A stretch of DNA of 64,000 nucleotides, from contig CALSTV010000001.1 of NCBI GenBank assembly GCA_943789365.1, positions 3,433,343 through 3,497,342 of the forward strand. Reading direction: 5' to 3'. The translations under genes were made by a program, and so were the position numbers. Positions within the stretch are counted from its first letter, which is position 1, and each line of letters opens with the position of its first letter. Below the pieces are notes generated by a model. That model saw only the letters and a program-made list of their open reading frames with translations. It ran no database searches and was not told the DNA's origin. Origin of the DNA: an uncultured Flavobacteriaceae bacterium. Lineage in GTDB: Bacteria; Bacteroidota; Bacteroidia; Flavobacteriales; Flavobacteriaceae. Below, in pieces: positions 1 through 64,000 of the stretch.

Positions 1-1044
1 GATGTTATTGATGCAACGATCTATTTCTGGGAGCACACAGGAGAGGCTACAACAGAAGGAAGCGTTGAAGGGCACGGAAAATATGGTTATCAGGGAGGAT
101 ACTCTCAGAGAAACCTCGCCATGGGCGTTGCAGCCAATACATTAACTGCAACCGATGAAACGGCAGGTTTTGGTGAAGCAAATTATAAAGAACCTTCTCA
201 ATATGTTGCTGTTGGACAGGGCTTCTTTTTATCAGCCGGTTCAGGTCAAGGTGGTGTTGTGTCATTTAAAAACACTCAAAGGGCTGGAAGTACTGATAAT
301 GTTCTGTTTAAAACCAAGGGCAAAAAGAATAAACTAGCTACGGAAACTATTGTGATACCTAATTTTAGAGTTGGATTTGATTATTTAAATGAAAACAATG
401 TAGAAGTTCATAGGCAGTTAGGGATTAACTTTAAGGAAGGGAACTCAATGTCTATGTATGATAATGGTTACGACAGTGCTATTTTTGATGTACAGGCCAC
501 TGATATTTATTGGAATTTTGAGGGAATTGATACAGATTTGATTATTGCAGGTGTAGCGGCACTGCATAATGGTATGCAATTACCATTAGGTTTTGAAATT
601 GAAACTGAATTCCCAGTAACAATTAGTATTGACGATAAAAATCATCTTGAAGGATATAGTATTCAGTTGGTAGACTTAATAACAGGCCAAATCTTTAGTA
701 CTGATGATGACATAACACTTGATTTGGAGAAAGGGAGTTATGCTGATCGTTTTATGCTCCTGCTAAAAGATGAGGAGAACTTGGCGGTTGATGAGGAACT
801 AATTGCTTCTAAAGATAATTTCTATTTATATCTCAATCGCTCTGAAAACGTATTGGTATTAAAAAACAGTGATGCTTATTACGTTGAATTATATGCTGTT
901 TCCGGGCAAAAAATAGTATCATGGGCATTGGAAAATCACAACGATGATAAGAATATTTCTGTAGAAGGTATTCCGAATGGAGTATATATCATTAAAATGT
1001 ATGATGCCTCAGGAGTGACTTCAAAGAAAGTAATTTTGTATTAG
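1..1044 (+). CDS. T9SS type A sorting domain protein, 3' part only
   Basis: The reading frame is open from the first base of the window, so this is the C-terminal 347 codons of a larger secreted protein whose start lies upstream. The last ~75 residues form a typical type IX secretion C-terminal sorting domain, with a beta-rich VELYAVSGQ segment, the GIPNGVYIIKMY motif and a final KKVILY. The middle part is beta-rich with many Asp/Gly and resembles the region just before the sorting domain in large adhesin-like or structural proteins of flavobacteria. The protein should cross the outer membrane through the T9SS and be anchored to or released from the cell surface. What it binds cannot be told from this fragment. 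Confidence 0.85.
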   Translation, partial: DVIDATIYFWEHTGEATTEGSVEGHGKYGYQGGYSQRNLAMGVAANTLTATDETAGFGEANYKEPSQYVAVGQGFFLSAGSGQGGVVSFKNTQRAGSTDNVLFKTKGKKNKLATETIVIPNFRVGFDYLNENNVEVHRQLGINFKEGNSMSMYDNGYDSAIFDVQATDIYWNFEGIDTDLIIAGVAALHNGMQLPLGFEIETEFPVTISIDDKNHLEGYSIQLVDLITGQIFSTDDDITLDLEKGSYADRFMLLLKDEENLAVDEELIASKDNFYLYLNRSENVLVLKNSDAYYVELYAVSGQKIVSWALENHNDDKNISVEGIPNGVYIIKMYDASGVTSKKVILY

Positions 1045-1256
1045 AGTAGAGGTGGAGTAAAACGAAATTGTGTATTAAAAAAAACAGTTGGTTTGATGCA
1101 TTAGATACATTTTACGGTTGGCTTGGATTACAGTATCGTAGGAATAAGAGCATTCATCGAGTATAACTATAAAGAATTAAGTTTGTTTTAAATTAAGCAA
1201 TAATGGAATGAGCTCAAATCTTGTAATTAACAGTGTTTTTTAAGACTTAAAAAGAA

Positions 1257-1282
1257 AAAGGTCATTCTTACGAATGACCTTT
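1257..1282 (-). terminator. Rho-independent terminator downstream of the YceI lipoprotein gene
   Basis: There is a perfect 11-bp inverted repeat (1257-1267 with 1272-1282) and a 4-nt loop. Read on the minus strand it is followed by a T-rich run. It lies 18 bp beyond the stop codon of the gene at 1300-1899 and ends the long minus-strand run that begins at rsfS. Confidence 0.85.
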
Positions 1283-1299
1283 ATAATTTAAATATTTGT

Positions 1300-1899
1300 T
1301 TACGATTTAAAGTAGACCTGAATATCAATAGCAACATCGCTCCAAGTCTTGCTCACACCGTCAGCTCCTTTATGGAGTTCAAAGCAAGCCTCATTTAAAG
1401 AATTGAGAGCAGCTTGTGCCTGCCAAGTATCTGTATTCATAATGGTCTTTATTGATACTACTTCGCCATCTATAGTATATGCAAAAGGTAGTTTTTCTGT
1501 GATACCGTTCATAGTGAGATCTACATATCCACTGGTATCATTAGTGATCATCAGGGTACCTGAAAGAAGGCTCGTATTCTTCATGATTCCAAAGAACAAG
1601 GTTTTAAGTTTGTTGTCTCTATCAGGATTGTTTGAAAACAAGCTACTTACCGGGATAGAAAATGAAGTGCTATTCAAGGCTTCCTTAATATTGCTTGCTT
1701 TATGGGGAGTTTCAATAGTGAGTTGCGTGAACTTCCCCTTAACAGGAACTTTGGAAGAAGTTTTAAAGGCCGTCCAATTGATGGTTGTCTTATTAGCATC
1801 AATACTAAACTCGATCTGCTTTTCTTTTGGCTTTTTCTTACAAGATTGAACACTATATACAAAAGTGAATACTAAAAGTATTGCTATAGATTTTTTCAT
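1300..1899 (-). CDS. YceI-like lipoprotein
   Basis: A 199-residue protein with a lipoprotein signal peptide (hydrophobic residues 5-19, lipidated Cys20 followed by Lys-rich sequence). The mature part resembles the YceI fold: an early TTINWTAFKT strand, a KVPVKGKF segment and a late predicted beta-strand region. YceI proteins are eight-stranded lipocalin-like barrels that bind long isoprenoid or amphiphilic lipids in the periplasm; the ligand here is unknown. It is the last gene of the rsfS-ftsH-cdsA-psd run, 9 bp after the acyl-CoA-binding protein gene, so a lipid-related role fits the context. The ATG start gives a complete signal peptide. A second YceI protein lies at 26445-27011. Confidence 0.8.
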   Translation of the reverse strand: MKKSIAILLVFTFVYSVQSCKKKPKEKQIEFSIDANKTTINWTAFKTSSKVPVKGKFTQLTIETPHKASNIKEALNSTSFSIPVSSLFSNNPDRDNKLKTLFFGIMKNTSLLSGTLMITNDTSGYVDLTMNGITEKLPFAYTIDGEVVSIKTIMNTDTWQAQAALNSLNEACFELHKGADGVSKTWSDVAIDIQVYFKS

Positions 1900-1908
1900 A
1901 ATATATAA

Positions 1909-2166
1909 TTATTTAGCGTATTGTTTTACGAGTTCTATGTATTTGCGTTTAGCTTCTTCTGGACTTATTCCTTTTAATTGCATCCAAGCGTTAAATTTAA
2001 AGGCATTTCTTACGCCAAAATTGGCATTAAAAGAAAAATTATCACCGTTTGTGGCCTGTTTGTAGTATGCATAAAAAAGTAGCATCACATCTTGAGGAAG
2101 CGGTTCTGTCATGGCAGACGCCTTTTCATAGGCTTCTTCGAATGCTTTATCTAAATCGTTAGTCAT
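1909..2166 (-). CDS. Acyl-CoA-binding protein (ACBP)
   Basis: An 85-residue cytosolic protein, the usual length for ACBP. It shows the family pattern of four predicted helices, including the LFYAYYKQATNGDN segment that carries ligand-contacting Tyr and Lys residues, and a later FNAWMQLKGISPEEAKRKYI helix. ACBPs bind medium- and long-chain acyl-CoA esters and supply them to lipid synthesis. The ATG overlaps the end of psd by 4 bp (translational coupling), placing an acyl-CoA carrier directly in a phospholipid operon. Bacterial ACBPs are patchily distributed but common in Bacteroidota. Confidence 0.93.
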   Translation of the reverse strand: MTNDLDKAFEEAYEKASAMTEPLPQDVMLLFYAYYKQATNGDNFSFNANFGVRNAFKFNAWMQLKGISPEEAKRKYIELVKQYAK

Positions 2167-2831
2167 GAAGCGGATTTGGTTTTCAATGTAGCAATGGAAT
2201 CTTCAGCACCTTTTACTACTTGATTTAATTCAACATTTACCTTGGCAGATAAAGGTAAGAATAAATCTACTCTCGAACCAAATTTTATAAAACCTGCATC
2301 AGTACCTTGAACTACCTGCATTCCTTCTTTTGCATAGTTTACAATGCGTCTGGCTAAAGCTCCTGCTATTTGTCTATACAATACTTCTCCAACTTTAGGA
2401 CTGTCAATCACGACCGTTGTACGCTCATTTTCTTCAGACGCTTTAGGATGCCAGGCAACTAAATATTTACCTGGATGGTATTTACTGAATTTTACGATAC
2501 CACTCAAGCCATATCTTGTAACATGCACATTTATTGGAGACATGAATATAGAAACTTGTAAGCGTTTATCTTTAAAATACTCTGGTTCATAAACTTCTTC
2601 TATAACTACAACTTTTCCGTCTACAGGAGATACCACATGCTGATCATTTTCATTAGTTTTCCTCGAAGGGTTTCTAAAAAACTGCAACACAATAACAAGT
2701 ATAAACACAAAGACAGTATATAAAACATATTGCAGCCAACTTGTTTGAATATAATTGTCTGTTAGTAAAATCCCTGCAGTTGCAACTACAGCGGCTATCC
2801 CGATACTTGCGTTTCCTTCTTTATGAAACAT
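2163..2831 (-). CDS. psd: Phosphatidylserine decarboxylase family protein
   Basis: A 222-residue pyruvoyl-dependent enzyme of the short archaeal/Bacteroidota type that converts phosphatidylserine to phosphatidylethanolamine at the inner membrane. Two membrane-spanning stretches (about residues 8-25 and 33-52) are followed by the catalytic domain. The FGS motif near residues 184-186 is the expected self-cleavage site, with Ser186 becoming the pyruvoyl group, and a conserved SPINVH segment lies near residues 98-103. The gene overlaps cdsA by 11 bp upstream and the ACBP gene by 4 bp downstream. CdsA makes the CDP-diacylglycerol that feeds PS synthesis, so the operon holds two steps of one pathway; a PS synthase gene is not seen in the window. 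Confidence 0.92.
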   Translation of the reverse strand: MFHKEGNASIGIAAVVATAGILLTDNYIQTSWLQYVLYTVFVFILVIVLQFFRNPSRKTNENDQHVVSPVDGKVVVIEEVYEPEYFKDKRLQVSIFMSPINVHVTRYGLSGIVKFSKYHPGKYLVAWHPKASEENERTTVVIDSPKVGEVLYRQIAGALARRIVNYAKEGMQVVQGTDAGFIKFGSRVDLFLPLSAKVNVELNQVVKGAEDSIATLKTKSAS

Positions 2832-3633
2832 ATGCTAAAATTAATTTAAGGTATATAAATATAAATGGTGCTGCAAAGATAACACTATCTAAACGATCGA
2901 TAATTCCGCCATGACCCGGTATGATATTTCCCGTATCCTTTACACCAGTTTGTCTTTTAAATAGTGAAGCTATTAAGTCTCCAAGTACACCAAAGACACT
3001 TACAATAGCACCTAGGATAATCCATTGTGTTGGAGTAATAATAGCTACATATTTTCCTATGAGGTACGAAATAATCATGGTAACTAGGACACCTCCAAAA
3101 AAACCTTCCATTGTTTTTTTAGGAGAGACGCGTTCTAAGAGTTTGTGCTTACCTAGGCTTCTACCAATAAGGTATGCAAAGGTATCATTTGCCCAAATTA
3201 AGACAAAGACACCTAAAATGAGTTCACCTTCGTAAAGGTTAGAACTTGTTGTGAATGGAATCTTCGCGATAAAAAGGAAGGGTAAAATACTATAGATGAT
3301 GCAAAGGAACTGTGTGCCTAATAGATGTATAACATCATTACTTTTGCTAAACAAAGCATTTAGAAAAAGGAACAAAATAGCAATAGAAGCCAGAGAAATA
3401 ATCAATATACTAGTCGTATTGGTAAGATAAGGTGTACTATATAAAAATAGAAGTGTACCAATGCTATATAGCCAATATGACTTTATTTTAAGCATTTTTG
3501 AGAACTCGTAAATACCTAGCACCATAAAAAGATAGAAAAGGCCTAAAAATGAGATAGGGTGGTACAACATGCAAAAGACAAGTAATGATACGAATACGAC
3601 TCCCGATAGCGCTCTAGTAAGCATGTTATTCAT
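2821..3633 (-). CDS. cdsA: Phosphatidate cytidylyltransferase
   Basis: A 270-residue polytopic inner-membrane protein with about seven or eight hydrophobic helices. It makes CDP-diacylglycerol from phosphatidic acid and CTP. The CdsA signature is near the C-terminus (KRQTGVKDTGNIIPGHGG followed by DRLDS), and the SPKKTMEGFFGG motif lies mid-protein. It starts 3 bp after the LUD gene and overlaps psd by 11 bp, so it is part of a tightly coupled phospholipid operon. The length is normal for the family. Confidence 0.95.
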   Translation of the reverse strand: MNNMLTRALSGVVFVSLLVFCMLYHPISFLGLFYLFMVLGIYEFSKMLKIKSYWLYSIGTLLFLYSTPYLTNTTSILIISLASIAILFLFLNALFSKSNDVIHLLGTQFLCIIYSILPFLFIAKIPFTTSSNLYEGELILGVFVLIWANDTFAYLIGRSLGKHKLLERVSPKKTMEGFFGGVLVTMIISYLIGKYVAIITPTQWIILGAIVSVFGVLGDLIASLFKRQTGVKDTGNIIPGHGGIIDRLDSVIFAAPFIFIYLKLILAYVS

Positions 3634-3636
3634 AAG

Positions 3637-4230
3637 TTAAAGGTCTTCAAATAAGAGTAAATATAAATTCTTGGTATTGCTGTTTGCAGTAGAAATATAA
3701 TTGTCTTCATCTTTTGTTGGTTTGTAATTTCGAATAGACGAGATGTTTGTAGGGATTTCGTTTTGATAGTTGTTTTTAATCCCTGTAAGTCCTTCACCCA
3801 TATCTTTTACCAACTGACTCATTTTTGCAAATACAATAAAGTGTTGAGACAGTTCATATATTTTCTTTTCTTTTAATTGATTTGAAGAAAATAAAATACT
3901 ACCAGAATCTGAAATAAGATGTTCGCAACCCGTAAAAATAGGATGTTTCGTGTTTGAATCAAAATCTACTTTAATGGAAAGTGCATCTGTATAGGAAGCG
4001 AGGTTTTTTTCGTCCAAGCAACTAATTTCGTTCCACTGATTCTCGTCTAAAATTCCAATGAGGTTGTTAACAATTTCTTCTTGAGTTGTACAATACAAAA
4101 ATTTACCACCTTTGTCTATAAAGTTATGTACAAATAAATCATCTAAAGAAAGATGAACTTCTTGTTTTTTAATTTCTTTCTCTGTAGAAGTAGTAATCTT
4201 ACTAGAAAAGATTTTTTTAAAAAAACTCAT
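3637..4230 (-). CDS. LUD (lactate-utilisation-like) domain protein
   Basis: A 197-residue soluble protein. The segment around residues 95-140 (FTGCEHLISDSGSILFSSNQ, then a LSQHFIVFA strand) matches the pattern of small flavobacterial proteins annotated as LUD/LutC-like. No signal peptide or membrane segment is present and no iron-sulphur Cys cluster is visible. It lies 44 bp downstream of ftsH and 3 bp upstream of cdsA, a position I recall as conserved in flavobacteria. LutC-type proteins belong to lactate oxidation complexes, but the lone LUD protein here has no lutA or lutB neighbour, so a lactate role is doubtful. Confidence 0.7.
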   Translation of the reverse strand: MSFFKKIFSSKITTSTEKEIKKQEVHLSLDDLFVHNFIDKGGKFLYCTTQEEIVNNLIGILDENQWNEISCLDEKNLASYTDALSIKVDFDSNTKHPIFTGCEHLISDSGSILFSSNQLKEKKIYELSQHFIVFAKMSQLVKDMGEGLTGIKNNYQNEIPTNISSIRNYKPTKDEDNYISTANSNTKNLYLLLFEDL

Positions 4231-4274
4231 TTAGGTCTAATTGTATGCTTTTATTGAAATACTAAAGTATGAAA

Positions 4275-6281
4275 TTATCCGATAGTTTTAGTTTCTTCGC
4301 CTAAAACTTCCTTATTATCATCATTTTTTTCTTCAACAACAGTTTTTTCAATCTCTTCAAAAGGACGTTTTCCAAAAATTTCTACAAGGTCATCTTTGAA
4401 AATCACCTCTTTTTCAAGTAGCAGTTCAGCAAGAGTAACCAATTTGTCTTTGTTTTCAGTCAAGATAGTTACCGCTCTTTCATATTGAGCTGATATGATG
4501 TTAGAAATCTCCTCATCAATTACTTTAGCAGTTGCTTCGCTATAGGGTTTAGAAAAGCTATAATCTCCTTGTCCAGATGAATCGTAATAGGTAATGTTTC
4601 CAATTTTTTCATTCAAGCCGTAGACACTTACAATTGCTTTGGCTTGTTTGGTAACTTTTTCCAAGTCGTTTAAAGCACCTGTAGAAATTTTATCAAACAT
4701 TACTTTTTCAGCAGCTCTTCCCGCTAAGGTAGCACACATTTCGTCAAGCATTTGTTCTGTTTGAACAATCATTCGCTCTTCAGGTAAATACCAAGCAGCA
4801 CCTAAAGACTGACCTCTAGGAACAATGGTTACCTTTACCAAAGGAGCCGCGTGTTCTAGCATCCAACTAGCCGTTGCATGACCAGCTTCATGGTAAGCTA
4901 TCGTTTTCTTTTCTTTTACAGAAATGATTTTATTTTTCTTTTCAAGTCCACCTACAATACGGTCAACAGCATCTAAGAAATCTTGATTGTGAATTATTTT
5001 GTTTCCTTTACGGGCAGCAATCAAAGCAGATTCATTACAAAGATTTGCGATATCGGCTCCAGAGAATCCAGGTGTTTGCTGTGATAAGAAATCTGCATTG
5101 ACATCTTTTCCAAGTTTAAGAGGCTTCATATGCACTTCAAAAATGGCTTTTCTTTCATTCAAATCAGGCAAATCAACAAAAATTTGTCTGTCAAAACGTC
5201 CAGCTCTCATCAAAGCTTTATCGAGCACATCGGCTCTGTTGGTCGCTGCTAATACAATTACATTGGTATCAGTTCCAAAACCATCCATTTCAGTAAGCAA
5301 TTGATTTAAGGTGTTTTCACGTTCGTCATTTCCACCTGTCATACTGTTTTTACCACGAGCTCTACCAATGGCATCAATCTCATCAATAAAAATGATAGAA
5401 GGAGATTTTTGTTGAGCTTGTTTAAATAGATCACGTACACGAGATGCACCAACCCCAACAAACATTTCTACAAAGTCAGACCCTGAAAGTGAAAAGAATG
5501 GTACACCTGCTTCACCAGCAACTGCTTTCGCTAATAAAGTTTTTCCTGTACCAGGAGAACCTACTAATAGCGCTCCTTTCGGAATTTTACCCCCAAGATT
5601 AGTGTATTTTTCTGGAGTTTTTAAGAAATCTACTATTTCTTGAACTTCTTCTTTTGCCCCTTGTAAGCCAGCTACATCTTTAAAAGTTACTTTTACTTTT
5701 TGATCTTGATCAAATAATTTCGCTTTAGATTTACCAATATTGAAAATTTGACCGCCGCCTCCTGCAGCACCACCTCCAGACATACGTCTCATAAAGAAAA
5801 TCCAGAGTCCTATTAAAAAGATAAATGGCAGATAGGAAATGATAGAATCAAAGAGATCTGTTTGTTCATCATTTAATTTGTCAAATTCAAGGCTGTGGGT
5901 GTTTTTTGCTTCTTCTAGTTTTTTCTCAAAATTTTGAAGATCTCCAAACTTATATTCAAACATAGGAGCGTGCTCATTGAAAAAACCAGATTTTGTAATG
6001 GCATCATATTCGCTATCCGATTGCGCTTCCTTCTTGATGAATATCTGAGCTACCTTCCGATTGACAATAATTATTTTTGAAATATCATTGCTTTCTAAGA
6101 TGGTTTCAAATTTATTTTGAGAAATTTCTTTTTGTGCTAAATTACCGCTGTTGAAGTACTGAAAAACAATAAAAAGAACGAACAATGCTCCATATAACCA
6201 ATAGAAGTTAAACTTAGGCTTGAAGTTTGGTTCGATAGATTTATTACGTTTGTTTTTATTTTCTTTATTTTCTGTAGACAT
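4275..6281 (-). CDS. ftsH: ATP-dependent zinc metalloprotease FtsH
   Basis: A 668-residue membrane-anchored AAA+ protease that degrades misfolded membrane proteins and short-lived regulators. Two transmembrane helices (about 26-43 and 149-165) flank a periplasmic domain. A Gly-rich linker (169-177) precedes the AAA module with Walker A GSPGTGKT (241-248), Walker B IIFIDE (296-301) and a second region of homology near 346-364. The zinc site is HEAGH (464-468). The Glu/Lys-rich tail is usual for the family. It sits 17 bp downstream of rsfS and leads into the cdsA-psd genes. In other bacteria FtsH controls the balance of LPS and phospholipid synthesis, so co-transcription with lipid genes is suggestive. 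Confidence 0.98.
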
Positions 6282-6298
6282 GCTATTAATTTCTTAGT

Positions 6299-6670
6299 TT
6301 AATTAGAAGATGATAGTTTCGTGATTTTGGCATCGCCCCAAAGGCTTTCGATGTCATAAAATTCTCTAATCTGTTTTTGAAAAACGTGCACTACAATATT
6401 TACATAGTCAATCAATACCCATTCTGCGTTTATTTCACCTTCAACATGCCATGCCTTTTCTTGTGCTTCTTTTCCAACAATTTTTTGAACAGAACTTGAA
6501 ATAGCTTTCACTTGAGTATTCGAATTTCCTGAACAAACAATAAAATAGTCGCATACCGTATTGTCTATATCTCTCAAATCTAAGAGCTGAATATCTTCTC
6601 CTTTAACTTCTTCGATTCCTTTTATAACAGTTGCGATAAGCTCGTCTGCACTAATATTTTTTTTGGCCAT
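6299..6670 (-). CDS. rsfS: Ribosome silencing factor RsfS
   Basis: A 123-residue protein of the RsfS/Iojap family. It binds ribosomal protein uL14 and blocks subunit joining under nutrient limitation. The family pattern is clear: IQLLDLRDIDNTVCDYFIVC in the middle, the GNSNTQV turn, and WVLIDYVNIVVHVF near the C-terminus. It is the first gene of the minus-strand run into ftsH, with a -7 promoter box 21 bp upstream, and is divergent from birA. Confidence 0.95.
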   Translation of the reverse strand: MAKKNISADELIATVIKGIEEVKGEDIQLLDLRDIDNTVCDYFIVCSGNSNTQVKAISSSVQKIVGKEAQEKAWHVEGEINAEWVLIDYVNIVVHVFQKQIREFYDIESLWGDAKITKLSSSN

Positions 6671-6691
6671 TAAATTTTATTTAATTTGTAG

Positions 6692-6699
6692 CAAAGTTA
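6692..6699 (-). promoter_or_regulatory. Predicted -7 box for the rsfS-ftsH operon
   Basis: Read on the minus strand this is TAACTTTG, matching the Bacteroidota -7 consensus TAnnTTTG. It lies 21 bp upstream of the rsfS ATG. No clear TTG is present at the usual 17-23 bp spacing, so the -33 part is weak. Confidence 0.5.
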
Positions 6700-6758
6700 T
6701 TGTTTTTTATCTAACTAAAATACGAATTTGCCACCTTAGTTTCTTTTATCTTTACCCT

Positions 6759-7499
6759 ATGCATATAATCAAACTTAATGCCATTGACTCGACCAATACT
6801 TTTTTAAAAGAAATGGTAAAAGAAAAAGAACTAAAGAGTTATACAGTTGTACTTGCCGAGTCACAGTTGCAAGGTAGGGGCCAGATGGGAAGTGTATGGA
6901 GTTCAGAGCCAGGTAAAAACCTGACCTTTAGCGTTTTTATTAAGCTTAAAGACTTTAGATTGATGGATGCCGTCTATCTAAATTATGCGGTTTCCTTAGC
7001 CATATATGAAGGACTTATGGCGAATAAGGTTCCCAAATTGGCCATTAAATGGCCTAACGACATTTTGGCAGGAAATTCAAAAATTGGCGGACTATTGATT
7101 GAGAATTCAGTTGCTCAGGGAAAGATTCAATCTGCCATTATTGGGCTGGGATTGAATGTAAATCAGCTTCATTTTTCAAACGACCTTAAAAATGTAGCAT
7201 CTCTAAAAAGAGTTTTGGGATTTGATCTTGATAAGGAAAAGTTACTAAATGAGTTGTTAAAAGTGATTCAGGAGCAGTTGACAAAATGTATGCCCCAAAA
7301 CTTTAAAAACATAAAGGATAGTTATGTGTCAAGACTTTATAAGAAAGAAATTCCATCGATGTTTAAAAAAAGGGATGGTAGTGTGTTTTTAGGGAAAATT
7401 GCAGGTGTGTCTGAATTGGGGGAATTAGAAATTGAATTAGAGGATGGGTCATTGCAATGTTTTGGAATCAAAGAAGTGCAATTTCTCGATAGAACATAA
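6759..7499 (+). CDS. birA: Biotin--[acetyl-CoA-carboxylase] ligase
   Basis: A 246-residue enzyme that attaches biotin to the biotin carboxyl carrier protein of acetyl-CoA carboxylase. The substrate-recognition segment IDSTN is near residues 8-12, the GRGQMGSVWSS biotinyl-AMP loop near 42-52, and the KWPNDI motif near 93-98. There is no N-terminal helix-turn-helix, so this is the monofunctional type that does not repress biotin genes. The frame is open further upstream, but that extension overlaps rsfS and lacks family character, so I place the start at the ATG giving MHIIKLNAIDSTN. A near-consensus -7 box (TATCTTTA, 6747-6754) ends 4 bp before this ATG. Confidence 0.93.
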   Translation: MHIIKLNAIDSTNTFLKEMVKEKELKSYTVVLAESQLQGRGQMGSVWSSEPGKNLTFSVFIKLKDFRLMDAVYLNYAVSLAIYEGLMANKVPKLAIKWPNDILAGNSKIGGLLIENSVAQGKIQSAIIGLGLNVNQLHFSNDLKNVASLKRVLGFDLDKEKLLNELLKVIQEQLTKCMPQNFKNIKDSYVSRLYKKEIPSMFKKRDGSVFLGKIAGVSELGELEIELEDGSLQCFGIKEVQFLDRT

Positions 7500-7507
7500 A
7501 ACAAAAA

Positions 7508-7531
7508 AGAGAAATTCAAACGAATTTCTCT
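7508..7531. terminator. Terminator between convergent birA and SRPBCC genes
   Basis: A perfect 10-bp inverted repeat (7508-7517 with 7522-7531) with an AAAC loop. The minus-strand side continues into a T-run (six A on the plus strand at 7503-7508), so it mainly ends the pyrE-SRPBCC transcript; T-rich DNA also follows on the plus side. Confidence 0.8.
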
Positions 7532-7556
7532 CCCTATAATTATTTTGTTTTTTTAA

Positions 7557-7946
7557 TTACAATTTTTCAATACTGTCTGTCAACGTCTCAATAAACTTTG
7601 TAAGTGGTTTTTTTACCATCATGCTCACCATTGGGTTAAATGCACCTTCAAATATCAATTGGACCTCAGAGGATTGCGCTGTAATCTCCTTAATTACTAA
7701 TGAAAGGGTAAAAGGCATTTTACTACTTGCGGCTCCAAGTACTATTTTTGAATAAGGCGTTTTTTCCTTCAGTACCAAACGTATTTCGGGCATTCCTTTC
7801 AGTCCAAAGACAAATGAATCGCCATCAATTTCAAATTTCTCAATACTTTCAGGCATTAAACCTTCGTATGTTGGAAGTTGTTCTAGGGCCTCAAAAATTT
7901 CTTGGGTCGATTTCGAAACGATTACTTTTCTGCTCTCTAAATTCAT
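7557..7946 (-). CDS. SRPBCC-like family protein
   Basis: A 129-residue cytosolic protein with the helix-grip pattern of the START/polyketide-cyclase superfamily. An N-terminal strand (SRKVIVSKSTQEIFEAL) is followed by a short helix, several strands, and a long C-terminal helix (KKPLTKFIETLTDSIEKL). Members bind hydrophobic ligands in a deep cavity, but no particular ligand can be assigned. It lies 27 bp downstream of pyrE and is probably co-transcribed with it. Confidence 0.8.
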   Translation of the reverse strand: MNLESRKVIVSKSTQEIFEALEQLPTYEGLMPESIEKFEIDGDSFVFGLKGMPEIRLVLKEKTPYSKIVLGAASSKMPFTLSLVIKEITAQSSEVQLIFEGAFNPMVSMMVKKPLTKFIETLTDSIEKL

Positions 7947-7973
7947 ATTGGTATGATTAAGTGCTGGTTTATT

Positions 7974-8615
7974 TTATTGATTCCAAGTGCTAGGGCTTTT
8001 TCTCCATTCAGAAAGCGTAGCTACTTCGTCCTCAGAAATATAGCTGTCTGTCAATGCTTGTTCTAAAAGATGGCTGTAGTTGCTCAGTGTTGTTAAGTCT
8101 ATATTAGCACTCTTAAAATTAGTATCTGCAATTTCAAATCCATAAGTAAAAATAGCTAACATACCTTTAACATTTACATCGGCTTTGTTCAAAGCTTCTA
8201 CAGCATGTAGGCTACTTTTTCCAGTGCTGATCAAGTCTTCAACAACCACAACATTGCTTCCTTTTTCTAAGAAACCTTCAATTTGATTTTGGCGACCATG
8301 TTTTTTTGCTTCTGGTCGGACATAAATAAAAGGGACTCCTAACTCTTGGGCTACTAAAACTCCAATAGCAATAGCACCTGTAGCAACACCAGCAATCACA
8401 TCGGGTTTGCCGTATTTTTCAACAATGATTTTCGCCATATTTTCTTTTAGGAAATTGCGAATAGGTGGATAGGATAAAGTAATCCTATTGTCACAGTATA
8501 TGGGTGATTTCCATCCTGAAGCCCATGTAAACGGGTTCTTAGGTTCTAATTTTATCGCTTTTATTTGTAAAAGCAATTTTGCGGTAGCATTTGCTGTATC
8601 TTTGTTCAAAATCAT
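7974..8615 (-). CDS. pyrE: Orotate phosphoribosyltransferase
   Basis: A 213-residue enzyme of pyrimidine synthesis that couples orotate to PRPP to give OMP. The PRPP-binding motif VVVVEDLISTGKSS lies in the middle of the protein, and the KKHGR segment typical of the catalytic loop lies before it. An upstream in-frame GTG exists, but the ATG giving MILNKDTANATAKLLL fits the family better and is adopted here. This start shares bases with a possible start of the divergent NUDIX gene. A -7 box lies only 4 bp upstream, which predicts a leaderless mRNA. Confidence 0.95.
   Translation of the reverse strand: MILNKDTANATAKLLLQIKAIKLEPKNPFTWASGWKSPIYCDNRITLSYPPIRNFLKENMAKIIVEKYGKPDVIAGVATGAIAIGVLVAQELGVPFIYVRPEAKKHGRQNQIEGFLEKGSNVVVVEDLISTGKSSLHAVEALNKADVNVKGMLAIFTYGFEIADTNFKSANIDLTTLSNYSHLLEQALTDSYISEDEVATLSEWRKSPSTWNQ
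8597..8604 (+). promoter_or_regulatory. Predicted -7 box for the NUDIX gene, inside pyrE
   Basis: TATCTTTG matches TAnnTTTG. It lies 9 bp before the first possible ATG (8614) and 18 bp before the preferred one (8623). A TTG occurs 15 bp upstream of it, slightly short of the usual spacing. It lies inside the first codons of pyrE. Confidence 0.45.
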
Positions 8616-8619
8616 GTTG

Positions 8620-8627
8620 CAAATGTA
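8620..8627 (-). promoter_or_regulatory. Predicted -7 box for pyrE
   Basis: Read on the minus strand this is TACATTTG (consensus TAnnTTTG). Only 4 bp separate it from the pyrE ATG, which places the expected transcription start at or next to the start codon. It overlaps the preferred start codon of the NUDIX gene on the other strand. Confidence 0.5.
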
Positions 8628-9204
8628 TAAAGTTTTTATCAATGACACCCCAATAATTTTATCGGATTCTTCAAAGGGTTTAAATAATTATGAAGTCGTT
8701 AATTTCGAGGAAATTAATAGTGTCGATTGTTGTGAAAGTTATCTGTCTGGTAAAGGAAAACCCTTGTTGTTGTTTTGTTCGGACTTAGAAAGGGATTGGC
8801 AAACATTCTTAAAGAGCTTCCTTGTTTTAGAAGCCGCTGGAGGAAAAGTATGCAATACTAAAGGAGAAGTGCTGTTTATTCATCGTTTCGGGAAATGGGA
8901 TCTGCCAAAAGGACATATTGAAAAAGGAGAATCAAAAGAAGTAGCAGCCATACGAGAAGTAGAAGAGGAATGTGGTATTCGTGGACTTCAAATTAAGGAA
9001 GCATTGGAAACAACCTATCATATTTTTAAATTCAAAAACAGTTTAAGGATGAAAGTCACCTATTGGTTTTTAATGGAAACCTCTTTTAGTGGAGAATTAA
9101 TTCCTCAGGAAGAAGAGGGCATAACCGATGTAGTTTTTAAAAACAAAACCGAGGTAGGAGAGGCTCTTAAAAACACCTACGAAAATATCAGGTTGCTCTT
9201 TTGA
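8623..9204 (+). CDS. NUDIX hydrolase
   Basis: A 193-residue protein with a complete NUDIX box (GX5EX7REVXEECGI, about residues 107-129), which binds divalent metal and hydrolyses nucleoside-diphosphate-linked substrates. About 70 residues precede the NUDIX fold and are typical of a flavobacterial subfamily; the substrate is not known. I chose the ATG giving MYKVFINDTP; the ATG at 8614 in the same frame adds three residues and is also possible. Longer TTG-started versions would run through pyrE and are unlikely. Confidence 0.88.
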   Translation: MYKVFINDTPIILSDSSKGLNNYEVVNFEEINSVDCCESYLSGKGKPLLLFCSDLERDWQTFLKSFLVLEAAGGKVCNTKGEVLFIHRFGKWDLPKGHIEKGESKEVAAIREVEEECGIRGLQIKEALETTYHIFKFKNSLRMKVTYWFLMETSFSGELIPQEEEGITDVVFKNKTEVGEALKNTYENIRLLF

Positions 9205-9209
9205 GTTTT

Positions 9210-9242
9210 GAGCATCTCTGCTTCTGGAGGTTTTTGAGTTTT
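9210..9242 (+). repeat. Dispersed intergenic repeat, copy 1
   Basis: This 33-nt stretch directly after the NUDIX stop matches 11699-11731 at 26 of 33 positions, beginning GAGC and ending TTTTGAGTTTT. Both copies follow the 3' end of a gene. The function is unknown. Confidence 0.55.
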
Positions 9243-9277
9243 CCATAGATTGACTAGTTTGTTATTGACTTCGATTA

Positions 9278-9337
9278 CAATTCAACAATTCAACAATTCA
9301 ACGTTTCAACAATAATTCCTTCAACGCTTCAACAACC
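9278..9337 (+). repeat. TTCAACAA-type degenerate short repeats
   Basis: Seven occurrences of TTCAAC, several followed by AA(T), lie in a 60-bp stretch just upstream of the sulP promoter. The array is irregular. It could be a simple-sequence expansion or a protein-binding region; nothing in the sequence decides this. Confidence 0.6.
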
Positions 9338-9355
9338 TAAATAAACAAAATCCTA

Positions 9356-9385
9356 TTGTTGTTGTCAATAATAGCTGTATTTTTG
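9356..9385 (+). promoter_or_regulatory. Predicted promoter of the sulP operon
   Basis: TTG (9356-9358), a 19-bp spacer, and TATTTTTG (9378-9385) make a full match to the Bacteroidota housekeeping promoter (-33 TTTG/TTG, -7 TAnnTTTG). The sulP ATG follows 25 bp later. Confidence 0.75.
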
Positions 9386-9410
9386 CAACTTATTAAAAAC
9401 AAGGTATACA

Positions 9411-11066
9411 ATGACAGAGTTTATTAGAAAAATAGTTCGGAACCCGAAGGATGATATTTTTGCAGGAATTACGGTTTCCTTAGCGATGATTCCGGAAGTG
9501 GTGGCCTTTGCCTTTGTGGCACAAATAGATCCATTGGTTGCTTTGTCGGGGGCTTTTATGATTGGATTGATTACCGCGGTTTTTGGAGGTAGACCTGGAC
9601 TTATTTCGGGAGCTGCAGGTGCGGTTGCCGTTATTTTTGTACATATGATTCAAGAAGGACATTCAAAAGGGATGTTATTCGATGCGCCTATAGAAAACAT
9701 GGGGTACTTTTATCTGTTAGCAGCTGTTATTCTTATGGGGGTTATACAAGTAGGAGCTGGAGTTTTAAAGTTAGGTCGTTTTGTGCGATTGATTCCACAT
9801 CCTGTAATGATGGGCTTTGTAAACGGTTTGGCTATTGTTATATTTATGGCACAAGTACGTATGTTTTCTCATAAAGAAATGGAAGTTGCAGCAGATGGCG
9901 TAAAAAAATACATCAATATTCCAATGCAAGGAGCAGAATTGTATACCATGCTTGGACTTGTTGGTCTTACCATGGCAATTATTTGGGCTTTGCCGAAATT
10001 CACAACAAAAATTCCTGCGGCACTAACAGCAATTTTGGTCACTACCGGAATTGTTGTATTTGGAGGTTTGGACGTAAGTACAGTTGGTTCCTATATTATA
10101 GAGGGTGGAGGAGAAGGCTTAAAAGGAGAATTTCCAACACCAAATATGGAGCTTTGGCAAAACTTACCCATCAACTTAGATACATTTAAATTTATTCTTC
10201 CTTACGCGTTTTTAGCCGCATCTGTAGGTTTGATAGAGTCTTTGATGACAATGAATCTGGTAGATGATTTGACAGAAACACGTGGAAATGGAAATAGAGA
10301 ATGTGTAGCGCAAGGTGCAGGTAATATTGTAAGTGGATTGTTTGGAGGTACCGGAGGTTGTGGTATGATTGGACAAACAGTTATCAATATAAACGCAGGT
10401 GGGCGTGGAAGGCTATCTGGGATTATGATGGCATTGACTTTGTTGACATTTATTTTGTTTACCGATAAATATATTGAACAAGTCCCAATTGCAGCCTTAG
10501 TTGGAGTCATGTTTATGATGGTGATCGAAACGTTTGCTTGGTCTAGTTTCAGAATCATTCGTAAAATACCAGTAGCAGATGCGGTTGTACTTGTTATTGT
10601 TTCTGCAGTTACCGTGTTTTTCGATTTGGCAATTGCTGTATTTGTAGGTGTGATCATTTCAGCCTTGGTGTTTGCTTGGGAAAATGCCACTAAAATTAGA
10701 GCGCGTAAACGAGTGAAAGAAGACGGTACGAAGATCTATGAAATTTGGGGACCCCTTTTCTTTGGTTCGGTGGCTACTTTTAACGAAAAATTCGATGTTA
10801 AAAACGATCCAGATACTGTAGAAATTGATTTTGTTGAATCACGAGTGAGTGATCATTCTGCGATTGAAGCCATTTCGGCCATTGTAGATAAATACGAAAA
10901 GGCAGGAAAAACCATACGATTGAAACATTTGAGTGAAGAGTGTAAGATATTACTGTATAAAGGAGATGCAAAGTTTCACAAGTTGATAGTAACTGATATC
11001 GACGATCCTCGTTATCATTTGGCTGCAGATCCAGAAAGATTCACCAAAGGTTTGTACGCTAAATAA
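9411..11066 (+). CDS. SulP family anion transporter with STAS domain
   Basis: A 551-residue inner-membrane protein. Residues ~15-425 hold about a dozen hydrophobic helices in the SulP pattern, with the GLISGAAGAVAV and GGTGGCGMIGQTVIN motifs that line the transport site. The last ~110 residues form a cytoplasmic STAS domain (VEIDFVESRVSDHSAIEAI), with the Ser typical of the STAS loop. SulP proteins move bicarbonate, sulphate, dicarboxylates or other anions, often with sodium. No carbonic anhydrase or sulphate-assimilation gene is adjacent, so the substrate is open. It is co-directional with the gene 5 bp downstream and has a strong predicted promoter. Confidence 0.93.
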   Translation: MTEFIRKIVRNPKDDIFAGITVSLAMIPEVVAFAFVAQIDPLVALSGAFMIGLITAVFGGRPGLISGAAGAVAVIFVHMIQEGHSKGMLFDAPIENMGYFYLLAAVILMGVIQVGAGVLKLGRFVRLIPHPVMMGFVNGLAIVIFMAQVRMFSHKEMEVAADGVKKYINIPMQGAELYTMLGLVGLTMAIIWALPKFTTKIPAALTAILVTTGIVVFGGLDVSTVGSYIIEGGGEGLKGEFPTPNMELWQNLPINLDTFKFILPYAFLAASVGLIESLMTMNLVDDLTETRGNGNRECVAQGAGNIVSGLFGGTGGCGMIGQTVININAGGRGRLSGIMMALTLLTFILFTDKYIEQVPIAALVGVMFMMVIETFAWSSFRIIRKIPVADAVVLVIVSAVTVFFDLAIAVFVGVIISALVFAWENATKIRARKRVKEDGTKIYEIWGPLFFGSVATFNEKFDVKNDPDTVEIDFVESRVSDHSAIEAISAIVDKYEKAGKTIRLKHLSEECKILLYKGDAKFHKLIVTDIDDPRYHLAADPERFTKGLYAK

Positions 11067-11071
11067 TTAAA

Positions 11072-11680
11072 GTGAACAGATATTCTAAGTTATATTATCA
11101 TTACCTAAAACGTACGGGATTATTTCAGTTCTTGGGTGAAAACCTCTTAAAATTAGGAGGTGTTATTGCTATGTTTGTCGGTGCCGTGGTGCTGATGGAG
11201 CAATACCTGATTACACTCAAGGAGATATTTGTCCTTATCGTAGAGAATGTAGATGTATGGGCCGTATTCGTGTTGTTCACAATCTCAGAATCTGTTTTGG
11301 GCTTATTACCTCCCGATTTTTTTATTGTTTGGTCTAAAGAATTGAGCAACCAAATTCAACTCAATGAATGGTTGTTGGTTGGCTTTTTGGCCTTATTGTC
11401 TTATACAGGCGGTATGATTTCTTATGTGATGGGGATGAAAATTATTCATGTGCCTAAAATACACGATTGGGCCCTTGAAAAATATGGTAACTTATTTAAG
11501 AACCTTAAAAAATGGGGTGGTTTTTTCGTGGTAGTTTCTGCGCTATTGCCGGTTCCCTTTTCAATAGTTATGTTGATTTGTGGTATTACAGGTTATCCTA
11601 TTAAATGGGCTGCTTATTTAGGCTTATTTCGCTTTGTGCGCTTTTTTGGCTATGCCATCTTTTTATTTATGCTGGTGTAG
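11072..11680 (+). CDS. VTT/DedA-like membrane protein
   Basis: A 202-residue inner-membrane protein with about five hydrophobic segments. The region SVLGLLPPDFFIVW followed by an SYTGGMISYVMG helix and a KKWGGFFVVVSALLPVPFSIVMLICG segment matches the re-entrant loop pattern of the DedA/VTT (SNARE-associated) family, which includes flippases for lipid carriers. The start is a GTG 5 bp after the sulP stop, with no in-frame ATG before the first helix, so the two genes are probably one operon. Confidence 0.75.
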   Translation: MNRYSKLYYHYLKRTGLFQFLGENLLKLGGVIAMFVGAVVLMEQYLITLKEIFVLIVENVDVWAVFVLFTISESVLGLLPPDFFIVWSKELSNQIQLNEWLLVGFLALLSYTGGMISYVMGMKIIHVPKIHDWALEKYGNLFKNLKKWGGFFVVVSALLPVPFSIVMLICGITGYPIKWAAYLGLFRFVRFFGYAIFLFMLV

Positions 11681-11685
11681 CTTAA

Positions 11686-11739
11686 AGTTTTTAGTGTTGA
11701 GCCTGTCCGCCTCCGGTGGGTTTTGAGTTTTTAGTGTTG
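11686..11739 (+). repeat. Dispersed intergenic repeat, copy 2, inside a 14-bp direct repeat
   Basis: The 14-mer AGTTTTTAGTGTTG occurs at 11686-11699 and 11726-11739. Between them is an unusually GC-rich core (CTGTCCGCCTCCGGTGGG) that aligns with the core at 9210-9242. Related sequence in the opposite direction (AAAACTCAAC, AAAACTCAAAAC) occurs at 11906-11926. The rest of the 250-bp gap to coaD shows no ORF. Confidence 0.6.
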
Positions 11740-11930
11740 CGTTGTCCTTATATTAAGTTTGAGAAATTGAGAACACGAGTACATTAAACAGAGAAATGAA
11801 GTGAGTAGTTCAATTTTCAAGATGAAAATCCTTTCTTCAAAAAGTTCCTTAAAGAAAAACAATTCTCAAAACAAACTATCAACCATGGAATAGGCAAGCT
11901 AAAAACTCAACATTTAAAACTCAAAACTTA

Positions 11931-12383
11931 TTATTGTGTTACTTCTTTAGGCAGTAGAATACTTGCATCTCCGTTGTTTCTTAAAATATCACGAACAATA
12001 CTAGAACTGATAAAGGAGGTTTCAGCACTTGTCAATAAGAATACCGTTTCAATACCAGACAATTTTCGGTTGGTGATAGCAATCGCTTTTTCAAACTCAA
12101 AATCCGCTGGATTTCTCAAACCACGTAAAATAAAGTTAGAATCTATGGTTTTGCAATAATCAACGGTAAGCCCGGAGTAGGTAGTTACCGTTATTTTTGG
12201 TTCCGATTGAAAGGTGTTTTTTATAAACTGCAATCTCTCTTCTAAGGAAAACATATACTTCTTATCGGCATTGATACCAATGGCAATGACAATTTCATCA
12301 AATAAAGGAATTGCTCTATTAATGATGTCGACATGCCCTAAAGTTATAGGATCAAATGAACCGGGGAAAACTGCTTTTCTCAT
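11931..12383 (-). CDS. coaD: Pantetheine-phosphate adenylyltransferase
   Basis: A 150-residue enzyme that transfers AMP to 4'-phosphopantetheine, the penultimate step of coenzyme A synthesis. The nucleotidyltransferase motif GSFDPITLGH (residues 8-17) contains the T/HxGH signature, and the second motif TSFISSSIVR lies near residue 125. The length is slightly below E. coli CoaD (159) and normal for Bacteroidota. It lies 46 bp downstream of the DUF4268 gene, and a -7-like box (12409-12416) lies 25 bp upstream, so it may have its own promoter. Confidence 0.96.
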   Translation of the reverse strand: MRKAVFPGSFDPITLGHVDIINRAIPLFDEIVIAIGINADKKYMFSLEERLQFIKNTFQSEPKITVTTYSGLTVDYCKTIDSNFILRGLRNPADFEFEKAIAITNRKLSGIETVFLLTSAETSFISSSIVRDILRNNGDASILLPKEVTQ

Positions 12384-12429
12384 AAGGTGGTGTTTTGTAA
12401 AACCAATACAAATATACGTTTTCTATTTT

Positions 12430-12879
12430 TTAGGGGTGTTCTGTCAACGCTTGTTTTATGAATTCTTCATATTCGTAAAACCACAATTCAAACTGTGACA
12501 TCGACTCGTTAAAAAACTCATAAGCGGCGCCCCAGGTGTTTTTGTTGTAAATACTGAATTTTGCGTCCAACTGTACATAAATACGTGACAAACATTTTCC
12601 ATTGTCTAAATAATGGTTTTCATCAAAAATCACTTCTGGTAAGTAATCTTCTGTCAACACTGTTTTTAAAGCAGCTACTTGTTCATAAAGTAAGATTCGC
12701 TTTTCTTCACTATAAGGTTCAATATCGAGCAATACTCTTGCTATTTTATTATCGGCATAAAACTTAAAGGAAAAACCTTTGATTTTGGTATTGTACAACA
12801 ACCATTTTCTAGGAAATGACTTCCCGTAACTTGTCCAAAAATCCTTTCGGAACCGTCCTGCTTCTTCTTTTGAAAACAT
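12430..12879 (-). CDS. DUF4268 domain protein
   Basis: A 149-residue cytosolic protein that I recognise as the DUF4268 family of Bacteroidota, from its FRKDFWTSYGKSFPRKW opening and the LWFYEYEEFIKQ C-terminal helix. No enzymatic motif is evident. Some DUF4268 domains are fused to nuclease-like modules elsewhere, but that does not give a role to this short stand-alone form. It is followed by coaD. A possible -7 box (TACATTTG on the minus strand, 12900-12907) lies 20 bp upstream of the ATG. Confidence 0.8.
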   Translation of the reverse strand: MFSKEEAGRFRKDFWTSYGKSFPRKWLLYNTKIKGFSFKFYADNKIARVLLDIEPYSEEKRILLYEQVAALKTVLTEDYLPEVIFDENHYLDNGKCLSRIYVQLDAKFSIYNKNTWGAAYEFFNESMSQFELWFYEYEEFIKQALTEHP

Positions 12880-13071
12880 GTATTTGTTTTAATTGGTTGC
12901 AAATGTAGGAATTTGGATTGAAGTAATAGAGAATTGGAGTAGTGAAGTAGTGAAGGAGTGAATAAGCAAGACCGCACGTTGCCATTGGTTGCGCAGAAGT
13001 TTTCGCATAAACGGACATAGTTTTAGCTCAGGAGCCTTCAGGAAAAAGAAAGAGGAAATCAAAACAGAAGA
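12880..13071. other. Noncoding part of the DUF4268-htpG spacer
   Basis: Short overlapping ORFs here have no family character and are taken as chance. The stretch 12932-12960 is a degenerate AGTAGTGAAG-type repeat. No RNA gene is recognised. The rest of the spacer to 13216 holds the palindromic repeats and the htpG terminator listed separately. Confidence 0.6.
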
Positions 13072-13156
13072 CAATCCATAATGACTCCATAGGAGTCACA
13101 TATCGTAAACGAAAAAAGGAATGCAATTCATAATGACTCCATAGGAGTCACATATC
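13072..13156. repeat. Pair of REP-like palindromic repeats
   Basis: A 33-bp unit is present twice (13072-13104 and 13124-13156) with one mismatch and a 52-bp period. Each unit contains the palindrome TGACTCC-ATA-GGAGTCA (13082-13098 and 13134-13150). Paired small palindromes in a spacer resemble REP/RAYT-type elements, although no RAYT transposase is seen in the window. Confidence 0.8.
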
Positions 13157-13166
13157 CTTAAAGAAA

Positions 13167-13196
13167 AATCCCATCTCTGAAGACAAAGATGGGATT
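13167..13196 (-). terminator. Terminator of htpG
   Basis: A perfect 10-bp inverted repeat (13167-13176 with 13187-13196) with a 10-nt loop, followed on the minus strand by a T-run (AAAAA on plus at 13164-13168). It lies 20 bp beyond the htpG stop. Confidence 0.85.
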
Positions 13197-13216
13197 CTAA
13201 CTATAGTTGCTAGCTA

Positions 13217-15130
13217 TTATTTAATCATAGCATAGCTGCGTTTGATAAAGTTTGTCAACTCTTCACCATGCAATAGATTTTGAGATAATTTTGCCAAATC
13301 AAAGGCCTGACCGATCAATTGTTTTTGGGCAGCCTCGTCTTTGTTGTCCAAAATCTCTTTGATCAAATCGTTGTTGGTGTTCACAACAAGGTTGTACATC
13401 TCTGGCATATTTTCCATACCAAACATACCGCCGCCACCAGATTGGCTCATTTCTTTCATTCTTCGCATAAACTCTGGTACCGTAATACTAAAAGGATTGG
13501 CAGCAGAATCTAAGGCTTCCAACTGTACCGTATAGTTTTCCTTAGGAACATTTGCCTCAATAATAGGTTTTAAGGTTTCCTTTTCTTCATCAGAAAGCTT
13601 AGAGATTTTTGTCTCGTCTTTGTTGATTAAGTTATCGATATGATCAGAATCTACACGTGTAAACTTTAATTTCTCGTTGCTTCCTTCTACTTTTTGCATT
13701 AGGTGAGAAACGATTGGAGAATCTAGCAACAATACCTCATATCCTTTGTCTTTTGCTTCTTGGATATAGCTGTGCTGTGCTTCTTTGTTAGCAGCATACA
13801 GTAAAATCAGATTTCCATCCTTGTCTGTTTGCGCGTCTTTTGTTTTTTCTTTTAACTCATCTATCGTAAAGAACTTTCCGTCTACTGTTGGGAACAAAGA
13901 GAATTTTTTTGCCTTGTCGTAGAACTTGTCATCAGATAACATTCCGTATTCGATAATTACCTTGATATCATTCCATTTCGCCTCGAAATCCTCACGGTTG
14001 TTTTTAAACAATGACGTTAGCTTATCTGCAATTTTCTTGGTAATGTATCCAGAAATCTTTTTTACAGCACCATCGGCTTGTAAATACGAACGTGAAACGT
14101 TCAATGGAATGTCTGGAGAATCGATCACACCTTTTAGCATCTGTAAGAAATCAGGTACAATTCCTTCTACGTTATCGGTGATAAATACTTGGTTTTGGTA
14201 GAGTTGGATTTTGTCCTTTTGGATGTCCATGCTCTTGCTCAACTTAGGGAAGTACAAAATTCCTGTTAAGTTGAAAGGATAATCTACATTTAAGTGAATG
14301 TTAAACAAAGGCTCTTCGAACTGAGATGGGTATAGTTCTCTGTAAAACTCGTTGTAATCTTTTGCTTCTAAATCGGAAGGTTTTTTTGTCCAAGCAGGAT
14401 TTACATTGTTGATGATATTATCAACCGTAATTTGTTTGTGCGGTTCCGTAGTTTCTTTCCCGTCTTTGTCAGTCGTAGTTTGTGGAGTAAACTCAGGATC
14501 GTTGATTTCTTTGGTTCCAAACTTAATTGGAATTTGGTTGAAACGGTTGTATTTATTCAACAGCTCAGTGATTTTAGCATCTTCCAAGAACTCCAAAGAA
14601 TCGTCTGCAATATGTAACACAATTTCAGAACCTCTGGTTTCTTTTTCAATAGGATCTATCGTATAGTTTGGAGAACCGTCACAAGACCATTTAACAGCTT
14701 TTGCATCTTTAAATGATTTGGTTAGAATTTCAACCTTATCAGCCACCATAAAAGCAGAGTAGAACCCAAGCCCAAAATGACCGATGATTCCAGAGTCTTC
14801 TACCTTGTCTTTGTATTTGTCAATAAACTCTTCAGCACCAGAGAATGCAATTTGGTTGATGTATTTTTCAACCTCTTCCTCATTCATTCCAATTCCCTGG
14901 TCGATGATACGCAATGTTTTTGCTTCTTTGTCAGCGATAACTTCAATTTGAGGAGTTCCGTATTCTTCTCCTTCAGCTTCGCCCATTGCAATAAGGTGCT
15001 TCATTTTTGAAGTGGCATCTGTAGCATTTGAAATCAACTCTCTTAAAAAGATCTCATGATCCGAGTACAAGAATTTTTTTATTAAGGGAAAAATATTTTC
15101 CACTGAAACATTGATATTTCCTTTAGCCAT
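13217..15130 (-). CDS. htpG: Molecular chaperone HtpG (Hsp90)
   Basis: A 637-residue cytosolic ATP-dependent chaperone. The N-terminal GHKL ATPase shows the ELISNATDA helix (about residues 32-40), DQGIGM (about 77-82) and GHFGLGFYSAFMVADKV (about 116-132). The middle domain contains the PLNVSRSYLQ segment that carries the catalytic Arg. The C-terminal dimerisation domain ends without an MEEVD tail, as expected in bacteria. No sigma-32-like or CIRCE element was recognised upstream. It is a single-gene unit with its own terminator. Confidence 0.97.
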   Translation of the reverse strand: MAKGNINVSVENIFPLIKKFLYSDHEIFLRELISNATDATSKMKHLIAMGEAEGEEYGTPQIEVIADKEAKTLRIIDQGIGMNEEEVEKYINQIAFSGAEEFIDKYKDKVEDSGIIGHFGLGFYSAFMVADKVEILTKSFKDAKAVKWSCDGSPNYTIDPIEKETRGSEIVLHIADDSLEFLEDAKITELLNKYNRFNQIPIKFGTKEINDPEFTPQTTTDKDGKETTEPHKQITVDNIINNVNPAWTKKPSDLEAKDYNEFYRELYPSQFEEPLFNIHLNVDYPFNLTGILYFPKLSKSMDIQKDKIQLYQNQVFITDNVEGIVPDFLQMLKGVIDSPDIPLNVSRSYLQADGAVKKISGYITKKIADKLTSLFKNNREDFEAKWNDIKVIIEYGMLSDDKFYDKAKKFSLFPTVDGKFFTIDELKEKTKDAQTDKDGNLILLYAANKEAQHSYIQEAKDKGYEVLLLDSPIVSHLMQKVEGSNEKLKFTRVDSDHIDNLINKDETKISKLSDEEKETLKPIIEANVPKENYTVQLEALDSAANPFSITVPEFMRRMKEMSQSGGGGMFGMENMPEMYNLVVNTNNDLIKEILDNKDEAAQKQLIGQAFDLAKLSQNLLHGEELTNFIKRSYAMIK

Positions 15131-15300
15131 AATAATAAGTATTTATAAATTTTATGTTGTTTACTATTTGTTGCTTTTCAATAGACAAATAAAATACCAA
15201 ACTAGATTTACTGCCGACTAGACAGGTGGAAGTGACAAGTTGGCGGTTTTGTATTGCAAAATAGGCGTTTGATTGTTTGCTTTTTAGTGCTGGGGGAACA

Positions 15301-15324
15301 CCCTATAAATAGGGAGGGGGGGGG
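15301..15324. repeat. Small palindrome followed by a nine-G tract
   Basis: CCCTATAAATAGGG (15301-15314) is a 6-bp inverted repeat. It is followed, after one A, by nine consecutive G (15316-15324), which is unusual in this AT-rich genome. It lies 90 bp before the ATG of the broken DUF6973-like gene and inside the 284-bp spacer after htpG, which otherwise shows nothing coding. Confidence 0.7.
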
Positions 15325-15414
15325 TTCATTACAAATAAGGGGTGAGTTTTAGAATACAATGAATTACTTTTATAAACTAAAATGCTATTGTTTAATTAAA
15401 TAAATTAAAAAACT

Positions 15415-16691
15415 ATGTAAAAGAGTCGATTAAAAGAAATTTGTGTACTGCTAAGTTTGCTGTTTGTATTTCAACATTGTGAGGATAAAACAGAGTTTGA
15501 GGTTCAAATTACAAATAAAAACACCTTTAAAGGATTGCCGGTACAACATCGGTTTAACGTACCACTGGAGGCACTTGAAAAGTTAGAAGCTTCAAATGTG
15601 ACACAGGGAAACTATGTTGAGAGTTTAATTTCAACTGCTGGTAAAAAAACAGGAATGAAGAAAAAGCAACGTCCTAGTTTAAAAACCATAGACAAATTTA
15701 CACGTAAGCACCTACATAAATTTCCTTATAATATTGAGAAAAACAACAGTGCGAAAAATTGGAAAATGATACAAAAAGATTTTCCGGACTTAACAGACGA
15801 GGAAATTATTGCCAATATGGAAACTATTGAAACCTATTATTCATTAAATTTAGATCATATCGTCTTTGAGGACATTGCCAACAACCCGGAAGAAACTGCT
15901 GAAACCGCTCAAAAAACTAATTATGAAATTTGTGATTATATGAATACCAGAGATTGTGTACAGACCAAATTATTGATAGACGGAAATTTAGATGTAGTAT
16001 ATCTTGGAAAAGCGGCTTATGCAATACTTGAAATGGAGGCTGAGATTGATGATGAGGCTGTTTATAAAGAATATGAGATGACATCTAATGACACAAGGCA
16101 GGACGCCTACCGTCATATTATCATGAATGCCTTATTGGGGCAAGGCATTACCCCACCATTTCTTCCAAAGCACCCCGTATGGACTTTGCTAAAAAGATAG
16201 CCGATTGGCACGAAGACTGTGGTTGTAATGAAGTAGATGGAAAAGAAATGGATTACCACAACAATGCGATTGGTCGTCAATTGTTTGCCGACAATACAAC
16301 CTATGAGACTTTTTTAGGCGCTACTATTGGTTTGAATTTACCCTATTCAGGAACGCTAAAAGACAAAACCTTTGAACTTGTTGAAACGGAAAGTTGTTTT
16401 ATTAAAAAGAAAATAAATGAGAATGACGACAATGATTCTGGATTTTCGAAAGAAGAAGCTGTGGCTGAAATTTTTAAAATTTCAGATCAAAAGCCCGTAT
16501 ACATAAAAACGCCTATAGCTTTACCAACCTATATTTATGTTTTTTCGCATTATGACTATTCACTATGTTACGAAGACGGACATGTAGAGCCTATGCGACG
16601 AAGTATCAAAGATCCGGACAATTTGATCTATTGTAGGGAACGCATTGAAAAGAGAGAGGAGATTCCAGCTTGTATGGTAGAAAAATTTTAA
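15415..16691 (+). pseudogene. DUF6973-like lipoprotein gene, broken by a codon-2 stop and a frameshift
   Basis: The ATG at 15415 is followed immediately by TAA, and the same frame then continues as KSRLKEICVLLSLLFVFQHC, a good lipoprotein signal if codon 2 is read as Lys (AAA). The frame runs to a TAG at 16198-16200. The other half continues in another frame from about 16155, where the sense text FAKKIADWHE and MDYHNNAIGRQL completes the domain begun by QDAYRHIIMNALL. This H..HE..MD.HNN pattern resembles DUF6973, whose activity is unknown to me. Restoring codon 2 and shifting frame near the CCCC at 16151-16154 or the one just before 16179 would give about 425 residues. Use of the TTG at 15457 as a start would lack a signal peptide. 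Confidence 0.8.
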
Positions 16692-16701
16692 TTTTGGTGA
16701 T

Positions 16702-17220
16702 ATGAAATACTGTTTGTTTATATTTTTAAGTCTTACGTTGGTTGCTTGTAATCTATTCTCATTTGATAATACTGCTGGAGAAAATGAACCTGGTGTTTGG
16801 ATTGGAGTATTTAATAGCACAAACGAAAGTTATGAAAATGCAATATTGCAGATAGGCGTAATGCAAGACGATGAATTTGTAAAAACTGAGTCTTTAGTTT
16901 TTCCAACTATCCCAAAGGGAAATACAGACTATTCAGAAAGAACCTGTTATGAGACTTATTGTTTATCTCGTTTTACCGTTAGAAGTGGAGGCGTATTATT
17001 ATCTATGAAGGGTGAATATACTTGGAAGCCAAAAAATGAACCTATCCGTCTATTGTCAGATACCTATTATTTTTTATTTAAAATGCCAGATGGTAGAGAG
17101 CTTCTCATTAAGGGATATGAAATGCCAGAGAATGATGAAATTAGAGTGATAACACATATATATAGAGAGAATGACGGAATTACTTCATGGACTGGTATTC
17201 AAGATAAGTATATTGATTGA
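16702..17220 (+). CDS. Small lipoprotein, tandem copy 1
   Basis: A 172-residue protein with a lipoprotein signal (hydrophobic residues 5-14, lipidated Cys16 in LVACN). The mature part is probably beta-rich and contains NEPGVWIGVFNSTNESYENA, an ERTCYETYC segment with two Cys that could form a disulphide, and an acidic tail. I do not recognise the family. It starts 10 bp after the DUF6973-like gene and is paralogous to the gene at 17399. An accessory or partner role to the DUF6973-like lipoprotein is inference from adjacency and joint duplication only. Confidence 0.75.
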   Translation: MKYCLFIFLSLTLVACNLFSFDNTAGENEPGVWIGVFNSTNESYENAILQIGVMQDDEFVKTESLVFPTIPKGNTDYSERTCYETYCLSRFTVRSGGVLLSMKGEYTWKPKNEPIRLLSDTYYFLFKMPDGRELLIKGYEMPENDEIRVITHIYRENDGITSWTGIQDKYID

Positions 17221-17244
17221 ATTGCTTTTCTGCCATGCTGTAAA

Positions 17245-17388
17245 TATTATGACTATTCCCAATGTTATGAAGACGGACATGTAGAGCCTATGCGACGAAG
17301 TATCAAAGATCCGGACAATTTGATCTATTGTAGGGAACGCATTGAAAAGAGAGTGGAGATTTCGGCTTGTATAGTTGAAAAACCTTAA
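17245..17388 (+). pseudogene. Duplicated 3' fragment of the DUF6973-like gene
   Basis: An open 47-codon stretch ending in TAA encodes nearly the same residues as the C-terminus of the gene ending at 16691 (YEDGHVEPMRRSIKDPDNLI is shared). No start or upstream domain is present. It is the leading edge of the second copy of the 697-bp duplication and is presumably not functional. Confidence 0.85.
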
Positions 17389-17398
17389 TTTTAGTGAT

Positions 17399-17908
17399 AT
17401 GAGATACTGTCTATTTTTTTTAGGAAGTTTATTGCTAGTGGCTTGTGATTTTTCAGGTGTAGCTGTTGGTTATAACGAGCCTGGAGTTTCTATTGGAATA
17501 TTTAACAGCACTAATGAAAGCTATGAAAATGCAATTTTACGGATAGGGGTTATGGTAGATGAAGAGTTTGTTGAAACGGAGTCGTTGGTAATACCAACAA
17601 TTCCAAAAAGTTCTGCAAAGTTTTCAGAAAGGACCTGTTATGATTCCTATTGTCTTTTGAATTTTAAGCAAAGAGGGGGCGGTGTATTGTTATCAATGAT
17701 AGAAGAAGACAATTGGAATCCCGATTCAGTACCAATAAATTCTTTGTCGAATAAATATTATTTTTTATTTCAACTGGAAGATGGGGCATCTGAATTGATT
17801 GAGGGGTATGAAATTCCGGATAGTGGTGAAATTAGAGTAGAAATACAAATTAATATTGAGTCAGAAGGACTTAGTAGTTGGAAAGCTTTTGTCAATGAGT
17901 ATGATTAA
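17399..17908 (+). CDS. Small lipoprotein, tandem copy 2
   Basis: A 169-residue paralogue of the protein at 16702-17220 with the same lipoprotein signal (Cys16 in LVACD), the NEPGVSIGIFNSTNESYENA block and the ERTCYDSYC cysteine pair. The ATG at 17399 is at exactly the same offset as its twin; a longer TTG-started reading would include duplicated tail sequence of the upstream gene and is rejected. The C-terminal half has diverged more than the N-terminal half. Function unknown. Confidence 0.75.
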   Translation: MRYCLFFLGSLLLVACDFSGVAVGYNEPGVSIGIFNSTNESYENAILRIGVMVDEEFVETESLVIPTIPKSSAKFSERTCYDSYCLLNFKQRGGGVLLSMIEEDNWNPDSVPINSLSNKYYFLFQLEDGASELIEGYEIPDSGEIRVEIQINIESEGLSSWKAFVNEYD

Positions 17909-17988
17909 AGAAAAAGATAATAAAGAAGAGATATGTTTTGTTCTGTTATAAGATGAAATGGAAACAACGTTATTCTTAATTTTTAGAT

Positions 17989-18105
17989 ATGAAGCATAAT
18001 TTGTTTTTAATAGTAAGTTTACTTTTGGGGAGGGCTTATTACAGAGGAAAATACTATTTTAAGATTGAGAATTCCTGTCTGAAAAATTATTTTATTTTTT
18101 TTTAA
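17989..18105 (+). pseudogene. Decayed third lipoprotein copy (signal-peptide remnant)
   Basis: A 38-codon ORF starts with MKHNLFLIVSLLLG, which resembles the signal peptides of the two lipoproteins upstream and is preceded by a similar TTAATTTT..GATATGA context. It loses the lipobox and conserved blocks after about residue 14 and soon stops. The distance from the copy-2 start is 590 bp rather than 697, so deletions are likely. The spacer 17909-17988 shows nothing else convincing. Confidence 0.5.
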
Positions 18106-18113
18106 AAATGCGC

Positions 18114-18143
18114 TTGCAGTACACAAAAGGTTTTGTATATTTG
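18114..18143 (+). promoter_or_regulatory. Predicted promoter of rpmH
   Basis: TTG (18114-18116), a 19-bp spacer, and TATATTTG (18136-18143) match the Bacteroidota consensus fully. The rpmH start codon lies 70 bp downstream. Confidence 0.75.
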
Positions 18144-18213
18144 CCACGCTTTTAGTGGATGGTATATGCCGAAGCTATGAATATTAAAAAACAAGATTTT
18201 AAAAATATAAGTA

Positions 18214-18375
18214 ATGCCGAAAAGAACATTCCAACCATCAAAGAGAAAAAGAAGAAACAAACACGGTTTTAGAGAAAGAATGGCTTCAGCTAATGGACGT
18301 AAAGTCTTAGCTAGAAGAAGAGCTAAAGGAAGAAAGAGACTATCTGTTTCATCTGCACCAAGACCTAAAAAATAA
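18214..18375 (+). CDS. rpmH: 50S ribosomal protein L34
   Basis: A 53-residue, very basic protein that starts [20 protein letters not shown] and continues with the family motif [20 protein letters not shown]34 sits in the large ribosomal subunit. It is slightly longer than the typical 44-46 residues, owing to a C-terminal Ser/Pro/Lys extension that is common in Bacteroidota. It has its own promoter upstream and a hairpin terminator directly downstream, so it is transcribed alone. Confidence 0.97.
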
Positions 18376-18397
18376 TGAATAGTTTATTCATATAAAT

Positions 18398-18432
18398 AAG
18401 GTGTTACTATTTGTTAGTAACACCTTTTTTTT
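18398..18432 (+). terminator. Terminator of rpmH
   Basis: A 12-bp inverted repeat (18398-18409 with 18415-18426) and a 5-nt loop, merging into a run of T. It begins 23 bp after the rpmH stop. Confidence 0.9.
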
Positions 18433-18500
18433 GAGTATTTTTAACAACTGTAAAATAAAAGACTGCGATAAAAGTCTTTAACTATAATAAATTTCCCAGC

Positions 18501-21356
18501 ATGCCAAAGAACACAAACATCAAATCAGTATTAATTATAGGATCAGGTCCTATTGTTATTGGACAAGCTTGTGAGTTTGATTACTCAGGTTCGCAATCGA
18601 TCCGCTCTTTAAAAGAAGAAGGAATTGAAGTGACATTGATCAACTCCAATCCGGCAACCATTATGACGGATCCTTCTCTTGCAGACAATGTGTACTTAAA
18701 ACCATTGACGACCAAATCTATTATCGAAATTCTTAAAAATCATCCAAATATCGATGCTGTTTTGCCAACAATGGGAGGGCAAACTGCTTTGAATCTATGT
18801 ATTGAAGCTGATGAAAAAGGAATCTGGAAAGATTTTAATGTAGATATGATTGGGGTAGATATCGATGCCATCAATATTACTGAAGACAGAGAGCAATTCC
18901 GTGAGTTGATGGGGAAAATTGGGGTAGCCATGGCACCTCAAGCCACTGCAACTTCATTTTTAGAAGGAAAAAGGATCGCACAGGAATTTGGATTTCCGCT
19001 TTGTATTCGTTCTTCATTTACTTTAGGTGGCGCTGGAGCAGCTATCGTATATGAAGAAGAAGACTTTGATGATTTGTTGCGTAGAGGATTGGAAATATCA
19101 CCAATTCACGAAGTGATGATCGACAAAGCAATGATGGGATGGAAAGAATACGAATTAGAACTATTGCGCGATAAAAACGACAATGTTGTGATTGTATGTT
19201 CTATAGAGAATATGGACCCAATGGGAATTCATACCGGAGATTCGATTACCGTTGCACCGGCAATGACATTGAGTGATTCTACCTTCCAAAAAATGCGTGA
19301 TATGGCCATTCATATGATGCGTTCTATCGGTGATTTTGAAGGTGGTTGTAATGTACAGTTCGCTGTTTCGCCTGATGAAAGAGAAGAAATTATTGCCATT
19401 GAAATAAACCCACGTGTATCGCGTTCTTCGGCTTTGGCGTCGAAAGCAACTGGATACCCTATTGCAAAAGTAGCAACCAAATTGGCTTTGGGATACAATT
19501 TAGATGAATTGAACAACCAGATTACTGGAACAACTTCTGCTTTGTTTGAGCCTACCTTGGATTACGTAATCGTTAAAATCCCTCGTTGGAATTTCGATAA
19601 GTTTGAAGGTTCTGACAGAACTTTAGGCCTCCAAATGAAGGCCGTAGGAGAGGTGATGGGAATTGGACGCTCGTTCCAAGAAGCATTGCACAAAGCAACA
19701 CAGTCTCTTGAAATCAAAAGAAATGGTTTAGGAGCCGACGGAAAAGAAGAAACACATTACGATACCATCATATCTAAATTGACAAACGCCTCTTGGGATC
19801 GTGTATTTAGTATTTATGATGCGATCAAAGCTGGAATTTCTCTTAAGAAAATCTACGATATCACAAAGATCGATATGTGGTACCTAAAGCAATACGAAGA
19901 GTTATTTGCTTTGGAGAAAGAAATTTCTACCTTCAAACTAGATACCTTGTCGAAAGACTTGTTGCTCGAAGCAAAGCAAAAAGGATATGGTGACAGACAG
20001 ATAGCACATATGTTGGGCTGTTTAGAATCTGAAGTGTATAAAAAACGTGAAGAACTAGGAATTAACCGTGTCTATAAATTGGTAGATACTTGTGCGGCAG
20101 AGTTTGAAGCACAAACACCATATTTCTATTCTACTTTTGAGAATACAATGACCGTTGCAGACGGTGCGCCATACGCACACAATGAATCTGTCGTAACTGA
20201 TAAGAAGAAAGTAGTGGTATTAGGTTCTGGACCGAATAGAATTGGTCAGGGAATTGAGTTCGATTATTGTTGTGTACATGGGGTTTTGGCCGCTAAAGAA
20301 GCAGGTTACGAAACCATCATGATTAACTGTAATCCTGAAACGGTTTCGACCGATTTTGATACTGCAGACAAACTCTATTTTGAGCCTGTATTCTGGGAAC
20401 ATATTTACGACATCATCAAGCATGAAAAGCCGGAAGGAGTAATTGTTCAATTAGGAGGTCAAACGGCATTAAAACTAGCTGAAAAGTTAGAAAAGAACGG
20501 TGTTAAAATTATTGGTACTTCTTTTGAAGCACTAGATTTGGCAGAAGACAGAGGACGTTTCTCTGACATGTTAACTTCCTTAGAAATCCCTTTCCCTAAA
20601 TTTGGTACAGCAACCAATGCAGATGAGGCACTAGAAATTGCAGATAATTTAGATTTCCCAATCTTGGTACGTCCATCGTATGTATTAGGTGGTCAAGGAA
20701 TGAAGATTGTAATCAACAAAGAAGAATTGGAATCGCATGTAGTAGGTTTGTTACGCTCTATTCCTGGAAATAAATTGTTATTAGATCACTACTTAGAAGG
20801 AGCAATTGAAGCGGAAGCAGATGCTATTTGTGATGAAGATGGTAATGTTTACATCATTGGTATCATGGAGCATATTGAACCATGTGGGGTGCATTCAGGA
20901 GATTCAAACGCAACCTTGCCACCATTTAATTTAGGTGAGTTTGTAATGAATCAAATCAAAGAACATACTAAGAAAATTGCCGTAGCCTTGAAAACAAAAG
21001 GTTTGATCAATATTCAGTTTGCAGTCAAAGACGATACCGTGTTTATCATTGAAGCAAATCCAAGAGCGTCTCGTACAGTACCGTTTATAGCGAAAGCTTA
21101 TGGAGAACCGTATGTAAACTACGCAACAAAAGTAATGTTAGGAGATAAAAAAGTATCTGATTTCGATTTCAAACCTGAATTAGAAGGGTATGCCATAAAA
21201 CAACCTGTATTCTCATTCAATAAATTCCCGAATGTAGATAAGACATTAGGTCCTGAAATGAAATCTACAGGAGAGAGTATCTTGTTTATTGATGATTTAA
21301 AAGACGATGCTTTCTACGAGTTGTACTCAAGAAGAAAGATGTACTTGAATAAATAA
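18501..21356 (+). CDS. carB: Carbamoyl-phosphate synthase large subunit, lacking the allosteric domain
   Basis: A 951-residue enzyme that makes carbamoyl phosphate for arginine and pyrimidine synthesis. Two homologous halves are visible, each opening with a GSGP nucleotide-binding segment (about residues 13-16 and 573-576) and containing an ATP-grasp fold (SFTLGGAGAA and SYVLGGQGMK loops; EINPRVSRSSALASKATG and EANPRASRTVPFIAK motifs). E. coli CarB is 1073 residues and ends in a ~140-residue MGS-type domain that senses UMP, IMP and ornithine; this protein ends about where that domain would begin. I believe short CarB is usual in flavobacteria. carA is not adjacent. A strong hairpin follows the stop. 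Confidence 0.97.
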   Translation: MPKNTNIKSVLIIGSGPIVIGQACEFDYSGSQSIRSLKEEGIEVTLINSNPATIMTDPSLADNVYLKPLTTKSIIEILKNHPNIDAVLPTMGGQTALNLCIEADEKGIWKDFNVDMIGVDIDAINITEDREQFRELMGKIGVAMAPQATATSFLEGKRIAQEFGFPLCIRSSFTLGGAGAAIVYEEEDFDDLLRRGLEISPIHEVMIDKAMMGWKEYELELLRDKNDNVVIVCSIENMDPMGIHTGDSITVAPAMTLSDSTFQKMRDMAIHMMRSIGDFEGGCNVQFAVSPDEREEIIAIEINPRVSRSSALASKATGYPIAKVATKLALGYNLDELNNQITGTTSALFEPTLDYVIVKIPRWNFDKFEGSDRTLGLQMKAVGEVMGIGRSFQEALHKATQSLEIKRNGLGADGKEETHYDTIISKLTNASWDRVFSIYDAIKAGISLKKIYDITKIDMWYLKQYEELFALEKEISTFKLDTLSKDLLLEAKQKGYGDRQIAHMLGCLESEVYKKREELGINRVYKLVDTCAAEFEAQTPYFYSTFENTMTVADGAPYAHNESVVTDKKKVVVLGSGPNRIGQGIEFDYCCVHGVLAAKEAGYETIMINCNPETVSTDFDTADKLYFEPVFWEHIYDIIKHEKPEGVIVQLGGQTALKLAEKLEKNGVKIIGTSFEALDLAEDRGRFSDMLTSLEIPFPKFGTATNADEALEIADNLDFPILVRPSYVLGGQGMKIVINKEELESHVVGLLRSIPGNKLLLDHYLEGAIEAEADAICDEDGNVYIIGIMEHIEPCGVHSGDSNATLPPFNLGEFVMNQIKEHTKKIAVALKTKGLINIQFAVKDDTVFIIEANPRASRTVPFIAKAYGEPYVNYATKVMLGDKKVSDFDFKPELEGYAIKQPVFSFNKFPNVDKTLGPEMKSTGESILFIDDLKDDAFYELYSRRKMYLNK

Positions 21357-21376
21357 GACTGAATTAGTCTAATGAT

Positions 21377-21419
21377 AAAAAAAGGGGGGGCTAATGTAGA
21401 GCCCCCCCCCTTTTTTTTT
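21377..21419 (+). terminator. Terminator of carB with G/C-tract stem
   Basis: An A-run is followed by GGGGGGGCT (21384-21392), a 7-nt loop, AGCCCCCCC (21400-21408) with two further C, and a T-run (21411-21419). The stem is made almost only of G-C pairs, which is unusual here. The A-run on the left would give a T-run on the minus strand, so it may also stop transcripts from the right. Confidence 0.9.
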
Positions 21420-21445
21420 GAATTATTTTAAACAACTCAATGTAA

Positions 21446-21538
21446 TTAATCTTTGTAGAAAGTTGTTCGTGTTCGCGAGGTTCCAATTACAGCAACAAGC
21501 AAAACAAAAACCAATAAGACTTCAATAATAGCATCCAT
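21446..21538 (-). CDS. Possible 30-residue membrane peptide
   Basis: An ATG-started ORF encodes 30 residues, MDAIIEVLLVFVLLVAVIGT followed by a short basic, polar tail (RTRTTFYKD). The first 20 residues would form one transmembrane helix, with a positive C-terminal tail like those of known small membrane proteins. A -7-type box on the minus strand (TATATTTG, 21658-21665) lies 119 bp upstream, but no -33 element is seen. There is no homology evidence, so the ORF could be chance. The remaining ~200 bp up to 21740 hold a ten-G tract and nothing else recognised. Confidence 0.4.
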   Translation of the reverse strand: MDAIIEVLLVFVLLVAVIGTSRTRTTFYKD

Positions 21539-21629
21539 TTGAATAAGATTTTAAAAGTTAATAAAATAATTAGCATGGAGCCGTTTTAGAATGCATACAT
21601 ACAATATGTCATACCTAAAGTATTTGTGT

Positions 21630-21639
21630 GGGGGGGGGG
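21630..21639. repeat. Ten-G homopolymer tract
   Basis: Ten consecutive G on the plus strand, preceded by TGTGT. On the minus strand it is a C10 tract lying between the stop of the S8 protease gene and the small ORF at 21446-21538, 91 bp upstream of that ORF's ATG. Homopolymer tracts of this length are prone to slippage. Confidence 0.85.
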
Positions 21640-21740
21640 TAATGTAAAACTATATTACAAATATAGCCAACTATTAAATATTTTGAAATAGGTATAAATA
21701 AGGAAATTTCGAACTCCTTAATTATAACGATATGCATTTG

Positions 21741-23978
21741 TCAGTTTTTATAGAGTTGCTTAGAAACAATTAAATCGCTGTTAGCGGCTTGATACAAACT
21801 TACAGTATAGGTTCCCGAAGGAAATGTGGAAGTGTCTATACTTGTGTTTTCATTTGTTAAAGTAACGTTGTTTACTACATTTCTTCCTTCAAGGATGTGA
21901 AGCAAATAAAACCTGGAACCTATCAAACTTGTATCAATTGAAATGTTGAGAGTATTGGAAAAAGGGTTGGGGAAAATAGTCATCAACTCAATTATTTCTG
22001 AAGAAGCATCTTCCGTTTTTTCAAAAACACGCTGAAAGATATAATGCCATCCTTTTTGTATTTTAAAATAATACAAGGATGGCTCGAAAGAAGATACATC
22101 AATGGTGGTTTGTGCATCTACCAATTGTTTCTGGTAGCGTATCTCATTGGTTGAAAAATCATAAATCTCAAAATAATATTGGTTGTTTACGTAATGCGCA
22201 TCGACATCCACTACAATTTCTGTATCAAAAAGATAATTGGGTGTTATAGTAATCAAGGAAGGGCTGGGACTTGTAGGAATTGGTTCTACAGGAAATGTAT
22301 TGGTGCCTTCGGGAGGGCCATTTTGAGCAATAGGTATGTTTGGGTCAATTTTAAATTCGATATAGCCTTCACCTGTAGGTTCTAAAAGAACATCTTTTTC
22401 TAAACTAATGAAGTTTCTTGCTGTGAATTCTGCTCGTATGCTGTCTCGAAATGTTTGGTTTTCAATAGTTATGGCGTAGGGAGCATTTTTAATTTCAAAA
22501 AACCAATCTCTATAAAAATCTCTTCCGCTTATAACAAGGGTGTCCTGCTCTTGTGCCATTTGGTAAGCCATTTCAACTGCCTTGCCAGCATCTAAACGGC
22601 CTGCTCCTAGCATGTCTAAATACGGCTCGTTTTCTGGAAAATAATTGTTGTGATTTGGATTGGGGGCGTCTGTAACATGGTAAATATTGGCGGAACTTAA
22701 TTTTAAGATGGTTTCTCTTTCTATGGGAGTCAAACTATAATTAACCGAGAGCATTAAACCTAAGGTTCCAGATACTAAAGGGGCTGCAAATGAAGTACCG
22801 TTATCCATCATGTAGATAGTGTTTTCGAAAGAAAGAGGCATATAATAACCAGGAGCCGCAATATCAATGTCGTAATTATGGGTATGTGTTATTTGGTCAT
22901 ATTTCTTACTTTGATCCAAACAATAATGGCTGTCTGGAGGGGCAATTGCCGGATTGTGCTGCACCGAAGCCACAGAAATTACATGTTCGTACGCTGCTGG
23001 GTATAACTTATCTGTTCTTTTGGTGGTTCCATTGTCAATTCCATTGCCCCCAGCAAAAACAAAACTTGTGCCAAGGCTATTGTCTAATGGAAAGGTGTAT
23101 TCTTCTATAACCATTCTTATTATATCGTATTGTGTGATGGCGGAGGGGGCTCCTTTTCCCCAACTGCCATTTATTACTTTGGCTCCAGCTTCGACTAAGT
23201 GACTAATTCCTATTGAAGATCCGAGACGAACACCATATAAGAAACAATCTGAACCAATAGATGCCAATCTAATGCCGTTGTTGCTATGGCCTGCCATAAC
23301 ATTGGCAACGGCTGTTCCATGTGATTTTACTGTAGTTGTATAACCATTATAGGCAAAGATGGTTCCTTTTAGATCATCATGACTCGTATCAAAGGGCTCA
23401 TCCGTAACTCCCAAAATAACATCACGGTTTCCTGTAGTAAAGGACCAGGCTTTTTGCGCATTGATCAAATCCAATTCTGTTTGAGCAGTTCTGAGTCCAT
23501 AGTCATTAGGAGTAAAGGAATTGTTTTCTAGTAATTCATTAAAATAGGAATACCAATGTTGCATAACAGGAAAAGATGTGGGTTTAATTGGTTTTTTTTC
23601 GAATTCAGTAGTAATCGATAGTGTTGGGCCCATATAATAGGCTTCGAAAGAATGAAATAAATTCGGAAAATTAGTTTGTAAATCGTTCATCAACTGTATG
23701 TCTTTACAATAGAGTGTATAGACCTCTTGTAAAATAGCATTTCGAGTGGGTTTCTGAGTCAATTTTTCAAAAGAGGTGATGGTGTAACTGTCAAGAATAG
23801 CTTGTACTGCTGGGTTTGGATGTGCTAATAATACTTCAGTATCTGTTTTACTTAAAACAGTAGGGGCATCTACCGGGTTGGGAATACGTAGACTAAATCC
23901 AAGGTATTCCGCATCTGAGTTTTGAGCAAACAGCGTGGTGTACGTCAAAAACAGAATAATATGAGCTAGTGTTTTCAT
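21741..23978 (-). CDS. S8 (subtilisin-like) peptidase with T9SS sorting domain
   Basis: A 745-residue secreted serine protease. A signal peptide (residues 1-18, ending FAQ) is followed by a ~165-residue N-terminal region and the subtilase domain. The catalytic triad reads as Asp193 (GVTDEPFD), His220 (SHGTAVANVMAGH) and Ser396 (NGTSFAAPLVSG), with oxyanion Asn312 in FAGGNG. A middle beta-rich region and a C-terminal T9SS sorting domain follow (ELMTIFPNPFSNTLNIS and FPSGTYTVSLYQ). It should be exported across the outer membrane and act at or outside the surface. It starts 10 bp after the broken T9SS gene at 23989-24783, so the two were probably one transcript. Confidence 0.93.
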   Translation of the reverse strand: MKTLAHIILFLTYTTLFAQNSDAEYLGFSLRIPNPVDAPTVLSKTDTEVLLAHPNPAVQAILDSYTITSFEKLTQKPTRNAILQEVYTLYCKDIQLMNDLQTNFPNLFHSFEAYYMGPTLSITTEFEKKPIKPTSFPVMQHWYSYFNELLENNSFTPNDYGLRTAQTELDLINAQKAWSFTTGNRDVILGVTDEPFDTSHDDLKGTIFAYNGYTTTVKSHGTAVANVMAGHSNNGIRLASIGSDCFLYGVRLGSSIGISHLVEAGAKVINGSWGKGAPSAITQYDIIRMVIEEYTFPLDNSLGTSFVFAGGNGIDNGTTKRTDKLYPAAYEHVISVASVQHNPAIAPPDSHYCLDQSKKYDQITHTHNYDIDIAAPGYYMPLSFENTIYMMDNGTSFAAPLVSGTLGLMLSVNYSLTPIERETILKLSSANIYHVTDAPNPNHNNYFPENEPYLDMLGAGRLDAGKAVEMAYQMAQEQDTLVISGRDFYRDWFFEIKNAPYAITIENQTFRDSIRAEFTARNFISLEKDVLLEPTGEGYIEFKIDPNIPIAQNGPPEGTNTFPVEPIPTSPSPSLITITPNYLFDTEIVVDVDAHYVNNQYYFEIYDFSTNEIRYQKQLVDAQTTIDVSSFEPSLYYFKIQKGWHYIFQRVFEKTEDASSEIIELMTIFPNPFSNTLNISIDTSLIGSRFYLLHILEGRNVVNNVTLTNENTSIDTSTFPSGTYTVSLYQAANSDLIVSKQLYKN

Positions 23979-23988
23979 AATGAGCGTT

Positions 23989-24783
23989 TTATTGAATTAC
24001 GATAGATTTTAATAGGACACCTTTGCTTGTTTCTATTTGTAACAGATATAGTCCTTTTGTACAATTGGAAACGTCTATGTGTTCTAAGTTTTCCGTTTTT
24101 TCTATGACTGTTTTTCCGTGTAGGTCGATAAGGCTTATTTTTTTTATTTCCAAAGATGTAGCTGTAATGTTTATTATATCAGAGCTTGGATTGGGGCTTA
24201 TGCTAATTAGCATGTCCAGATTAATTTTGTCTGTGCCGTTAATCTGTTCTTTCGAAAAATAAAAGATATGCTCCGGGTTTTCTTCTGACCAAATACGAAA
24301 ACCTTGTCGGTCACCATTTATGGAATAAAATATTTTGTAAGTCGGATTCGGTGTGTAAACATAACCTATGTACCGACCTAGTTGGGTGTCATAGAGATTG
24401 TCGCAATGATTACTTAATAAAGGATTTGAGGACACGTCAAGAATTTCAAAATAGGTGCCATGGTCTGTATAACAAGCGGAGAAGCTATTCTCGGTACACT
24501 AGGAATATGGATTTACTGCAATATACAAACAACTTGTGGATTGGTACGGGGTACAATCTGTAAAGGTATAATTTTGTTCATAATAATCCACGTCACAGGA
24601 CCAGGCATACAGCTTGGCATATATGTAGGGTGGGACAGGGAATTCATCATTTTTATGGGTTTCACCTGAAATCGTCAAAGAGTCGAGTAGAAATTCACCA
24701 TCTTTAAAAAAAGAGATGTTATTGGATTGTCCATAAATGGAGCAATAGAATAGTAAGATAAATAGATAGGTAATTTTTTTCAT
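23989..24783 (-). pseudogene. T9SS sorting-domain protein gene interrupted by an in-frame TAG
   Basis: Reading from the ATG at 24783 gives a signal peptide (MKKITYLFILLFYCSIYGQ) and 94 codons, ending at TAG (24499-24501). The same frame continues without shift as CTENSFSACYTDHGTYFEI to a complete T9SS sorting domain (LISISPNPSSDIINI, CTKGLYLLQI) ending at 23989. Replacing the TAG gives one protein of 264 residues with several Cys before and after the stop. As it stands, the product would be truncated, unanchored and unsorted. A GTG inside the second half (24435) could open a frame but would lack a signal peptide. The intact form would be a small secreted protein of unknown function. Confidence 0.85.
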
Positions 24784-24959
24784 GACGCTTAGTATTTTCA
24801 TTATAATTGTTTTAATTTAACAGCGAAACGGCGCAAGTTAAAAAATATAACAAGGTTATAAAGATAACATATGATTATGTTAAAAGCAATATCTAATATT
24901 GGTGAAATTAAAAACTCCCAAATTATAGGGAGCAATCATATAAGTGTAAGGCATAAAAA

Positions 24960-24982
24960 AAGCGCTAACCCAGTTAGCGCTT
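24960..24982 (-). terminator. Terminator of the cytochrome/YceI operon
   Basis: A perfect 10-bp inverted repeat (24960-24969 with 24973-24982) with a 3-nt loop. The minus-strand side runs into seven T (24955-24961 as A on plus). It lies 24 bp beyond the stop of the gene at 25006. Confidence 0.9.
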
Positions 24983-25005
24983 ATTGTATAGAAAATAAGA
25001 ATTTG

Positions 25006-25815
25006 TTATTGTTTAATGAATTCTTGTCGATAGGTTTTTGAATCAACAGTCAACTCGATAACATACATTCCTGTTTGCAATGTAGTTAAAGAAAGAATGG
25101 TGTCCGTTTGTGTCAAAGTTCCAGTAGAAATTTCCTTTCCATTCAGGTCATAGATAGCATACTTTCCAGATGCACTGTTTTGTGGGATGTCTATATACAA
25201 GTCATCAACAACAGGGTTGGGGTACATTTGAAACGGTGTTGATTCTGTAGCAGAAACCCCTAAAATATCAGAAGCTTCGGACTGTGTAGTAACTACCTGG
25301 TCACTTCCATTACCACCGCCATTTCCCGCAACAGCTGCCGCATAAAACTTTATTGGACCTTCATCTGAACTTGGTGAAGTCCAAGAAAATGTCCAATTGG
25401 TACTTGAAAAACCGTCATGTGTTACATGGACACCACCATCGACAAGTTGTGAATTACTTCCCGCACTAAAAGTTCCGATGTCAGTATCATCACTCAAGCG
25501 TTCCGCCACAATTTGAAACCCATGTCTAGAAGCCGTAGAACTAATGTCTACAGTAATGTCGTAGCTAGTGTTTAGTTCATAACCACCTTCCGGAATTGTG
25601 GTGGCAATCGTTAGATTTGCACTATAATCTTGAGGGTTATTCTTATGACATTGTGCACAGGTATTGCCGTTTTCACCTGGAGAACCTGTATTAAATCCGC
25701 TTCTTCCTCCTGAATTTGACACTAAAATAAGTGCAAGTAGAGGAATACTGAAAAGCACGGCTTTAAAAGCAATGTTTTGCAGTTTGTTTTTTTGTCTATT
25801 GTTGAATGAATCCAT
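25006..25815 (-). CDS. Reeler-like secreted protein with one CxxCH motif and T9SS sorting domain
   Basis: A 269-residue protein with an N-terminal hydrophobic export segment (about residues 16-32). It is followed by a SGFNTGSPGENGNTCAQCH segment, in which CAQCH is a canonical c-type haem-binding motif. Residues ~55-170 form a beta-sandwich that resembles the Reeler or 'choice-of-anchor V' domain (YDITVDISS, HGFQIVAE, THDGF, FYAAAVAGNG). The last ~75 residues are a T9SS sorting domain (FQMYPNPVVDDLYIDI, LQTGMYVIEL). The start overlaps the restored end of the upstream cytochrome gene by 20 bp, so it is the last gene of a coupled operon. Predicted location: cell surface. Haem attachment is inferred from the motif only. 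Confidence 0.85.
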   Translation of the reverse strand: MDSFNNRQKNKLQNIAFKAVLFSIPLLALILVSNSGGRSGFNTGSPGENGNTCAQCHKNNPQDYSANLTIATTIPEGGYELNTSYDITVDISSTASRHGFQIVAERLSDDTDIGTFSAGSNSQLVDGGVHVTHDGFSSTNWTFSWTSPSSDEGPIKFYAAAVAGNGGGNGSDQVVTTQSEASDILGVSATESTPFQMYPNPVVDDLYIDIPQNSASGKYAIYDLNGKEISTGTLTQTDTILSLTTLQTGMYVIELTVDSKTYRQEFIKQ

Positions 25816-26438
25816 TGTCTATCCAGTTTTCAATTAAATCAATTTGTGTTTGCGTAAAAGCAGTAGCGTTTTTAGGCATGTTACCACTTTTAATTCTACC
25901 TAAAGCACTTATAAATACCAGTGCTACTGAAAGTCGTTTTTACCAACTGGTATGTAGATAAATCTAAACCGGCCTTAGGACTTTTGCTATCATGACAAGC
26001 GCTAGTGGCACAGCCTTGGCTCATCAAAGGAGCAATATCACTGACATAGGTTGCAGGGACTTCCACAACGCCATCGGAATAATCGCTGTCAATCCAAGCT
26101 TCAATAGCATCCTTGTCGGTTTGTGATAGAGGGGTTCCAACTGGCATTCTGTTCGAAGTAATTTCTTCCCAGGCATGTTCGTTTACAAAAGCATCTTTTA
26201 CCTTGTCGAAAGAAGTCAATTCAATACCGTCAGCTTTGGTAGCGGCATCGTGACACCCAGAAGTAGCACAGCTTTGATTTATTATGGGTTCAATTGTATT
26301 GGTATAATAAGGATCAATATCTTCAATAGGCGTAACTATATCATCTCCATCATCGATATCGTCGTCGTCGTCAGAATCACAGGAATATACCAATAGGAAG
26401 CTAATGAGAAGTAAGGGGATCAATGTAAGTTTTTTCAT
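25796..26438 (-). pseudogene. Cytochrome-like surface lipoprotein with two CX4CH motifs, frameshifted near the 3' end
   Basis: The intact frame begins with a lipoprotein signal (Cys20 in VYSC) followed by DSDDDDDIDDGDD, an acidic run of the kind that directs flavobacterial lipoproteins to the outer surface. Two similar modules follow, each with a haem-like motif, CATSGCH and CATSACH (CX4CH). The frame stops at 25896 after GIYKCFR. The adjacent frame, entered by removing one base near 25905-25910, restores ALGRIKSGNMPKNATAFTQT and a C-terminal IENWIDNGF that matches the end of the paralogue at 26995 (VKSWMENGY). The repaired product would have 213 residues and end 20 bp inside the next gene. 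This is either a real lesion or a one-base sequence error. Confidence 0.85.
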
Positions 26439-26444
26439 ACTATT

Positions 26445-27011
26445 CTATTTGGGGTTAAGGTTAAAGTTTAGCTGAATGTCAATTTCTTTCGCAAGTTTAT
26501 TACTAACTACAGAAGGAATTTCGACATCAAAATCTGACGGTTTGACTTTGAATTGCGCCGAAAGTTTAATACGTTCCTTATTTTGTTGCAGTGTTGCCGG
26601 TGTTTCAATTTTCTGGGAAACACCATGAAAGGTAAGAGTACCTTTTATGATCGTATTTTGCACTTTGTCTGAAGTGTCTTGCGTATAGCCTTCAATCTTT
26701 CCTGAGAATTTTGCCTTTGGAAACTTGTCAGACTCCGCATAATTTTCGTTAAAATGTTCTTCCATCAATGCCACCTTAAATCGAAACCCTTTTACTAAGG
26801 CCAATGCAGCAATATCCGATGTTTCTGTATTGATAATGGCTGTAACCTTGTCATTGGTAGCTTTCACTTCTTCAAATGAAGGTACAGAGGCTTCAAAGGT
26901 AATTGCACCAGATTTGGTTAGGAATTTACCTTGTGAAAAAGCAGTGCCTATTCCTGTCAAAAATAAAAATACTACTAGCCGTAACGTATCGTATTTATTC
27001 TGTGTATCCAT
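26445..27011 (-). CDS. YceI family protein
   Basis: A 188-residue protein with an N-terminal signal sequence (hydrophobic residues 10-26, FSQ cleavage site). The mature part is a YceI-type lipocalin-like barrel: ITFEASVPSFEEVKATNDKV, MEEHFNENYAESDKFPKAKF and the late GTLTFHGVSQ strand. YceI proteins bind isoprenoid or other amphiphilic ligands in the periplasm, and several are near cytochrome genes. It overlaps the upstream cytochrome-like gene by 17 bp and lies 6 bp before the next, so translation is coupled. A quinone or lipid carrier role for the neighbouring haem proteins is plausible but inferred. Confidence 0.93.
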   Translation of the reverse strand: MDTQNKYDTLRLVVFLFLTGIGTAFSQGKFLTKSGAITFEASVPSFEEVKATNDKVTAIINTETSDIAALALVKGFRFKVALMEEHFNENYAESDKFPKAKFSGKIEGYTQDTSDKVQNTIIKGTLTFHGVSQKIETPATLQQNKERIKLSAQFKVKPSDFDVEIPSVVSNKLAKEIDIQLNFNLNPK

Positions 27012-27345
27012 TTTCCATCCAAGATTTTACATTGTTAATAGTAGTGTCCGACAACTTATTACCGCCCAATGGCATACTTCCAGTTTCAATTTCGCTCAAT
27101 GCCGAACCGTTTTCAAAAGCATTTCTTACTTGCGTATAGGTTTCCAAAATATAGCCGCCAGCAGCACTTGAATTGTTATGACATCCACTCGTATTACAAC
27201 TCGCACTCATTAAAGGTGCTATGGTATTGGTGTAGGTAATAGGCGTAGTGGGAAGTTCAACTACATCAGATTCAGAGTCAGAAGCACAGGAAACAAATAG
27301 GGTTCCAGTAAAAACCAACATCACAAATTTTGAAAATATCTTCAT
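26995..27345 (-). CDS. Cytochrome-like lipoprotein with one CX4CH motif
   Basis: A 116-residue lipoprotein (Cys20 in FVSC, followed by ASDSESD, a surface-type acidic sequence). It holds one module: YTNTIAPLMSASCNTSGCH with a CX4CH motif, then a YTQVRNAFENG helix, the MPLGGNKLS loop with a Met that could be an axial haem ligand, and a final KSWMENGY helix. The same order is present in both halves of the downstream gene at 25796-26438, so these are paralogues. It is the first gene of the operon. A -7-type box (TAAATTTG on minus, 27417-27424) lies 71 bp upstream. Confidence 0.8.
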   Translation of the reverse strand: MKIFSKFVMLVFTGTLFVSCASDSESDVVELPTTPITYTNTIAPLMSASCNTSGCHNNSSAAGGYILETYTQVRNAFENGSALSEIETGSMPLGGNKLSDTTINNVKSWMENGYTE

Positions 27346-27463
27346 AAAAAGGAGCTTTCAATCATTTAATAAACTGCAAAACATTATTGTCTATACAGAT
27401 GAAAGATCTAAAAATACAAATTTATTTAAAGGAATCCTTAAGAATTTTTAATACTTTAGTACG

Positions 27464-27847
27464 ATGTGGAAAAAATCAGTATTACTTTTGGTTGTTTTTT
27501 GTGTTATCGTTTTAGGTAGGGCTGTGTACAAATATGTATATCACGAACATGTAAATGTGGAAGAAACCCAAGCCGATTATATGATTTCGGCTAAGGACTT
27601 AGCGGCAGAATTCTCCCAAAATCAAGAAGAAGCATCAAAAAAATATTTAGAAGCTATAGTTACCGTTGTTGGAACTATTTCAGAAATTGACAGTGAAGGG
27701 ATACTATTAAATGACGCTGTGTTTTGTTATTTTACAGAAGTTATTTCCGAACAACAAGCAAAAGAAGTACATATAAAAGGACGTTGCATTGGGTATGACG
27801 AATTGTTAGAAGTAGTTAAAATAGACCAATGCTCGTTTGTAAACTAA
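27464..27847 (+). CDS. OB-fold (tRNA_anti-like) membrane-anchored protein
   Basis: A 127-residue protein with one N-terminal hydrophobic segment (residues 4-20), without a lipobox, probably anchoring it in the inner membrane with the rest in the periplasm. Residues ~40-127 match the small OB-fold family annotated as tRNA_anti-like in Bacteroidota (AEFSQNQEEASKKYLEA, then VTVVGTISEID and VHIKGRCIGYDE). Despite the name there is no reason to expect tRNA binding in the periplasm. It lies 19 bp upstream of the DUF5777 gene and is divergent from the cytochrome operon. Confidence 0.8.
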   Translation: MWKKSVLLLVVFCVIVLGRAVYKYVYHEHVNVEETQADYMISAKDLAAEFSQNQEEASKKYLEAIVTVVGTISEIDSEGILLNDAVFCYFTEVISEQQAKEVHIKGRCIGYDELLEVVKIDQCSFVN

Positions 27848-27866
27848 TCATTTATTTAATCCTACT

Positions 27867-28718
27867 ATGAAAAAATATTCCTTGTTTCTACTCTTGCTAA
27901 TAGCAAGTTTAAGCCTACATGCTCAAAACGATTTATTAGATGAAATTGATGGAGAATTGGAAGTGTCTTCAGAAGTGAGTTCCGTTTTTAAAGGCCTAAA
28001 AATAGTCAATTTAGAATCTACAAAAACTGCGGCAAAAGGTGATTTTTATTTTATCATTTCCCACCGTTTTGGTTCTGTAAAAGGAGGCATAAAAGAGTTG
28101 TTTGGCTTAGACCAATCAAATATACGTTTTAGTTTTTTATACGGTTTTACCGATTGGTTTACGGCAGCCTTGTCGCGTAGTTCTTTTGAAAAAACCTATG
28201 ATGGGACTGCTAAAATTAAATTAGCCACACAAGATAGTGAAGGTTTTCCTGTAAGCATTGCTGCTTTTGGTGCTGTGGCCTACAAAACAGCAGATCCAGA
28301 CATTGCGTATGTTCATTATGAAGACATTCATCGTTTGAATTATCTTGCGGAGTTGTTGATTTCGAGAAAATTCAATGAAAATCTTTCTTTAGAAGTGGCA
28401 CCTATCTTTTTACATGAAAACTTTGTAGTAGAAGACACACAGGATAATTCACAATATGCTGCTGCGTTAGGAGGTCGCTATAAACTAACCAAAAGACTAT
28501 CCTTAAATGTCGATTATGTATATCATTTCAATAGGGCCGAAGCGAGTAGCTTTAACAATCCGCTGTCTATTGGTTTTGATATTGAAACAGGGGGACATGT
28601 TTTTCAAGTGCATTTCTCAAATTCGCAGCAAATGAACGATGCCGGCTTTATCAATGCCAATGGAGATTGGTCTGAAGGAGATATCTTTTTTGGATTCAAT
28701 CTTTCAAGAGTCTTTTAA
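27867..28718 (+). CDS. DUF5777 family outer-membrane beta-barrel protein
   Basis: A 283-residue protein with a cleavable signal peptide (residues 1-19, LHAQ). Alternating hydrophobic strands and a terminal aromatic (LSRVF) are typical of an outer-membrane barrel. The opening ESTKTAAKGDFYFIISHRFG and the later FQVHFSNSQQMNDAGFI block are recognisable as DUF5777. In flavobacteria this family is often encoded beside YceI and cytochrome-like genes, as here (divergent, 521 bp from the cytochrome operon start). It could provide a pore or support for redox proteins at the surface; this is inference. Confidence 0.85.
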   Translation: MKKYSLFLLLLIASLSLHAQNDLLDEIDGELEVSSEVSSVFKGLKIVNLESTKTAAKGDFYFIISHRFGSVKGGIKELFGLDQSNIRFSFLYGFTDWFTAALSRSSFEKTYDGTAKIKLATQDSEGFPVSIAAFGAVAYKTADPDIAYVHYEDIHRLNYLAELLISRKFNENLSLEVAPIFLHENFVVEDTQDNSQYAAALGGRYKLTKRLSLNVDYVYHFNRAEASSFNNPLSIGFDIETGGHVFQVHFSNSQQMNDAGFINANGDWSEGDIFFGFNLSRVF

Positions 28719-28746
28719 AATTGAATCTTATAAAAAATAAGTTTTT

Positions 28747-29919
28747 ATGAATTATATTCTATACGACGGAGCGGTAAGAGAGCGAATGTTGCCTTTTACA
28801 TACACAAAACCTGTATCTGAATTGAGAATAGGAATTTTAACCATTGCAGAGAAATGGGAAAAACACTTAGGAACGACCATTACAAACCTAACTGAAGGAT
28901 ATCTCGAAGAGAAATTTCCATTGGTTGAATTTCCGGAGAATATTTTTATAGATGCTTCTGTACTACCCAATGAAAAATTGGTTGAAGCAATTTCAGCTTT
29001 GTCACACAATGAATTGTTAGTGCAAAACGGATTTATCATAGCCTTTTTCGCAGATGACACGCAGGAGGTAACCGATTTTGAGAAGTATACCCCTATTGCA
29101 TTTGACGCAGATTTTTTGCAGTTAAGGAGCAAAACCGATTTGTTTGCTTTAAATGCTCAAGCTCTTGAAGCTGATTTTAAGTTGCTTACCAAAGGAAGGA
29201 AAAGTCAGGAAATTGGGGCATCGAACCAAATTATTGCACCTGAAAATATTTTTATTGAAGAAGGAGCTGTTGTAGAATTTGCAATGCTTAATGCGCGTAC
29301 GGGGCCCATTTATATAGGAAAAGATACTTTAGTTATGGAGGGAAGTATGATTCGTGGACCATTTGCATTGGGCGATAATTCTGTTTTAAAAATGGGAACC
29401 AAAATATATGGAGCTACAACCATTGGACCGAAATGCACCGTTGGAGGTGAGGTTAAGAACTCCGTGTTTTTTGGCAATTCGAATAAAAGTCATGAAGGCT
29501 ATCTCGGAAATTCAGTGATAGGAGAGTGGTGTAATTTTGGAGCAGACACGAATTGTTCCAATATGAAAAATACACATAGTAAAATTAAAATGTGGGAATA
29601 CGAATTAGAAGCTTATGCCGATACAGGAATGCAATTTTGTGGCCTATTTTTAGGAGATCATTGTAAAACAGGAATCAATACCATGCTGAATACGGGTACT
29701 GTAATTGGAATGAGTTGCCATATTTTTGGAGCTGGCTTCCCCAATAAGTTCGTTCCCTCGTTTAGTTGGGGCTCAGGAACCAATCAAAACACCTATACAT
29801 TGGAGAATGCAAAGGATACAGCACGGCGTATGTATGCTTTAAAAAGCGAAATGTTTTCTGGCGTTGAAGAACGTATATTTGATGTTGTATTTGAGTTTTC
29901 TGAACGTTATAGAAAATAG
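28747..29919 (+). CDS. GlmU-family putative sugar nucleotidyltransferase
   Basis: A 390-residue cytosolic protein. The N-terminal ~180 residues resemble a reduced nucleotidyltransferase fold (start MNYILYDG, PFTYTKPVSELRIGILTI). The C-terminal part is a left-handed beta-helix with hexapeptide repeats (GPIYIGKDTLVMEGSMIRG, GTKIYGATTIGPKC) and a conserved GEWCNFGADTNCSNMKN stretch. Bacteroidota genomes carry this GlmU-like protein alongside true glucosamine enzymes; its substrate is not established to my knowledge. A bidirectional hairpin follows. Confidence 0.88.
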   Translation: MNYILYDGAVRERMLPFTYTKPVSELRIGILTIAEKWEKHLGTTITNLTEGYLEEKFPLVEFPENIFIDASVLPNEKLVEAISALSHNELLVQNGFIIAFFADDTQEVTDFEKYTPIAFDADFLQLRSKTDLFALNAQALEADFKLLTKGRKSQEIGASNQIIAPENIFIEEGAVVEFAMLNARTGPIYIGKDTLVMEGSMIRGPFALGDNSVLKMGTKIYGATTIGPKCTVGGEVKNSVFFGNSNKSHEGYLGNSVIGEWCNFGADTNCSNMKNTHSKIKMWEYELEAYADTGMQFCGLFLGDHCKTGINTMLNTGTVIGMSCHIFGAGFPNKFVPSFSWGSGTNQNTYTLENAKDTARRMYALKSEMFSGVEERIFDVVFEFSERYRK

Positions 29920-29975
29920 GAATTGAATAGCCAATACACAATAAAAGTAAATGATTATTTAAAATTCTGACAAAT

Positions 29976-30010
29976 AAAAAACCTGCTTATTTTTTGTAAG
30001 CAGGTTTTTT
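29976..30010. terminator. Bidirectional terminator between the GlmU-like and DUF1573 genes
   Basis: A 14-bp inverted repeat (29976-29989 with 29997-30010) around a 7-nt loop, with A-runs on the left and T-runs on the right, so both convergent transcripts can end here. Confidence 0.9.
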
Positions 30011-30034
30011 TATAAATGTTTAATAGGTTTATTT

Positions 30035-30451
30035 CTAACCTTGTTTTTTAGGATCTAAAACTTCTCCTTTAATACGAACTACTTTCTTAGGCTCAGAAGC
30101 ATTCGATGTTATGGTCACCGTTTTTGAAAAGCGTCCAATTCTGTTTGTAGCATATTTAACTTTGATAGTACCTTTTTCTCCTGGCATTACAGGTTCCTCA
30201 GGTTTTGTTGGTACCGTACATCCGCAACTTCCTTTTACATTGGTTATAATAAGGGGACTTCCTCCAGTGTTGGTAAAAACAAATTCGCGATTTCCATCCG
30301 CATTTTGTTCTATTTTTCCGTAATCGATTACTTCTTCAACAAATTTAAAAGCCGGTGCATTTGCGTCAAAGTTTTCAGAAGGGGTAGATGTTTGTGCTTG
30401 TATTAACAATCCGTTTAATAAAAGTACAAAGGCAAAAATTGTATTTTTCAT
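30035..30451 (-). CDS. DUF1573 domain exported protein
   Basis: A 138-residue protein with a signal peptide (residues 1-19) and one DUF1573 domain, an Ig-like beta-sandwich with the family signature DYGKIEQNADGNREFVFTN, the SCGCTVP cysteine motif near residue 76, and IKVKYATNRIGRFSKTVTI. These are abundant exported proteins of unknown function in Bacteroidota. A -7 box on the minus strand (TATTTTTG, 30474-30481) lies 22 bp upstream of the ATG. Confidence 0.9.
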   Translation of the reverse strand: MKNTIFAFVLLLNGLLIQAQTSTPSENFDANAPAFKFVEEVIDYGKIEQNADGNREFVFTNTGGSPLIITNVKGSCGCTVPTKPEEPVMPGEKGTIKVKYATNRIGRFSKTVTITSNASEPKKVVRIKGEVLDPKKQG

Positions 30452-30650
30452 AATATCATTTGATTTAAGTAATCAAAAATAAACATAAATTAATAATTAT
30501 GCACTTCATTGATTGTTAGATTTTCGTTAAAAACGTTTTTTTTTGCTGTTGACAAGAGATTTTATAAACCTAAAGTATTTTCTAGAACATTAGTTTATTA
30601 TTTTGCCTTCAAAAAAAAGGGTATTAATTTTTAGTTGCCTGAGAGATTCG

Positions 30651-30658
30651 TACTTTTG
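30651..30658 (+). promoter_or_regulatory. Predicted -7 box for valS
   Basis: TACTTTTG matches TAnnTTTG; no good TTG is at the right spacing. It would give a leader of roughly 80-90 nt before valS. The 294-bp spacer 30452-30745 shows no ORF, and no T-box-like leader was recognised. Confidence 0.4.
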
Positions 30659-30745
30659 CGCACAACGGAATTCTTTGCATAGATAGCTTGCATTTGCAGT
30701 CATTCAGTAGAGAATCCTTCGAATTAAAAAAATAAACGCATTACA

Positions 30746-33373
30746 ATGATCCCGAACAAATACAACCCAGAAAACGTAGAAGACAAATGGTATAGCTATT
30801 GGATGGAACATGGATATTTTCATTCCACGCCAAACGAAAAAGAAGCCTATACAATTGTTATTCCACCACCAAATGTAACTGGGGTGTTGCATATGGGACA
30901 TATGTTGAATAATACCATTCAAGATGTGCTCATTCGAAGAGCAAGGTTGAAGGGGTACAATGCGTGTTGGGTGCCTGGTACCGATCATGCTTCGATTGCA
31001 ACTGAGGCCAAAGTGGTTGCCAAATTAAAGTCGGAAGGAATTGAAAAAGACGATTTAACACGAGACGAATTTTTAAAACATGCTTGGGATTGGACCGACA
31101 AGCACGGTGGTATTATTCTAGAACAACTTAAAAAACTTGGCGCTTCTTGTGATTGGGAACGTACAGCGTTTACCATGGACACAGGTCTTAGTGAGGCGGT
31201 TTCCAAGGTGTTTGTAGATCTTTTTGCGAAAGGATTGATCTATAGAGGCTATCGTATGGTGAACTGGGATCCAGAGGCCAAAACAACCCTTTCAGATGAA
31301 GAGGTTGAGTTTGTAGAAAAACAAGGAAATTTATATCATATAAAATATCAGATAGAAGGAACTGATGAAACGATTACCGTAGCAACAACGCGTCCTGAAA
31401 CTTTATTAGGAGATACAGCTATTTGTATCAATCCAACAGATGCACGTTTTTCACATTTAAAAGGGAAAAATGTATTCGTACCAATTGCGAATAGAGTAAT
31501 TCCTGTTATTGAAGATGAATATGTAGATGTGGAGTTTGGAACTGGCTGTTTGAAAATTACACCAGCACACGATCAGAATGATAAACTTATTGGAGAAAAA
31601 CATAAGTTGGAAGTAATTGATATTTTGAACGATGATGCGACGCTCAATTCATTAGGCTTGCATTATGAAGGAAAAGATCGTTTTGTAGTTCGTAAGGAAA
31701 TTACCAAGGAACTCGAAGAACTTGGTGCTTTGGAAAAAGTAGAAACGCATATGCATAAGGTGGGCGTTTCCGAAAGAACCAAAGCTGTAATAGAACCTAA
31801 AATCTCTGTGCAGTGGTTCCTAAAAATGGAAGAAATTGTAAAACCAGCACTCGATGCCGTATTAAAAGATGAAGAAATAAAGTTCTTTCCAAAACATTAC
31901 AACAACACCTATAAATATTGGTTAGAGAACATTCGCGATTGGAATATCTCTCGTCAGTTATGGTGGGGACATCAAATACCTGCGTACTACTACGGTGATG
32001 GAATGGACGATTATGTTGTTGCCGAGACAATTGAAGAAGCGCTTGAAAAAGCAAAAGCGAAAACTCAAAATTCAGCACTTACAACTCAAAATTTAAGACA
32101 AGATCCAGATGCACTTGATACATGGTTTTCTTCATGGTTGTGGCCAATTTCTTTATTTGATGGAATCAAAAATCCGGATAATGAAGAATTCAAATACTAT
32201 TATCCTACAAACGATTTGGTAACAGGGCCAGATATTATTTTCTTTTGGGTAGCACGTATGATATTTGCAGGATACGAGTTTACAGATGCAAAGCCTTTTG
32301 AAAACGTATATTTTACTGGAATTGTTAGAGATTCGAAACGAAGAAAAATGTCGAAATCTTTAGGGAATTCACCAGACCCTATTGAATTGATGCAAAAATA
32401 CGGAGCAGATGGGGTACGTACAGGATTGTTGTTGAGTGCAGCTGCAGGTAATGATTTGTTATTTGAAGAAGAGCTCTGTGCGCAAGGGAGAAACTTCTCT
32501 AGTAAAATATGGAATGCTTTCCGTTTGGTTCAAGGATGGGAAATTTCCGAAACTTTAGAACAGCCGGAGTCTTCAATTGTAGCTATTTCATGGTATACTG
32601 CCAAATTTCAGAAAGCACTGGCAGAAATAGAAAAATCATTTGAACAATACAGAATAAGTGAAGCGTTGATGACCATTTATAAGTTGATTTATGACGATTT
32701 TTCGTCGTGGTTCTTAGAAATGATAAAACCAGCATACCAACAACCAATCGACGCAGCAACGTTTAAAGCGGCCATTGCTTGTTTGGAAGACAATTTAAAA
32801 TTGTTGCATCCATTTATGCCATTTTTGACCGAAGAAATTTGGCAACATATTGAAAACAGGACTCCTGACGAGGCCTTGATTGTTGCCAAATACCCTGAAA
32901 TGATTCCTTTTGATGAGAAGATTATTGCTGATTTTGAATTTGCGGCAGACGTTATTTCTGGAATCCGAAAGGTGAGAAAGGATAAAAATATTGCCTTTAA
33001 AGATGCAATTGAACTGTCTTTGCTGGATAATGAAAAGAAAAGTAGCACATTTAATTCGCTTATAGAAAAATTAGGAAATACCTCAGAAATTCAATCAGTT
33101 GGGGAGCCAGTTGAAGGTGCTCTGAGTTTTAGAATCAAATCTAATGAGTATTTTATTCCAGTAGCCGGAACTATCGATGTAGAAGCTGAGTCTTCTAAAT
33201 TAAAGGAAGAATTGAAATATACGGAAGGCTTCTTGAAATCTGTTCAAAAGAAATTGTCTAATGAACGCTTTGTGAACAATGCACCTGAACAGGTAATTGC
33301 AAATGAACGTAAGAAAGAAGCAGATGCATTGGCAAAAATAGAAACTTTGAAAGCGAGTTTGAAAAATTTATAA
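30746..33373 (+). CDS. valS: Valine--tRNA ligase
   Basis: An 875-residue class I aminoacyl-tRNA synthetase. HIGH-type motif HMGH is at residues 49-52 and KMSKS at 534-538. The CP1 editing domain contains TTRPETLLGDTAI, and the C-terminal coiled-coil arm (ELKYTEGFLKSVQKKL) reaches the tRNA core. The length is normal for Bacteroidota. One stretch before LRQDPDALDTW (about residues 437-450) is rich in Thr, Gln and Asn, and its DNA resembles intergenic AACTCAAAA-type repeats of this genome. Confidence 0.98.
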   Translation: MIPNKYNPENVEDKWYSYWMEHGYFHSTPNEKEAYTIVIPPPNVTGVLHMGHMLNNTIQDVLIRRARLKGYNACWVPGTDHASIATEAKVVAKLKSEGIEKDDLTRDEFLKHAWDWTDKHGGIILEQLKKLGASCDWERTAFTMDTGLSEAVSKVFVDLFAKGLIYRGYRMVNWDPEAKTTLSDEEVEFVEKQGNLYHIKYQIEGTDETITVATTRPETLLGDTAICINPTDARFSHLKGKNVFVPIANRVIPVIEDEYVDVEFGTGCLKITPAHDQNDKLIGEKHKLEVIDILNDDATLNSLGLHYEGKDRFVVRKEITKELEELGALEKVETHMHKVGVSERTKAVIEPKISVQWFLKMEEIVKPALDAVLKDEEIKFFPKHYNNTYKYWLENIRDWNISRQLWWGHQIPAYYYGDGMDDYVVAETIEEALEKAKAKTQNSALTTQNLRQDPDALDTWFSSWLWPISLFDGIKNPDNEEFKYYYPTNDLVTGPDIIFFWVARMIFAGYEFTDAKPFENVYFTGIVRDSKRRKMSKSLGNSPDPIELMQKYGADGVRTGLLLSAAAGNDLLFEEELCAQGRNFSSKIWNAFRLVQGWEISETLEQPESSIVAISWYTAKFQKALAEIEKSFEQYRISEALMTIYKLIYDDFSSWFLEMIKPAYQQPIDAATFKAAIACLEDNLKLLHPFMPFLTEEIWQHIENRTPDEALIVAKYPEMIPFDEKIIADFEFAADVISGIRKVRKDKNIAFKDAIELSLLDNEKKSSTFNSLIEKLGNTSEIQSVGEPVEGALSFRIKSNEYFIPVAGTIDVEAESSKLKEELKYTEGFLKSVQKKLSNERFVNNAPEQVIANERKKEADALAKIETLKASLKNL

Positions 33374-33436
33374 TTTTCATTAGTCGTTGACTGTTGGTAT
33401 ATACCCACTAACAACCAAAAACAAAAACCGCGAAAA

Positions 33437-34594
33437 ATGGAAGCATTCAATACATTTTCAGAAGTAATACAAACAAGTATTGCTGCTGACGATTTTGTAA
33501 AAATTACATTGAGTAAACCGATTCGGAAAAATGAAGGTTTACGTAATATTTATGTGCGTTTAGTTCAGATTCAGGATGCAATAAAATTTTCTTTCACCTA
33601 CCATTACAAGACCAACGATCAAGTAAAAAACGATTCAATTGCAGAAGGGATTGAAGTTTTACAAGAGTTTCTAATGACTGACTTTAGAACAGCGGTGGTG
33701 TTTACCTTGTCAAAAGATATACATGTTTTTGTTTCTAAAAAGAAGTTAGTTTCTTACAATGAAATGCATCCCAGTTTTTCTAATAAACCTCCAATTACCC
33801 ACGATCAACCCAAACAAAAAAGAGCAGAACTTGGAACGTATTTGCACTATTTAGGTGTAACCGACAAAGAAAATAATGTGATACCAAAGATGGCGGATAA
33901 ATTTCGTCAAATCAATAAGTATTTGGAAATCATGGAAAGCTTGATTGCCAATGCCAAATTACCGAAGCAGATTCAAATTGTAGATATGGGGTCGGGTAAA
34001 GGTTATCTTACATTTGCTTTGTATGATTATTTGGTAGTCCAAAGGAAAATGGATGTAACCGTTACGGGCATTGAATTGCGAAAAGAGTTGGTTGATTATT
34101 GCAATGGTATTGCAGACAAATGTGCTTTTGAAAACCTACACTTTGAATGCAAACCTATTGAAGCCTATGAGAATAAAAAGATTGACATTCTTATCGCATT
34201 ACACGCCTGTGATACGGCAACCGACGACGCCATTACCAAGGGAATTGTAGCCAAAGCAGGATTGATTGTCTGTGCGCCTTGTTGTCATAAACAAATTCGA
34301 CAGCAATTAAAAGGTAAAGAACAAGAAGATCCAATTTTAAAATACGGCATATTTAAGGAGCGTCAATTCGAAATGGTTACAGATACCATTCGTGCACTTA
34401 TTTTAGAGAAGAAAAAATATCAAACCAAGATATTTGAATTTGTATCTAATGAACATACACGCAAAAATGTACTATTAGTGGCTACAAAATCTTCAAAAGA
34501 GGCGGATCTCAAGGTGTTAGACCAAAAAATAAATGCGCTTAAATCAACTTACGGAATAGAACAGCATTATTTGGAAAGTACCGTAAAATTTTGA
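33437..34594 (+). CDS. Class I SAM-dependent methyltransferase (Methyltransf_32-like)
   Basis: A 385-residue cytosolic protein. Residues ~1-130 form an N-terminal domain typical of the bacterial family. The methyltransferase core begins at QIVDMGSGKGYLTFALY (SAM-binding motif I, about 180-197), followed by VTGIELRKELVDYC and the HACDTATDDAI segment. The CAPCCHKQ motif near residue 278 is shared with the METTL25/RRNAD1-type group, so the substrate may be RNA or protein; it is not known. It is followed by trmL after 29 bp. Confidence 0.85.
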   Translation: MEAFNTFSEVIQTSIAADDFVKITLSKPIRKNEGLRNIYVRLVQIQDAIKFSFTYHYKTNDQVKNDSIAEGIEVLQEFLMTDFRTAVVFTLSKDIHVFVSKKKLVSYNEMHPSFSNKPPITHDQPKQKRAELGTYLHYLGVTDKENNVIPKMADKFRQINKYLEIMESLIANAKLPKQIQIVDMGSGKGYLTFALYDYLVVQRKMDVTVTGIELRKELVDYCNGIADKCAFENLHFECKPIEAYENKKIDILIALHACDTATDDAITKGIVAKAGLIVCAPCCHKQIRQQLKGKEQEDPILKYGIFKERQFEMVTDTIRALILEKKKYQTKIFEFVSNEHTRKNVLLVATKSSKEADLKVLDQKINALKSTYGIEQHYLESTVKF

Positions 34595-34623
34595 TTTTGT
34601 AATTAAATCTTATCCAGACATTG

Positions 34624-35091
34624 ATGGCAACGAAAAAAAACAATTTCAATATTGTATTGGTACATCCTCAAATACCTAATAACACAGGGAATATTGGTAG
34701 GTTGTGCGTTGGTAGCTTGAGTACTTTACATCTAGTAAAACCTTTGGGGTTTGAAATTACAGATACCAGAGTAAAACGTGCGGGCCTAGATTATTGGTCG
34801 GATTTGAATTTGAAATATCATGAAAGTTTTGAAGATTTGATGGCACTCATTCCAGATGTATCACGCGTCTTTTTCTTTACAACACGCGCCGATAACACCT
34901 ATTATGATATTAATTTTCAGGAAGGAGATTGGTTGGTTTATGGACGAGAAGCTGATGGCTTACCAGATGCTATTGTTGAGCAATACAAAGAACAATGTGT
35001 AAAAATTCCATTTCCTGGAACAGTGCGTAGTTTTAACCTTGCCAATGCTGTCGCTATGGCATTAGGTGAAGGATTGAGGCAACTTGCTTGA
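34624..35091 (+). CDS. trmL: tRNA (cytidine(34)-2'-O)-methyltransferase
   Basis: A 155-residue SPOUT-class methyltransferase that methylates the wobble position of tRNA-Leu species. Motif 1 appears as HPQIPNNTGNIGR near the start, and the trefoil-knot SAM site as LVYGREADGLP and KIPFPGTVRSFNLANAVA near the end. The preceding TTG could also start the frame, but the ATG is preferred. It ends 4 bp from the stop of the convergent TRAP permease gene, with no hairpin between. Confidence 0.93.
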   Translation: MATKKNNFNIVLVHPQIPNNTGNIGRLCVGSLSTLHLVKPLGFEITDTRVKRAGLDYWSDLNLKYHESFEDLMALIPDVSRVFFFTTRADNTYYDINFQEGDWLVYGREADGLPDAIVEQYKEQCVKIPFPGTVRSFNLANAVAMALGEGLRQLA

Positions 35092-35095
35092 AAGT

Positions 35096-36409
35096 TTACC
35101 AACTTACCAGTTCTGGGAATACATATACCAATACCATACAAAGTACTTGCAAGGCAATAAACGGGATGACGCCTTTGTAGATATCTTTAGTTGAAATTTC
35201 TGGTGGTGCAACCCCTTTTAAAAAGAATATTGAAAATCCAAATGGAGGTGTTAAAAATGAAGTTTGAAGATTCATGCTAATGATGATAGCAAACCATACC
35301 AAGTCAACATCTAAAGCAATTGCCGCTGGCACTAGTAAAGGGATGATGATAAAAATGATTTCAAAAAAATCGATAAAGAATCCGAGTATAAATACGAATA
35401 GACTTGAAAATAAAATCAATCCTATTTTTCCTCCAGGAAGGTTTAATAAAAATTCTTCTAGTAGTAAATCTCCGTTATAAGCTCTAAATACTAATGCAAA
35501 AACAGTAGAGCCAATCAATAAGAATAGCACCATAGAAACGGTAGTCACCGTTTTGTCAGCACTTTCATAAAGCTCTTTTTTACAAATTCTCCCTTTTAAC
35601 TTGGCTAGCACATATGCACCCATAGCACCAACAGCACCTGCTTCTGAAACGGTTGCAACTCCGGTAAAAATACTTCCTAGAACTAATACAATAAGTAGGA
35701 GAGGGGGAACACTAGATTTGATTACTTCCCATAAAATTTCCTTTTTTGTAGTGGTGATATTCTCTTCGATTTTCAAGGGTAAATCGCTAGGTTGTAACTT
35801 GCCTAGAACAAAAGTATAAACTAAGTAAAGCAGGGTTAGTAGTATACCTGGAAACATTGCCCCTTTAAAAAGGTCTCCTACGGAAATCCCCATTTGATCT
35901 GCTAAAACAATCAAAACAATACTAGGTGGGATAATTTGTCCTAAAGTACCCGAGGCCACAATGACTCCGGTGGCATATTTCTTCGAATAGCCTTGTTCTA
36001 ACATGAGCGGTAAAGAAATAACGCCCATCGTTATGACCGAAGCCGCAACAATACTGGTAGATGCCGCTAGTAAGGCGCCAACTATAATAACGGTAGCGCC
36101 TAGGCCACCTTTGAGTGATCCAAATAGTTTTCCTATGTTTGAAAGCATATCTTTGGCGAGCCCAGATTTGTCCAAAATATTCCCCATAAAAATAAAGTAG
36201 GGAATGGCCAATAGAATATTGTTTGACATAATGCCAAAAATTCTGCTAGGAATTAATTTTAATAGGGAAAATGAAAAATAATCGAGTGCTACACCAACGA
36301 AAAAAAACAATAAAGAACAACCTCCAAGTGTAAACGCAACTGGATAGCCTCTAAAAATAATTGCGAAGGTTACAACAAACATTAAAATAGCGATGGCTTC
36401 AGGTAGCAT
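35096..36409 (-). CDS. dctM: TRAP transporter large permease (DctM type)
   Basis: A 437-residue inner-membrane protein with about a dozen helices, the elevator-type transport subunit of a sodium-driven TRAP system. Family segments include GYPVAFTLGG near residue 20, AASTSIVAASVITMGVISLPLM, GTLGQIIPPSIVLIVLAD and the C-terminal LQTSFLTPPFGFSIFFLKG. It overlaps the small permease gene by 11 bp. The gene symbol is used for the subunit type; the substrate need not be a dicarboxylate. Confidence 0.93.
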   Translation of the reverse strand: MLPEAIAILMFVVTFAIIFRGYPVAFTLGGCSLLFFFVGVALDYFSFSLLKLIPSRIFGIMSNNILLAIPYFIFMGNILDKSGLAKDMLSNIGKLFGSLKGGLGATVIIVGALLAASTSIVAASVITMGVISLPLMLEQGYSKKYATGVIVASGTLGQIIPPSIVLIVLADQMGISVGDLFKGAMFPGILLTLLYLVYTFVLGKLQPSDLPLKIEENITTTKKEILWEVIKSSVPPLLLIVLVLGSIFTGVATVSEAGAVGAMGAYVLAKLKGRICKKELYESADKTVTTVSMVLFLLIGSTVFALVFRAYNGDLLLEEFLLNLPGGKIGLILFSSLFVFILGFFIDFFEIIFIIIPLLVPAAIALDVDLVWFAIIISMNLQTSFLTPPFGFSIFFLKGVAPPEISTKDIYKGVIPFIALQVLCMVLVYVFPELVSW

Positions 36410-36890
36410 TTTTTTTGTTTTTTATAGCGTTTATAACATAGCCTATGGCATTTGCTCCTAAAAACACAAAAGCTAAAGGAATAAAGAATTTTATTAAATA
36501 TCTTGGCAATCCGTTAGGCTCTGATGATTGCTCCAAAATGGCATAAGAATTTTCAAAATATAAAAAAGATAAGTATCCTAATACCGAACAAAATGGAATT
36601 AACAGAAAAAGCGTTCCTAAAAGATTGAAGCGTTTTTTCTTTGTTTTAGAAAATTTTGTATAAAAAACATCAACTCGTATGTGTTTGTTTTGTTGAAAAA
36701 CGAGCGAAGCACCTATTAAAAATACGATACTGAACAAATACCATTGCAGTTCAATAAATGCATTTGAACTTAAGTTGTAATGCAGGTACCTTCCAATATA
36801 GCGCAATAGTGCATTTGCAAAACCAATACAAGTTATTACAATAATTAGAAGACGGGTTGCTATTTTAATATAGTAATTAATCCGTTTCAT
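36399..36890 (-). CDS. dctQ: TRAP transporter small permease (DctQ type)
   Basis: A 163-residue membrane protein with four predicted helices, the pattern of DctQ subunits that scaffold the large permease. The ELQWYLFSIVFLIGASLVFQQNKHIRVDVFY segment is the family hallmark (seen in parts as ELQWYLFS and HIRVDVFY). It overlaps both neighbours by 11-14 bp, confirming a three-gene operon. Confidence 0.92.
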   Translation of the reverse strand: MKRINYYIKIATRLLIIVITCIGFANALLRYIGRYLHYNLSSNAFIELQWYLFSIVFLIGASLVFQQNKHIRVDVFYTKFSKTKKKRFNLLGTLFLLIPFCSVLGYLSFLYFENSYAILEQSSEPNGLPRYLIKFFIPLAFVFLGANAIGYVINAIKNKKNAT

Positions 36891-37974
36891 AGTACTGAAT
36901 TCCTGTTGTGGCGAAATTTATATAATGCAATGCATTTGCCTTGCTCCAAGCATTGGAAGTTTCTTTAAACTTTTTTATGGAAGTGTAAATTGTATTAAAT
37001 TCTGGGTCTTTGCAGTACTCCTTAATCAACAGGTCCGTTTGTTTTTTTGCTTCTGCTAAAATTTCATTTGGAAAATGTCTGAGTTCTACACCTTGATCAA
37101 TCAGTCTTTTTAAAGCCGCAGGGTTTTCTTTGTCATAGCGTGCTGCAAATAAAAGGTTTGCATTTTTAGCTGCCATTGCAATGATTTCTTGCGCGTTAGT
37201 AGACAAAGTCATCCATCGTTCTAAATTGATGTACAGCGCAATGGTAGCACCTGGTTCTTGCCATCCCGGAGCATAGTAATACTTGGCTACGTTTTGAAAA
37301 CCAAACTTTTCGTCGTCATAGGGGCCTACAAACTCGGCTCCGTCTATAGAGCCTTGTTCCAGTGCGCTATAGATTTCTCCGCCACCAATCATCTGTACAG
37401 TGGCTCCCATTTTGTCATAAACCTTACCACCTAAGCCAGAAATACGTACTCTTAAGCCTTGTAAATCTTCTAAACTAGTAATCTCATTACGGAACCAGCC
37501 CCCCATTTGAGTGGTTGTGTTTCCGATTGGAAAATACATGATGTTGTATTTTTTGTATAAGTTTTGAATTAATTCCAGACCTCCTGCTTCATAGAGCCAT
37601 GCATTTTTTTGTTGACAGGTAAGTCCAAAAGGAAGTCCTGTGTCAAGAACAAAGGCATTGTTCTTTCCCATATAATAGTTTCCAGCTGTTACACCCATTT
37701 CAATACTTCCTTGGCTAACGGCATCGAATACTTCAAGTGCAGGTACCATTTCCCCTGGTTGGTAACATTTGATGGTAAGTTCTTTATTGGTAGTAGCTGT
37801 TACTTGTGTTGAAAATCCTTCTATTCGGTCCCAAAAAGAATTGAGTGACTTTGGGAAGGAAGACGCTAAATTCCAACGTTGTTTTCTAATCGATTTAGTT
37901 GTATTGTTTGCTGTGTTGTGCTCTCCACATGCTATGATTGCAAAGGAAATAATGAGATATAAGATGTGCTTCAA
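36877..37974 (-). CDS. dctP: TRAP transporter substrate-binding lipoprotein (DctP type)
   Basis: A 365-residue lipoprotein (Cys16 in IIACG) that binds the solute in the periplasm. DctP-family features are the FPKSLNSFWDRIEGFSTQV opening, the GSIEMGVTAGNYYMGK region, a central LQGLRVRISGLGGKVYDKMGA element (contains the conserved Arg that usually pairs with a substrate carboxylate) and ALEQGSIDGAE. The start appears to be TTG; no ATG is in frame before the signal peptide. The signature fits the branch for keto- or hydroxy-acids, but the ligand is not determined. Confidence 0.92.
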   Translation of the reverse strand: MKHILYLIISFAIIACGEHNTANNTTKSIRKQRWNLASSFPKSLNSFWDRIEGFSTQVTATTNKELTIKCYQPGEMVPALEVFDAVSQGSIEMGVTAGNYYMGKNNAFVLDTGLPFGLTCQQKNAWLYEAGGLELIQNLYKKYNIMYFPIGNTTTQMGGWFRNEITSLEDLQGLRVRISGLGGKVYDKMGATVQMIGGGEIYSALEQGSIDGAEFVGPYDDEKFGFQNVAKYYYAPGWQEPGATIALYINLERWMTLSTNAQEIIAMAAKNANLLFAARYDKENPAALKRLIDQGVELRHFPNEILAEAKKQTDLLIKEYCKDPEFNTIYTSIKKFKETSNAWSKANALHYINFATTGIQYYETD

Positions 37975-38113
37975 AAGTATATTGATTTAGTTTACATATG
38001 TTAAGTTCAAAGTTATGTAAAAAAACAGAGAATTACATCAGAATTATAAAACTATTAGTTGTGTGTACATATTTTAGAAGCGAGAACCGTTTAAGTTAAT
38101 CGAAAGCAAAAAA

Positions 38114-38143
38114 AAAACGGAAAGTAATAATACCTTCCGTTTT
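38114..38143 (-). terminator. Terminator of fur-purA
   Basis: A 9-bp inverted repeat (38114-38122 with 38135-38143), extended by three inner pairs, with a long T-run on the minus strand. It lies 21 bp beyond the purA stop. Confidence 0.85.
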
Positions 38144-38164
38144 CTATATAAAATTATTTAGGTT

Positions 38165-39436
38165 TTATCTTATAATTGTTTGTTTCCTATCTGGACCCAC
38201 AGAAACGATACTGATTCTAATTCCAGTTTCTTTTTCAATAAAAGCTATGTATTCAGATAGTTCTTTCGGAAATTCCGCTTCAGAAGTTATTTCTGTGATG
38301 TCTTCAGCCCATCCTTTGAGCTCTGTATAAATAGGAGTTACATTTTCTGGTTCAACATTGTAAGGGAAATGTGAAATTGTCTCACCTTTGTATTTATAAG
38401 CAGTACAAACTTTCAACGTTTCAAATCCAGACAATACATCGCCTTTCATCATATTAAGTTGGGTCACTCCGTTTACCTGACATGCATACTTCAAGGCAAC
38501 TAAATCTAACCAACCACAACGACGTGCTCTTCCAGTGGTAGCTCCAAATTCATGTCCTACTTTGGCCATTCTAGCGCCATCTTCATCGAACAATTCGGTT
38601 GGGAATGGTCCAGAGCCAACACGTGTAGTATAGGCTTTAAAAATACCGTATACTTCACCAATTGTATTAGGCGCAATACCCAATCCAGTACAAGCACCAG
38701 CGGCAGTTGTATTTGAAGATGTTACAAACGGATAGGTGCCAAAATCAACATCTAATAAGGAACCTTGGGCACCTTCAGCCAAAATGGTTTTATTAGCTTG
38801 CATTGCTTGGTATAAATATTCTTCGCTGTCAATAAAGGTCATTTCTTTTAAACGAGCAACCGCTACATAGAATTCTTCTTTCAAAGCCTCCAAGTCGTAG
38901 TCCAATTCAATATCGAAAAACGAAAGCATTTTTAAATGCTTGTCAGTCAATACTTGGAATATTTCTTTCCAGTTGTCCATTTCTAAATCACCAATACGCA
39001 TTCCGTTTCGTCCGGTTTTGTCCATATATGTTGGACCAATACCCTTTAATGTAGAACCAATTTTAGCTTTTCCTTTAGAAGTTTCAGATGCAGCATCTAG
39101 CAATCGGTGCGTAGGTAAAATTAAATGTGCTTTTCTTGACAATAAGATTTTTGCATTTAAGTCTAAATTAAACTTGTCTAAGTTTTCTAACTCTTTTTTA
39201 AATATTACAGGATCGATAACAACCCCATTTCCAACAATGTTTAAGGCGTCATCGTGAAAGATTCCTGAAGGGATGGTATGCAAAACATGCTTGTGTCCAT
39301 CAAATATTAACGTGTGTCCTGCGTTAGGTCCTCCTTGAAAACGAGAAATTAAATTGTAATCCTTTGTCAGTACGTCAACAATTTTTCCTTTTCCTTCATC
39401 TCCCCATTGTAAGCCTAATAATAAATCTACAGCCAT
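38165..39436 (-). CDS. purA: Adenylosuccinate synthase
   Basis: A 423-residue GTP-dependent enzyme that joins IMP and aspartate, the first committed step to AMP. The N-terminal glycine-rich loop LLGLQWGDEGKGKIVD contains the catalytic Asp, and the GPNAGHT motif (His) follows near residue 36-42. Later motifs are GIGPTYMDKTGRNGMR and TTGRARRCGWLD. It lies 27 bp after fur on the same strand, so the two are probably co-transcribed. Confidence 0.97.
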   Translation of the reverse strand: MAVDLLLGLQWGDEGKGKIVDVLTKDYNLISRFQGGPNAGHTLIFDGHKHVLHTIPSGIFHDDALNIVGNGVVIDPVIFKKELENLDKFNLDLNAKILLSRKAHLILPTHRLLDAASETSKGKAKIGSTLKGIGPTYMDKTGRNGMRIGDLEMDNWKEIFQVLTDKHLKMLSFFDIELDYDLEALKEEFYVAVARLKEMTFIDSEEYLYQAMQANKTILAEGAQGSLLDVDFGTYPFVTSSNTTAAGACTGLGIAPNTIGEVYGIFKAYTTRVGSGPFPTELFDEDGARMAKVGHEFGATTGRARRCGWLDLVALKYACQVNGVTQLNMMKGDVLSGFETLKVCTAYKYKGETISHFPYNVEPENVTPIYTELKGWAEDITEITSEAEFPKELSEYIAFIEKETGIRISIVSVGPDRKQTIIR

Positions 39437-39463
39437 TATTTAAAAATTAATTAGTGTTATATT

Positions 39464-39901
39464 TTATTGTTTTTTTCTTCCGTAAAAGTAAAGTGAATGT
39501 TCTTGTATTTCTATATCGAAAAACTCTTCAATAGATTTTTTGATATTTTGAATTCTAGGGTCACAAAACTCAATCACCTCACCGTTGTCGAGAATCACAT
39601 GGTCGTGTTGTTTGTTGAAAAAACTTTTTTCGTAATGAGACTGATGTTGCCCAAACTGATGTTTTCTAACCAAACCGCTACTCAATAATAATTCGATGGT
39701 GTTGTATAAAGTTGCGCGACTTACACGGTAATTTTTGTTTTTCATAGAGATATAAAGCGATTCTATATCGAAATGATCCTCTAAGTCATAAATTTCATGA
39801 AGAATCGCAAAGCGTTCAGGGGTCTTTCTGTGATTGTTTTTTTCCAAAAACTTCACAAAAACATTTTTGACTGTTTCCTGATTTTTATCCTTTAAATCCA
39901 T
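39464..39901 (-). CDS. Fur family transcriptional regulator lacking CxxC zinc sites
   Basis: A 145-residue protein with the Fur winged helix ([25 protein letters not shown], then [18 protein letters not shown]). The dimerisation domain keeps HDH (about residue 102-104) and an FCDPRI segment. However, the structural zinc motif usually read as ICxxCG is replaced here by ILDNGE, and there is no C-terminal CxxC; the protein has a single Cys. It could be a Fur/PerR-type sensor that uses only the regulatory metal site. It precedes purA and is near RelA/SpoT, an order I recall from many flavobacteria. A -7 box on minus (TAAATTTG, 39930-39937) lies 28 bp upstream. Confidence 0.9.
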
Positions 39902-40124
39902 TTATAAACTATTTTAAAATAGCAAAACGCAAATTTAACTTTATTTTTGATTTGAGCGATTGATTTTGGTATTTATTTAATGCTTTATTGTGAATTTGAT
40001 TCGATGGGATGTTTTTCTTGGGCAAAAGTTCAGTAACTCTTGTTTATGACCAATTGGTTTTCATAGGCTAAGATGCTCTTTTTAAGCAGTACATTCATAG
40101 AGTAATAGTAATAAACATCCTTGT

Positions 40125-42338
40125 TTAATCGGCTCTTGTGACCTTATTGATACCATCAATTTTCATGATATTATCTATTAGTTTTCTAAGTTGTGTTTTG
40201 TTTTTTACATCAATCGTTATTTTTCCTTGGAAGACAGAACCTCTGGTGACAGAATTGATATTGTAGATATTCATATTTGCATTTCCAGAAATGATTCTTG
40301 TCAATTCATTTAAAATCCCTGTTTTATCTTCACCACTCATTTTTAATGTCACCTTAAAGTTTCGTTTGGATGAATCGATCCATTTTGCAAAAAGCACTCT
40401 GTATGCGTAATTCGATTGCATACTAATGGCATTTGGACAATCGGATTTATGTACTTTAATTCCATCATTAATGGTTATAAAGCCAAAAACAGAATCTCCG
40501 GAAATAGGATTACAGCATTTTGACAAGGTATATTCTAATTTCTCTTCATCTTTTCCAAATACGAGAAGATCGAAATTATTTGTCAATTCTTCGGATTCTT
40601 CTTTTATCTTTTTAGAATTGCTACGTTGAATTTTGTTCTTGAAGAAATTGTAAATGGAATTGCTTCTCTGATTGGCATAGTTTTTCAACTGTGAGTTTTC
40701 AATTGAGGATATACCAACTCTATAAAAAAGATCAAAACTTGTCTTTAATTTAAAAAAGCGTACCAAGTCATTGACGGTCTTTTCATTAAAATTAATTTTT
40801 AACTGTTTTAATTTTCTCGCAAGCAATACTTTACCTTCTTCGGCAATTCCTTTTTCTTCTTCTTTAAGTGCAGCTCTAATACGTGCTTTAGCTCTTGCTG
40901 TTACTACAAATTCTAACCAACGTTGATTTGGTTTTTTTATGTTTGTAGTCATGATTTCCACTTGGTCACCACTGCCTAATACGGTATCTAAAGGTGTGAG
41001 TTTACCATTGACAATAGCGCCTCTACATCGCAATCCAATATCGGTATGTATGGCAAAAGCAAAATCTAAAGCAGAGGCACCTTTCGGAAGTGTTTTTAGC
41101 TCTCCTTTTGGTGTAAATACAAAGATTTCCTCAGCGTATAGATTGAGTTTAAAGTCTTCAACAAAATCGACTGCATTAATACTTTTGTTTTCCAATGTAT
41201 CTTTAAGTCGGTCGAGCCATGTTTCTAAGCCTCTTTCATTTTGTGTTCCTTGTTTGTATTTAAAGTGAGCCGCATAGCCTTTTTCAGCAATTTCGTCCAT
41301 ACGTTCCGAACGTATTTGTACTTCCACCCATTTCCCTTCTGGTCCCATTACCGTAATGTGCAACGATTCATAACCTGTTGTTTTAGGGTTTGTTATCCAA
41401 TCGCGTAATCGCAACGGGTTAGGATTGAATTGTTCCGTTACAATTGAATAGATTTTCCAAGCATCGAACTTCTCTTTCGATTCTTCTGATTTGTAAATTA
41501 TTCGGATGGCAAATTTATCATATACTTCATCAAAGCTCACATTTTGAGCTTTCATTTTTCTACGAATAGAATATATTGATTTTGTACGTCCTTTAATTTT
41601 ATATTTAAAACCTTCGGCAGACAATGATTTTTTTATACGATTTGAAAAGCGTTTAATATAGGCGTCTTGTTCTTCTTTACTTTGAGTAATCTTACCCAAT
41701 ATATCGTTAAATACTTCAGGTTCTGTGTATTTTAACCCTAAATCTTCGAGCTCTGTTTTGATGTTGTATAGCCCTAATCGATGTGCCAATGGGGCATATA
41801 TATACAAGGTCTCCGAAGATATTTTTATTTGCTTATGAGTAGGCATGGAAGCCATTGTTTGCATGTTGTGCAAACGGTCTGCAATTTTTATCAAAATTAC
41901 CCGGACATCCTCATTGAGTGTAAGCAGCATTTTTCTAAAGTTTTCTGCTTGGATGGATGCGTCTTGTACCTGATCTAGTTTTGAAATCTTTGTGAGTCCA
42001 CTAACGACCTTGGCAATGGTTTCACCAAAAAGACGTTCCATATCATCAACAGTATATTCAGTGTCTTCTACAACGTCATGTAAGAGCGCTGCGGCAATCG
42101 AAGTAGCTCCTAAGCCAATTTCATAGGCAACTATCTTTGCTACGGCAATTGGATGGTAAATATAGGGCTCTCCCGATTTCCTTCTCTGGTCTTTATGAGC
42201 ATCTAACGCAAGGTCAAATGCCTTACGAATTAAGCGCTTGTCTTTTGCGGATAATGTTTGGTAAGTCCCTTTAAGTAAATCTTTATATTTATTCGCAATA
42301 TCTTTATTTTCTTCTTCTATCGTTGCAGTATACGTCAT
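40125..42338 (-). CDS. RelA/SpoT-type (p)ppGpp synthetase/hydrolase
   Basis: A 737-residue bifunctional stringent-response enzyme. The N-terminal hydrolase domain has the HD motif HDVVED (87-92), so hydrolysis is probably active. The synthetase domain includes the TGYESLH and YAAHFKYKQG segments, followed by a TGS domain (FTPKGELKTLPKGASALDFAFAIH), a helical region with a CCNP zinc-finger-like site, and a C-terminal ACT domain. Only one long RSH gene is visible here. It lies 223 bp upstream-to-downstream from fur on the same strand and is its own transcription unit or shares one with the M48 gene (35 bp gap). Confidence 0.96.
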   Translation of the reverse strand: MTYTATIEEENKDIANKYKDLLKGTYQTLSAKDKRLIRKAFDLALDAHKDQRRKSGEPYIYHPIAVAKIVAYEIGLGATSIAAALLHDVVEDTEYTVDDMERLFGETIAKVVSGLTKISKLDQVQDASIQAENFRKMLLTLNEDVRVILIKIADRLHNMQTMASMPTHKQIKISSETLYIYAPLAHRLGLYNIKTELEDLGLKYTEPEVFNDILGKITQSKEEQDAYIKRFSNRIKKSLSAEGFKYKIKGRTKSIYSIRRKMKAQNVSFDEVYDKFAIRIIYKSEESKEKFDAWKIYSIVTEQFNPNPLRLRDWITNPKTTGYESLHITVMGPEGKWVEVQIRSERMDEIAEKGYAAHFKYKQGTQNERGLETWLDRLKDTLENKSINAVDFVEDFKLNLYAEEIFVFTPKGELKTLPKGASALDFAFAIHTDIGLRCRGAIVNGKLTPLDTVLGSGDQVEIMTTNIKKPNQRWLEFVVTARAKARIRAALKEEEKGIAEEGKVLLARKLKQLKINFNEKTVNDLVRFFKLKTSFDLFYRVGISSIENSQLKNYANQRSNSIYNFFKNKIQRSNSKKIKEESEELTNNFDLLVFGKDEEKLEYTLSKCCNPISGDSVFGFITINDGIKVHKSDCPNAISMQSNYAYRVLFAKWIDSSKRNFKVTLKMSGEDKTGILNELTRIISGNANMNIYNINSVTRGSVFQGKITIDVKNKTQLRKLIDNIMKIDGINKVTRAD

Positions 42339-42373
42339 AAATGAAAGGTACTATTTTTTGTTTAAAACCGATG

Positions 42374-43606
42374 CTATTTTCGCAAATTATTGATGCGTTG
42401 TTTTAAGGTAGGATGGGAGTAATACATAAACACAGTCGCTTTATGTGGTGTTAAATTACTCAAACTATTCTTAGACAGTTTTTTAAGTGAAGTTATCAAT
42501 GCTTCAGGGTTGCTAGTCGTTTTGGCATAATTATCTGCCTGATATTCAAATTTCCGAGATACACTGTGCATAACTAAACCTGTAAACTCAGAAATAGGAC
42601 TGTATAAAATACTAAAAACAATGAGCCCAATATGAAAACTAGGGATGTCGATTTTTAAGGATGCCGCCAATATTGGGTTTGCTATTAGAAGAGATAATAT
42701 ATACAGTGTGCAACCTGTAAGTAGGGTAGTAATGAAAAAATTATACAAGATGTGTTTTTTCTTAAAATGACCTACCTCATGCGCAAATACAGCTACAATT
42801 TCTTCAGTATTCAAGTCATTTAGTAGGGTGTCGTATAAAACAATTCGCTTTTTAGGTCCCAAACCAGAAAAATAAGCATTCGCCTTGGTAGATCTTTTTG
42901 AGCCATCTATGACAAAAATATTGTCGAGTTGAAAACCATTTTCCGTTGAATATTTTTCCAATGCAGTTTTTAGTTCGCCAGCTTCCAGTAATGTTTGCTT
43001 GTTGAATAAGGGCACAATTAAACTTGTGTAAAACAAATTCATTACTACTGAAAACAAAGCGATTAACAACCAAGTATACATCCAAAATGAGCTGCCAGTT
43101 TGTTGGTAGAAATAGGTAATCAAGGCCAAAATCCCTCCACCCAAAATCACTGTCAATAATCCCGATTTTATAAGGTCTGTAAAAAATAATGTTTTGGTCA
43201 TTTTATTGAATCCAAACTTTTCTTCTATGACAAATGTTTTGTAATAAGAAAAAGGACTTGTGAGAAGGGAGCTACCTATAATCAATATGCCCACAAAGTA
43301 AAGAGTTTGTAGAATTTCATTCGATGTCCATTCACGCACATAGGCATCAAGTAGCGCAAAACCATTTAAAAAGAAAAACAACACGGTAACTACAATCGAA
43401 AAACTTGAGCTTAGGACAGAGAGTTTATAATTGGTCTTTTTGTAAGCTTGAGATTTTAAGTAATCTTTTTCTTCATAGACATCATTTAGTTCTTCTGGAA
43501 ACGCATCGTTAAAGTGTTGGGCATTCAAAAAAGAAAGAACTTGATCTTTTAGAAAATTAACACAAAGAATGGTAATGATGATATAGAATAAGTATTGTGG
43601 AGTCAT
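42374..43606 (-). CDS. M48 family (Ste24-like) membrane metalloprotease
   Basis: A 410-residue integral membrane zinc protease. Several hydrophobic helices precede the catalytic HEVGH (276-280), and a downstream EYQADNYA segment supplies the third zinc ligand Glu. The N-terminal domain and length match the CAAX-prenyl-protease-like (Ste24/HtpX-related) group. Bacterial members act in membrane protein quality control; no prenylated substrate is implied. It precedes relA/spoT by 35 bp on the same strand. Confidence 0.93.
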   Translation of the reverse strand: MTPQYLFYIIITILCVNFLKDQVLSFLNAQHFNDAFPEELNDVYEEKDYLKSQAYKKTNYKLSVLSSSFSIVVTVLFFFLNGFALLDAYVREWTSNEILQTLYFVGILIIGSSLLTSPFSYYKTFVIEEKFGFNKMTKTLFFTDLIKSGLLTVILGGGILALITYFYQQTGSSFWMYTWLLIALFSVVMNLFYTSLIVPLFNKQTLLEAGELKTALEKYSTENGFQLDNIFVIDGSKRSTKANAYFSGLGPKKRIVLYDTLLNDLNTEEIVAVFAHEVGHFKKKHILYNFFITTLLTGCTLYILSLLIANPILAASLKIDIPSFHIGLIVFSILYSPISEFTGLVMHSVSRKFEYQADNYAKTTSNPEALITSLKKLSKNSLSNLTPHKATVFMYYSHPTLKQRINNLRK

Positions 43607-43963
43607 TCCGATAACTAGTTATTATTAAAAGTAAATATATAAAGTTGTTTATAATTTCAAAAGTTTTCGATAAAAAGAAATAGTCTATCTTGTTTGGTAA
43701 AAAAGTATTCAGGTCTATGAGAATTATTGGTTTAGTTTTGCAGTCGCTCATTATTAATTTAATTTTTTTGATTGATTTATTTTACTTTTAAATTCTTTGT
43801 GAAAAAATTAAGTTTACATTTTTAATAATTTAGATGCTTTTTTGAGGTAGTGTTGATAGAAAGCGTGTAGTTTTTGTAGCATCTAATCATTATTAGTTTT
43901 ATGTAACAAGGATTCGTTTGAACACACATATATATTAACTTAATACAACTAAAATTAAAAATT
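43607..43963. other. AT-rich 357-bp divergent spacer with an inverted repeat
   Basis: No plausible gene is present. A perfect 8-bp inverted repeat TAGATGCT/AGCATCTA (43831-43838 and 43878-43885), with imperfect pairing outside it, encloses 39 nt about 80 bp before the ATG of the gene at 43964. A clear promoter consensus was not found for either divergent gene. Confidence 0.55.
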
Positions 43964-44923
43964 ATGGAAAATGGAGATGTAATTGTTTTGCGTGGGAAAA
44001 AATGGCCCAACGCTTTTTTAAGAATTGACGGTAAGGATATAACAAAGCCATATGGTCCTGGTGGCGGTACCGTAAATTGTCAATATTTTAATATTCCATC
44101 GGAGGGTGAGGGTTGGAGAAATTCTGTTGGCACACATGAAAAACTAATTGTGCATCAGTTAGATTCTTCTCAGCCGCTATTTTCTTTTGAATCAAACCAA
44201 TTTAGAAAGCGGTATTTGAGGATGGTAGGAGCCGACAACGCAATAGTAAACCTTCAATATCACAATACTGCTCCAGAAAATAATAAAGGGTGCTATGAGA
44301 TTTTTAAACTAATTTCAAATGATGAGAACGATTTCTATTTGGAATCCTATGCTTTTCCAGGGGTTTATCTTTGCTTTTCTGCAGACCAAGTAGTAGCACC
44401 TAATTCAAAAGGGTCGGGTTTAATTTATTCAAATAATGCGAAAACCTCAGGTACTGTGTTAAATTACTTTGACATGGATCCAGTACCATCAGGTGATGTA
44501 GATTTTAATTTTTCTAATTTAAATGGAAAACAATCTTCATATAATAATGGAGGATACACGTTTAGTTCTGATGGGTTATTCAATAAATTTGGCCCTTATC
44601 CTGGCGCTTATAATGATGTTACAGGTGTAACTGCGGCAACTACAAGTGCAACCACATATAGCCTTACAAGAACTGACGGATCAACGTTTTCAATTTCCTC
44701 AATATTGGCAACAGCTATGAATCTGAGTCTGAGTTCATTCACAATAACTTTTAGAGGTACCACATTGGCAGGTTCTCCTGTTATACATACAATAACGATA
44801 CCAACCAAGACAGTTAATGTAAACTACGACCAGTATGATTTTCCGAGTAGTTTTTCTCACCTTACTAAACTTTCATGGAATACGGGTAAAGCGGCTTTTG
44901 CACGAATTATGGTGTCGAGTTGA
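43964..44923 (+). CDS. Orphan protein: beta-trefoil-like N-terminus and beta-sandwich C-terminus
   Basis: A 319-residue protein without signal peptide or membrane segment. Residues ~1-165 hold three repeat-like blocks (FLRIDG..VNCQYF, YLRMVG..VNLQYH, YLCFSA..LIYSNN), a spacing expected of a beta-trefoil, as in ricin-B, fascin-like or other carbohydrate-binding proteins. Residues ~175-319 contain GYTFSSDGLFNKFG and a Ser/Thr-rich beta region similar in layout to lectin-like sandwich domains that usually occur in secreted proteins. I do not recognise the exact family. It stands alone between an M48 gene and an RNA methyltransferase gene and has its own terminator. A lectin or defence-type role is possible but unproven. 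Confidence 0.7.
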   Translation: MENGDVIVLRGKKWPNAFLRIDGKDITKPYGPGGGTVNCQYFNIPSEGEGWRNSVGTHEKLIVHQLDSSQPLFSFESNQFRKRYLRMVGADNAIVNLQYHNTAPENNKGCYEIFKLISNDENDFYLESYAFPGVYLCFSADQVVAPNSKGSGLIYSNNAKTSGTVLNYFDMDPVPSGDVDFNFSNLNGKQSSYNNGGYTFSSDGLFNKFGPYPGAYNDVTGVTAATTSATTYSLTRTDGSTFSISSILATAMNLSLSSFTITFRGTTLAGSPVIHTITIPTKTVNVNYDQYDFPSSFSHLTKLSWNTGKAAFARIMVSS

Positions 44924-44959
44924 AAGGATAGGTGGATTTTAACTGAATTTTATATAATT

Positions 44960-44981
44960 CCGAGAGAAGTGGTTCTTTCGG
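44960..44981 (+). terminator. Terminator of the beta-trefoil-like gene
   Basis: A 9-bp stem with one G-T pair (44960-44968 with 44973-44981), a GTGG loop, then a T-rich stretch, 37 bp after the stop codon. Confidence 0.75.
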
Positions 44982-45077
44982 ATTTATTTTTATGTAGACT
45001 TCGAACTGATTTAATTTTAGTGAGAATATAGAGTTTTATATGTACCCCAATTAACATGTATACTAATAACTAATTTT

Positions 45078-45887
45078 TTATGAGAAATTGCGTTGTCGTG
45101 TAGCCTCAAATATTAAAATAGAAGCTGCAACAGACACATTCATAGAGTCTATTTTTCCAAGCATTGGAATAATGATTTTTTTCGAAGCGCGTTCAAGCCA
45201 AGCATCCGACAAGCCGGTGGATTCCGTACCAACCACTATGGCAGTAGGTCTGGTGAAATCTTGGTTTTGATAAGGAGCAGAGTCACTTTTTAAAGCCGCT
45301 GCATAAGAAGTGATTTGGTGTTTCTCTAAATAATCTAGTATTTCGTCTGTAGTACCGGTGGCAATTTGTGTAGTAAACAAACAACCAACACTACTACGAA
45401 TGATATTAGGATTGTAAATGTCCGTTTTTGGATTGGCAATGAATACGGCATCGATATTTGCAGCATCTGCTGTTCTCAATAAAGCACCAATATTCCCTGG
45501 TTTTTCAGGAGCTTCAGCAATCAATAGTAAGGGATGATCTCTTTTAAAAACAACATCTTCTAATCGGTGTGTTTTCGCAGAAACAACAGCTACTATACCT
45601 TCAGTAGTTTCGCGATAGGCAATCTTTGCATACACTTCTTTAGTAACAGAAATAAATTCAATAGCATATTGGCTCTCATTTTCAATGGTTAGCACTTCCT
45701 CGGCATTACAAATATCCGAACAATACACAATTTTTGAAGGAACAAATCGACCTGCCAAAGCCAATTCAATTTCTCTAAAACCTTCTAATAAGAACAAACC
45801 AGATTTCTTACGGTTCCTAGATTTTTCTTTTAGCAATACTAATTCCTTAATAAAAGGGTTTTGTGGACTTGTAATCTGTTTGTGCAT
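45078..45887 (-). CDS. TrmH/SpoU-family RNA methyltransferase
   Basis: A 269-residue SPOUT methyltransferase that adds a 2'-O-methyl group to rRNA or tRNA. An N-terminal RNA-binding substrate domain (ITSPQNPFIKELVLLKEKSRNRKKSG) precedes the knotted core with its three motifs: PEKPGNIGALLRTADA, AIVVGTESTGLSDAW and IPMLGKIDSMNVSVAASILIFE. The exact target nucleotide cannot be assigned. A -7-type box (TATTTTTG on minus, 45905-45912) lies 17 bp upstream. Confidence 0.93.
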   Translation of the reverse strand: MHKQITSPQNPFIKELVLLKEKSRNRKKSGLFLLEGFREIELALAGRFVPSKIVYCSDICNAEEVLTIENESQYAIEFISVTKEVYAKIAYRETTEGIVAVVSAKTHRLEDVVFKRDHPLLLIAEAPEKPGNIGALLRTADAANIDAVFIANPKTDIYNPNIIRSSVGCLFTTQIATGTTDEILDYLEKHQITSYAAALKSDSAPYQNQDFTRPTAIVVGTESTGLSDAWLERASKKIIIPMLGKIDSMNVSVAASILIFEATRQRNFS

Positions 45888-45964
45888 TCGAGCGGTCTTT
45901 TATGCAAAAATACATATTTTAACGATGTCAATTTTTATTTATAGCTACTTTCCAATCTAAATAA

Positions 45965-47023
45965 CTATTCATAGTTGAGTAAAAGATTCACCATATAATT
46001 ATAGCTTTGAATACCTTCTTTTTGATTGTTTGCTTTTAAGTAGTTATTATAGCTAGATTTAAATAATGGTTCTAAGGGGTTTTCATAGGATTGCCAAAAG
46101 GCATGTGAAGCCTCTAAGTTTTTTAGGATTCCTTTATGGAGCTTGCTTTTTGTTTTTGCATAAGCAATAGGATCTCTTTTATGCAGTTCCGACAAAAGAT
46201 ATTTTAGTGCTGTGAGGTAACCTGCAAATTTAAAATAAGGATCGCTGTGTGCAGTGCTAGCCAAATATCCAATAAAATTGGCCTCGTTTTCGGCGGCATA
46301 TCCCAATTGATGCGCCATTTCATGACAAATGGTAAAAGCATAGGTGCTCTTAGGTATCTTTGTGTTGATTTGCGCCTCTCCAGTAAATGGGTTTAGGTAG
46401 CCAGCAAACCCCATATAACTCAAAGGGACACTCAAAAGAGACCCTTTAACCGATGTCATTTTATAATCTAGGAATCGATGCTTTTTGCCTAGTTTCTTAT
46501 AGCCATTTATGGCAATCTGATGCATTTCCTTTCTAGTGTGAGCGATCTCTAAAGGCAAACTATCATTAGCACTTAAATTACTGTGAATTGCATTGAGTTT
46601 ATCAATAGTTTTATGGCTGAAGTCCATAAGTTTTTCAGTCGAATAGGTATTCGAATCTATTGCCAGTCTTGTGGCCAATGGAATTCTGTAGTAATTCAGT
46701 CCCCAATTTAGATAAAAGAAAAAATACAATACAGAAAGTGTGCCTCCGGCTGCAAACAAATAGGTGCTCATAGCATTAAATTTATCGCGAAAGATGATAT
46801 AGATATACCGAATAAAAATCAGCATACAAACTCCGTAAAAAAGGTCGCCAATACTAAATGAAATCCATCCTGTAGAAACTCTGTTGAATCGAGATAGTAA
46901 TGGATAAAATTGGTTCGAATAATAACGTTCAACAAAATTGGGAAATCTTGAAACAACCTGAATAAAAATAACTTGAAAGAGCAAGAAATAAGTCAAATAC
47001 CTTGCATGTAATACATTATTCAT
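45965..47023 (-). CDS. DUF3810 membrane metalloprotease-like protein
   Basis: A 352-residue protein with three N-terminal hydrophobic helices and an extracytoplasmic domain. The zinc-peptidase motif HEMAH is at about 234-238, followed by an AENEANF segment whose Glu could be the third zinc ligand. Family DUF3810 is Bacteroidota-typical and its substrates are unknown. I chose the ATG giving MNNVLHARYLTYF; an upstream TTG would add eight polar residues. The preceding 195-bp AT-rich spacer to dnaB is divergent. Confidence 0.88.
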   Translation of the reverse strand: MNNVLHARYLTYFLLFQVIFIQVVSRFPNFVERYYSNQFYPLLSRFNRVSTGWISFSIGDLFYGVCMLIFIRYIYIIFRDKFNAMSTYLFAAGGTLSVLYFFFYLNWGLNYYRIPLATRLAIDSNTYSTEKLMDFSHKTIDKLNAIHSNLSANDSLPLEIAHTRKEMHQIAINGYKKLGKKHRFLDYKMTSVKGSLLSVPLSYMGFAGYLNPFTGEAQINTKIPKSTYAFTICHEMAHQLGYAAENEANFIGYLASTAHSDPYFKFAGYLTALKYLLSELHKRDPIAYAKTKSKLHKGILKNLEASHAFWQSYENPLEPLFKSSYNNYLKANNQKEGIQSYNYMVNLLLNYE

Positions 47024-47229
47024 AAGTGCGTTTCTGTTGTTCGGCAACGACTAAAATAGTACTTTATTTACGAAGTGACAAAAACGAACAACTAACAATT
47101 GAAATAGATGGTAATTAGAAAACCAAAACTTTAAGGATACTTTACTTATTAACAAATAGATACATTTATCAACATAATTATGTGCACAAATTAAAACCTA
47201 AATTAAATTCTACTCTTGAATTAATAGTT

Positions 47230-47237
47230 TAATTTTG
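47230..47237 (+). promoter_or_regulatory. Predicted -7 box for dnaB
   Basis: TAATTTTG (TAnnTTTG) ends 5 bp before the dnaB ATG, predicting a nearly leaderless transcript. A TTG is 11 bp upstream, too close for a standard -33 element. Confidence 0.5.
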
Positions 47238-47242
47238 TAGTT

Positions 47243-48760
47243 ATGGAGCAAACAAATTTTGTAAAAGGCAAAAAAGTCGATAAAAGTAGAATTATCAACC
47301 TTGAAAAAGGAAAAATCCCACCCCAAGCTATAGATTTAGAAGAGGCTGTTTTGGGCGCTATGATGATTGACAAAAAGGGGATTGATGATGTGATTGATAT
47401 TTTACATTCAGAGGCCTTTTACAAAGAAGCACATAAAGAAGTGTATGCCGCTATTTATACCTTGTTTCAAAATTCGGAACCTACAGATTTACTAACGGTA
47501 TCCAACCAGTTGCGTAAAGATGGTAAGTTGGATATGGTAGGAGGTGATTTTTATTTGATTGGATTGACTCAGAAAGTTGCTTCTTCTGCACATATTGAAT
47601 TTCACGCACGTATCATCATTCAAAAATACATTCAACGTCAACTTATTAGTATTTCAAGTGAAATAATTGAGCAGTCTTATGATGAAACCGCCGATGTTTT
47701 TGATTTGTTAGACGAAGCAGAATCAAAACTGTTTGAGGTAACCCAAGGAAACCTTAAAAAGAGTTCTGAAAGTGCAAAAGACCTTGTAAGACAGGCTGTT
47801 AATAAAATACAGGAAATTGGCAATCAAGAGGGAATGAGCGGTTTGGAAACTGGCTTTACCAAACTAGATGCTTTGACTTCTGGATGGCAACCTTCAGATT
47901 TGATTATTATTGCTGCACGTCCTGGTATGGGAAAAACAGCCTTTGTGATTTCTATGGCCAAGAATATGGCCATTGATTTTGGACATCCAGTTGCCTTGTT
48001 CTCCTTAGAGATGTCATCAGTCCAATTAATTACACGTATGATTTCTAGTGAAACAGGGTTGACGTCGGAAAAATTACGAAAAGGAAATTTAGAACCTCAT
48101 GAATGGGAGCAGTTAAATGTAAAAGTAAAAAACTTGACAGATGCACCTATTTTTATAGATGATACTCCATCATTATCTATTTTCGATTTACGAGCAAAGG
48201 CTCGTAGGTTGGCTTCACAACACGGCATTAAAATTATTGTAATTGACTATTTGCAGTTGATGACCGCTGGTAGTGCAGCAGGAGGAAACCGTGAACAAGA
48301 AATCTCAATGATTTCCCGAAACTTAAAAGCATTAGCAAAAGAATTGAATATTCCAGTAATTGCACTTTCACAATTGTCGCGTGCCGTTGAAACACGTGGT
48401 GGTTCGAAAAGACCTTTGCTTTCCGATTTACGTGAATCTGGAGCCATAGAACAGGATGCTGATATTGTATCCTTTATTTTCCGTCCGGAATATTATGGAA
48501 TTACTGAATGGGATGACGATGAACATTCACCATGTGAAGGACAAGGTGAGTTTATCGTAGCCAAACACCGTAATGGAGGTTTGGAAAATATACGACTTAA
48601 ATTTACTGGACATTTGGCGAAATTCTCGGATTTAGAAGAAGGGTTTGGCAATGAGTTTCAGTCGAAAATGAACGACTTCAATCAAGAAATTTCTTCAGAC
48701 AACTTCCCAAGTGCATCAGATGCCTTTGGCGACGCTGGAGATGATGGAATGCCATTTTAG
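47243..48760 (+). CDS. dnaB: Replicative DNA helicase DnaB
   Basis: A 505-residue hexameric helicase that unwinds DNA at the replication fork. The N-terminal helical domain (PPQAIDLEEAVLGAMMID) binds primase and loader. The RecA-like core has Walker A ARPGMGKTAF (about 225-234), a Walker B region IIVIDYLQLM, the SQLSRAVE segment and SDLRESGAIEQDAD. The length is normal, and no intein is inserted at the usual P-loop or H4 sites. Confidence 0.97.
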   Translation: MEQTNFVKGKKVDKSRIINLEKGKIPPQAIDLEEAVLGAMMIDKKGIDDVIDILHSEAFYKEAHKEVYAAIYTLFQNSEPTDLLTVSNQLRKDGKLDMVGGDFYLIGLTQKVASSAHIEFHARIIIQKYIQRQLISISSEIIEQSYDETADVFDLLDEAESKLFEVTQGNLKKSSESAKDLVRQAVNKIQEIGNQEGMSGLETGFTKLDALTSGWQPSDLIIIAARPGMGKTAFVISMAKNMAIDFGHPVALFSLEMSSVQLITRMISSETGLTSEKLRKGNLEPHEWEQLNVKVKNLTDAPIFIDDTPSLSIFDLRAKARRLASQHGIKIIVIDYLQLMTAGSAAGGNREQEISMISRNLKALAKELNIPVIALSQLSRAVETRGGSKRPLLSDLRESGAIEQDADIVSFIFRPEYYGITEWDDDEHSPCEGQGEFIVAKHRNGGLENIRLKFTGHLAKFSDLEEGFGNEFQSKMNDFNQEISSDNFPSASDAFGDAGDDGMPF

Positions 48761-48856
48761 ACACCGAATTCGTCGAAATAGTTCACTTTTTCATTGGGGC
48801 ATTTAAACACAGAGAAATTGTAGTGGTATCGACTAAAATTTTCAGTGATATTTAGT

Positions 48857-48886
48857 TTGCAACATCATTTAAAAGATGTACTTTTG
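48857..48886 (+). promoter_or_regulatory. Predicted promoter of the transketolase N-half gene
   Basis: TTG (48857-48859, within TTTG), a 19-bp spacer, and TACTTTTG (48879-48886) form a full Bacteroidota consensus promoter. The ATG follows after 18 bp. Confidence 0.75.
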
Positions 48887-48904
48887 TCAGCAAAATAATT
48901 AGAA

Positions 48905-49753
48905 ATGGCGACAACTCAAGAATTAAAAGACTTTTCACAACAAGTAAGAAGAGATATATTAAGAATGGTACATGCAGTGAATTCTGGTCATCCAGGAGGC
49001 TCATTAGGATGTAATGAATTTCTTACTGTATTGTATCAAGAAATCATGGAATACACTTCAGATTCTTTTGATATGGACGGTAAAAATGAAGATGTATTCT
49101 TTTTGTCTAACGGACATATTTCTCCTGTTTTTTATAGCGTGTTGGCAAGAAGTGGTTATTTTTCAGTAAGTGAATTGGCTACTTTTAGAAAGTTAAATTC
49201 TCGTTTGCAAGGACACCCAACGACACATGAAGGTTTGGAAGGTGTGCGTATGGCTTCCGGTTCGTTAGGACAAGGAATGAGTGTGGCTTTAGGAGCTGCT
49301 CAGGCGAAGAAGCTTAACGGTGATTCTAAATTAGTGTATACTTTACACGGTGATGGAGAGTTACAAGAGGGTCAGAATTGGGAAGCTATTATGTATGCAT
49401 CCGCTAAAAAAGTTGACAACCTAATTGCTACGGTTGACTTAAACTTTAAGCAAATTGATGGTACTACAGAAGAGGTACTTGCAATGGGAGACCTAAAAGC
49501 AAAGTTTGAAGCCTTTGGATGGATTATTTTGGAAGAGAAGAAAGGAAATGATATTGAAGCCATCATTGCTACTATCAAAAAAGCACAAGGTCTTACTGGA
49601 AACCAAAAACCAGTATGTATTTTGTTGTATACTGAAATGGGGAATGGAGTTGATTATATGATGCATACGCATGCATGGCATGGAAAAGCACCTAACGATG
49701 CTCAGTTAGAAGATGCTTTGACACAAAACCCTGAAACATTAGGAGATTACTAA
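48905..49753 (+). CDS. Transketolase, N-terminal (TPP-binding) subunit
   Basis: A 282-residue protein equal to the thiamine-diphosphate-binding half of transketolase, an enzyme of the pentose phosphate pathway. Visible motifs are SGHPGGSLGC near residues 27-36, GSLGQGMSVALGAAQ, and the metal/TPP motif HGDGELQEGQNWEA near 148-161, followed by VDLNFKQIDG. Split transketolases are usual in flavobacteria, where the C-terminal half (pyrimidine-binding, ~317 residues) normally follows directly. Here it does not: a terminator and the convergent queE come next. The protein is complete as an N-half. Confidence 0.95.
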   Translation: MATTQELKDFSQQVRRDILRMVHAVNSGHPGGSLGCNEFLTVLYQEIMEYTSDSFDMDGKNEDVFFLSNGHISPVFYSVLARSGYFSVSELATFRKLNSRLQGHPTTHEGLEGVRMASGSLGQGMSVALGAAQAKKLNGDSKLVYTLHGDGELQEGQNWEAIMYASAKKVDNLIATVDLNFKQIDGTTEEVLAMGDLKAKFEAFGWIILEEKKGNDIEAIIATIKKAQGLTGNQKPVCILLYTEMGNGVDYMMHTHAWHGKAPNDAQLEDALTQNPETLGDY

Positions 49754-49776
49754 AAACTTCCTAAACATATAAAAGT

Positions 49777-49806
49777 AAAGGCCATCTTATAAGACGGCCT
49801 TTTTTT
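49777..49806 (+). terminator. Terminator after the transketolase N-half gene
   Basis: A stem of seven outer pairs (AAAGGCC/GGCCTTT), one mismatch and four inner pairs spans 49777-49802 and ends in a T-run. It shows that the transcript stops before any second subunit gene. Confidence 0.88.
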
Positions 49807-49865
49807 GTGCATATAATAATGAAACAATTGATGTCAATAAACGATACGATCAATTTTATCTTTTT

Positions 49866-50498
49866 CTAAGGAATATTTAAGTACTTATGTGTTTGCAATG
49901 AGATTTTCCATTTTGGGTTTTTCATTACGTAATCGATGATTAAAGGTGTCATTTTTTCCTTTTTGCTCCATTCTGGCTGTAAGTACAATTCGCAATTTTT
50001 CCCAACTTTTGCGGCTTGTTGTTCTGCAAACAAAAAATCATTGCTATTGTGAACAATCATTTTTAACTCATCGGCAGCTTTATAGCATTCATCTATGGGT
50101 AATTTTGTCTTTTTCGGTGAAAGGCAAAACCAATCCCAATTCCCCGATAGGGCATAGGCACCTGAAGTTTCAATATGGGTGCGAAGTCCAGCGTTTTTGA
50201 GTAGGTCAGTAAGGTGATCTAACGACCACATAAGTGGCTCGCCGCCTGTAACAACCACAGTTTTAGCGTAGGATTTCGCATGGTCTACAATGGTACTTGT
50301 TAAAGTTGGAGGATGTAATTCAGCATTCCAGCTTTCCTTAACATCACACCAATGACAGCCTACATCACAACCTCCAATTCTAATGAAATAGGCAGCGGTT
50401 CCTGTATAACTACCTTCCCCTTGAATGGTATAGAATTCTTCCATTAAAGGGAGCATTTTTCCTGAAGCTATTAGTTCTTTGTTACTTACGTTACTCAT
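49866..50498 (-). CDS. queE: 7-carboxy-7-deazaguanine synthase
   Basis: A 210-residue radical-SAM enzyme that makes the 7-deazapurine ring for queuosine. The iron-sulphur ligands appear as CDVGCHWC (CX3CX2C, about residues 44-51). The VTGGEPLMW segment is the SAM-contact motif, and EEFYTIQGEGSYTG near the start is QueE-specific. The ATG giving MSNVSNKELIASG is chosen; a TTG upstream is in frame. A -7 box on minus (TATCTTTG, 50517-50524) lies 18 bp upstream. tgt, the gene that inserts the precursor base into tRNA, lies 8 kb away at 58378. Confidence 0.93.
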   Translation of the reverse strand: MSNVSNKELIASGKMLPLMEEFYTIQGEGSYTGTAAYFIRIGGCDVGCHWCDVKESWNAELHPPTLTSTIVDHAKSYAKTVVVTGGEPLMWSLDHLTDLLKNAGLRTHIETSGAYALSGNWDWFCLSPKKTKLPIDECYKAADELKMIVHNSNDFLFAEQQAAKVGKNCELYLQPEWSKKEKMTPLIIDYVMKNPKWKISLQTHKYLNIP

Positions 50499-50640
50499 AT
50501 TTTCTATTTCAGACGGCAAAGATACTCAAAGGAAGTAGTTTAGCGTTTGTTTCATTCATTTATTTTAGATTCCTCTATTTTATCACTTTTTTTTAAAGAA
50601 ATAAAACTACATTTATGGTCTGTTATACTTAAGTTAAAGA

Positions 50641-51216
50641 ATGATGAATAAACAAATGAATTTTATCTCGGTAATGTTGCTTACACTACTGTTTTTAGTA
50701 GGATGTTCTTCAAAAGATAAATTTAGAGTAGCCAAAAACAATGTTGGTTATTTAAATTCTAAAACCACAGTTCAAGAAATTGATGCTTTGTTTGAAAATG
50801 ACTCCGTAGTAAAACATTTAAGTGAAGGTGTTTTAGGCTACAAAGGGAGGTATGCCCAAGAAGATGACAAATACCTTATTTATTCGAAAGAGGGAGCGCA
50901 TTTGATGACTTTAACGCCTAAAGAACCTTTGGATTCATTGTCTACTTTGCGTTATATCGATATTTACAGTACAGCCTATACGACAGAAAAAGGAATTGGA
51001 TTGAATTCTACTTTTGAAGAAATTAATTTCCTTGAAAACATTGTAAAAACCGATGCAACTTTTACAAAAGTTATATTGTATTTAGATCAATTGAATGCTA
51101 CATTTACCTTAGACAAAAAGGATGTGGGGATTACTAGTTTGACAACTAACGAGGTTCAATTGGAACAGATTCCTAATCTGGCGAAACCAACTTCGTTTGT
51201 CGTTTGGTTCGACTGA
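50641..51216 (+). CDS. Hypothetical lipoprotein
   Basis: A 191-residue lipoprotein with a signal (hydrophobic residues 8-20, lipidated Cys22 in LVGCSS). The mature part opens KFRVAKNNVGYLNSKTTVQE and is mixed alpha/beta with no catalytic motif that I recognise. It stands alone: the gene on its left is divergent and the one on its right is convergent, 37 bp away. I do not recognise the family; a role at the periplasmic side of a membrane is all that can be inferred. Confidence 0.7.
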   Translation: MMNKQMNFISVMLLTLLFLVGCSSKDKFRVAKNNVGYLNSKTTVQEIDALFENDSVVKHLSEGVLGYKGRYAQEDDKYLIYSKEGAHLMTLTPKEPLDSLSTLRYIDIYSTAYTTEKGIGLNSTFEEINFLENIVKTDATFTKVILYLDQLNATFTLDKKDVGITSLTTNEVQLEQIPNLAKPTSFVVWFD

Positions 51217-51253
51217 TTTTTTAAGAGGCATAAAGACGATTTCGTGGAACTAT

Positions 51254-51967
51254 TTATTTGAGAATAGTCATTTTTATAGAAATTTCCTTTCTAGGCCATT
51301 CGTCAGAATCGATAGGTGCAGCCGCAATTTTATCAATTACTTCAATGCCTTTGATGATTTCACCAAAAACGGTGTGTTCAAAATCGAGGTGAGACTGGCT
51401 TTTTCTAGCTTGGATAAAATAAAACTCAAAAGCGGATGATTTTTTTTCTGGGTTGTATTCCCAGTCTCTTGCCGCCGCGATAACACCTCTTTTATGCGGT
51501 CTTCTTTTTCGAAACTCGGCAGGGAGTAGGTAATTGTTCAGTTGTGTCCTAAATTCGGTGGTTACCTCACTGTCAGAATTACCACCTTGTACTATAAAAT
51601 CAGGAACAATTCTATAGAAACATGTGGTGTCAAAATACTTATTTTTTACTAGATAGATAAAACTGGCTCTATGTAGAGGTGTGTCTTTATACAGTTTGAT
51701 AGTAATCGTTCCTAAACGCGTGTGTAATTGTACTTTGTCTTCTTTGTTTTTTAAACCGTAATCTGAAAAAAAGGCAATCGCATTCTCTGTAGTAATGGTA
51801 TCTTGAATATATCTTTTTTTCTTAGGTTTTATTTTCTTGACTTTTACAATCGTTTGTGCAGGTTTTACTTCTTTTGCCTTTTTTTGAGGAGTTTCACAAC
51901 AAATGCACAGTACTAAAATACTCGAGGCAATAAGAAAAGAAAAAGCAAAACATGTAAATTGTCTCAT
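51254..51967 (-). CDS. Cyclophilin-type peptidylprolyl isomerase, exported
   Basis: A 237-residue protein with an N-terminal hydrophobic signal (residues 7-22) and a Cys cluster (LCICCET) that may serve as a lipobox. The cyclophilin domain is recognised from VQLHTRLGTITIKLYKDTPLH, FYRIVPDFIVQGG and FEFYFIQ, with HTVFGEIIKGIEVIDKI near the end. It should assist proline isomerisation of exported proteins. It begins 3 bp after the Ppx/GppA gene stop. Confidence 0.9.
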   Translation of the reverse strand: MRQFTCFAFSFLIASSILVLCICCETPQKKAKEVKPAQTIVKVKKIKPKKKRYIQDTITTENAIAFFSDYGLKNKEDKVQLHTRLGTITIKLYKDTPLHRASFIYLVKNKYFDTTCFYRIVPDFIVQGGNSDSEVTTEFRTQLNNYLLPAEFRKRRPHKRGVIAAARDWEYNPEKKSSAFEFYFIQARKSQSHLDFEHTVFGEIIKGIEVIDKIAAAPIDSDEWPRKEISIKMTILK

Positions 51968-51970
51968 AAA

Positions 51971-52870
51971 TTATGCTTCCAAAGTTCCGTTGTATAGGCT
52001 TTTGATAATACCGTCCGAAAGTCCAATTTTAGGTACATAAATTTTTCTAGCCCCGCTCCATTTCATCGCCGATAGATATATTTTAGTTGCCGGAATAATT
52101 ACATCGGCACGGTCTGGATTCAATCCTAGTTCACTAATACGATCATCGTAAGACATGTTCTTTAAGAATTGATAATGCGCATTCATATAGATATATGAGA
52201 GCGGTTTGTCTACTTTTTGACCAGACATTTTAAATATTTTATTGATATTTCCACCAGAACCAATAAGTACAACTTTTTTCAGATCTTTGGTGTGTTTCTC
52301 AATCCAAGCCTTAATTTCTTTCCATGTAGGTTTTTTGTCAACTTCTTTATTGAGCAATCGAACCGTTCCCATTTTAAAGGATTTTGAGGCTACAATTTTC
52401 TTTTTTGAAAACACGGTAAACTCGGTACTTCCTCCACCAACATCGACATACAAATAAGATTTATGTCCTTCTATCAATTGGGATAAATCAGTAGAAGCAA
52501 TAATTTTGGCTTCTGTTTTACCGTCGATGATTTCGATGTTTATTTGAGATTCTTTTTTTATCCTTTCAATCAAATCTTGGCCGTTAGTGGCATCTCGCAT
52601 TGCAGAAGTAGCACAGGCTTTGTATTTCTCTACTCCGTGTACATCCATTAATAAACGAAATGCTTTCATGGCATCAATCATTCTTTGCGTGTTTTCTTCA
52701 GAGATGGTTCCAGATATAAAAGCATCTGCTCCAAGACGTATTGGCACGCGAATCAATGCAGATTTTTTATATTTTGGCTTTTCCTCTTTTTGGAGTACTA
52801 TATTTGTAATCAACAGTCGAACAGCGTTTGATCCTATATCAATAGCTGCGTATTTTTTTATACTTAACAA
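51971..52870 (-). CDS. Ppx/GppA-family phosphatase
   Basis: A 299-residue member of the sugar kinase/Hsp70-like ATPase fold. The phosphate-binding loops appear as AAIDIGSNAVRLLI (residues 8-21) and YVDVGGGSTEFTVF (about 143-156). The family hydrolyses polyphosphate and/or the pppGpp gamma phosphate; which applies cannot be told here. The length (~300) matches the short Bacteroidota form. Translation probably begins at TTG, 4 bp after the upstream stop. It lies between SixA-like and cyclophilin genes; no ppk is in the window. Confidence 0.9.
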   Translation of the reverse strand: MLSIKKYAAIDIGSNAVRLLITNIVLQKEEKPKYKKSALIRVPIRLGADAFISGTISEENTQRMIDAMKAFRLLMDVHGVEKYKACATSAMRDATNGQDLIERIKKESQINIEIIDGKTEAKIIASTDLSQLIEGHKSYLYVDVGGGSTEFTVFSKKKIVASKSFKMGTVRLLNKEVDKKPTWKEIKAWIEKHTKDLKKVVLIGSGGNINKIFKMSGQKVDKPLSYIYMNAHYQFLKNMSYDDRISELGLNPDRADVIIPATKIYLSAMKWSGARKIYVPKIGLSDGIIKSLYNGTLEA

Positions 52871-52874
52871 AAGA

Positions 52875-53375
52875 TTATTTTTTTAGGTTGCGTATTTTTT
52901 TTGGAAATTCTTGGAGTATTGTTTTTCCTTTTTTGATGCTTTTCCAATGATTGTTTTCGAATTTTATTGCAATTACACCACAAGTAGGAACGTGCGGTAT
53001 AAAGGCATCCCCATATTTGTTTACAAAATCGTTGATACCGTGGTCATGACTAAAAATTATTGCGGAATCAAATCCATCATCTAATGCTTTGATGGTTTTT
53101 ACTAAGTAGCCGTCGCTAAAACTATACAATGATTTTTTAATCAATAAATTGGATAAAGGGTAGCCAAAGTTATTACTGAATATTACAGCGGTTGACAATG
53201 CTCTTGTAGCACTACTGGTAATGAAAACATCCGGTCTTTTTATTTTAGTATTTAGAAATTCCGAAACGAGATAAGAATCTTTAATCCCTCTTTTTTTTAG
53301 AGGTCTATCAATGTCGTCAATTCCTTCATACTCCCAAGAAGACTTTGCATGTCTAACGATGTATATGGTTTTCAT
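52875..53375 (-). CDS. SixA-like histidine phosphatase
   Basis: A 166-residue member of the histidine phosphatase (RHG) superfamily. The catalytic RHAKSSW motif is at residues 8-14 and a second His is in FSHDHGI near residue 112. Short proteins of this type dephosphorylate phosphohistidine or small phosphoesters. The ATG giving MKTIYIVRHAK is chosen over an upstream TTG. It is coupled (4 bp) to the Ppx/GppA gene. Confidence 0.9.
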   Translation of the reverse strand: MKTIYIVRHAKSSWEYEGIDDIDRPLKKRGIKDSYLVSEFLNTKIKRPDVFITSSATRALSTAVIFSNNFGYPLSNLLIKKSLYSFSDGYLVKTIKALDDGFDSAIIFSHDHGINDFVNKYGDAFIPHVPTCGVIAIKFENNHWKSIKKGKTILQEFPKKIRNLKK

Positions 53376-53487
53376 AGGTGTCAATTAATAGTTTCAAATA
53401 TACTAAAATTGTTCAAGTGAAATTGTTTTTTTATGAAATGCCATCTATTTCGATTGCAGTTATATTCCAATGTTAAGTGAAACATCA

Positions 53488-54129
53488 TTATGGCGCAAGA
53501 CGTTCAATTTTCCATTCAAAATTAGATTGCAAACTATATCTAATTCTATCGTGCATACGATTTGGACGACCTTGCCAGAATTCAACAGAAATTGGTTTTA
53601 CAATATAGCCACCCCAATGTTCAGGTCTAGGAATTGGTTTGCCTTTGTATTTAGACTCAAATCTTTGTAAGTTCTTGTCTAGCGCTTCTTTAGAGGGAAC
53701 TACTTCACTTTGATTTGATGCCCAAGCACCCAGTTTAGAGCCTGTAGGACGTGATTCAAAATAGCCATCAGATAAATTCTCTGCAATTTTCTCTGCTTTT
53801 CCTTTAATGATGACCTGTTGTTCCATACCGTGCCAGAAAAATGAAAGACAAACATGAGGATTGTGCTCAATAGCTTTACCTTTCTCACTTTGGTAATTTG
53901 TGTAAAAAATAAAACCTTCCCAAGTAAACTTTTTGAGCAATACTACTCGACTCTTAGGGAAACCGTCGAGTCCAATAGTAGCTACATTCATAGCATTGGG
54001 CTCTTCCATAGAATTAGAAGCTTCTACCTCATAAAACCATGTCTGAAATAATTCCATTGGGTTTTCGGGCACTGTTTCAAGTTCCTTTTTTTGATACGCT
54101 TTTCTGTAGGCACTAAGGTCTTTTTCCAT
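53488..54129 (-). CDS. pdxH: Pyridoxine/pyridoxamine 5'-phosphate oxidase
   Basis: A 213-residue FMN-dependent oxidase that makes pyridoxal phosphate. Family landmarks include PNAMNVATIGLDGFPKSRVVLLK (FMN-binding), FYTNYQSEKGKAI, SNQSEVV, and the C-terminal RPEHWGGYIVKP with EFWQGRPNRMHDR. The length is typical. A -7 box ends 4 bp before the ATG. Confidence 0.97.
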   Translation of the reverse strand: MEKDLSAYRKAYQKKELETVPENPMELFQTWFYEVEASNSMEEPNAMNVATIGLDGFPKSRVVLLKKFTWEGFIFYTNYQSEKGKAIEHNPHVCLSFFWHGMEQQVIIKGKAEKIAENLSDGYFESRPTGSKLGAWASNQSEVVPSKEALDKNLQRFESKYKGKPIPRPEHWGGYIVKPISVEFWQGRPNRMHDRIRYSLQSNFEWKIERLAP

Positions 54130-54133
54130 AACA

Positions 54134-54141
54134 CAAAAATA
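54134..54141 (-). promoter_or_regulatory. Predicted -7 box for pdxH
   Basis: Read on minus this is TATTTTTG (TAnnTTTG), 4 bp from the pdxH ATG; the expected transcription start coincides with the start codon. No -33 TTG is seen at standard spacing. Confidence 0.5.
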
Positions 54142-54182
54142 ATGATTAATTGCTATAACTCGTTCAGTGAGGGCGTACTATT

Positions 54183-55646
54183 TTATTGCTTTTTAATGAT
54201 TAATAGTGATAAGCCTAGATACATTATACCGCCATTTAAGATCAGTAATTCATAACCAAATTCATAACCATTAAACCAAACTTCAGCATTGCTTTTTATA
54301 AGGCTTGTTAGCACAACAGCTAGAATTGCAATGAATGGAACGTAACGTTCTCGAATGGCGTGTTTGGTAAAAATACCAAAAGCAAACAAACCTAATAGGG
54401 GACCATAGGTGTAGCTCGCCACAGTGAGTAGGCTGCTAATTACATTGTCTTCCAAAACATATTTAAAAAGAATTATGACTATGACCAACACCACCGAAAT
54501 CCCAATATGTACTTTCTTCCGAGTTGTCTTTTGTTGCGCGAGATTTTGTTTTTCAATGCTTAAAAAATCATAACAGAAAGAAGTTGTTAAGGAGGTCAAT
54601 GCACTATCGGCACTGGAATAAGCGGCAGCGATTAACCCAAGGATAAAGACGATTGCTATGGATAACCCTAAAGTTCCGTTTAAGGCAATTTTTGGAAATA
54701 ATAAATCTGTTTTCACCTTTCCTTCGACCATAGGGATTTGTATACCATTTTGTTCTGCATATATGAACAACAATGCGCCAAGAAACAAAAAGACAAAATT
54801 TATCACTATCAAAATAAATCCTAAAGACAAGATGTTCCATTGTGCTTCTTTGGTGTTTTTACATGTTAGATTTTTTTGCATCATATCCTGATCTAATCCT
54901 GTCATTGCAATCGCAATAAACATCCCACCAAGAAAAGATTTTATAAAATATCTTTTATCCATTATAGAGTCTGTAAAAAGAATTTGAGAATATTCTTTAA
55001 ACGATTCAGACTCAAATGCTTCAAAAAGAGACCAACCAAAACTATCTAATAAAATAGAGATGGCGGTAAAAACAGCAATAAGCATAAACAATGTTTGTAA
55101 GGTGTCTGTCCACACAATTGTTTTAATACCTCCTTTAAAAGTATAGAGCCAAATTAAAAGAATTGAAATGACAACGGTGCATTCAAAAGGAACTCCCCAC
55201 GTATCAAATATAAAATATTGAAAAACTGAAGCCACCAAAAACAACCGAAATGAAGCACCTAGTACTCTTGAGACAAAAAAGAAAAATGCGCCTGTTTTAT
55301 GTGTTGTATTGCCAAAACGGTCTTTTAAATATTCATAAATAGACGTAATATTCGACCTGTAATAAACAGGGAGCAACACAAAGGCAATTACAATATAACC
55401 AAAGAGATATCCAATAACAATTTGCATATAACTAAACTGACTTCCTTGTACCCAACCTGGAACAGAAATAAATGTGACCCCCGATAAAGATGCGCCTATC
55501 ATTCCAAAAGCAACCACATACCACGGTGATTTTTTATCGGCTTTAAAAAAACTTGTATTGCTGTCACTTTTCCCAGTATAGTGAGAAATGAGCAATAGAA
55601 AGCAAAAATAGATAGCAATGATAGCTAATATTAGTGAAGCTTGCAT
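54183..55646 (-). CDS. Sodium:solute symporter (SSS family)
   Basis: A 487-residue inner-membrane protein with about thirteen helices. SSS-family signs are [16 protein letters not shown] near residue 52-67, the [12 protein letters not shown] segment, [13 protein letters not shown], and a [14 protein letters not shown] stretch with conserved Ser/Thr of the sodium-2 site. The substrate is unknown; the flavobacterial subgroup without regulatory domains is broad. It lies 53 bp upstream of pdxH and may be co-transcribed with it, although pdxH has a promoter-like box of its own. Confidence 0.92.
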
Positions 55647-55773
55647 AGGTTGTACTTTATAAAACGTAAATTAAAATGATAATTTAAAATGTATAAAGTC
55701 GAAAGATATATATTTTTTTTAGATAGCTTAAAGAATAATAGGTTTTATACAGATAATTATTTTAACAAATTGC

Positions 55774-55781
55774 TACATTTG
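55774..55781 (+). promoter_or_regulatory. Predicted -7 box for recR
   Basis: TACATTTG (TAnnTTTG) ends 4 bp before the recR ATG. No good -33 TTG is at the normal spacing. It predicts a leaderless mRNA. Confidence 0.5.
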
Positions 55782-55785
55782 CAAT

Positions 55786-56403
55786 ATGAATTTTTCTTCA
55801 AAATTATTAGAAAATGCGGTGAATGAAGTCGCTCATTTACCTGGTATAGGTAAACGAACGGCCTTACGTTTAGTGCTACATTTACTAAAACAAACAAAAA
55901 GTCATACCAATCATCTAACACAAGCCTTGGACACTTTGGTTAATGAGGTGAAACTTTGTGAAAGTTGTCATAATATCTCTGATGTCAGTATTTGTGAAAT
56001 TTGTGCAAGCCCAAAAAGGAATACTGAGATTGTATGTGTAGTTGAAGATATTAGAGATGTAATGGCTATTGAGAACACGGTTCAATACAAAGGCTTGTAT
56101 CATGTGCTAGGAGGGAAAATATCTCCAATGGAAGGAATTGGACCTCATAATCTTACCATTGAAAGCCTTGTTGAAAAAGTAAAGAATGGTACTGTAAAAG
56201 AATTGATTTTAGCATTGAGTTCTACCATGGAAGGAGATACAACAAACTTCTATATTTACAGACAATTGCAAGAATATGACATTGCGATTTCAACCATTGC
56301 ACGTGGAATTTCAGTGGGAGATGAACTTCAGTATACAGATGAAGTTACTTTGGGGCGAAGTATCATGAATAGAGTGCCTTTTGGAGAATCCTTGGAAAAT
56401 TAA
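55786..56403 (+). CDS. recR: Recombination mediator RecR
   Basis: A 205-residue DNA-repair protein that works with RecO and RecF to load RecA at gaps. An N-terminal helix-hairpin-helix ([19 protein letters not shown]) is followed by a C4 zinc site ([16 protein letters not shown], about residues 58-73) and a Toprim domain ([13 protein letters not shown], then [15 protein letters not shown]). The length is standard. Confidence 0.96.
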
Positions 56404-56510
56404 TTTGAATATACAATATAGACCATGGAATTGCGTTTCTTCATATATCTACCCCTTCATTATTTGTTTAATTCTATTAGAACCTCACTCATAACTTTGA
56501 GTCCATCATT

Positions 56511-57650
56511 ATGAAGTTATCTGTAGTTATCGTTAATTATAACGTGCAACATTTTTTAGAGTTGTGCTTGAGAAGTGTTGACAAAGCAGCTGAAAACATA
56601 GCTTCAGAAATCATTGTGGTTGACAATGCTTCTTCCGACAATAGTTGTGCCATGGTGAAGCAACATTTTCCTCAAGTAAAATTATTGGAAAACAAAGATA
56701 ATTTGGGCTTCTCCAAAGCAAATAATATAGGTGTTTCACAAGCCAAAGGTACGTATGTACTTATCTTAAATCCCGATACTGTTGTAGGTGAAACTACATT
56801 TGATGAAATTTTGTCTTTTGCTGAAGACAAAAAAGATTTAGGCGCTTTGGGTGTGCAGTTGGTCGATGGGACAGGTGCCTATTTACCTGAGAGCAAAAGG
56901 GAAATTCCTTCTTTTAAATCGTCTTTACTCAAAATGCTAGGAGTGGACAGTAACAAAAATAGTTATTATGCAAAACATGTGAATCAAAACGAAGCAGGGA
57001 CTGTTTCCGTATTGGTAGGTGCATTTATGCTTATGAAAAAAAATGTCTACGAAGAAGTACAGGGGTTTGATGAAGATTATTTTATGTATGGAGAAGATAT
57101 TGACTTAAGCTATAAACTACTCAAATCGGGGTATCAAAATTACTATTTAGGAACTAGTAAAATCATTCATTTTAAAGGAGAATCCACAAGAAAAGACGTT
57201 CGCTATTTGAAACATTTTCATGGCGCCATGGAGATTTTTTATAAAAAACATTTCAAATCTAACTTCTTCCAAAATACACTAATTAAAATTGGAATAAAAC
57301 TTTGGTTTTTAGTTAAGTATATAAAGTTGTCCGATGCGGCCATCATCATAAATGAACGTGAGAATGTTTTATATGTGGGGGAAAAGAATATTGCTATTGA
57401 TGCCCAAATGCGTCGTAATTTAAACTTTGTAAAATTTAATTCCTTTCATAAACTTGAACGTTATATTCAGAAAAAAAATGTAAATGAAGTTTGGTTCGAT
57501 GAGTCTTTTTTGTCCTACAGTTTTATCATTGAATTGATTTCTTACTTTAAGAATAAAAATTTGATATATAAAATACATTCAGAGAATACCAATTTTGTAA
57601 TAGGAAGCAATTCTTCTGATGGTAGAGGAGAGATAATTGATCTTGTGTAA
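56511..57650 (+). CDS. Family 2 glycosyltransferase
   Basis: A 379-residue protein with an N-terminal GT-A domain: VVIVNYNVQHFLELCLRS at the start, a VVDNASSDNS segment, and LILNPDTVV near residue 90 as the DXD-type region. A YFMYGEDIDLSYKLLKSGY block holds the catalytic acidic residues. The ~80-residue C-terminal part follows one predicted membrane-associated helix and is typical of flavobacterial rhamnosyl-type transferases. The acceptor is unknown; cell-surface polysaccharide is likely. A -7 box (TAACTTTG, 56492-56499) lies 11 bp upstream. Confidence 0.92.
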   Translation: MKLSVVIVNYNVQHFLELCLRSVDKAAENIASEIIVVDNASSDNSCAMVKQHFPQVKLLENKDNLGFSKANNIGVSQAKGTYVLILNPDTVVGETTFDEILSFAEDKKDLGALGVQLVDGTGAYLPESKREIPSFKSSLLKMLGVDSNKNSYYAKHVNQNEAGTVSVLVGAFMLMKKNVYEEVQGFDEDYFMYGEDIDLSYKLLKSGYQNYYLGTSKIIHFKGESTRKDVRYLKHFHGAMEIFYKKHFKSNFFQNTLIKIGIKLWFLVKYIKLSDAAIIINERENVLYVGEKNIAIDAQMRRNLNFVKFNSFHKLERYIQKKNVNEVWFDESFLSYSFIIELISYFKNKNLIYKIHSENTNFVIGSNSSDGRGEIIDLV

Positions 57651-57665
57651 TGCGCAGAAACTAGT

Positions 57666-58232
57666 TTAGTTTTTTGAATCTGAAGGATCCCAACTTTTTC
57701 GCTGTCTTAATTTTTTATACAACTTTACTAAAACCATCAATACAACCCCAAAACACAGCAAACCTGCTACACCCCAAATCCAGTTCATATCGTTTTGTAA
57801 TTCAACAATGAACACAACTGCAAACAAGATAACCGTGGCTACCTCGTTCCATAAACGTAGTTGAGCTGCACTGTATTTTACCACATCATTTTGTAACTGA
57901 CGGTAAATTTGTTGACATCCAAATTGGTATAAAAACAATACAAAGACAAAAGACAATTTAACCCACATCCAACTATTACTCAACAATGATGGATTTAAAA
58001 ACAAAAGCCAGACCGCGAAGATTGTTGCTAGAATTGCAGATGGCCATGTAATAATATACCACAAACGCTTGCTCATAATTTTATATTGTGTTTCTAGGAT
58101 ACCTCTTGCTGGTTGTACTTTTTGAGCAGCCTCGACATGATAAATAAACAAACGAACAATATAAAAAAGACCGGCAAACCAGGTAACTACAAAAATTATA
58201 TGAAGTGCTTTTATATACGAATACGTTAGCAT
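57666..58232 (-). CDS. hemJ: Protoporphyrinogen oxidase HemJ / CopD-like membrane protein
   Basis: A 188-residue inner-membrane protein with four or five helices. The opening YSYIKALHIIFVVTWFAGLFY contains the conserved His of HemJ, and MSKRLWYIITWPSAILA and WMWVKLSF complete the family pattern. HemJ oxidises protoporphyrinogen IX in bacteria lacking HemG and HemY. The CopD label seen for similar proteins is a neighbouring family, so the exact call has some doubt. It is convergent with the GT2 gene, 15 bp apart. Confidence 0.8.
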   Translation of the reverse strand: MLTYSYIKALHIIFVVTWFAGLFYIVRLFIYHVEAAQKVQPARGILETQYKIMSKRLWYIITWPSAILATIFAVWLLFLNPSLLSNSWMWVKLSFVFVLFLYQFGCQQIYRQLQNDVVKYSAAQLRLWNEVATVILFAVVFIVELQNDMNWIWGVAGLLCFGVVLMVLVKLYKKLRQRKSWDPSDSKN

Positions 58233-58363
58233 AGGAGAACAATTTTGGGTGTTTTACAAATGTATCAAAATAAAACAGAACAGAAATTGTAAGTGTTGAA
58301 AATATGCCAATTATACATGGGGAATCTTTTGATAATTAATTTTCAGACCTTACTAGTTTCTAC

Positions 58364-58371
58364 TATCTTTG
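58364..58371 (+). promoter_or_regulatory. Predicted -7 box for tgt
   Basis: TATCTTTG (TAnnTTTG) ends 6 bp before the tgt ATG. At the -33 position there is only TTTC. It predicts a very short or absent leader. Confidence 0.5.
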
Positions 58372-58377
58372 TCGCTT

Positions 58378-59508
58378 ATGAAATTTGATATAAAATCGAA
58401 AGCCCCTCAAAGTAAAGCGAGGGCCGGAGTAATGACTACAGATCATGGTGTTATAGAAACTCCGATATTTATGCCCGTCGGTACCATGGGAACCGTGAAA
58501 GGGGTGCATCAAAAAGAATTAAAGGAAGAAATAAATCCAGACATCATTCTGGGAAATACCTATCATTTATATTTGCGCCCTAAAACTCCAATATTGGAGA
58601 AAGCAGGTGGATTGCATAAATTTATGAATTGGGAACGTCCAATTCTAACTGATAGTGGAGGCTATCAAGTCTACTCGTTGTCGGGAAGACGGAAAATAAA
58701 GGAGTCCGGCGTGAATTTTAAAAGCCATATCGACGGATCAATGCACTTTTTCTCTCCAGAAAATGTAATGGAAATTCAACGTACCATAGGAGCCGATATT
58801 ATCATGGCTTTCGATGAATGTACACCCTATCCTTGTGATTTTAACTATGCCAAAAGATCTATGCATATGACGCATCGTTGGTTAAATCGTTGTATGAATC
58901 ACTTGGAAAAATTACCGTTTAAATATGGTTATTCACAAACCTTTTTTCCAATAGTACAAGGAAGTACCTATACAGACTTAAGAAAACAGTCTGCCGAATT
59001 TATTGCAGGTGTTGAAGCAGAAGGGAATGCAATTGGAGGCTTGTCTGTTGGAGAACCCGCTGAGGAAATGTATGCTATGACCGATGTGGTATGTAGTATT
59101 TTACCTGAAGACAAACCTAGATATTTAATGGGAGTAGGTACCCCAATTAACATTTTGGAGAATATTGCACTTGGTGTAGATATGTTTGACTGTGTAATGC
59201 CAACTAGAAACGCAAGAAACGGTATGTTGTTTACAGCACACGGAAGTATCAATATCAAAAACAAAAAATGGGAAGATGATTTTTCTCCTATTGACGAAAT
59301 GGGAATTACCTATGTAGATACCTATTATTCAAAAGCTTATTTACGTCATCTCTTTGCTTCTAATGAGATGTTAGGAAAACAAATTGCAACGATTCACAAT
59401 TTAGGTTTTTACCTCTGGTTAACTAGAGAAGCTAGAAAACATATAATAGCGGGAGATTTTGCCGATTGGAAAAATAAAATGGTGAAACAAATGAATAATC
59501 GATTGTAA
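58378..59508 (+). CDS. tgt: tRNA-guanine transglycosylase
   Basis: A 376-residue TIM-barrel enzyme that exchanges G34 for the queuosine precursor in GUN-anticodon tRNAs. The nucleophile/catalytic region is ILTDSGGYQVYSLSG near residue 90-104, IMAFDECTPYP holds a further Asp, and RYLMGVGTP and NGMLFTAHG are conserved blocks. The zinc-site region near the C-terminus lacks the usual CxCxxC pattern by eye, as in other Bacteroidota-type proteins. The ATG giving MKFDIKSKAPQ is chosen over a TTG three codons upstream. queE of the same pathway is at 49866. Confidence 0.95.
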   Translation: MKFDIKSKAPQSKARAGVMTTDHGVIETPIFMPVGTMGTVKGVHQKELKEEINPDIILGNTYHLYLRPKTPILEKAGGLHKFMNWERPILTDSGGYQVYSLSGRRKIKESGVNFKSHIDGSMHFFSPENVMEIQRTIGADIIMAFDECTPYPCDFNYAKRSMHMTHRWLNRCMNHLEKLPFKYGYSQTFFPIVQGSTYTDLRKQSAEFIAGVEAEGNAIGGLSVGEPAEEMYAMTDVVCSILPEDKPRYLMGVGTPINILENIALGVDMFDCVMPTRNARNGMLFTAHGSINIKNKKWEDDFSPIDEMGITYVDTYYSKAYLRHLFASNEMLGKQIATIHNLGFYLWLTREARKHIIAGDFADWKNKMVKQMNNRL

Positions 59509-59552
59509 TTTCAATTTATTTCTGATTAAATGAATACTATTTGATATAAAAA

Positions 59553-61307
59553 ATGAAAAAATATTTATTTGTTTTATTATTGATATCTGTACCAATAAGT
59601 ATTTATTATCAAGGCTTTTATAATGATTTCCTACAATGGGATGACAACAGTCAAGTCTACGAGAATGAAGAAGTATTGCATTTTAGTTTTCGAAATCTGA
59701 AGGTGATTTTTACAACCTGTGTTTCAGGAATGTATCAGCCATTGACAACCCTTTTCTTTGCGATTATTAATATGTTTTTTGGAGTGAAATCAACACTTCC
59801 ATTTCATGTTTTTAGTTTTGTTCTGCATCTTTTAAATACATTATTGGTATATAGGTTAGGCGAGAAATTGTTTAAAAATGGCACCAAAGCTTTTTTTTTA
59901 GCAATGCTTTTTTCTGTGCAACATATGTCTGTTGAAGTCGTTTCCTGGATTTCTGCAACCAGTACTTTACTCTTTACGTCTTTTTATTTACTGTCATTAC
60001 TTTTTTATATAAAGTATTTAGAAACTAAAAACGTAAAAAATTATATTATTTCCGCTACTTTCTTTTTAATAGGTTGCTTTTGTAAAGTTCAAATCATACC
60101 ACTTATAGGTGTCTTGTTTTTAGTCGATTTCCTTTATGATAAACCTGTTTTTTCAAAAAATTCAATTTTATTAAAACTACCTTTTTTCGTCGTCGCTATC
60201 TTGTTTGCTATCATAGCAATATACTTTAGACAAGTTACACTTATATCAAATGCAGAGAATTCTCCAATGAATAGTGTGTATTTTGGTTTGAATCAATTTA
60301 TGGGCTATTTGTTTGAGCTAATTAGCCTCCCACATTATGATTTAATTAGACAATTAGACGTTGTTATCCATTTGCATGTAGTACTATTCATTGTATTGAT
60401 ATTTGTGGTGTATAGGTTTCGACAAAATAAACTTTTCACATTTGGTGTATTTTTCTTTTTGATGAATTTAATCTTACAGACTACTTTGTTTTCGAAATTT
60501 AACAACCCTTACAGTAATAGATACGTCTACATTGCTGGTACAGGTATTTGGATAGCTATGTTGAGTTTCAACTATAAAAAGAAACAATTGTATATCATTT
60601 CATTTTATATAATCTTACAAATTATTTTTGCCAAAGCAGTTGCCGTAAACTGGTCGAATGCAAGTGCAATGTATAGATATGACAAAGTACTCGTTTCGGA
60701 TGCTAAAATGGCACGTTTAAATGATTTTGGAAAGTATCAACTTGAGGATTTGATACTCAAGGAAACGAAAAACAGCTATGAACTGAAAGGGTTTAACGCG
60801 TTGGGTATATACAATAATATGGGTGTGGTTTTTGCCCGTTTTGGTTTGCTAGATGCTTCTGAAATATGTTTTTTAAAAGCAATTGAGATAACTACCGGAG
60901 ATCTGGATATCTACATTAATTTAGCGCTTGTATTTGACGGTAAAGATGATCTTAGATATGAAAAACACCTTTTAAATGCTCATAGCGCCAAACCTAACAC
61001 TTATGAATTGCGTATTAAATTGGGGAATTTTTACGCTCAAACCGATATAGAAAAGGCAGCCCGCTATTATAAGGATGCATTCGCGCAGAAACCAAAGTTG
61101 TCCATAGCGCCAATGAATCTAACCGTTATCTATTCGAAAAAAAATCGAGAGAAAGCCGAGATTTATTTTTTAAAAGCGTTAAGTTTGAATCCGAACTCTA
61201 CACTTATCTTTGAAAACTTAAGTGTTTTCTATGAAAGTAGTGATCCAGTCAAATCAAAACAATATCGAGAACGTGCAGAGGCACTCTATTTCAAAGAGAA
61301 CTGGTAA
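59553..61307 (+). CDS. TMTC-like GT-C membrane protein with TPR repeats
   Basis: A 584-residue protein. Residues ~1-370 carry about nine to eleven hydrophobic helices and the early loop motif LQWDDNSQVYENEEV, with an acidic pair in the first luminal loop typical of GT-C glycosyltransferases, then YQPLTTLFFAIINMFFG and the HMSVEVVSWISATSTLL block. Residues ~410-580 form TPR-like helix pairs (NNMGVVFARFGLLDASEICFLKAIE). This layout is that of TMTC-type proteins, which in animals are O-mannosyltransferases; a bacterial substrate is unknown. It lies between tgt and the LptF/G gene, 27 bp before the latter. Confidence 0.75.
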   Translation: MKKYLFVLLLISVPISIYYQGFYNDFLQWDDNSQVYENEEVLHFSFRNLKVIFTTCVSGMYQPLTTLFFAIINMFFGVKSTLPFHVFSFVLHLLNTLLVYRLGEKLFKNGTKAFFLAMLFSVQHMSVEVVSWISATSTLLFTSFYLLSLLFYIKYLETKNVKNYIISATFFLIGCFCKVQIIPLIGVLFLVDFLYDKPVFSKNSILLKLPFFVVAILFAIIAIYFRQVTLISNAENSPMNSVYFGLNQFMGYLFELISLPHYDLIRQLDVVIHLHVVLFIVLIFVVYRFRQNKLFTFGVFFFLMNLILQTTLFSKFNNPYSNRYVYIAGTGIWIAMLSFNYKKKQLYIISFYIILQIIFAKAVAVNWSNASAMYRYDKVLVSDAKMARLNDFGKYQLEDLILKETKNSYELKGFNALGIYNNMGVVFARFGLLDASEICFLKAIEITTGDLDIYINLALVFDGKDDLRYEKHLLNAHSAKPNTYELRIKLGNFYAQTDIEKAARYYKDAFAQKPKLSIAPMNLTVIYSKKNREKAEIYFLKALSLNPNSTLIFENLSVFYESSDPVKSKQYRERAEALYFKENW

Positions 61308-61334
61308 ATTGAAACAGGTAGCAAAGCCTATTAT

Positions 61335-62423
61335 ATGAGAATATTAGACAAATACATATTAAAAAAATACCTAGGTTCTTTCTTTTTTACCTTGTTTATT
61401 TTAATTCCTATTGCAATTGCCATAGATGTCTCTGAAAAAATCGATAAATTTTTGAGGCATACAAATTTATCAATAGGTGAGATAATTGAAGATTATTATG
61501 TTAATTTTATCATTTATTATGCCAATACATTTATGCCTTTGGCATTGTTTATCTCAGTAATATTTTTCACCTCTAAACTTTCCTCAAACACGGAGATTAT
61601 CGCTATTAACAGTGCGAGTATTTCATTTACCAGGTTTTTAAAGCCCTATTTTATAGGAGCAACTCTAGTGACCATATTTGCCTTGTTTATGAACCATATG
61701 GTAGTACCAAGAGGAAATAAAACCTTGACTAAGTTTAGTAATAAATATCTTGTTAGCAAGCATAAAGTAAACGATAATGTAGTCAAATATTTCTCCATGA
61801 AATTAGGAGAAGGGAGGTATATATACATACAGAATTTTGGATTACGTACGAATAGGGGTTATCATTTTTCATATGAAGAATACGACGGCCTTAAATTGAA
61901 ATATCGATTGACAGCAAATGAAATTAATTGGTCTAAAAAAGACAGTGTTTTTACGCTCAAACAATATACCAAGCGAAAAATATTTAATGACCTAGACAGT
62001 ATACAATCTGGCAAAAAATTTGATACCATTTTTGATTTCTCGCCGAGAGACTTATTATATGTCGATTATTTATCGCGTGAAATGCCTTCAAAAGAACTGT
62101 ATGAATTTATTCAAAAATCAAAAAGAAGAGGCGTAAAGAACCTAAACTCATACTATGTAGAATTGTATAAAAGAACTACATTACCATTGTCTTCATATAT
62201 ATTAACGCTTATTGCTGTATGCTTGGCTTTTAGAAAGAAAAGAGGAGGTATGGGAATCAATATGGCAGTTGGAATAGCACTCATGTTTATCTATGTGTTT
62301 TTTATGAAAGTCGCAGAAGTATTAGGGGCAGTTGCAGGGAGCAATAGCCTGGTGTATGTATGGATGCCAAATGTGATTTTTGGTGCGCTGTCGTTTTACT
62401 TATATATAAAATCAAAAAATTAA
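61335..62423 (+). CDS. LptF/LptG-family LPS transport permease
   Basis: A 362-residue inner-membrane protein with one N-terminal helix pair, a central periplasmic beta-rich domain (about residues 115-275) and C-terminal helices. The opening ILDKYILKKYLGSFFFTL is the LptF/G family start, and LPLSSYILTLIAVCLAFRKKRGG is the conserved C-terminal loop. These permeases extract LPS with LptB. Which of F or G it is cannot be decided by eye. It follows the TMTC-like gene by 27 bp and precedes accA by 60 bp. Confidence 0.93.
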   Translation: MRILDKYILKKYLGSFFFTLFILIPIAIAIDVSEKIDKFLRHTNLSIGEIIEDYYVNFIIYYANTFMPLALFISVIFFTSKLSSNTEIIAINSASISFTRFLKPYFIGATLVTIFALFMNHMVVPRGNKTLTKFSNKYLVSKHKVNDNVVKYFSMKLGEGRYIYIQNFGLRTNRGYHFSYEEYDGLKLKYRLTANEINWSKKDSVFTLKQYTKRKIFNDLDSIQSGKKFDTIFDFSPRDLLYVDYLSREMPSKELYEFIQKSKRRGVKNLNSYYVELYKRTTLPLSSYILTLIAVCLAFRKKRGGMGINMAVGIALMFIYVFFMKVAEVLGAVAGSNSLVYVWMPNVIFGALSFYLYIKSKN

Positions 62424-62428
62424 AAGAA

Positions 62429-62462
62429 TTGATACAAAACTTTGTCGAAGTTAGTATCTTTG
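62429..62462 (+). promoter_or_regulatory. Predicted promoter of accA
   Basis: TTG (62429-62431), a 23-bp spacer and TATCTTTG (62455-62462) fit the broad end of the Bacteroidota consensus. It lies 21 bp before the accA ATG, inside the short spacer after the LptF/G gene. Confidence 0.55.
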
Positions 62463-62483
62463 TCATTTACTAATTTAAAGAAT

Positions 62484-63437
62484 ATGGAATATTTAGATTT
62501 TGAATTACCAATAAAGGAACTTGAAGAACAATTAGATAAATGTCAAGTTATTGGGGAAGAAAGTGCCGTTGATGTTTCTGAAACGTGCAAAAATCTTACA
62601 GAAAAATTAAAAGACACAAAAAAAGAAATTTATAAAAACTTATCTCCTTGGCAACGTGTCCAACTCTCAAGACACCCTTCACGTCCGTATACATTAGATT
62701 ATGTAAAGGCACTGGCAGGGGATACTTTTATGGAATTACACGGAGATAGAAGTGTAAAAGACGATAAAGCTATTATTGGAGGACTTGGTAAAATTGGAGA
62801 TCAGTCTTTTATGTTTATAGGTCAACAAAAAGGATACAATACCAAAACAAGGCAATATAGAAACTTTGGAATGGCAAATCCTGAAGGCTATAGAAAAGCA
62901 TTGCGTTTGATGCGAATGGCAGAGAAATTTGACATCCCAGTACTTACTTTTGTAGATACGCCGGGAGCATATCCAGGTCTTGAAGCAGAAGAAAGAGGTC
63001 AAGGTGAAGCCATTGCGCGTAATATATTTGAAATGTGTGTATTGGAAGTGCCAATTATTACCGTAATTATTGGAGAAGGAGCATCTGGAGGTGCATTGGG
63101 TATAGGTGTTGGAGATCGTGTAATGATGATGGAAAACTCTTGGTATTCAGTAATATCTCCTGAAAACTGTTCTTCTATTTTATGGAGAAGTTGGGATTAT
63201 AAAATTGAAGCGGCATCTGCACTTAAATTGACTTCAAAGGATATGTCTAAACTAAATTTAGTAGATGGTATCATTAGAGAACCTTTAGGAGGAGCACATT
63301 CTGACAGAGAAGGTACTTTTAAAATAGTTAAAAAAACAGTTTTAGAAGAATTAAAAGTACTTGCTGCAATGCCAAAAGAAGAAATGATTGCAGAACGTAT
63401 TGCTAAATATGAAAAAATGGGGGTTTACAAAGAATAG
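62484..63437 (+). CDS. accA: Acetyl-CoA carboxylase carboxyltransferase subunit alpha
   Basis: A 317-residue enzyme subunit that with AccD transfers carboxyl from biotin to acetyl-CoA in fatty-acid synthesis. An N-terminal helical part ([12 protein letters not shown]) is followed by the crotonase-like carboxyltransferase domain: [40 protein letters not shown], and [15 protein letters not shown] with the oxyanion glycines. The length and ATG start are standard; a TTG upstream would add 14 unneeded residues. The partner birA that biotinylates the carrier is at 6759. Confidence 0.97.
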
Positions 63438-63466
63438 CCCTTATGATATGAGTAGCATATAGAATA

Positions 63467-63496
63467 GGGGGACAATTATTTTTGATTGTCCCTTTT
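63467..63496 (+). terminator. Terminator of accA
   Basis: An 8-bp inverted repeat GGGACAAT/ATTGTCCC (63469-63476 with 63485-63492) with a T-rich loop, followed by TTTT, 32 bp after the stop. Confidence 0.8.
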
Positions 63497-63513
63497 AACT
63501 CACCATAAATCAA

Positions 63514-63587
63514 GGGGCATTAACTCAGTTGGCTAGAGTACTTGGCTGGCAGCCAAGAAGTCATCGGTTCGAATCCGATATGCTCCA
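63514..63587 (+). tRNA. tRNA-Ala (anticodon GGC)
   Basis: A 74-nt cloverleaf folds fully. The acceptor stem GGGGCAT/ATGCTCC contains the G3-U70 pair, the alanine identity element. The D-stem is ACTC/GAGT, the anticodon stem CTTGG/CCAAG with loop CTGGCAG (anticodon GGC at positions 34-36), and the T-arm ATCGG-TTCGAAT-CCGAT. The discriminator is A; the CCA end is not encoded. Confidence 0.97.
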
Positions 63588-63757
63588 CTTAATTATACTT
63601 TTTAGAAATTTTTGAATAGGTTTTGTTGCAATTGACAAGACTTTTTCTTTTCGTTATGTTGTTTTTAAGATTTTCAGAATTGAAATTATAGTTCAAACAA
63701 AAAGTGGTATTTTAGACGACCAGATGTTTATATCATTTGCATTTAAAATAGAAACTT

Positions 63758-64000
63758 ATGCACTATCACTATTGGGAAAAACTGCCTCAAGATAAGATTA
63801 AGGAAACTGTTTTTCAGGCCTTAAGAGATAATGTGAATTATAAAGAAGAAAACGTATTGGGTATTCCAGCGACCTATCTCGATGAGAAGGTATTCTCTCA
63901 AGATGAAGTTTTCTTAAAAGAAGCTCCATTTATTTCCGCGCTTGTACAGAATGCAAATCATATAGGTTGCCATACTTTGGGAACTTCTGAAAAACATTTT
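63758..64000 (+). CDS. Probable PLP-dependent decarboxylase, 5' part only
   Basis: An ATG opens an 81-codon frame that runs off the window. The stretch ENVLGIPATYLDEKVF followed by FLKEAPFISALVQNANHIGCH and LGTSE resembles the N-terminus of group II pyridoxal-phosphate decarboxylases (glutamate/aromatic amino-acid type) as found in flavobacteria. The PLP lysine would lie beyond the window, so the call rests on the N-terminal pattern only. The 170-bp spacer between the tRNA and this gene holds nothing else recognised. Confidence 0.6.
   Translation, partial: MHYHYWEKLPQDKIKETVFQALRDNVNYKEENVLGIPATYLDEKVFSQDEVFLKEAPFISALVQNANHIGCHTLGTSEKHF

Follow-up and report, generated by a model that had tools for sequence, protein, structure and literature searches.

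A recurrent gene module of Bacteroidota linking a DUF5777 barrel, a YceI-family protein and a small cytochrome c, with a possible redox role at the outer membrane

The window, a stretch of 64,000 nucleotides from an uncultured Flavobacteriaceae bacterium, contains six open reading frames (ORFs) between positions 25,006 and 28,718, all found at the coordinates given in the original prediction. Four of them form a minus-strand quartet (27345-25006) that opposes a plus-strand pair spaced by 19 bp. The first gene of the quartet (26995..27345) encodes a putative monohaem class I cytochrome c lipoprotein in which lipid Cys20 is followed by ASDSESD, and the motif CNTSGCH by a more distal MP; no Pfam family scores above its cut-off for this protein and none is found at E 0.01. 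It overlaps by 17 bp the gene of an exported, lipocalin-like protein of the YceI family (27011-26445), which carries an EHFNENY motif and passes PF04264 (55.9 bits, cut-off 23.7). Next comes a second cytochrome c lipoprotein with two CX4CH domains (25896..26438; PSCyt1, 22.5 bits against a cut-off of 22), and the quartet ends with a choice-of-anchor V or Reeler-like secreted protein (25006..25815), which has a CAQCH motif and a type A tail of the type IX secretion system (T9SS); its family scores are 97.3 for choice_anch_V (cut-off 42) and 48.1 for the tail (cut-off 23). On the plus strand, an OB-fold protein of PF12869 with an N-terminal hydrophobic anchor (27464..27847; tRNA_anti-like, 52.2 bits, cut-off 23.5) precedes a DUF5777 outer-membrane β-barrel of 12 predicted strands (27867..28718; 297.9 bits, cut-off 23.1). 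The two lipoproteins together do contain the three CX4CH motifs reported earlier, namely CNTSGCH, CATSGCH and CATSACH. The ORF at 26438-25896 is, in addition, broken. Its frame shifts near 25,903 and closes early, leaving the remainder of the second domain, including its MP, in another minus-strand frame (25802..25903); the stop of this frame and the start of the Reeler-like gene overlap. This frame change, either a real frameshift or an assembly error, was absent from the original prediction.

By their sequences, the CX4CH lipoproteins belong to a class I cytochrome c family. Their cytochrome identity, already proposed, is upheld through the family rather than through the CX4CH motif itself: among 75 short relatives, 72 have CX2CH and only three CX4CH, and CX4CH was accordingly rejected as a family hallmark. 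Seven proteins from a set of 40 loci even combine both motifs. In an alignment of 73 sequences C50, C55, H56 and W109 are invariant, while M91 and P92 are conserved in at least 90%; this Met-Pro pair aligns with the MP of cytochrome c6, that is, with the position of the distal methionine ligand. A profile search retrieves cytochromes c6 and PccH, and the model of the cytochrome superimposes on PccH (4rlr) with a Z-score of 8.5 and an rmsd of 2.1 over 78 residues, PccH being the sole chain to reach Z 2 or more among the 18 aligned to it. A Foldseek search with the small cytochrome model returned no significant match. Motif counts predict one haem-binding site per cytochrome domain, and the genome carries two Cytochrom_C_asm matches. 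A second cytochrome-bearing locus of the same genome was set aside, since by eye it resembles a planctomycete-type family.

The survey of gene neighbourhoods bore out the expected co-occurrence in sets of 80, 40 and 80 loci. Around 80 DUF5777 genes from the family of the window organism we detected YceI in 70 cases, the cytochrome in 71 and the OB-fold protein in 65; for 40 DUF5777 loci from other families the corresponding numbers were 37, 33 and 11. When loci were located through YceI alone, all four genes were present in 74 of 80. Across 149 genomes, DUF5777 and the module-type YceI occur together in 67, singly in four and four, and are both absent from 74 (Fisher p 3.5e-32, with relatedness of the genomes ignored). 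Such grouping is far above chance. It is thus a well-supported conclusion from gene content that the DUF5777 barrel, YceI, the small cytochrome lipoprotein and the membrane-anchored OB-fold protein constitute a recurrent module. Its arrangement is flexible, with at least 14 patterns of gene order and strand, partial and tandem ones included, across 89 neighbourhoods. Beyond the window's family the OB-fold protein, a core component within it, was undetected in 29 of the 40 loci and the cytochrome was missing in seven. DUF5777 itself is present in 71 of the 149 genomes sampled from the family and in 153 of the 395 sampled from the phylum. It also has a second genomic context, consisting of multihaem and EB_dh lipoproteins, 4Fe-4S proteins and NrfD; several of the cytochromes found in the NrfD context are devoid of MP.

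Where the cytochrome resides is a matter of its signal. Acidic residues following the lipid Cys had been taken as an outer-surface signal, and they do partly resemble the lipoprotein export signal (LES) of Bacteroidetes, given as SDDFE at +2 to +6 in PMC5080379. In the 73 cytochrome lipoproteins, Ser or Thr occupies +2 in 67% and an acidic residue is present at +4 in 42% and at +6 in 44%. However, the most constant acid (89%) is at +8, beyond that published range, which weakens the assignment of the cytochrome to the surface.

The barrel, modeled with a pLDDT of 93, has a predicted lumen that is polar and conserved: R67, K116, R204, K206, Q162 and Q247 are retained in 94–100% of sequences. Its closest structural matches are FapF (Z 18.3), KdgM (17.8) and NanC (16.9). 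KdgM and NanC are sugar-acid porins, and together with the conserved lumen they suggest an alternative that we regard as unlikely, a redox-coupled uptake or efflux channel in which DUF5777 would move the product that outer-membrane redox proteins make from a small compound or metal. The presence of a FecCD-type permease with an ABC ATPase, an importer of the iron or cofactor type, in 16 of the 80 family loci (13 of which also encode a periplasmic binding protein, and nine a TonB-receptor relative) points in the same direction. However, rmuC, found in all 16 loci, stands between this importer and the module, and an acyl-CoA-thioesterase-like gene is also present in nine of the loci and carB in 10, so that the association may reflect nothing but conserved gene order. 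The slightly cation-rich lumen (K+R 7.4 versus D+E 5.3) also speaks against metal cations. FapF, on the other hand, is an export barrel, and ankyrin proteins adjoin the DOMON-type proteins. Both observations would fit an assembly machinery in which the barrel and the OB-fold protein would be responsible for exporting or maturing the cytochrome and the secreted haem proteins. We consider this highly improbable: the three barrels lie within about 1.5 Z of one another, the putative cargo already bears T9SS tails, and the OB-fold protein had PF12869 as its sole match up to E 1, while a profile search with it gave no structure of CcmE, leaving a CcmE-type chaperone role without support.

YceI-family proteins have isoprenoid or quinone-like ligands. 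Membership of the window protein in this family is also the starting point for an envelope antioxidant system, in which YceI would bind lipid in peroxidised or radical form and the electron role played in Proteobacteria by LcoA, the partner of BcnA, would fall to the cytochrome c lipoprotein. According to PMC9113575, the secreted lipocalin BcnA is linked to the cytochrome b561 LcoA and mutants display more lipid peroxidation. We find this explanation improbable, as the six module proteins of the window include no cytochrome b561 match, the barrel and secreted redox proteins do not figure in the description of BcnA-LcoA consulted, and the polar lumen of the modeled barrel appears unsuited to lipid.

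The Reeler-like gene, originally counted among the set, proved to be an accessory; it was found in two of the 80 family loci, one of them the window's own, and was rejected as a core member. A further clear relative is present in locus L226. PF02014 (Reeler) does not match the window protein and matches one of the 52 proteins occupying this slot. In a minority of loci the gene of a protein secreted by the type IX system, in many cases a redox or haem protein (plastocyanin-like, DOMON or Reeler/CxxCH), adjoins that of the barrel. In 63 DUF5777-bearing genomes, a distance of 5 kb around DUF5777 takes in 8 of 14 DOMON matches (about 0.05 expected) and 18 of 67 cupredoxin matches (about 0.27 expected), the other 49 being farther away; neither type of match was found in the window genome.

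Our preferred explanation, which we put somewhat short of an even chance, is a conserved outer-membrane redox module of Bacteroidota whose partners in electron exchange are interchangeable secreted proteins. In its favor are the gene linkage, the features of the cytochrome family, the clustering of DOMON and cupredoxin matches near DUF5777, the second context with NrfD, and the barrel model with its conserved polar lumen. The cytochrome would be located on the outer membrane, probably facing outward. It would relay electrons between a secreted redox protein or extracellular compound and a source in the periplasm, either a soluble cytochrome or a carrier or lipid bound to YceI. The barrel would be a small polar channel or docking site housing no cofactors. 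Against this redox module stand the lack of secreted redox cargo in most loci, the loci outside the family that are short of the OB-fold protein or the cytochrome, and the missing Pfam match of the window's first cytochrome. No neighboring gene pointing to a substrate recurs generally, and the importer of the iron or cofactor type is close by in 16 of 80 loci. Moreover, as no cofactor site is visible in the barrel and the cytochrome has a single haem, an electron path across the membrane is not visible. Of the surface electron-transfer or lipid-radical system initially envisaged, the redox theme survives, but the Mtr-like porin-cytochrome conduit does not, given the one haem site per cytochrome domain and a predicted 12-strand barrel that appears too small; the results favor a lipid-radical role no more than they disfavor it. 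In a bolder and rather doubtful version, the small cofactor-free barrel, the periplasmic lipocalin and the surface-anchored cytochrome c would make up a standard port, its terminal redox protein being swapped via type IX secretion; if true, electrons would be exchanged outside the cell with no need of a multihaem conduit. Should the redox reading hold, common environmental bacteria would be exchanging electrons at their outer membrane. We found no mention of DUF5777 in the open-access library searched and, judging from open-access titles and abstract openings, recognised no paper describing this gene set. By connecting DUF5777 with a cytochrome c, a lipocalin of the YceI family and, in some loci, secreted redox proteins, the module suggests a concrete function that can be tested.

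The module resembles several known systems, each in part. As in BcnA-LcoA, the genes of a YceI-family lipocalin and a cytochrome are linked. Here, however, the cytochrome is a lipid-anchored one of type c, the six module proteins of the window show no b561 match, and an outer-membrane barrel and in some cases secreted redox proteins are present as well. MtrCAB and Pcc conduits likewise combine an outer-membrane barrel and a cytochrome in one gene cluster; there, however, a large barrel sheathes a multihaem cytochrome, whereas here a 12-strand barrel accompanies a monohaem one. Profile and model indicate that the module cytochrome shares the monohaem class I fold with PccH of Geobacter sulfurreducens, which is periplasmic according to PMC4717640, whereas the module cytochrome is a lipoprotein and has CX4CH in the window. 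The DUF5777 barrel adopts a predicted fold like that of the KdgM/NanC porins and FapF, but at 6–15% identity and with a PF06178 (KdgM family) score of 21.1, under the cut-off of 22. Finally, eukaryotic Reeler/DOMON/cytochrome b561 proteins combine Reeler and DOMON domains. Both domains also occur among the secreted neighbors of the module, yet as separate, T9SS-tailed and mutually alternative proteins.

The six module genes that the original prediction had placed in the window, together with their motifs, were all confirmed as described, and for the YceI protein and the cytochrome the expected recurrence around DUF5777 was borne out. DUF5777 occurs in 71 of 149 genomes of the window's family and, at the phylum scale, in 153 of 395. 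Family-set profiles grown from window proteins (E 1e-5) were run on 80 regions, most of them close to 15 kb long (range 8.5-19.9 kb), a part of all DUF5777 places found in the family search that includes the window's own locus; they matched YceI in 70, the cytochrome in 71 and the OB-fold protein in 65. For 40 regions taken from 39 genomes of other families, the counts were 37, 33 and 11 (E 1e-3). The Reeler-like gene could not be retained as a set member, being present in only 2/80 family loci, one of them the window's own.

The association also emerges from the opposite direction. When named genomes were scanned from YceI alone, the best 80 of at least 595 relatives, a set biased to YceI proteins resembling the window's and sharing species with the family set (so that the two are not independent), had DUF5777 in 76 loci, the cytochrome in 77, the OB-fold protein in 76 and all four in 74. 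Across the 149 family genomes, 67 carry both DUF5777 and YceI, four only DUF5777 (two as fragmentary matches), four only YceI (three at E near 1e-17 to 1e-16) and 74 neither; the Fisher value for this co-presence ignores relatedness. Gene order and orientation differ between loci; linkage is retained. The window has a second YceI protein (1300-1899, 44.7 bits), not adjoining DUF5777.

A frame change near 25,903 interrupts the second cytochrome lipoprotein gene: the open frame (25896-26438) ends early there, and the profile match continues in an out-of-frame remainder (25,802-25,903). The frameshift may be genuine or may stem from the assembly, which could contain indel errors, since two further ORF pairs (15457-16691 and 23989-24801) each look by eye like one frame-split gene. 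Two similar small lipoproteins lie in tandem at 16702-17220 and 17375-17908. Elsewhere in the same genome (locus L266, 8251-18730), a planctomycete-type cytochrome protein has two nearly identical starts, one in a 780 aa ORF and the other in ORFs of 127 aa and 654 aa, possibly a duplication with one copy broken.

Alignment of 73 cytochromes shows no variation at the lipid Cys, the two haem Cys, the His or a C-terminal Trp, and very little at Met91-Pro92. Against solved structures, their profile matches cytochromes c6 and PccH. Scanned singly at E 0.01, 52/73 match Cytochrome_CBB3, and the window's first cytochrome gives no family match. Residues 34-116 of its model (mean pLDDT 84.6) fit PccH with Z 8.5; as such a score is modest where the protein is helical, most weight falls on the sequence evidence. 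Foldseek alone found no significant match for the model. Among 75 short relatives (<200 aa), 72 have CX2CH and three CX4CH, the latter from the window and a same-genus relative; CX4CH also occurs in two named loci (L226 and L235), and alongside CX2CH within seven proteins outside the family. The window's genome has two Cytochrom_C_asm matches. As for the proposed acidic export signal, polar residues follow the lipid Cys and acidic ones come next, a partial likeness to SDDFE, the published F. johnsoniae signal (PMC5080379).

The DUF5777 model has 12 strands (mean pLDDT 93) and among solved folds is closest to FapF (Z 18.3), KdgM (17.8) and NanC (16.9). Its lumen is predicted to be polar, with conserved R67, K116, Q162, R204, K206 and Q247, inward faces having been set from strand hydrophobicity, a rule of thumb, rather than from coordinates. 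Redox-coupled transport through the module is an unlikely reading. Sixteen of the 80 family loci have a FecCD-type permease and ATPase (L035, L036, L037, L040, L041, L050, L051, L053, L054, L059, L060, L063, L067, L071, L080 and L087), with a binding protein in 13 and a TonB-receptor relative in nine, always accompanied by rmuC; carB is found in 25/80 and an ECF sigma factor in 22/80. The arrangement suggests that gene order is conserved around the module, and a link through uptake is possible. YceI proteins are known for ligand binding. The published comparison is BcnA (PMC9113575); envelope antioxidant protection of this kind appears slightly less probable than transport.

T9SS-tailed neighbours, in a loosely defined cluster, lie at most three genes from the module in 33/80 family loci and 3/40 others; of the cluster's 40 proteins, 39 have the tail, 17 are plastocyanin-type and nine have a DOMON domain. 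The OB-barrel gap is at least 300 bp in 47 of 131 same-strand neighbour pairs (overlapping sets pooled; no ORF was read by script for four of the 47). Of the 52 ORFs in this slot, 43 bear a T9SS tail; 21 are plastocyanin-type, eight ankyrin, seven DOMON, two choice_anch_V and one cytochrome c, the remainder being other T9SS-tailed types. Relatives of the Reeler-like gene occupy it in L057 and L226 (a Polaribacter MAG); the window's own is not there and instead comes last in the minus-strand run. In 63 of the 71 DUF5777-bearing genomes, 8/14 DOMON and 18/67 cupredoxin matches fall within 5 kb of DUF5777, the chance expectation assuming uniform placement in 3.7 Mb genomes. DOMON matches come from only 12/63 of these genomes, and the window's genome yields no match to either DOMON or cupredoxin. 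An ankyrin-repeat exported protein adjoins a DOMON-type secreted protein between OB and barrel genes in L066, L080, L087, L216, L239, L240, L243 and L247. By analogy with ankyrin-catalase pairs, it may deliver haem. That the module itself is assembly machinery seems improbable. Lipoprotein_15-type repeat proteins adjoin it in L044, L058 and L076 (Pfam run on L044).

What the data establish is a conserved gene set in which a cytochrome c is present and redox neighbours recur. Of the readings, outer-membrane electron exchange accounts for most parts, and we favour it tentatively. Each constituent protein family is already known, and no description of the gene set was found in the open-access library searched; with the mechanism only inferred, we do not rate it a new category and place it among outer-membrane redox modules. 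A Rieske protein adjoins one barrel (L095). Gene lists from L079, L096-L100, L104 and L106, with Pfam run on examples, revealed a second DUF5777 context in which no YceI adjoins; it combines a cytochrome relative, 4Fe-4S proteins and NrfD, joined at several loci by a multihaem or EB_dh-type lipoprotein, and resembles an extracellular electron-transfer cluster.
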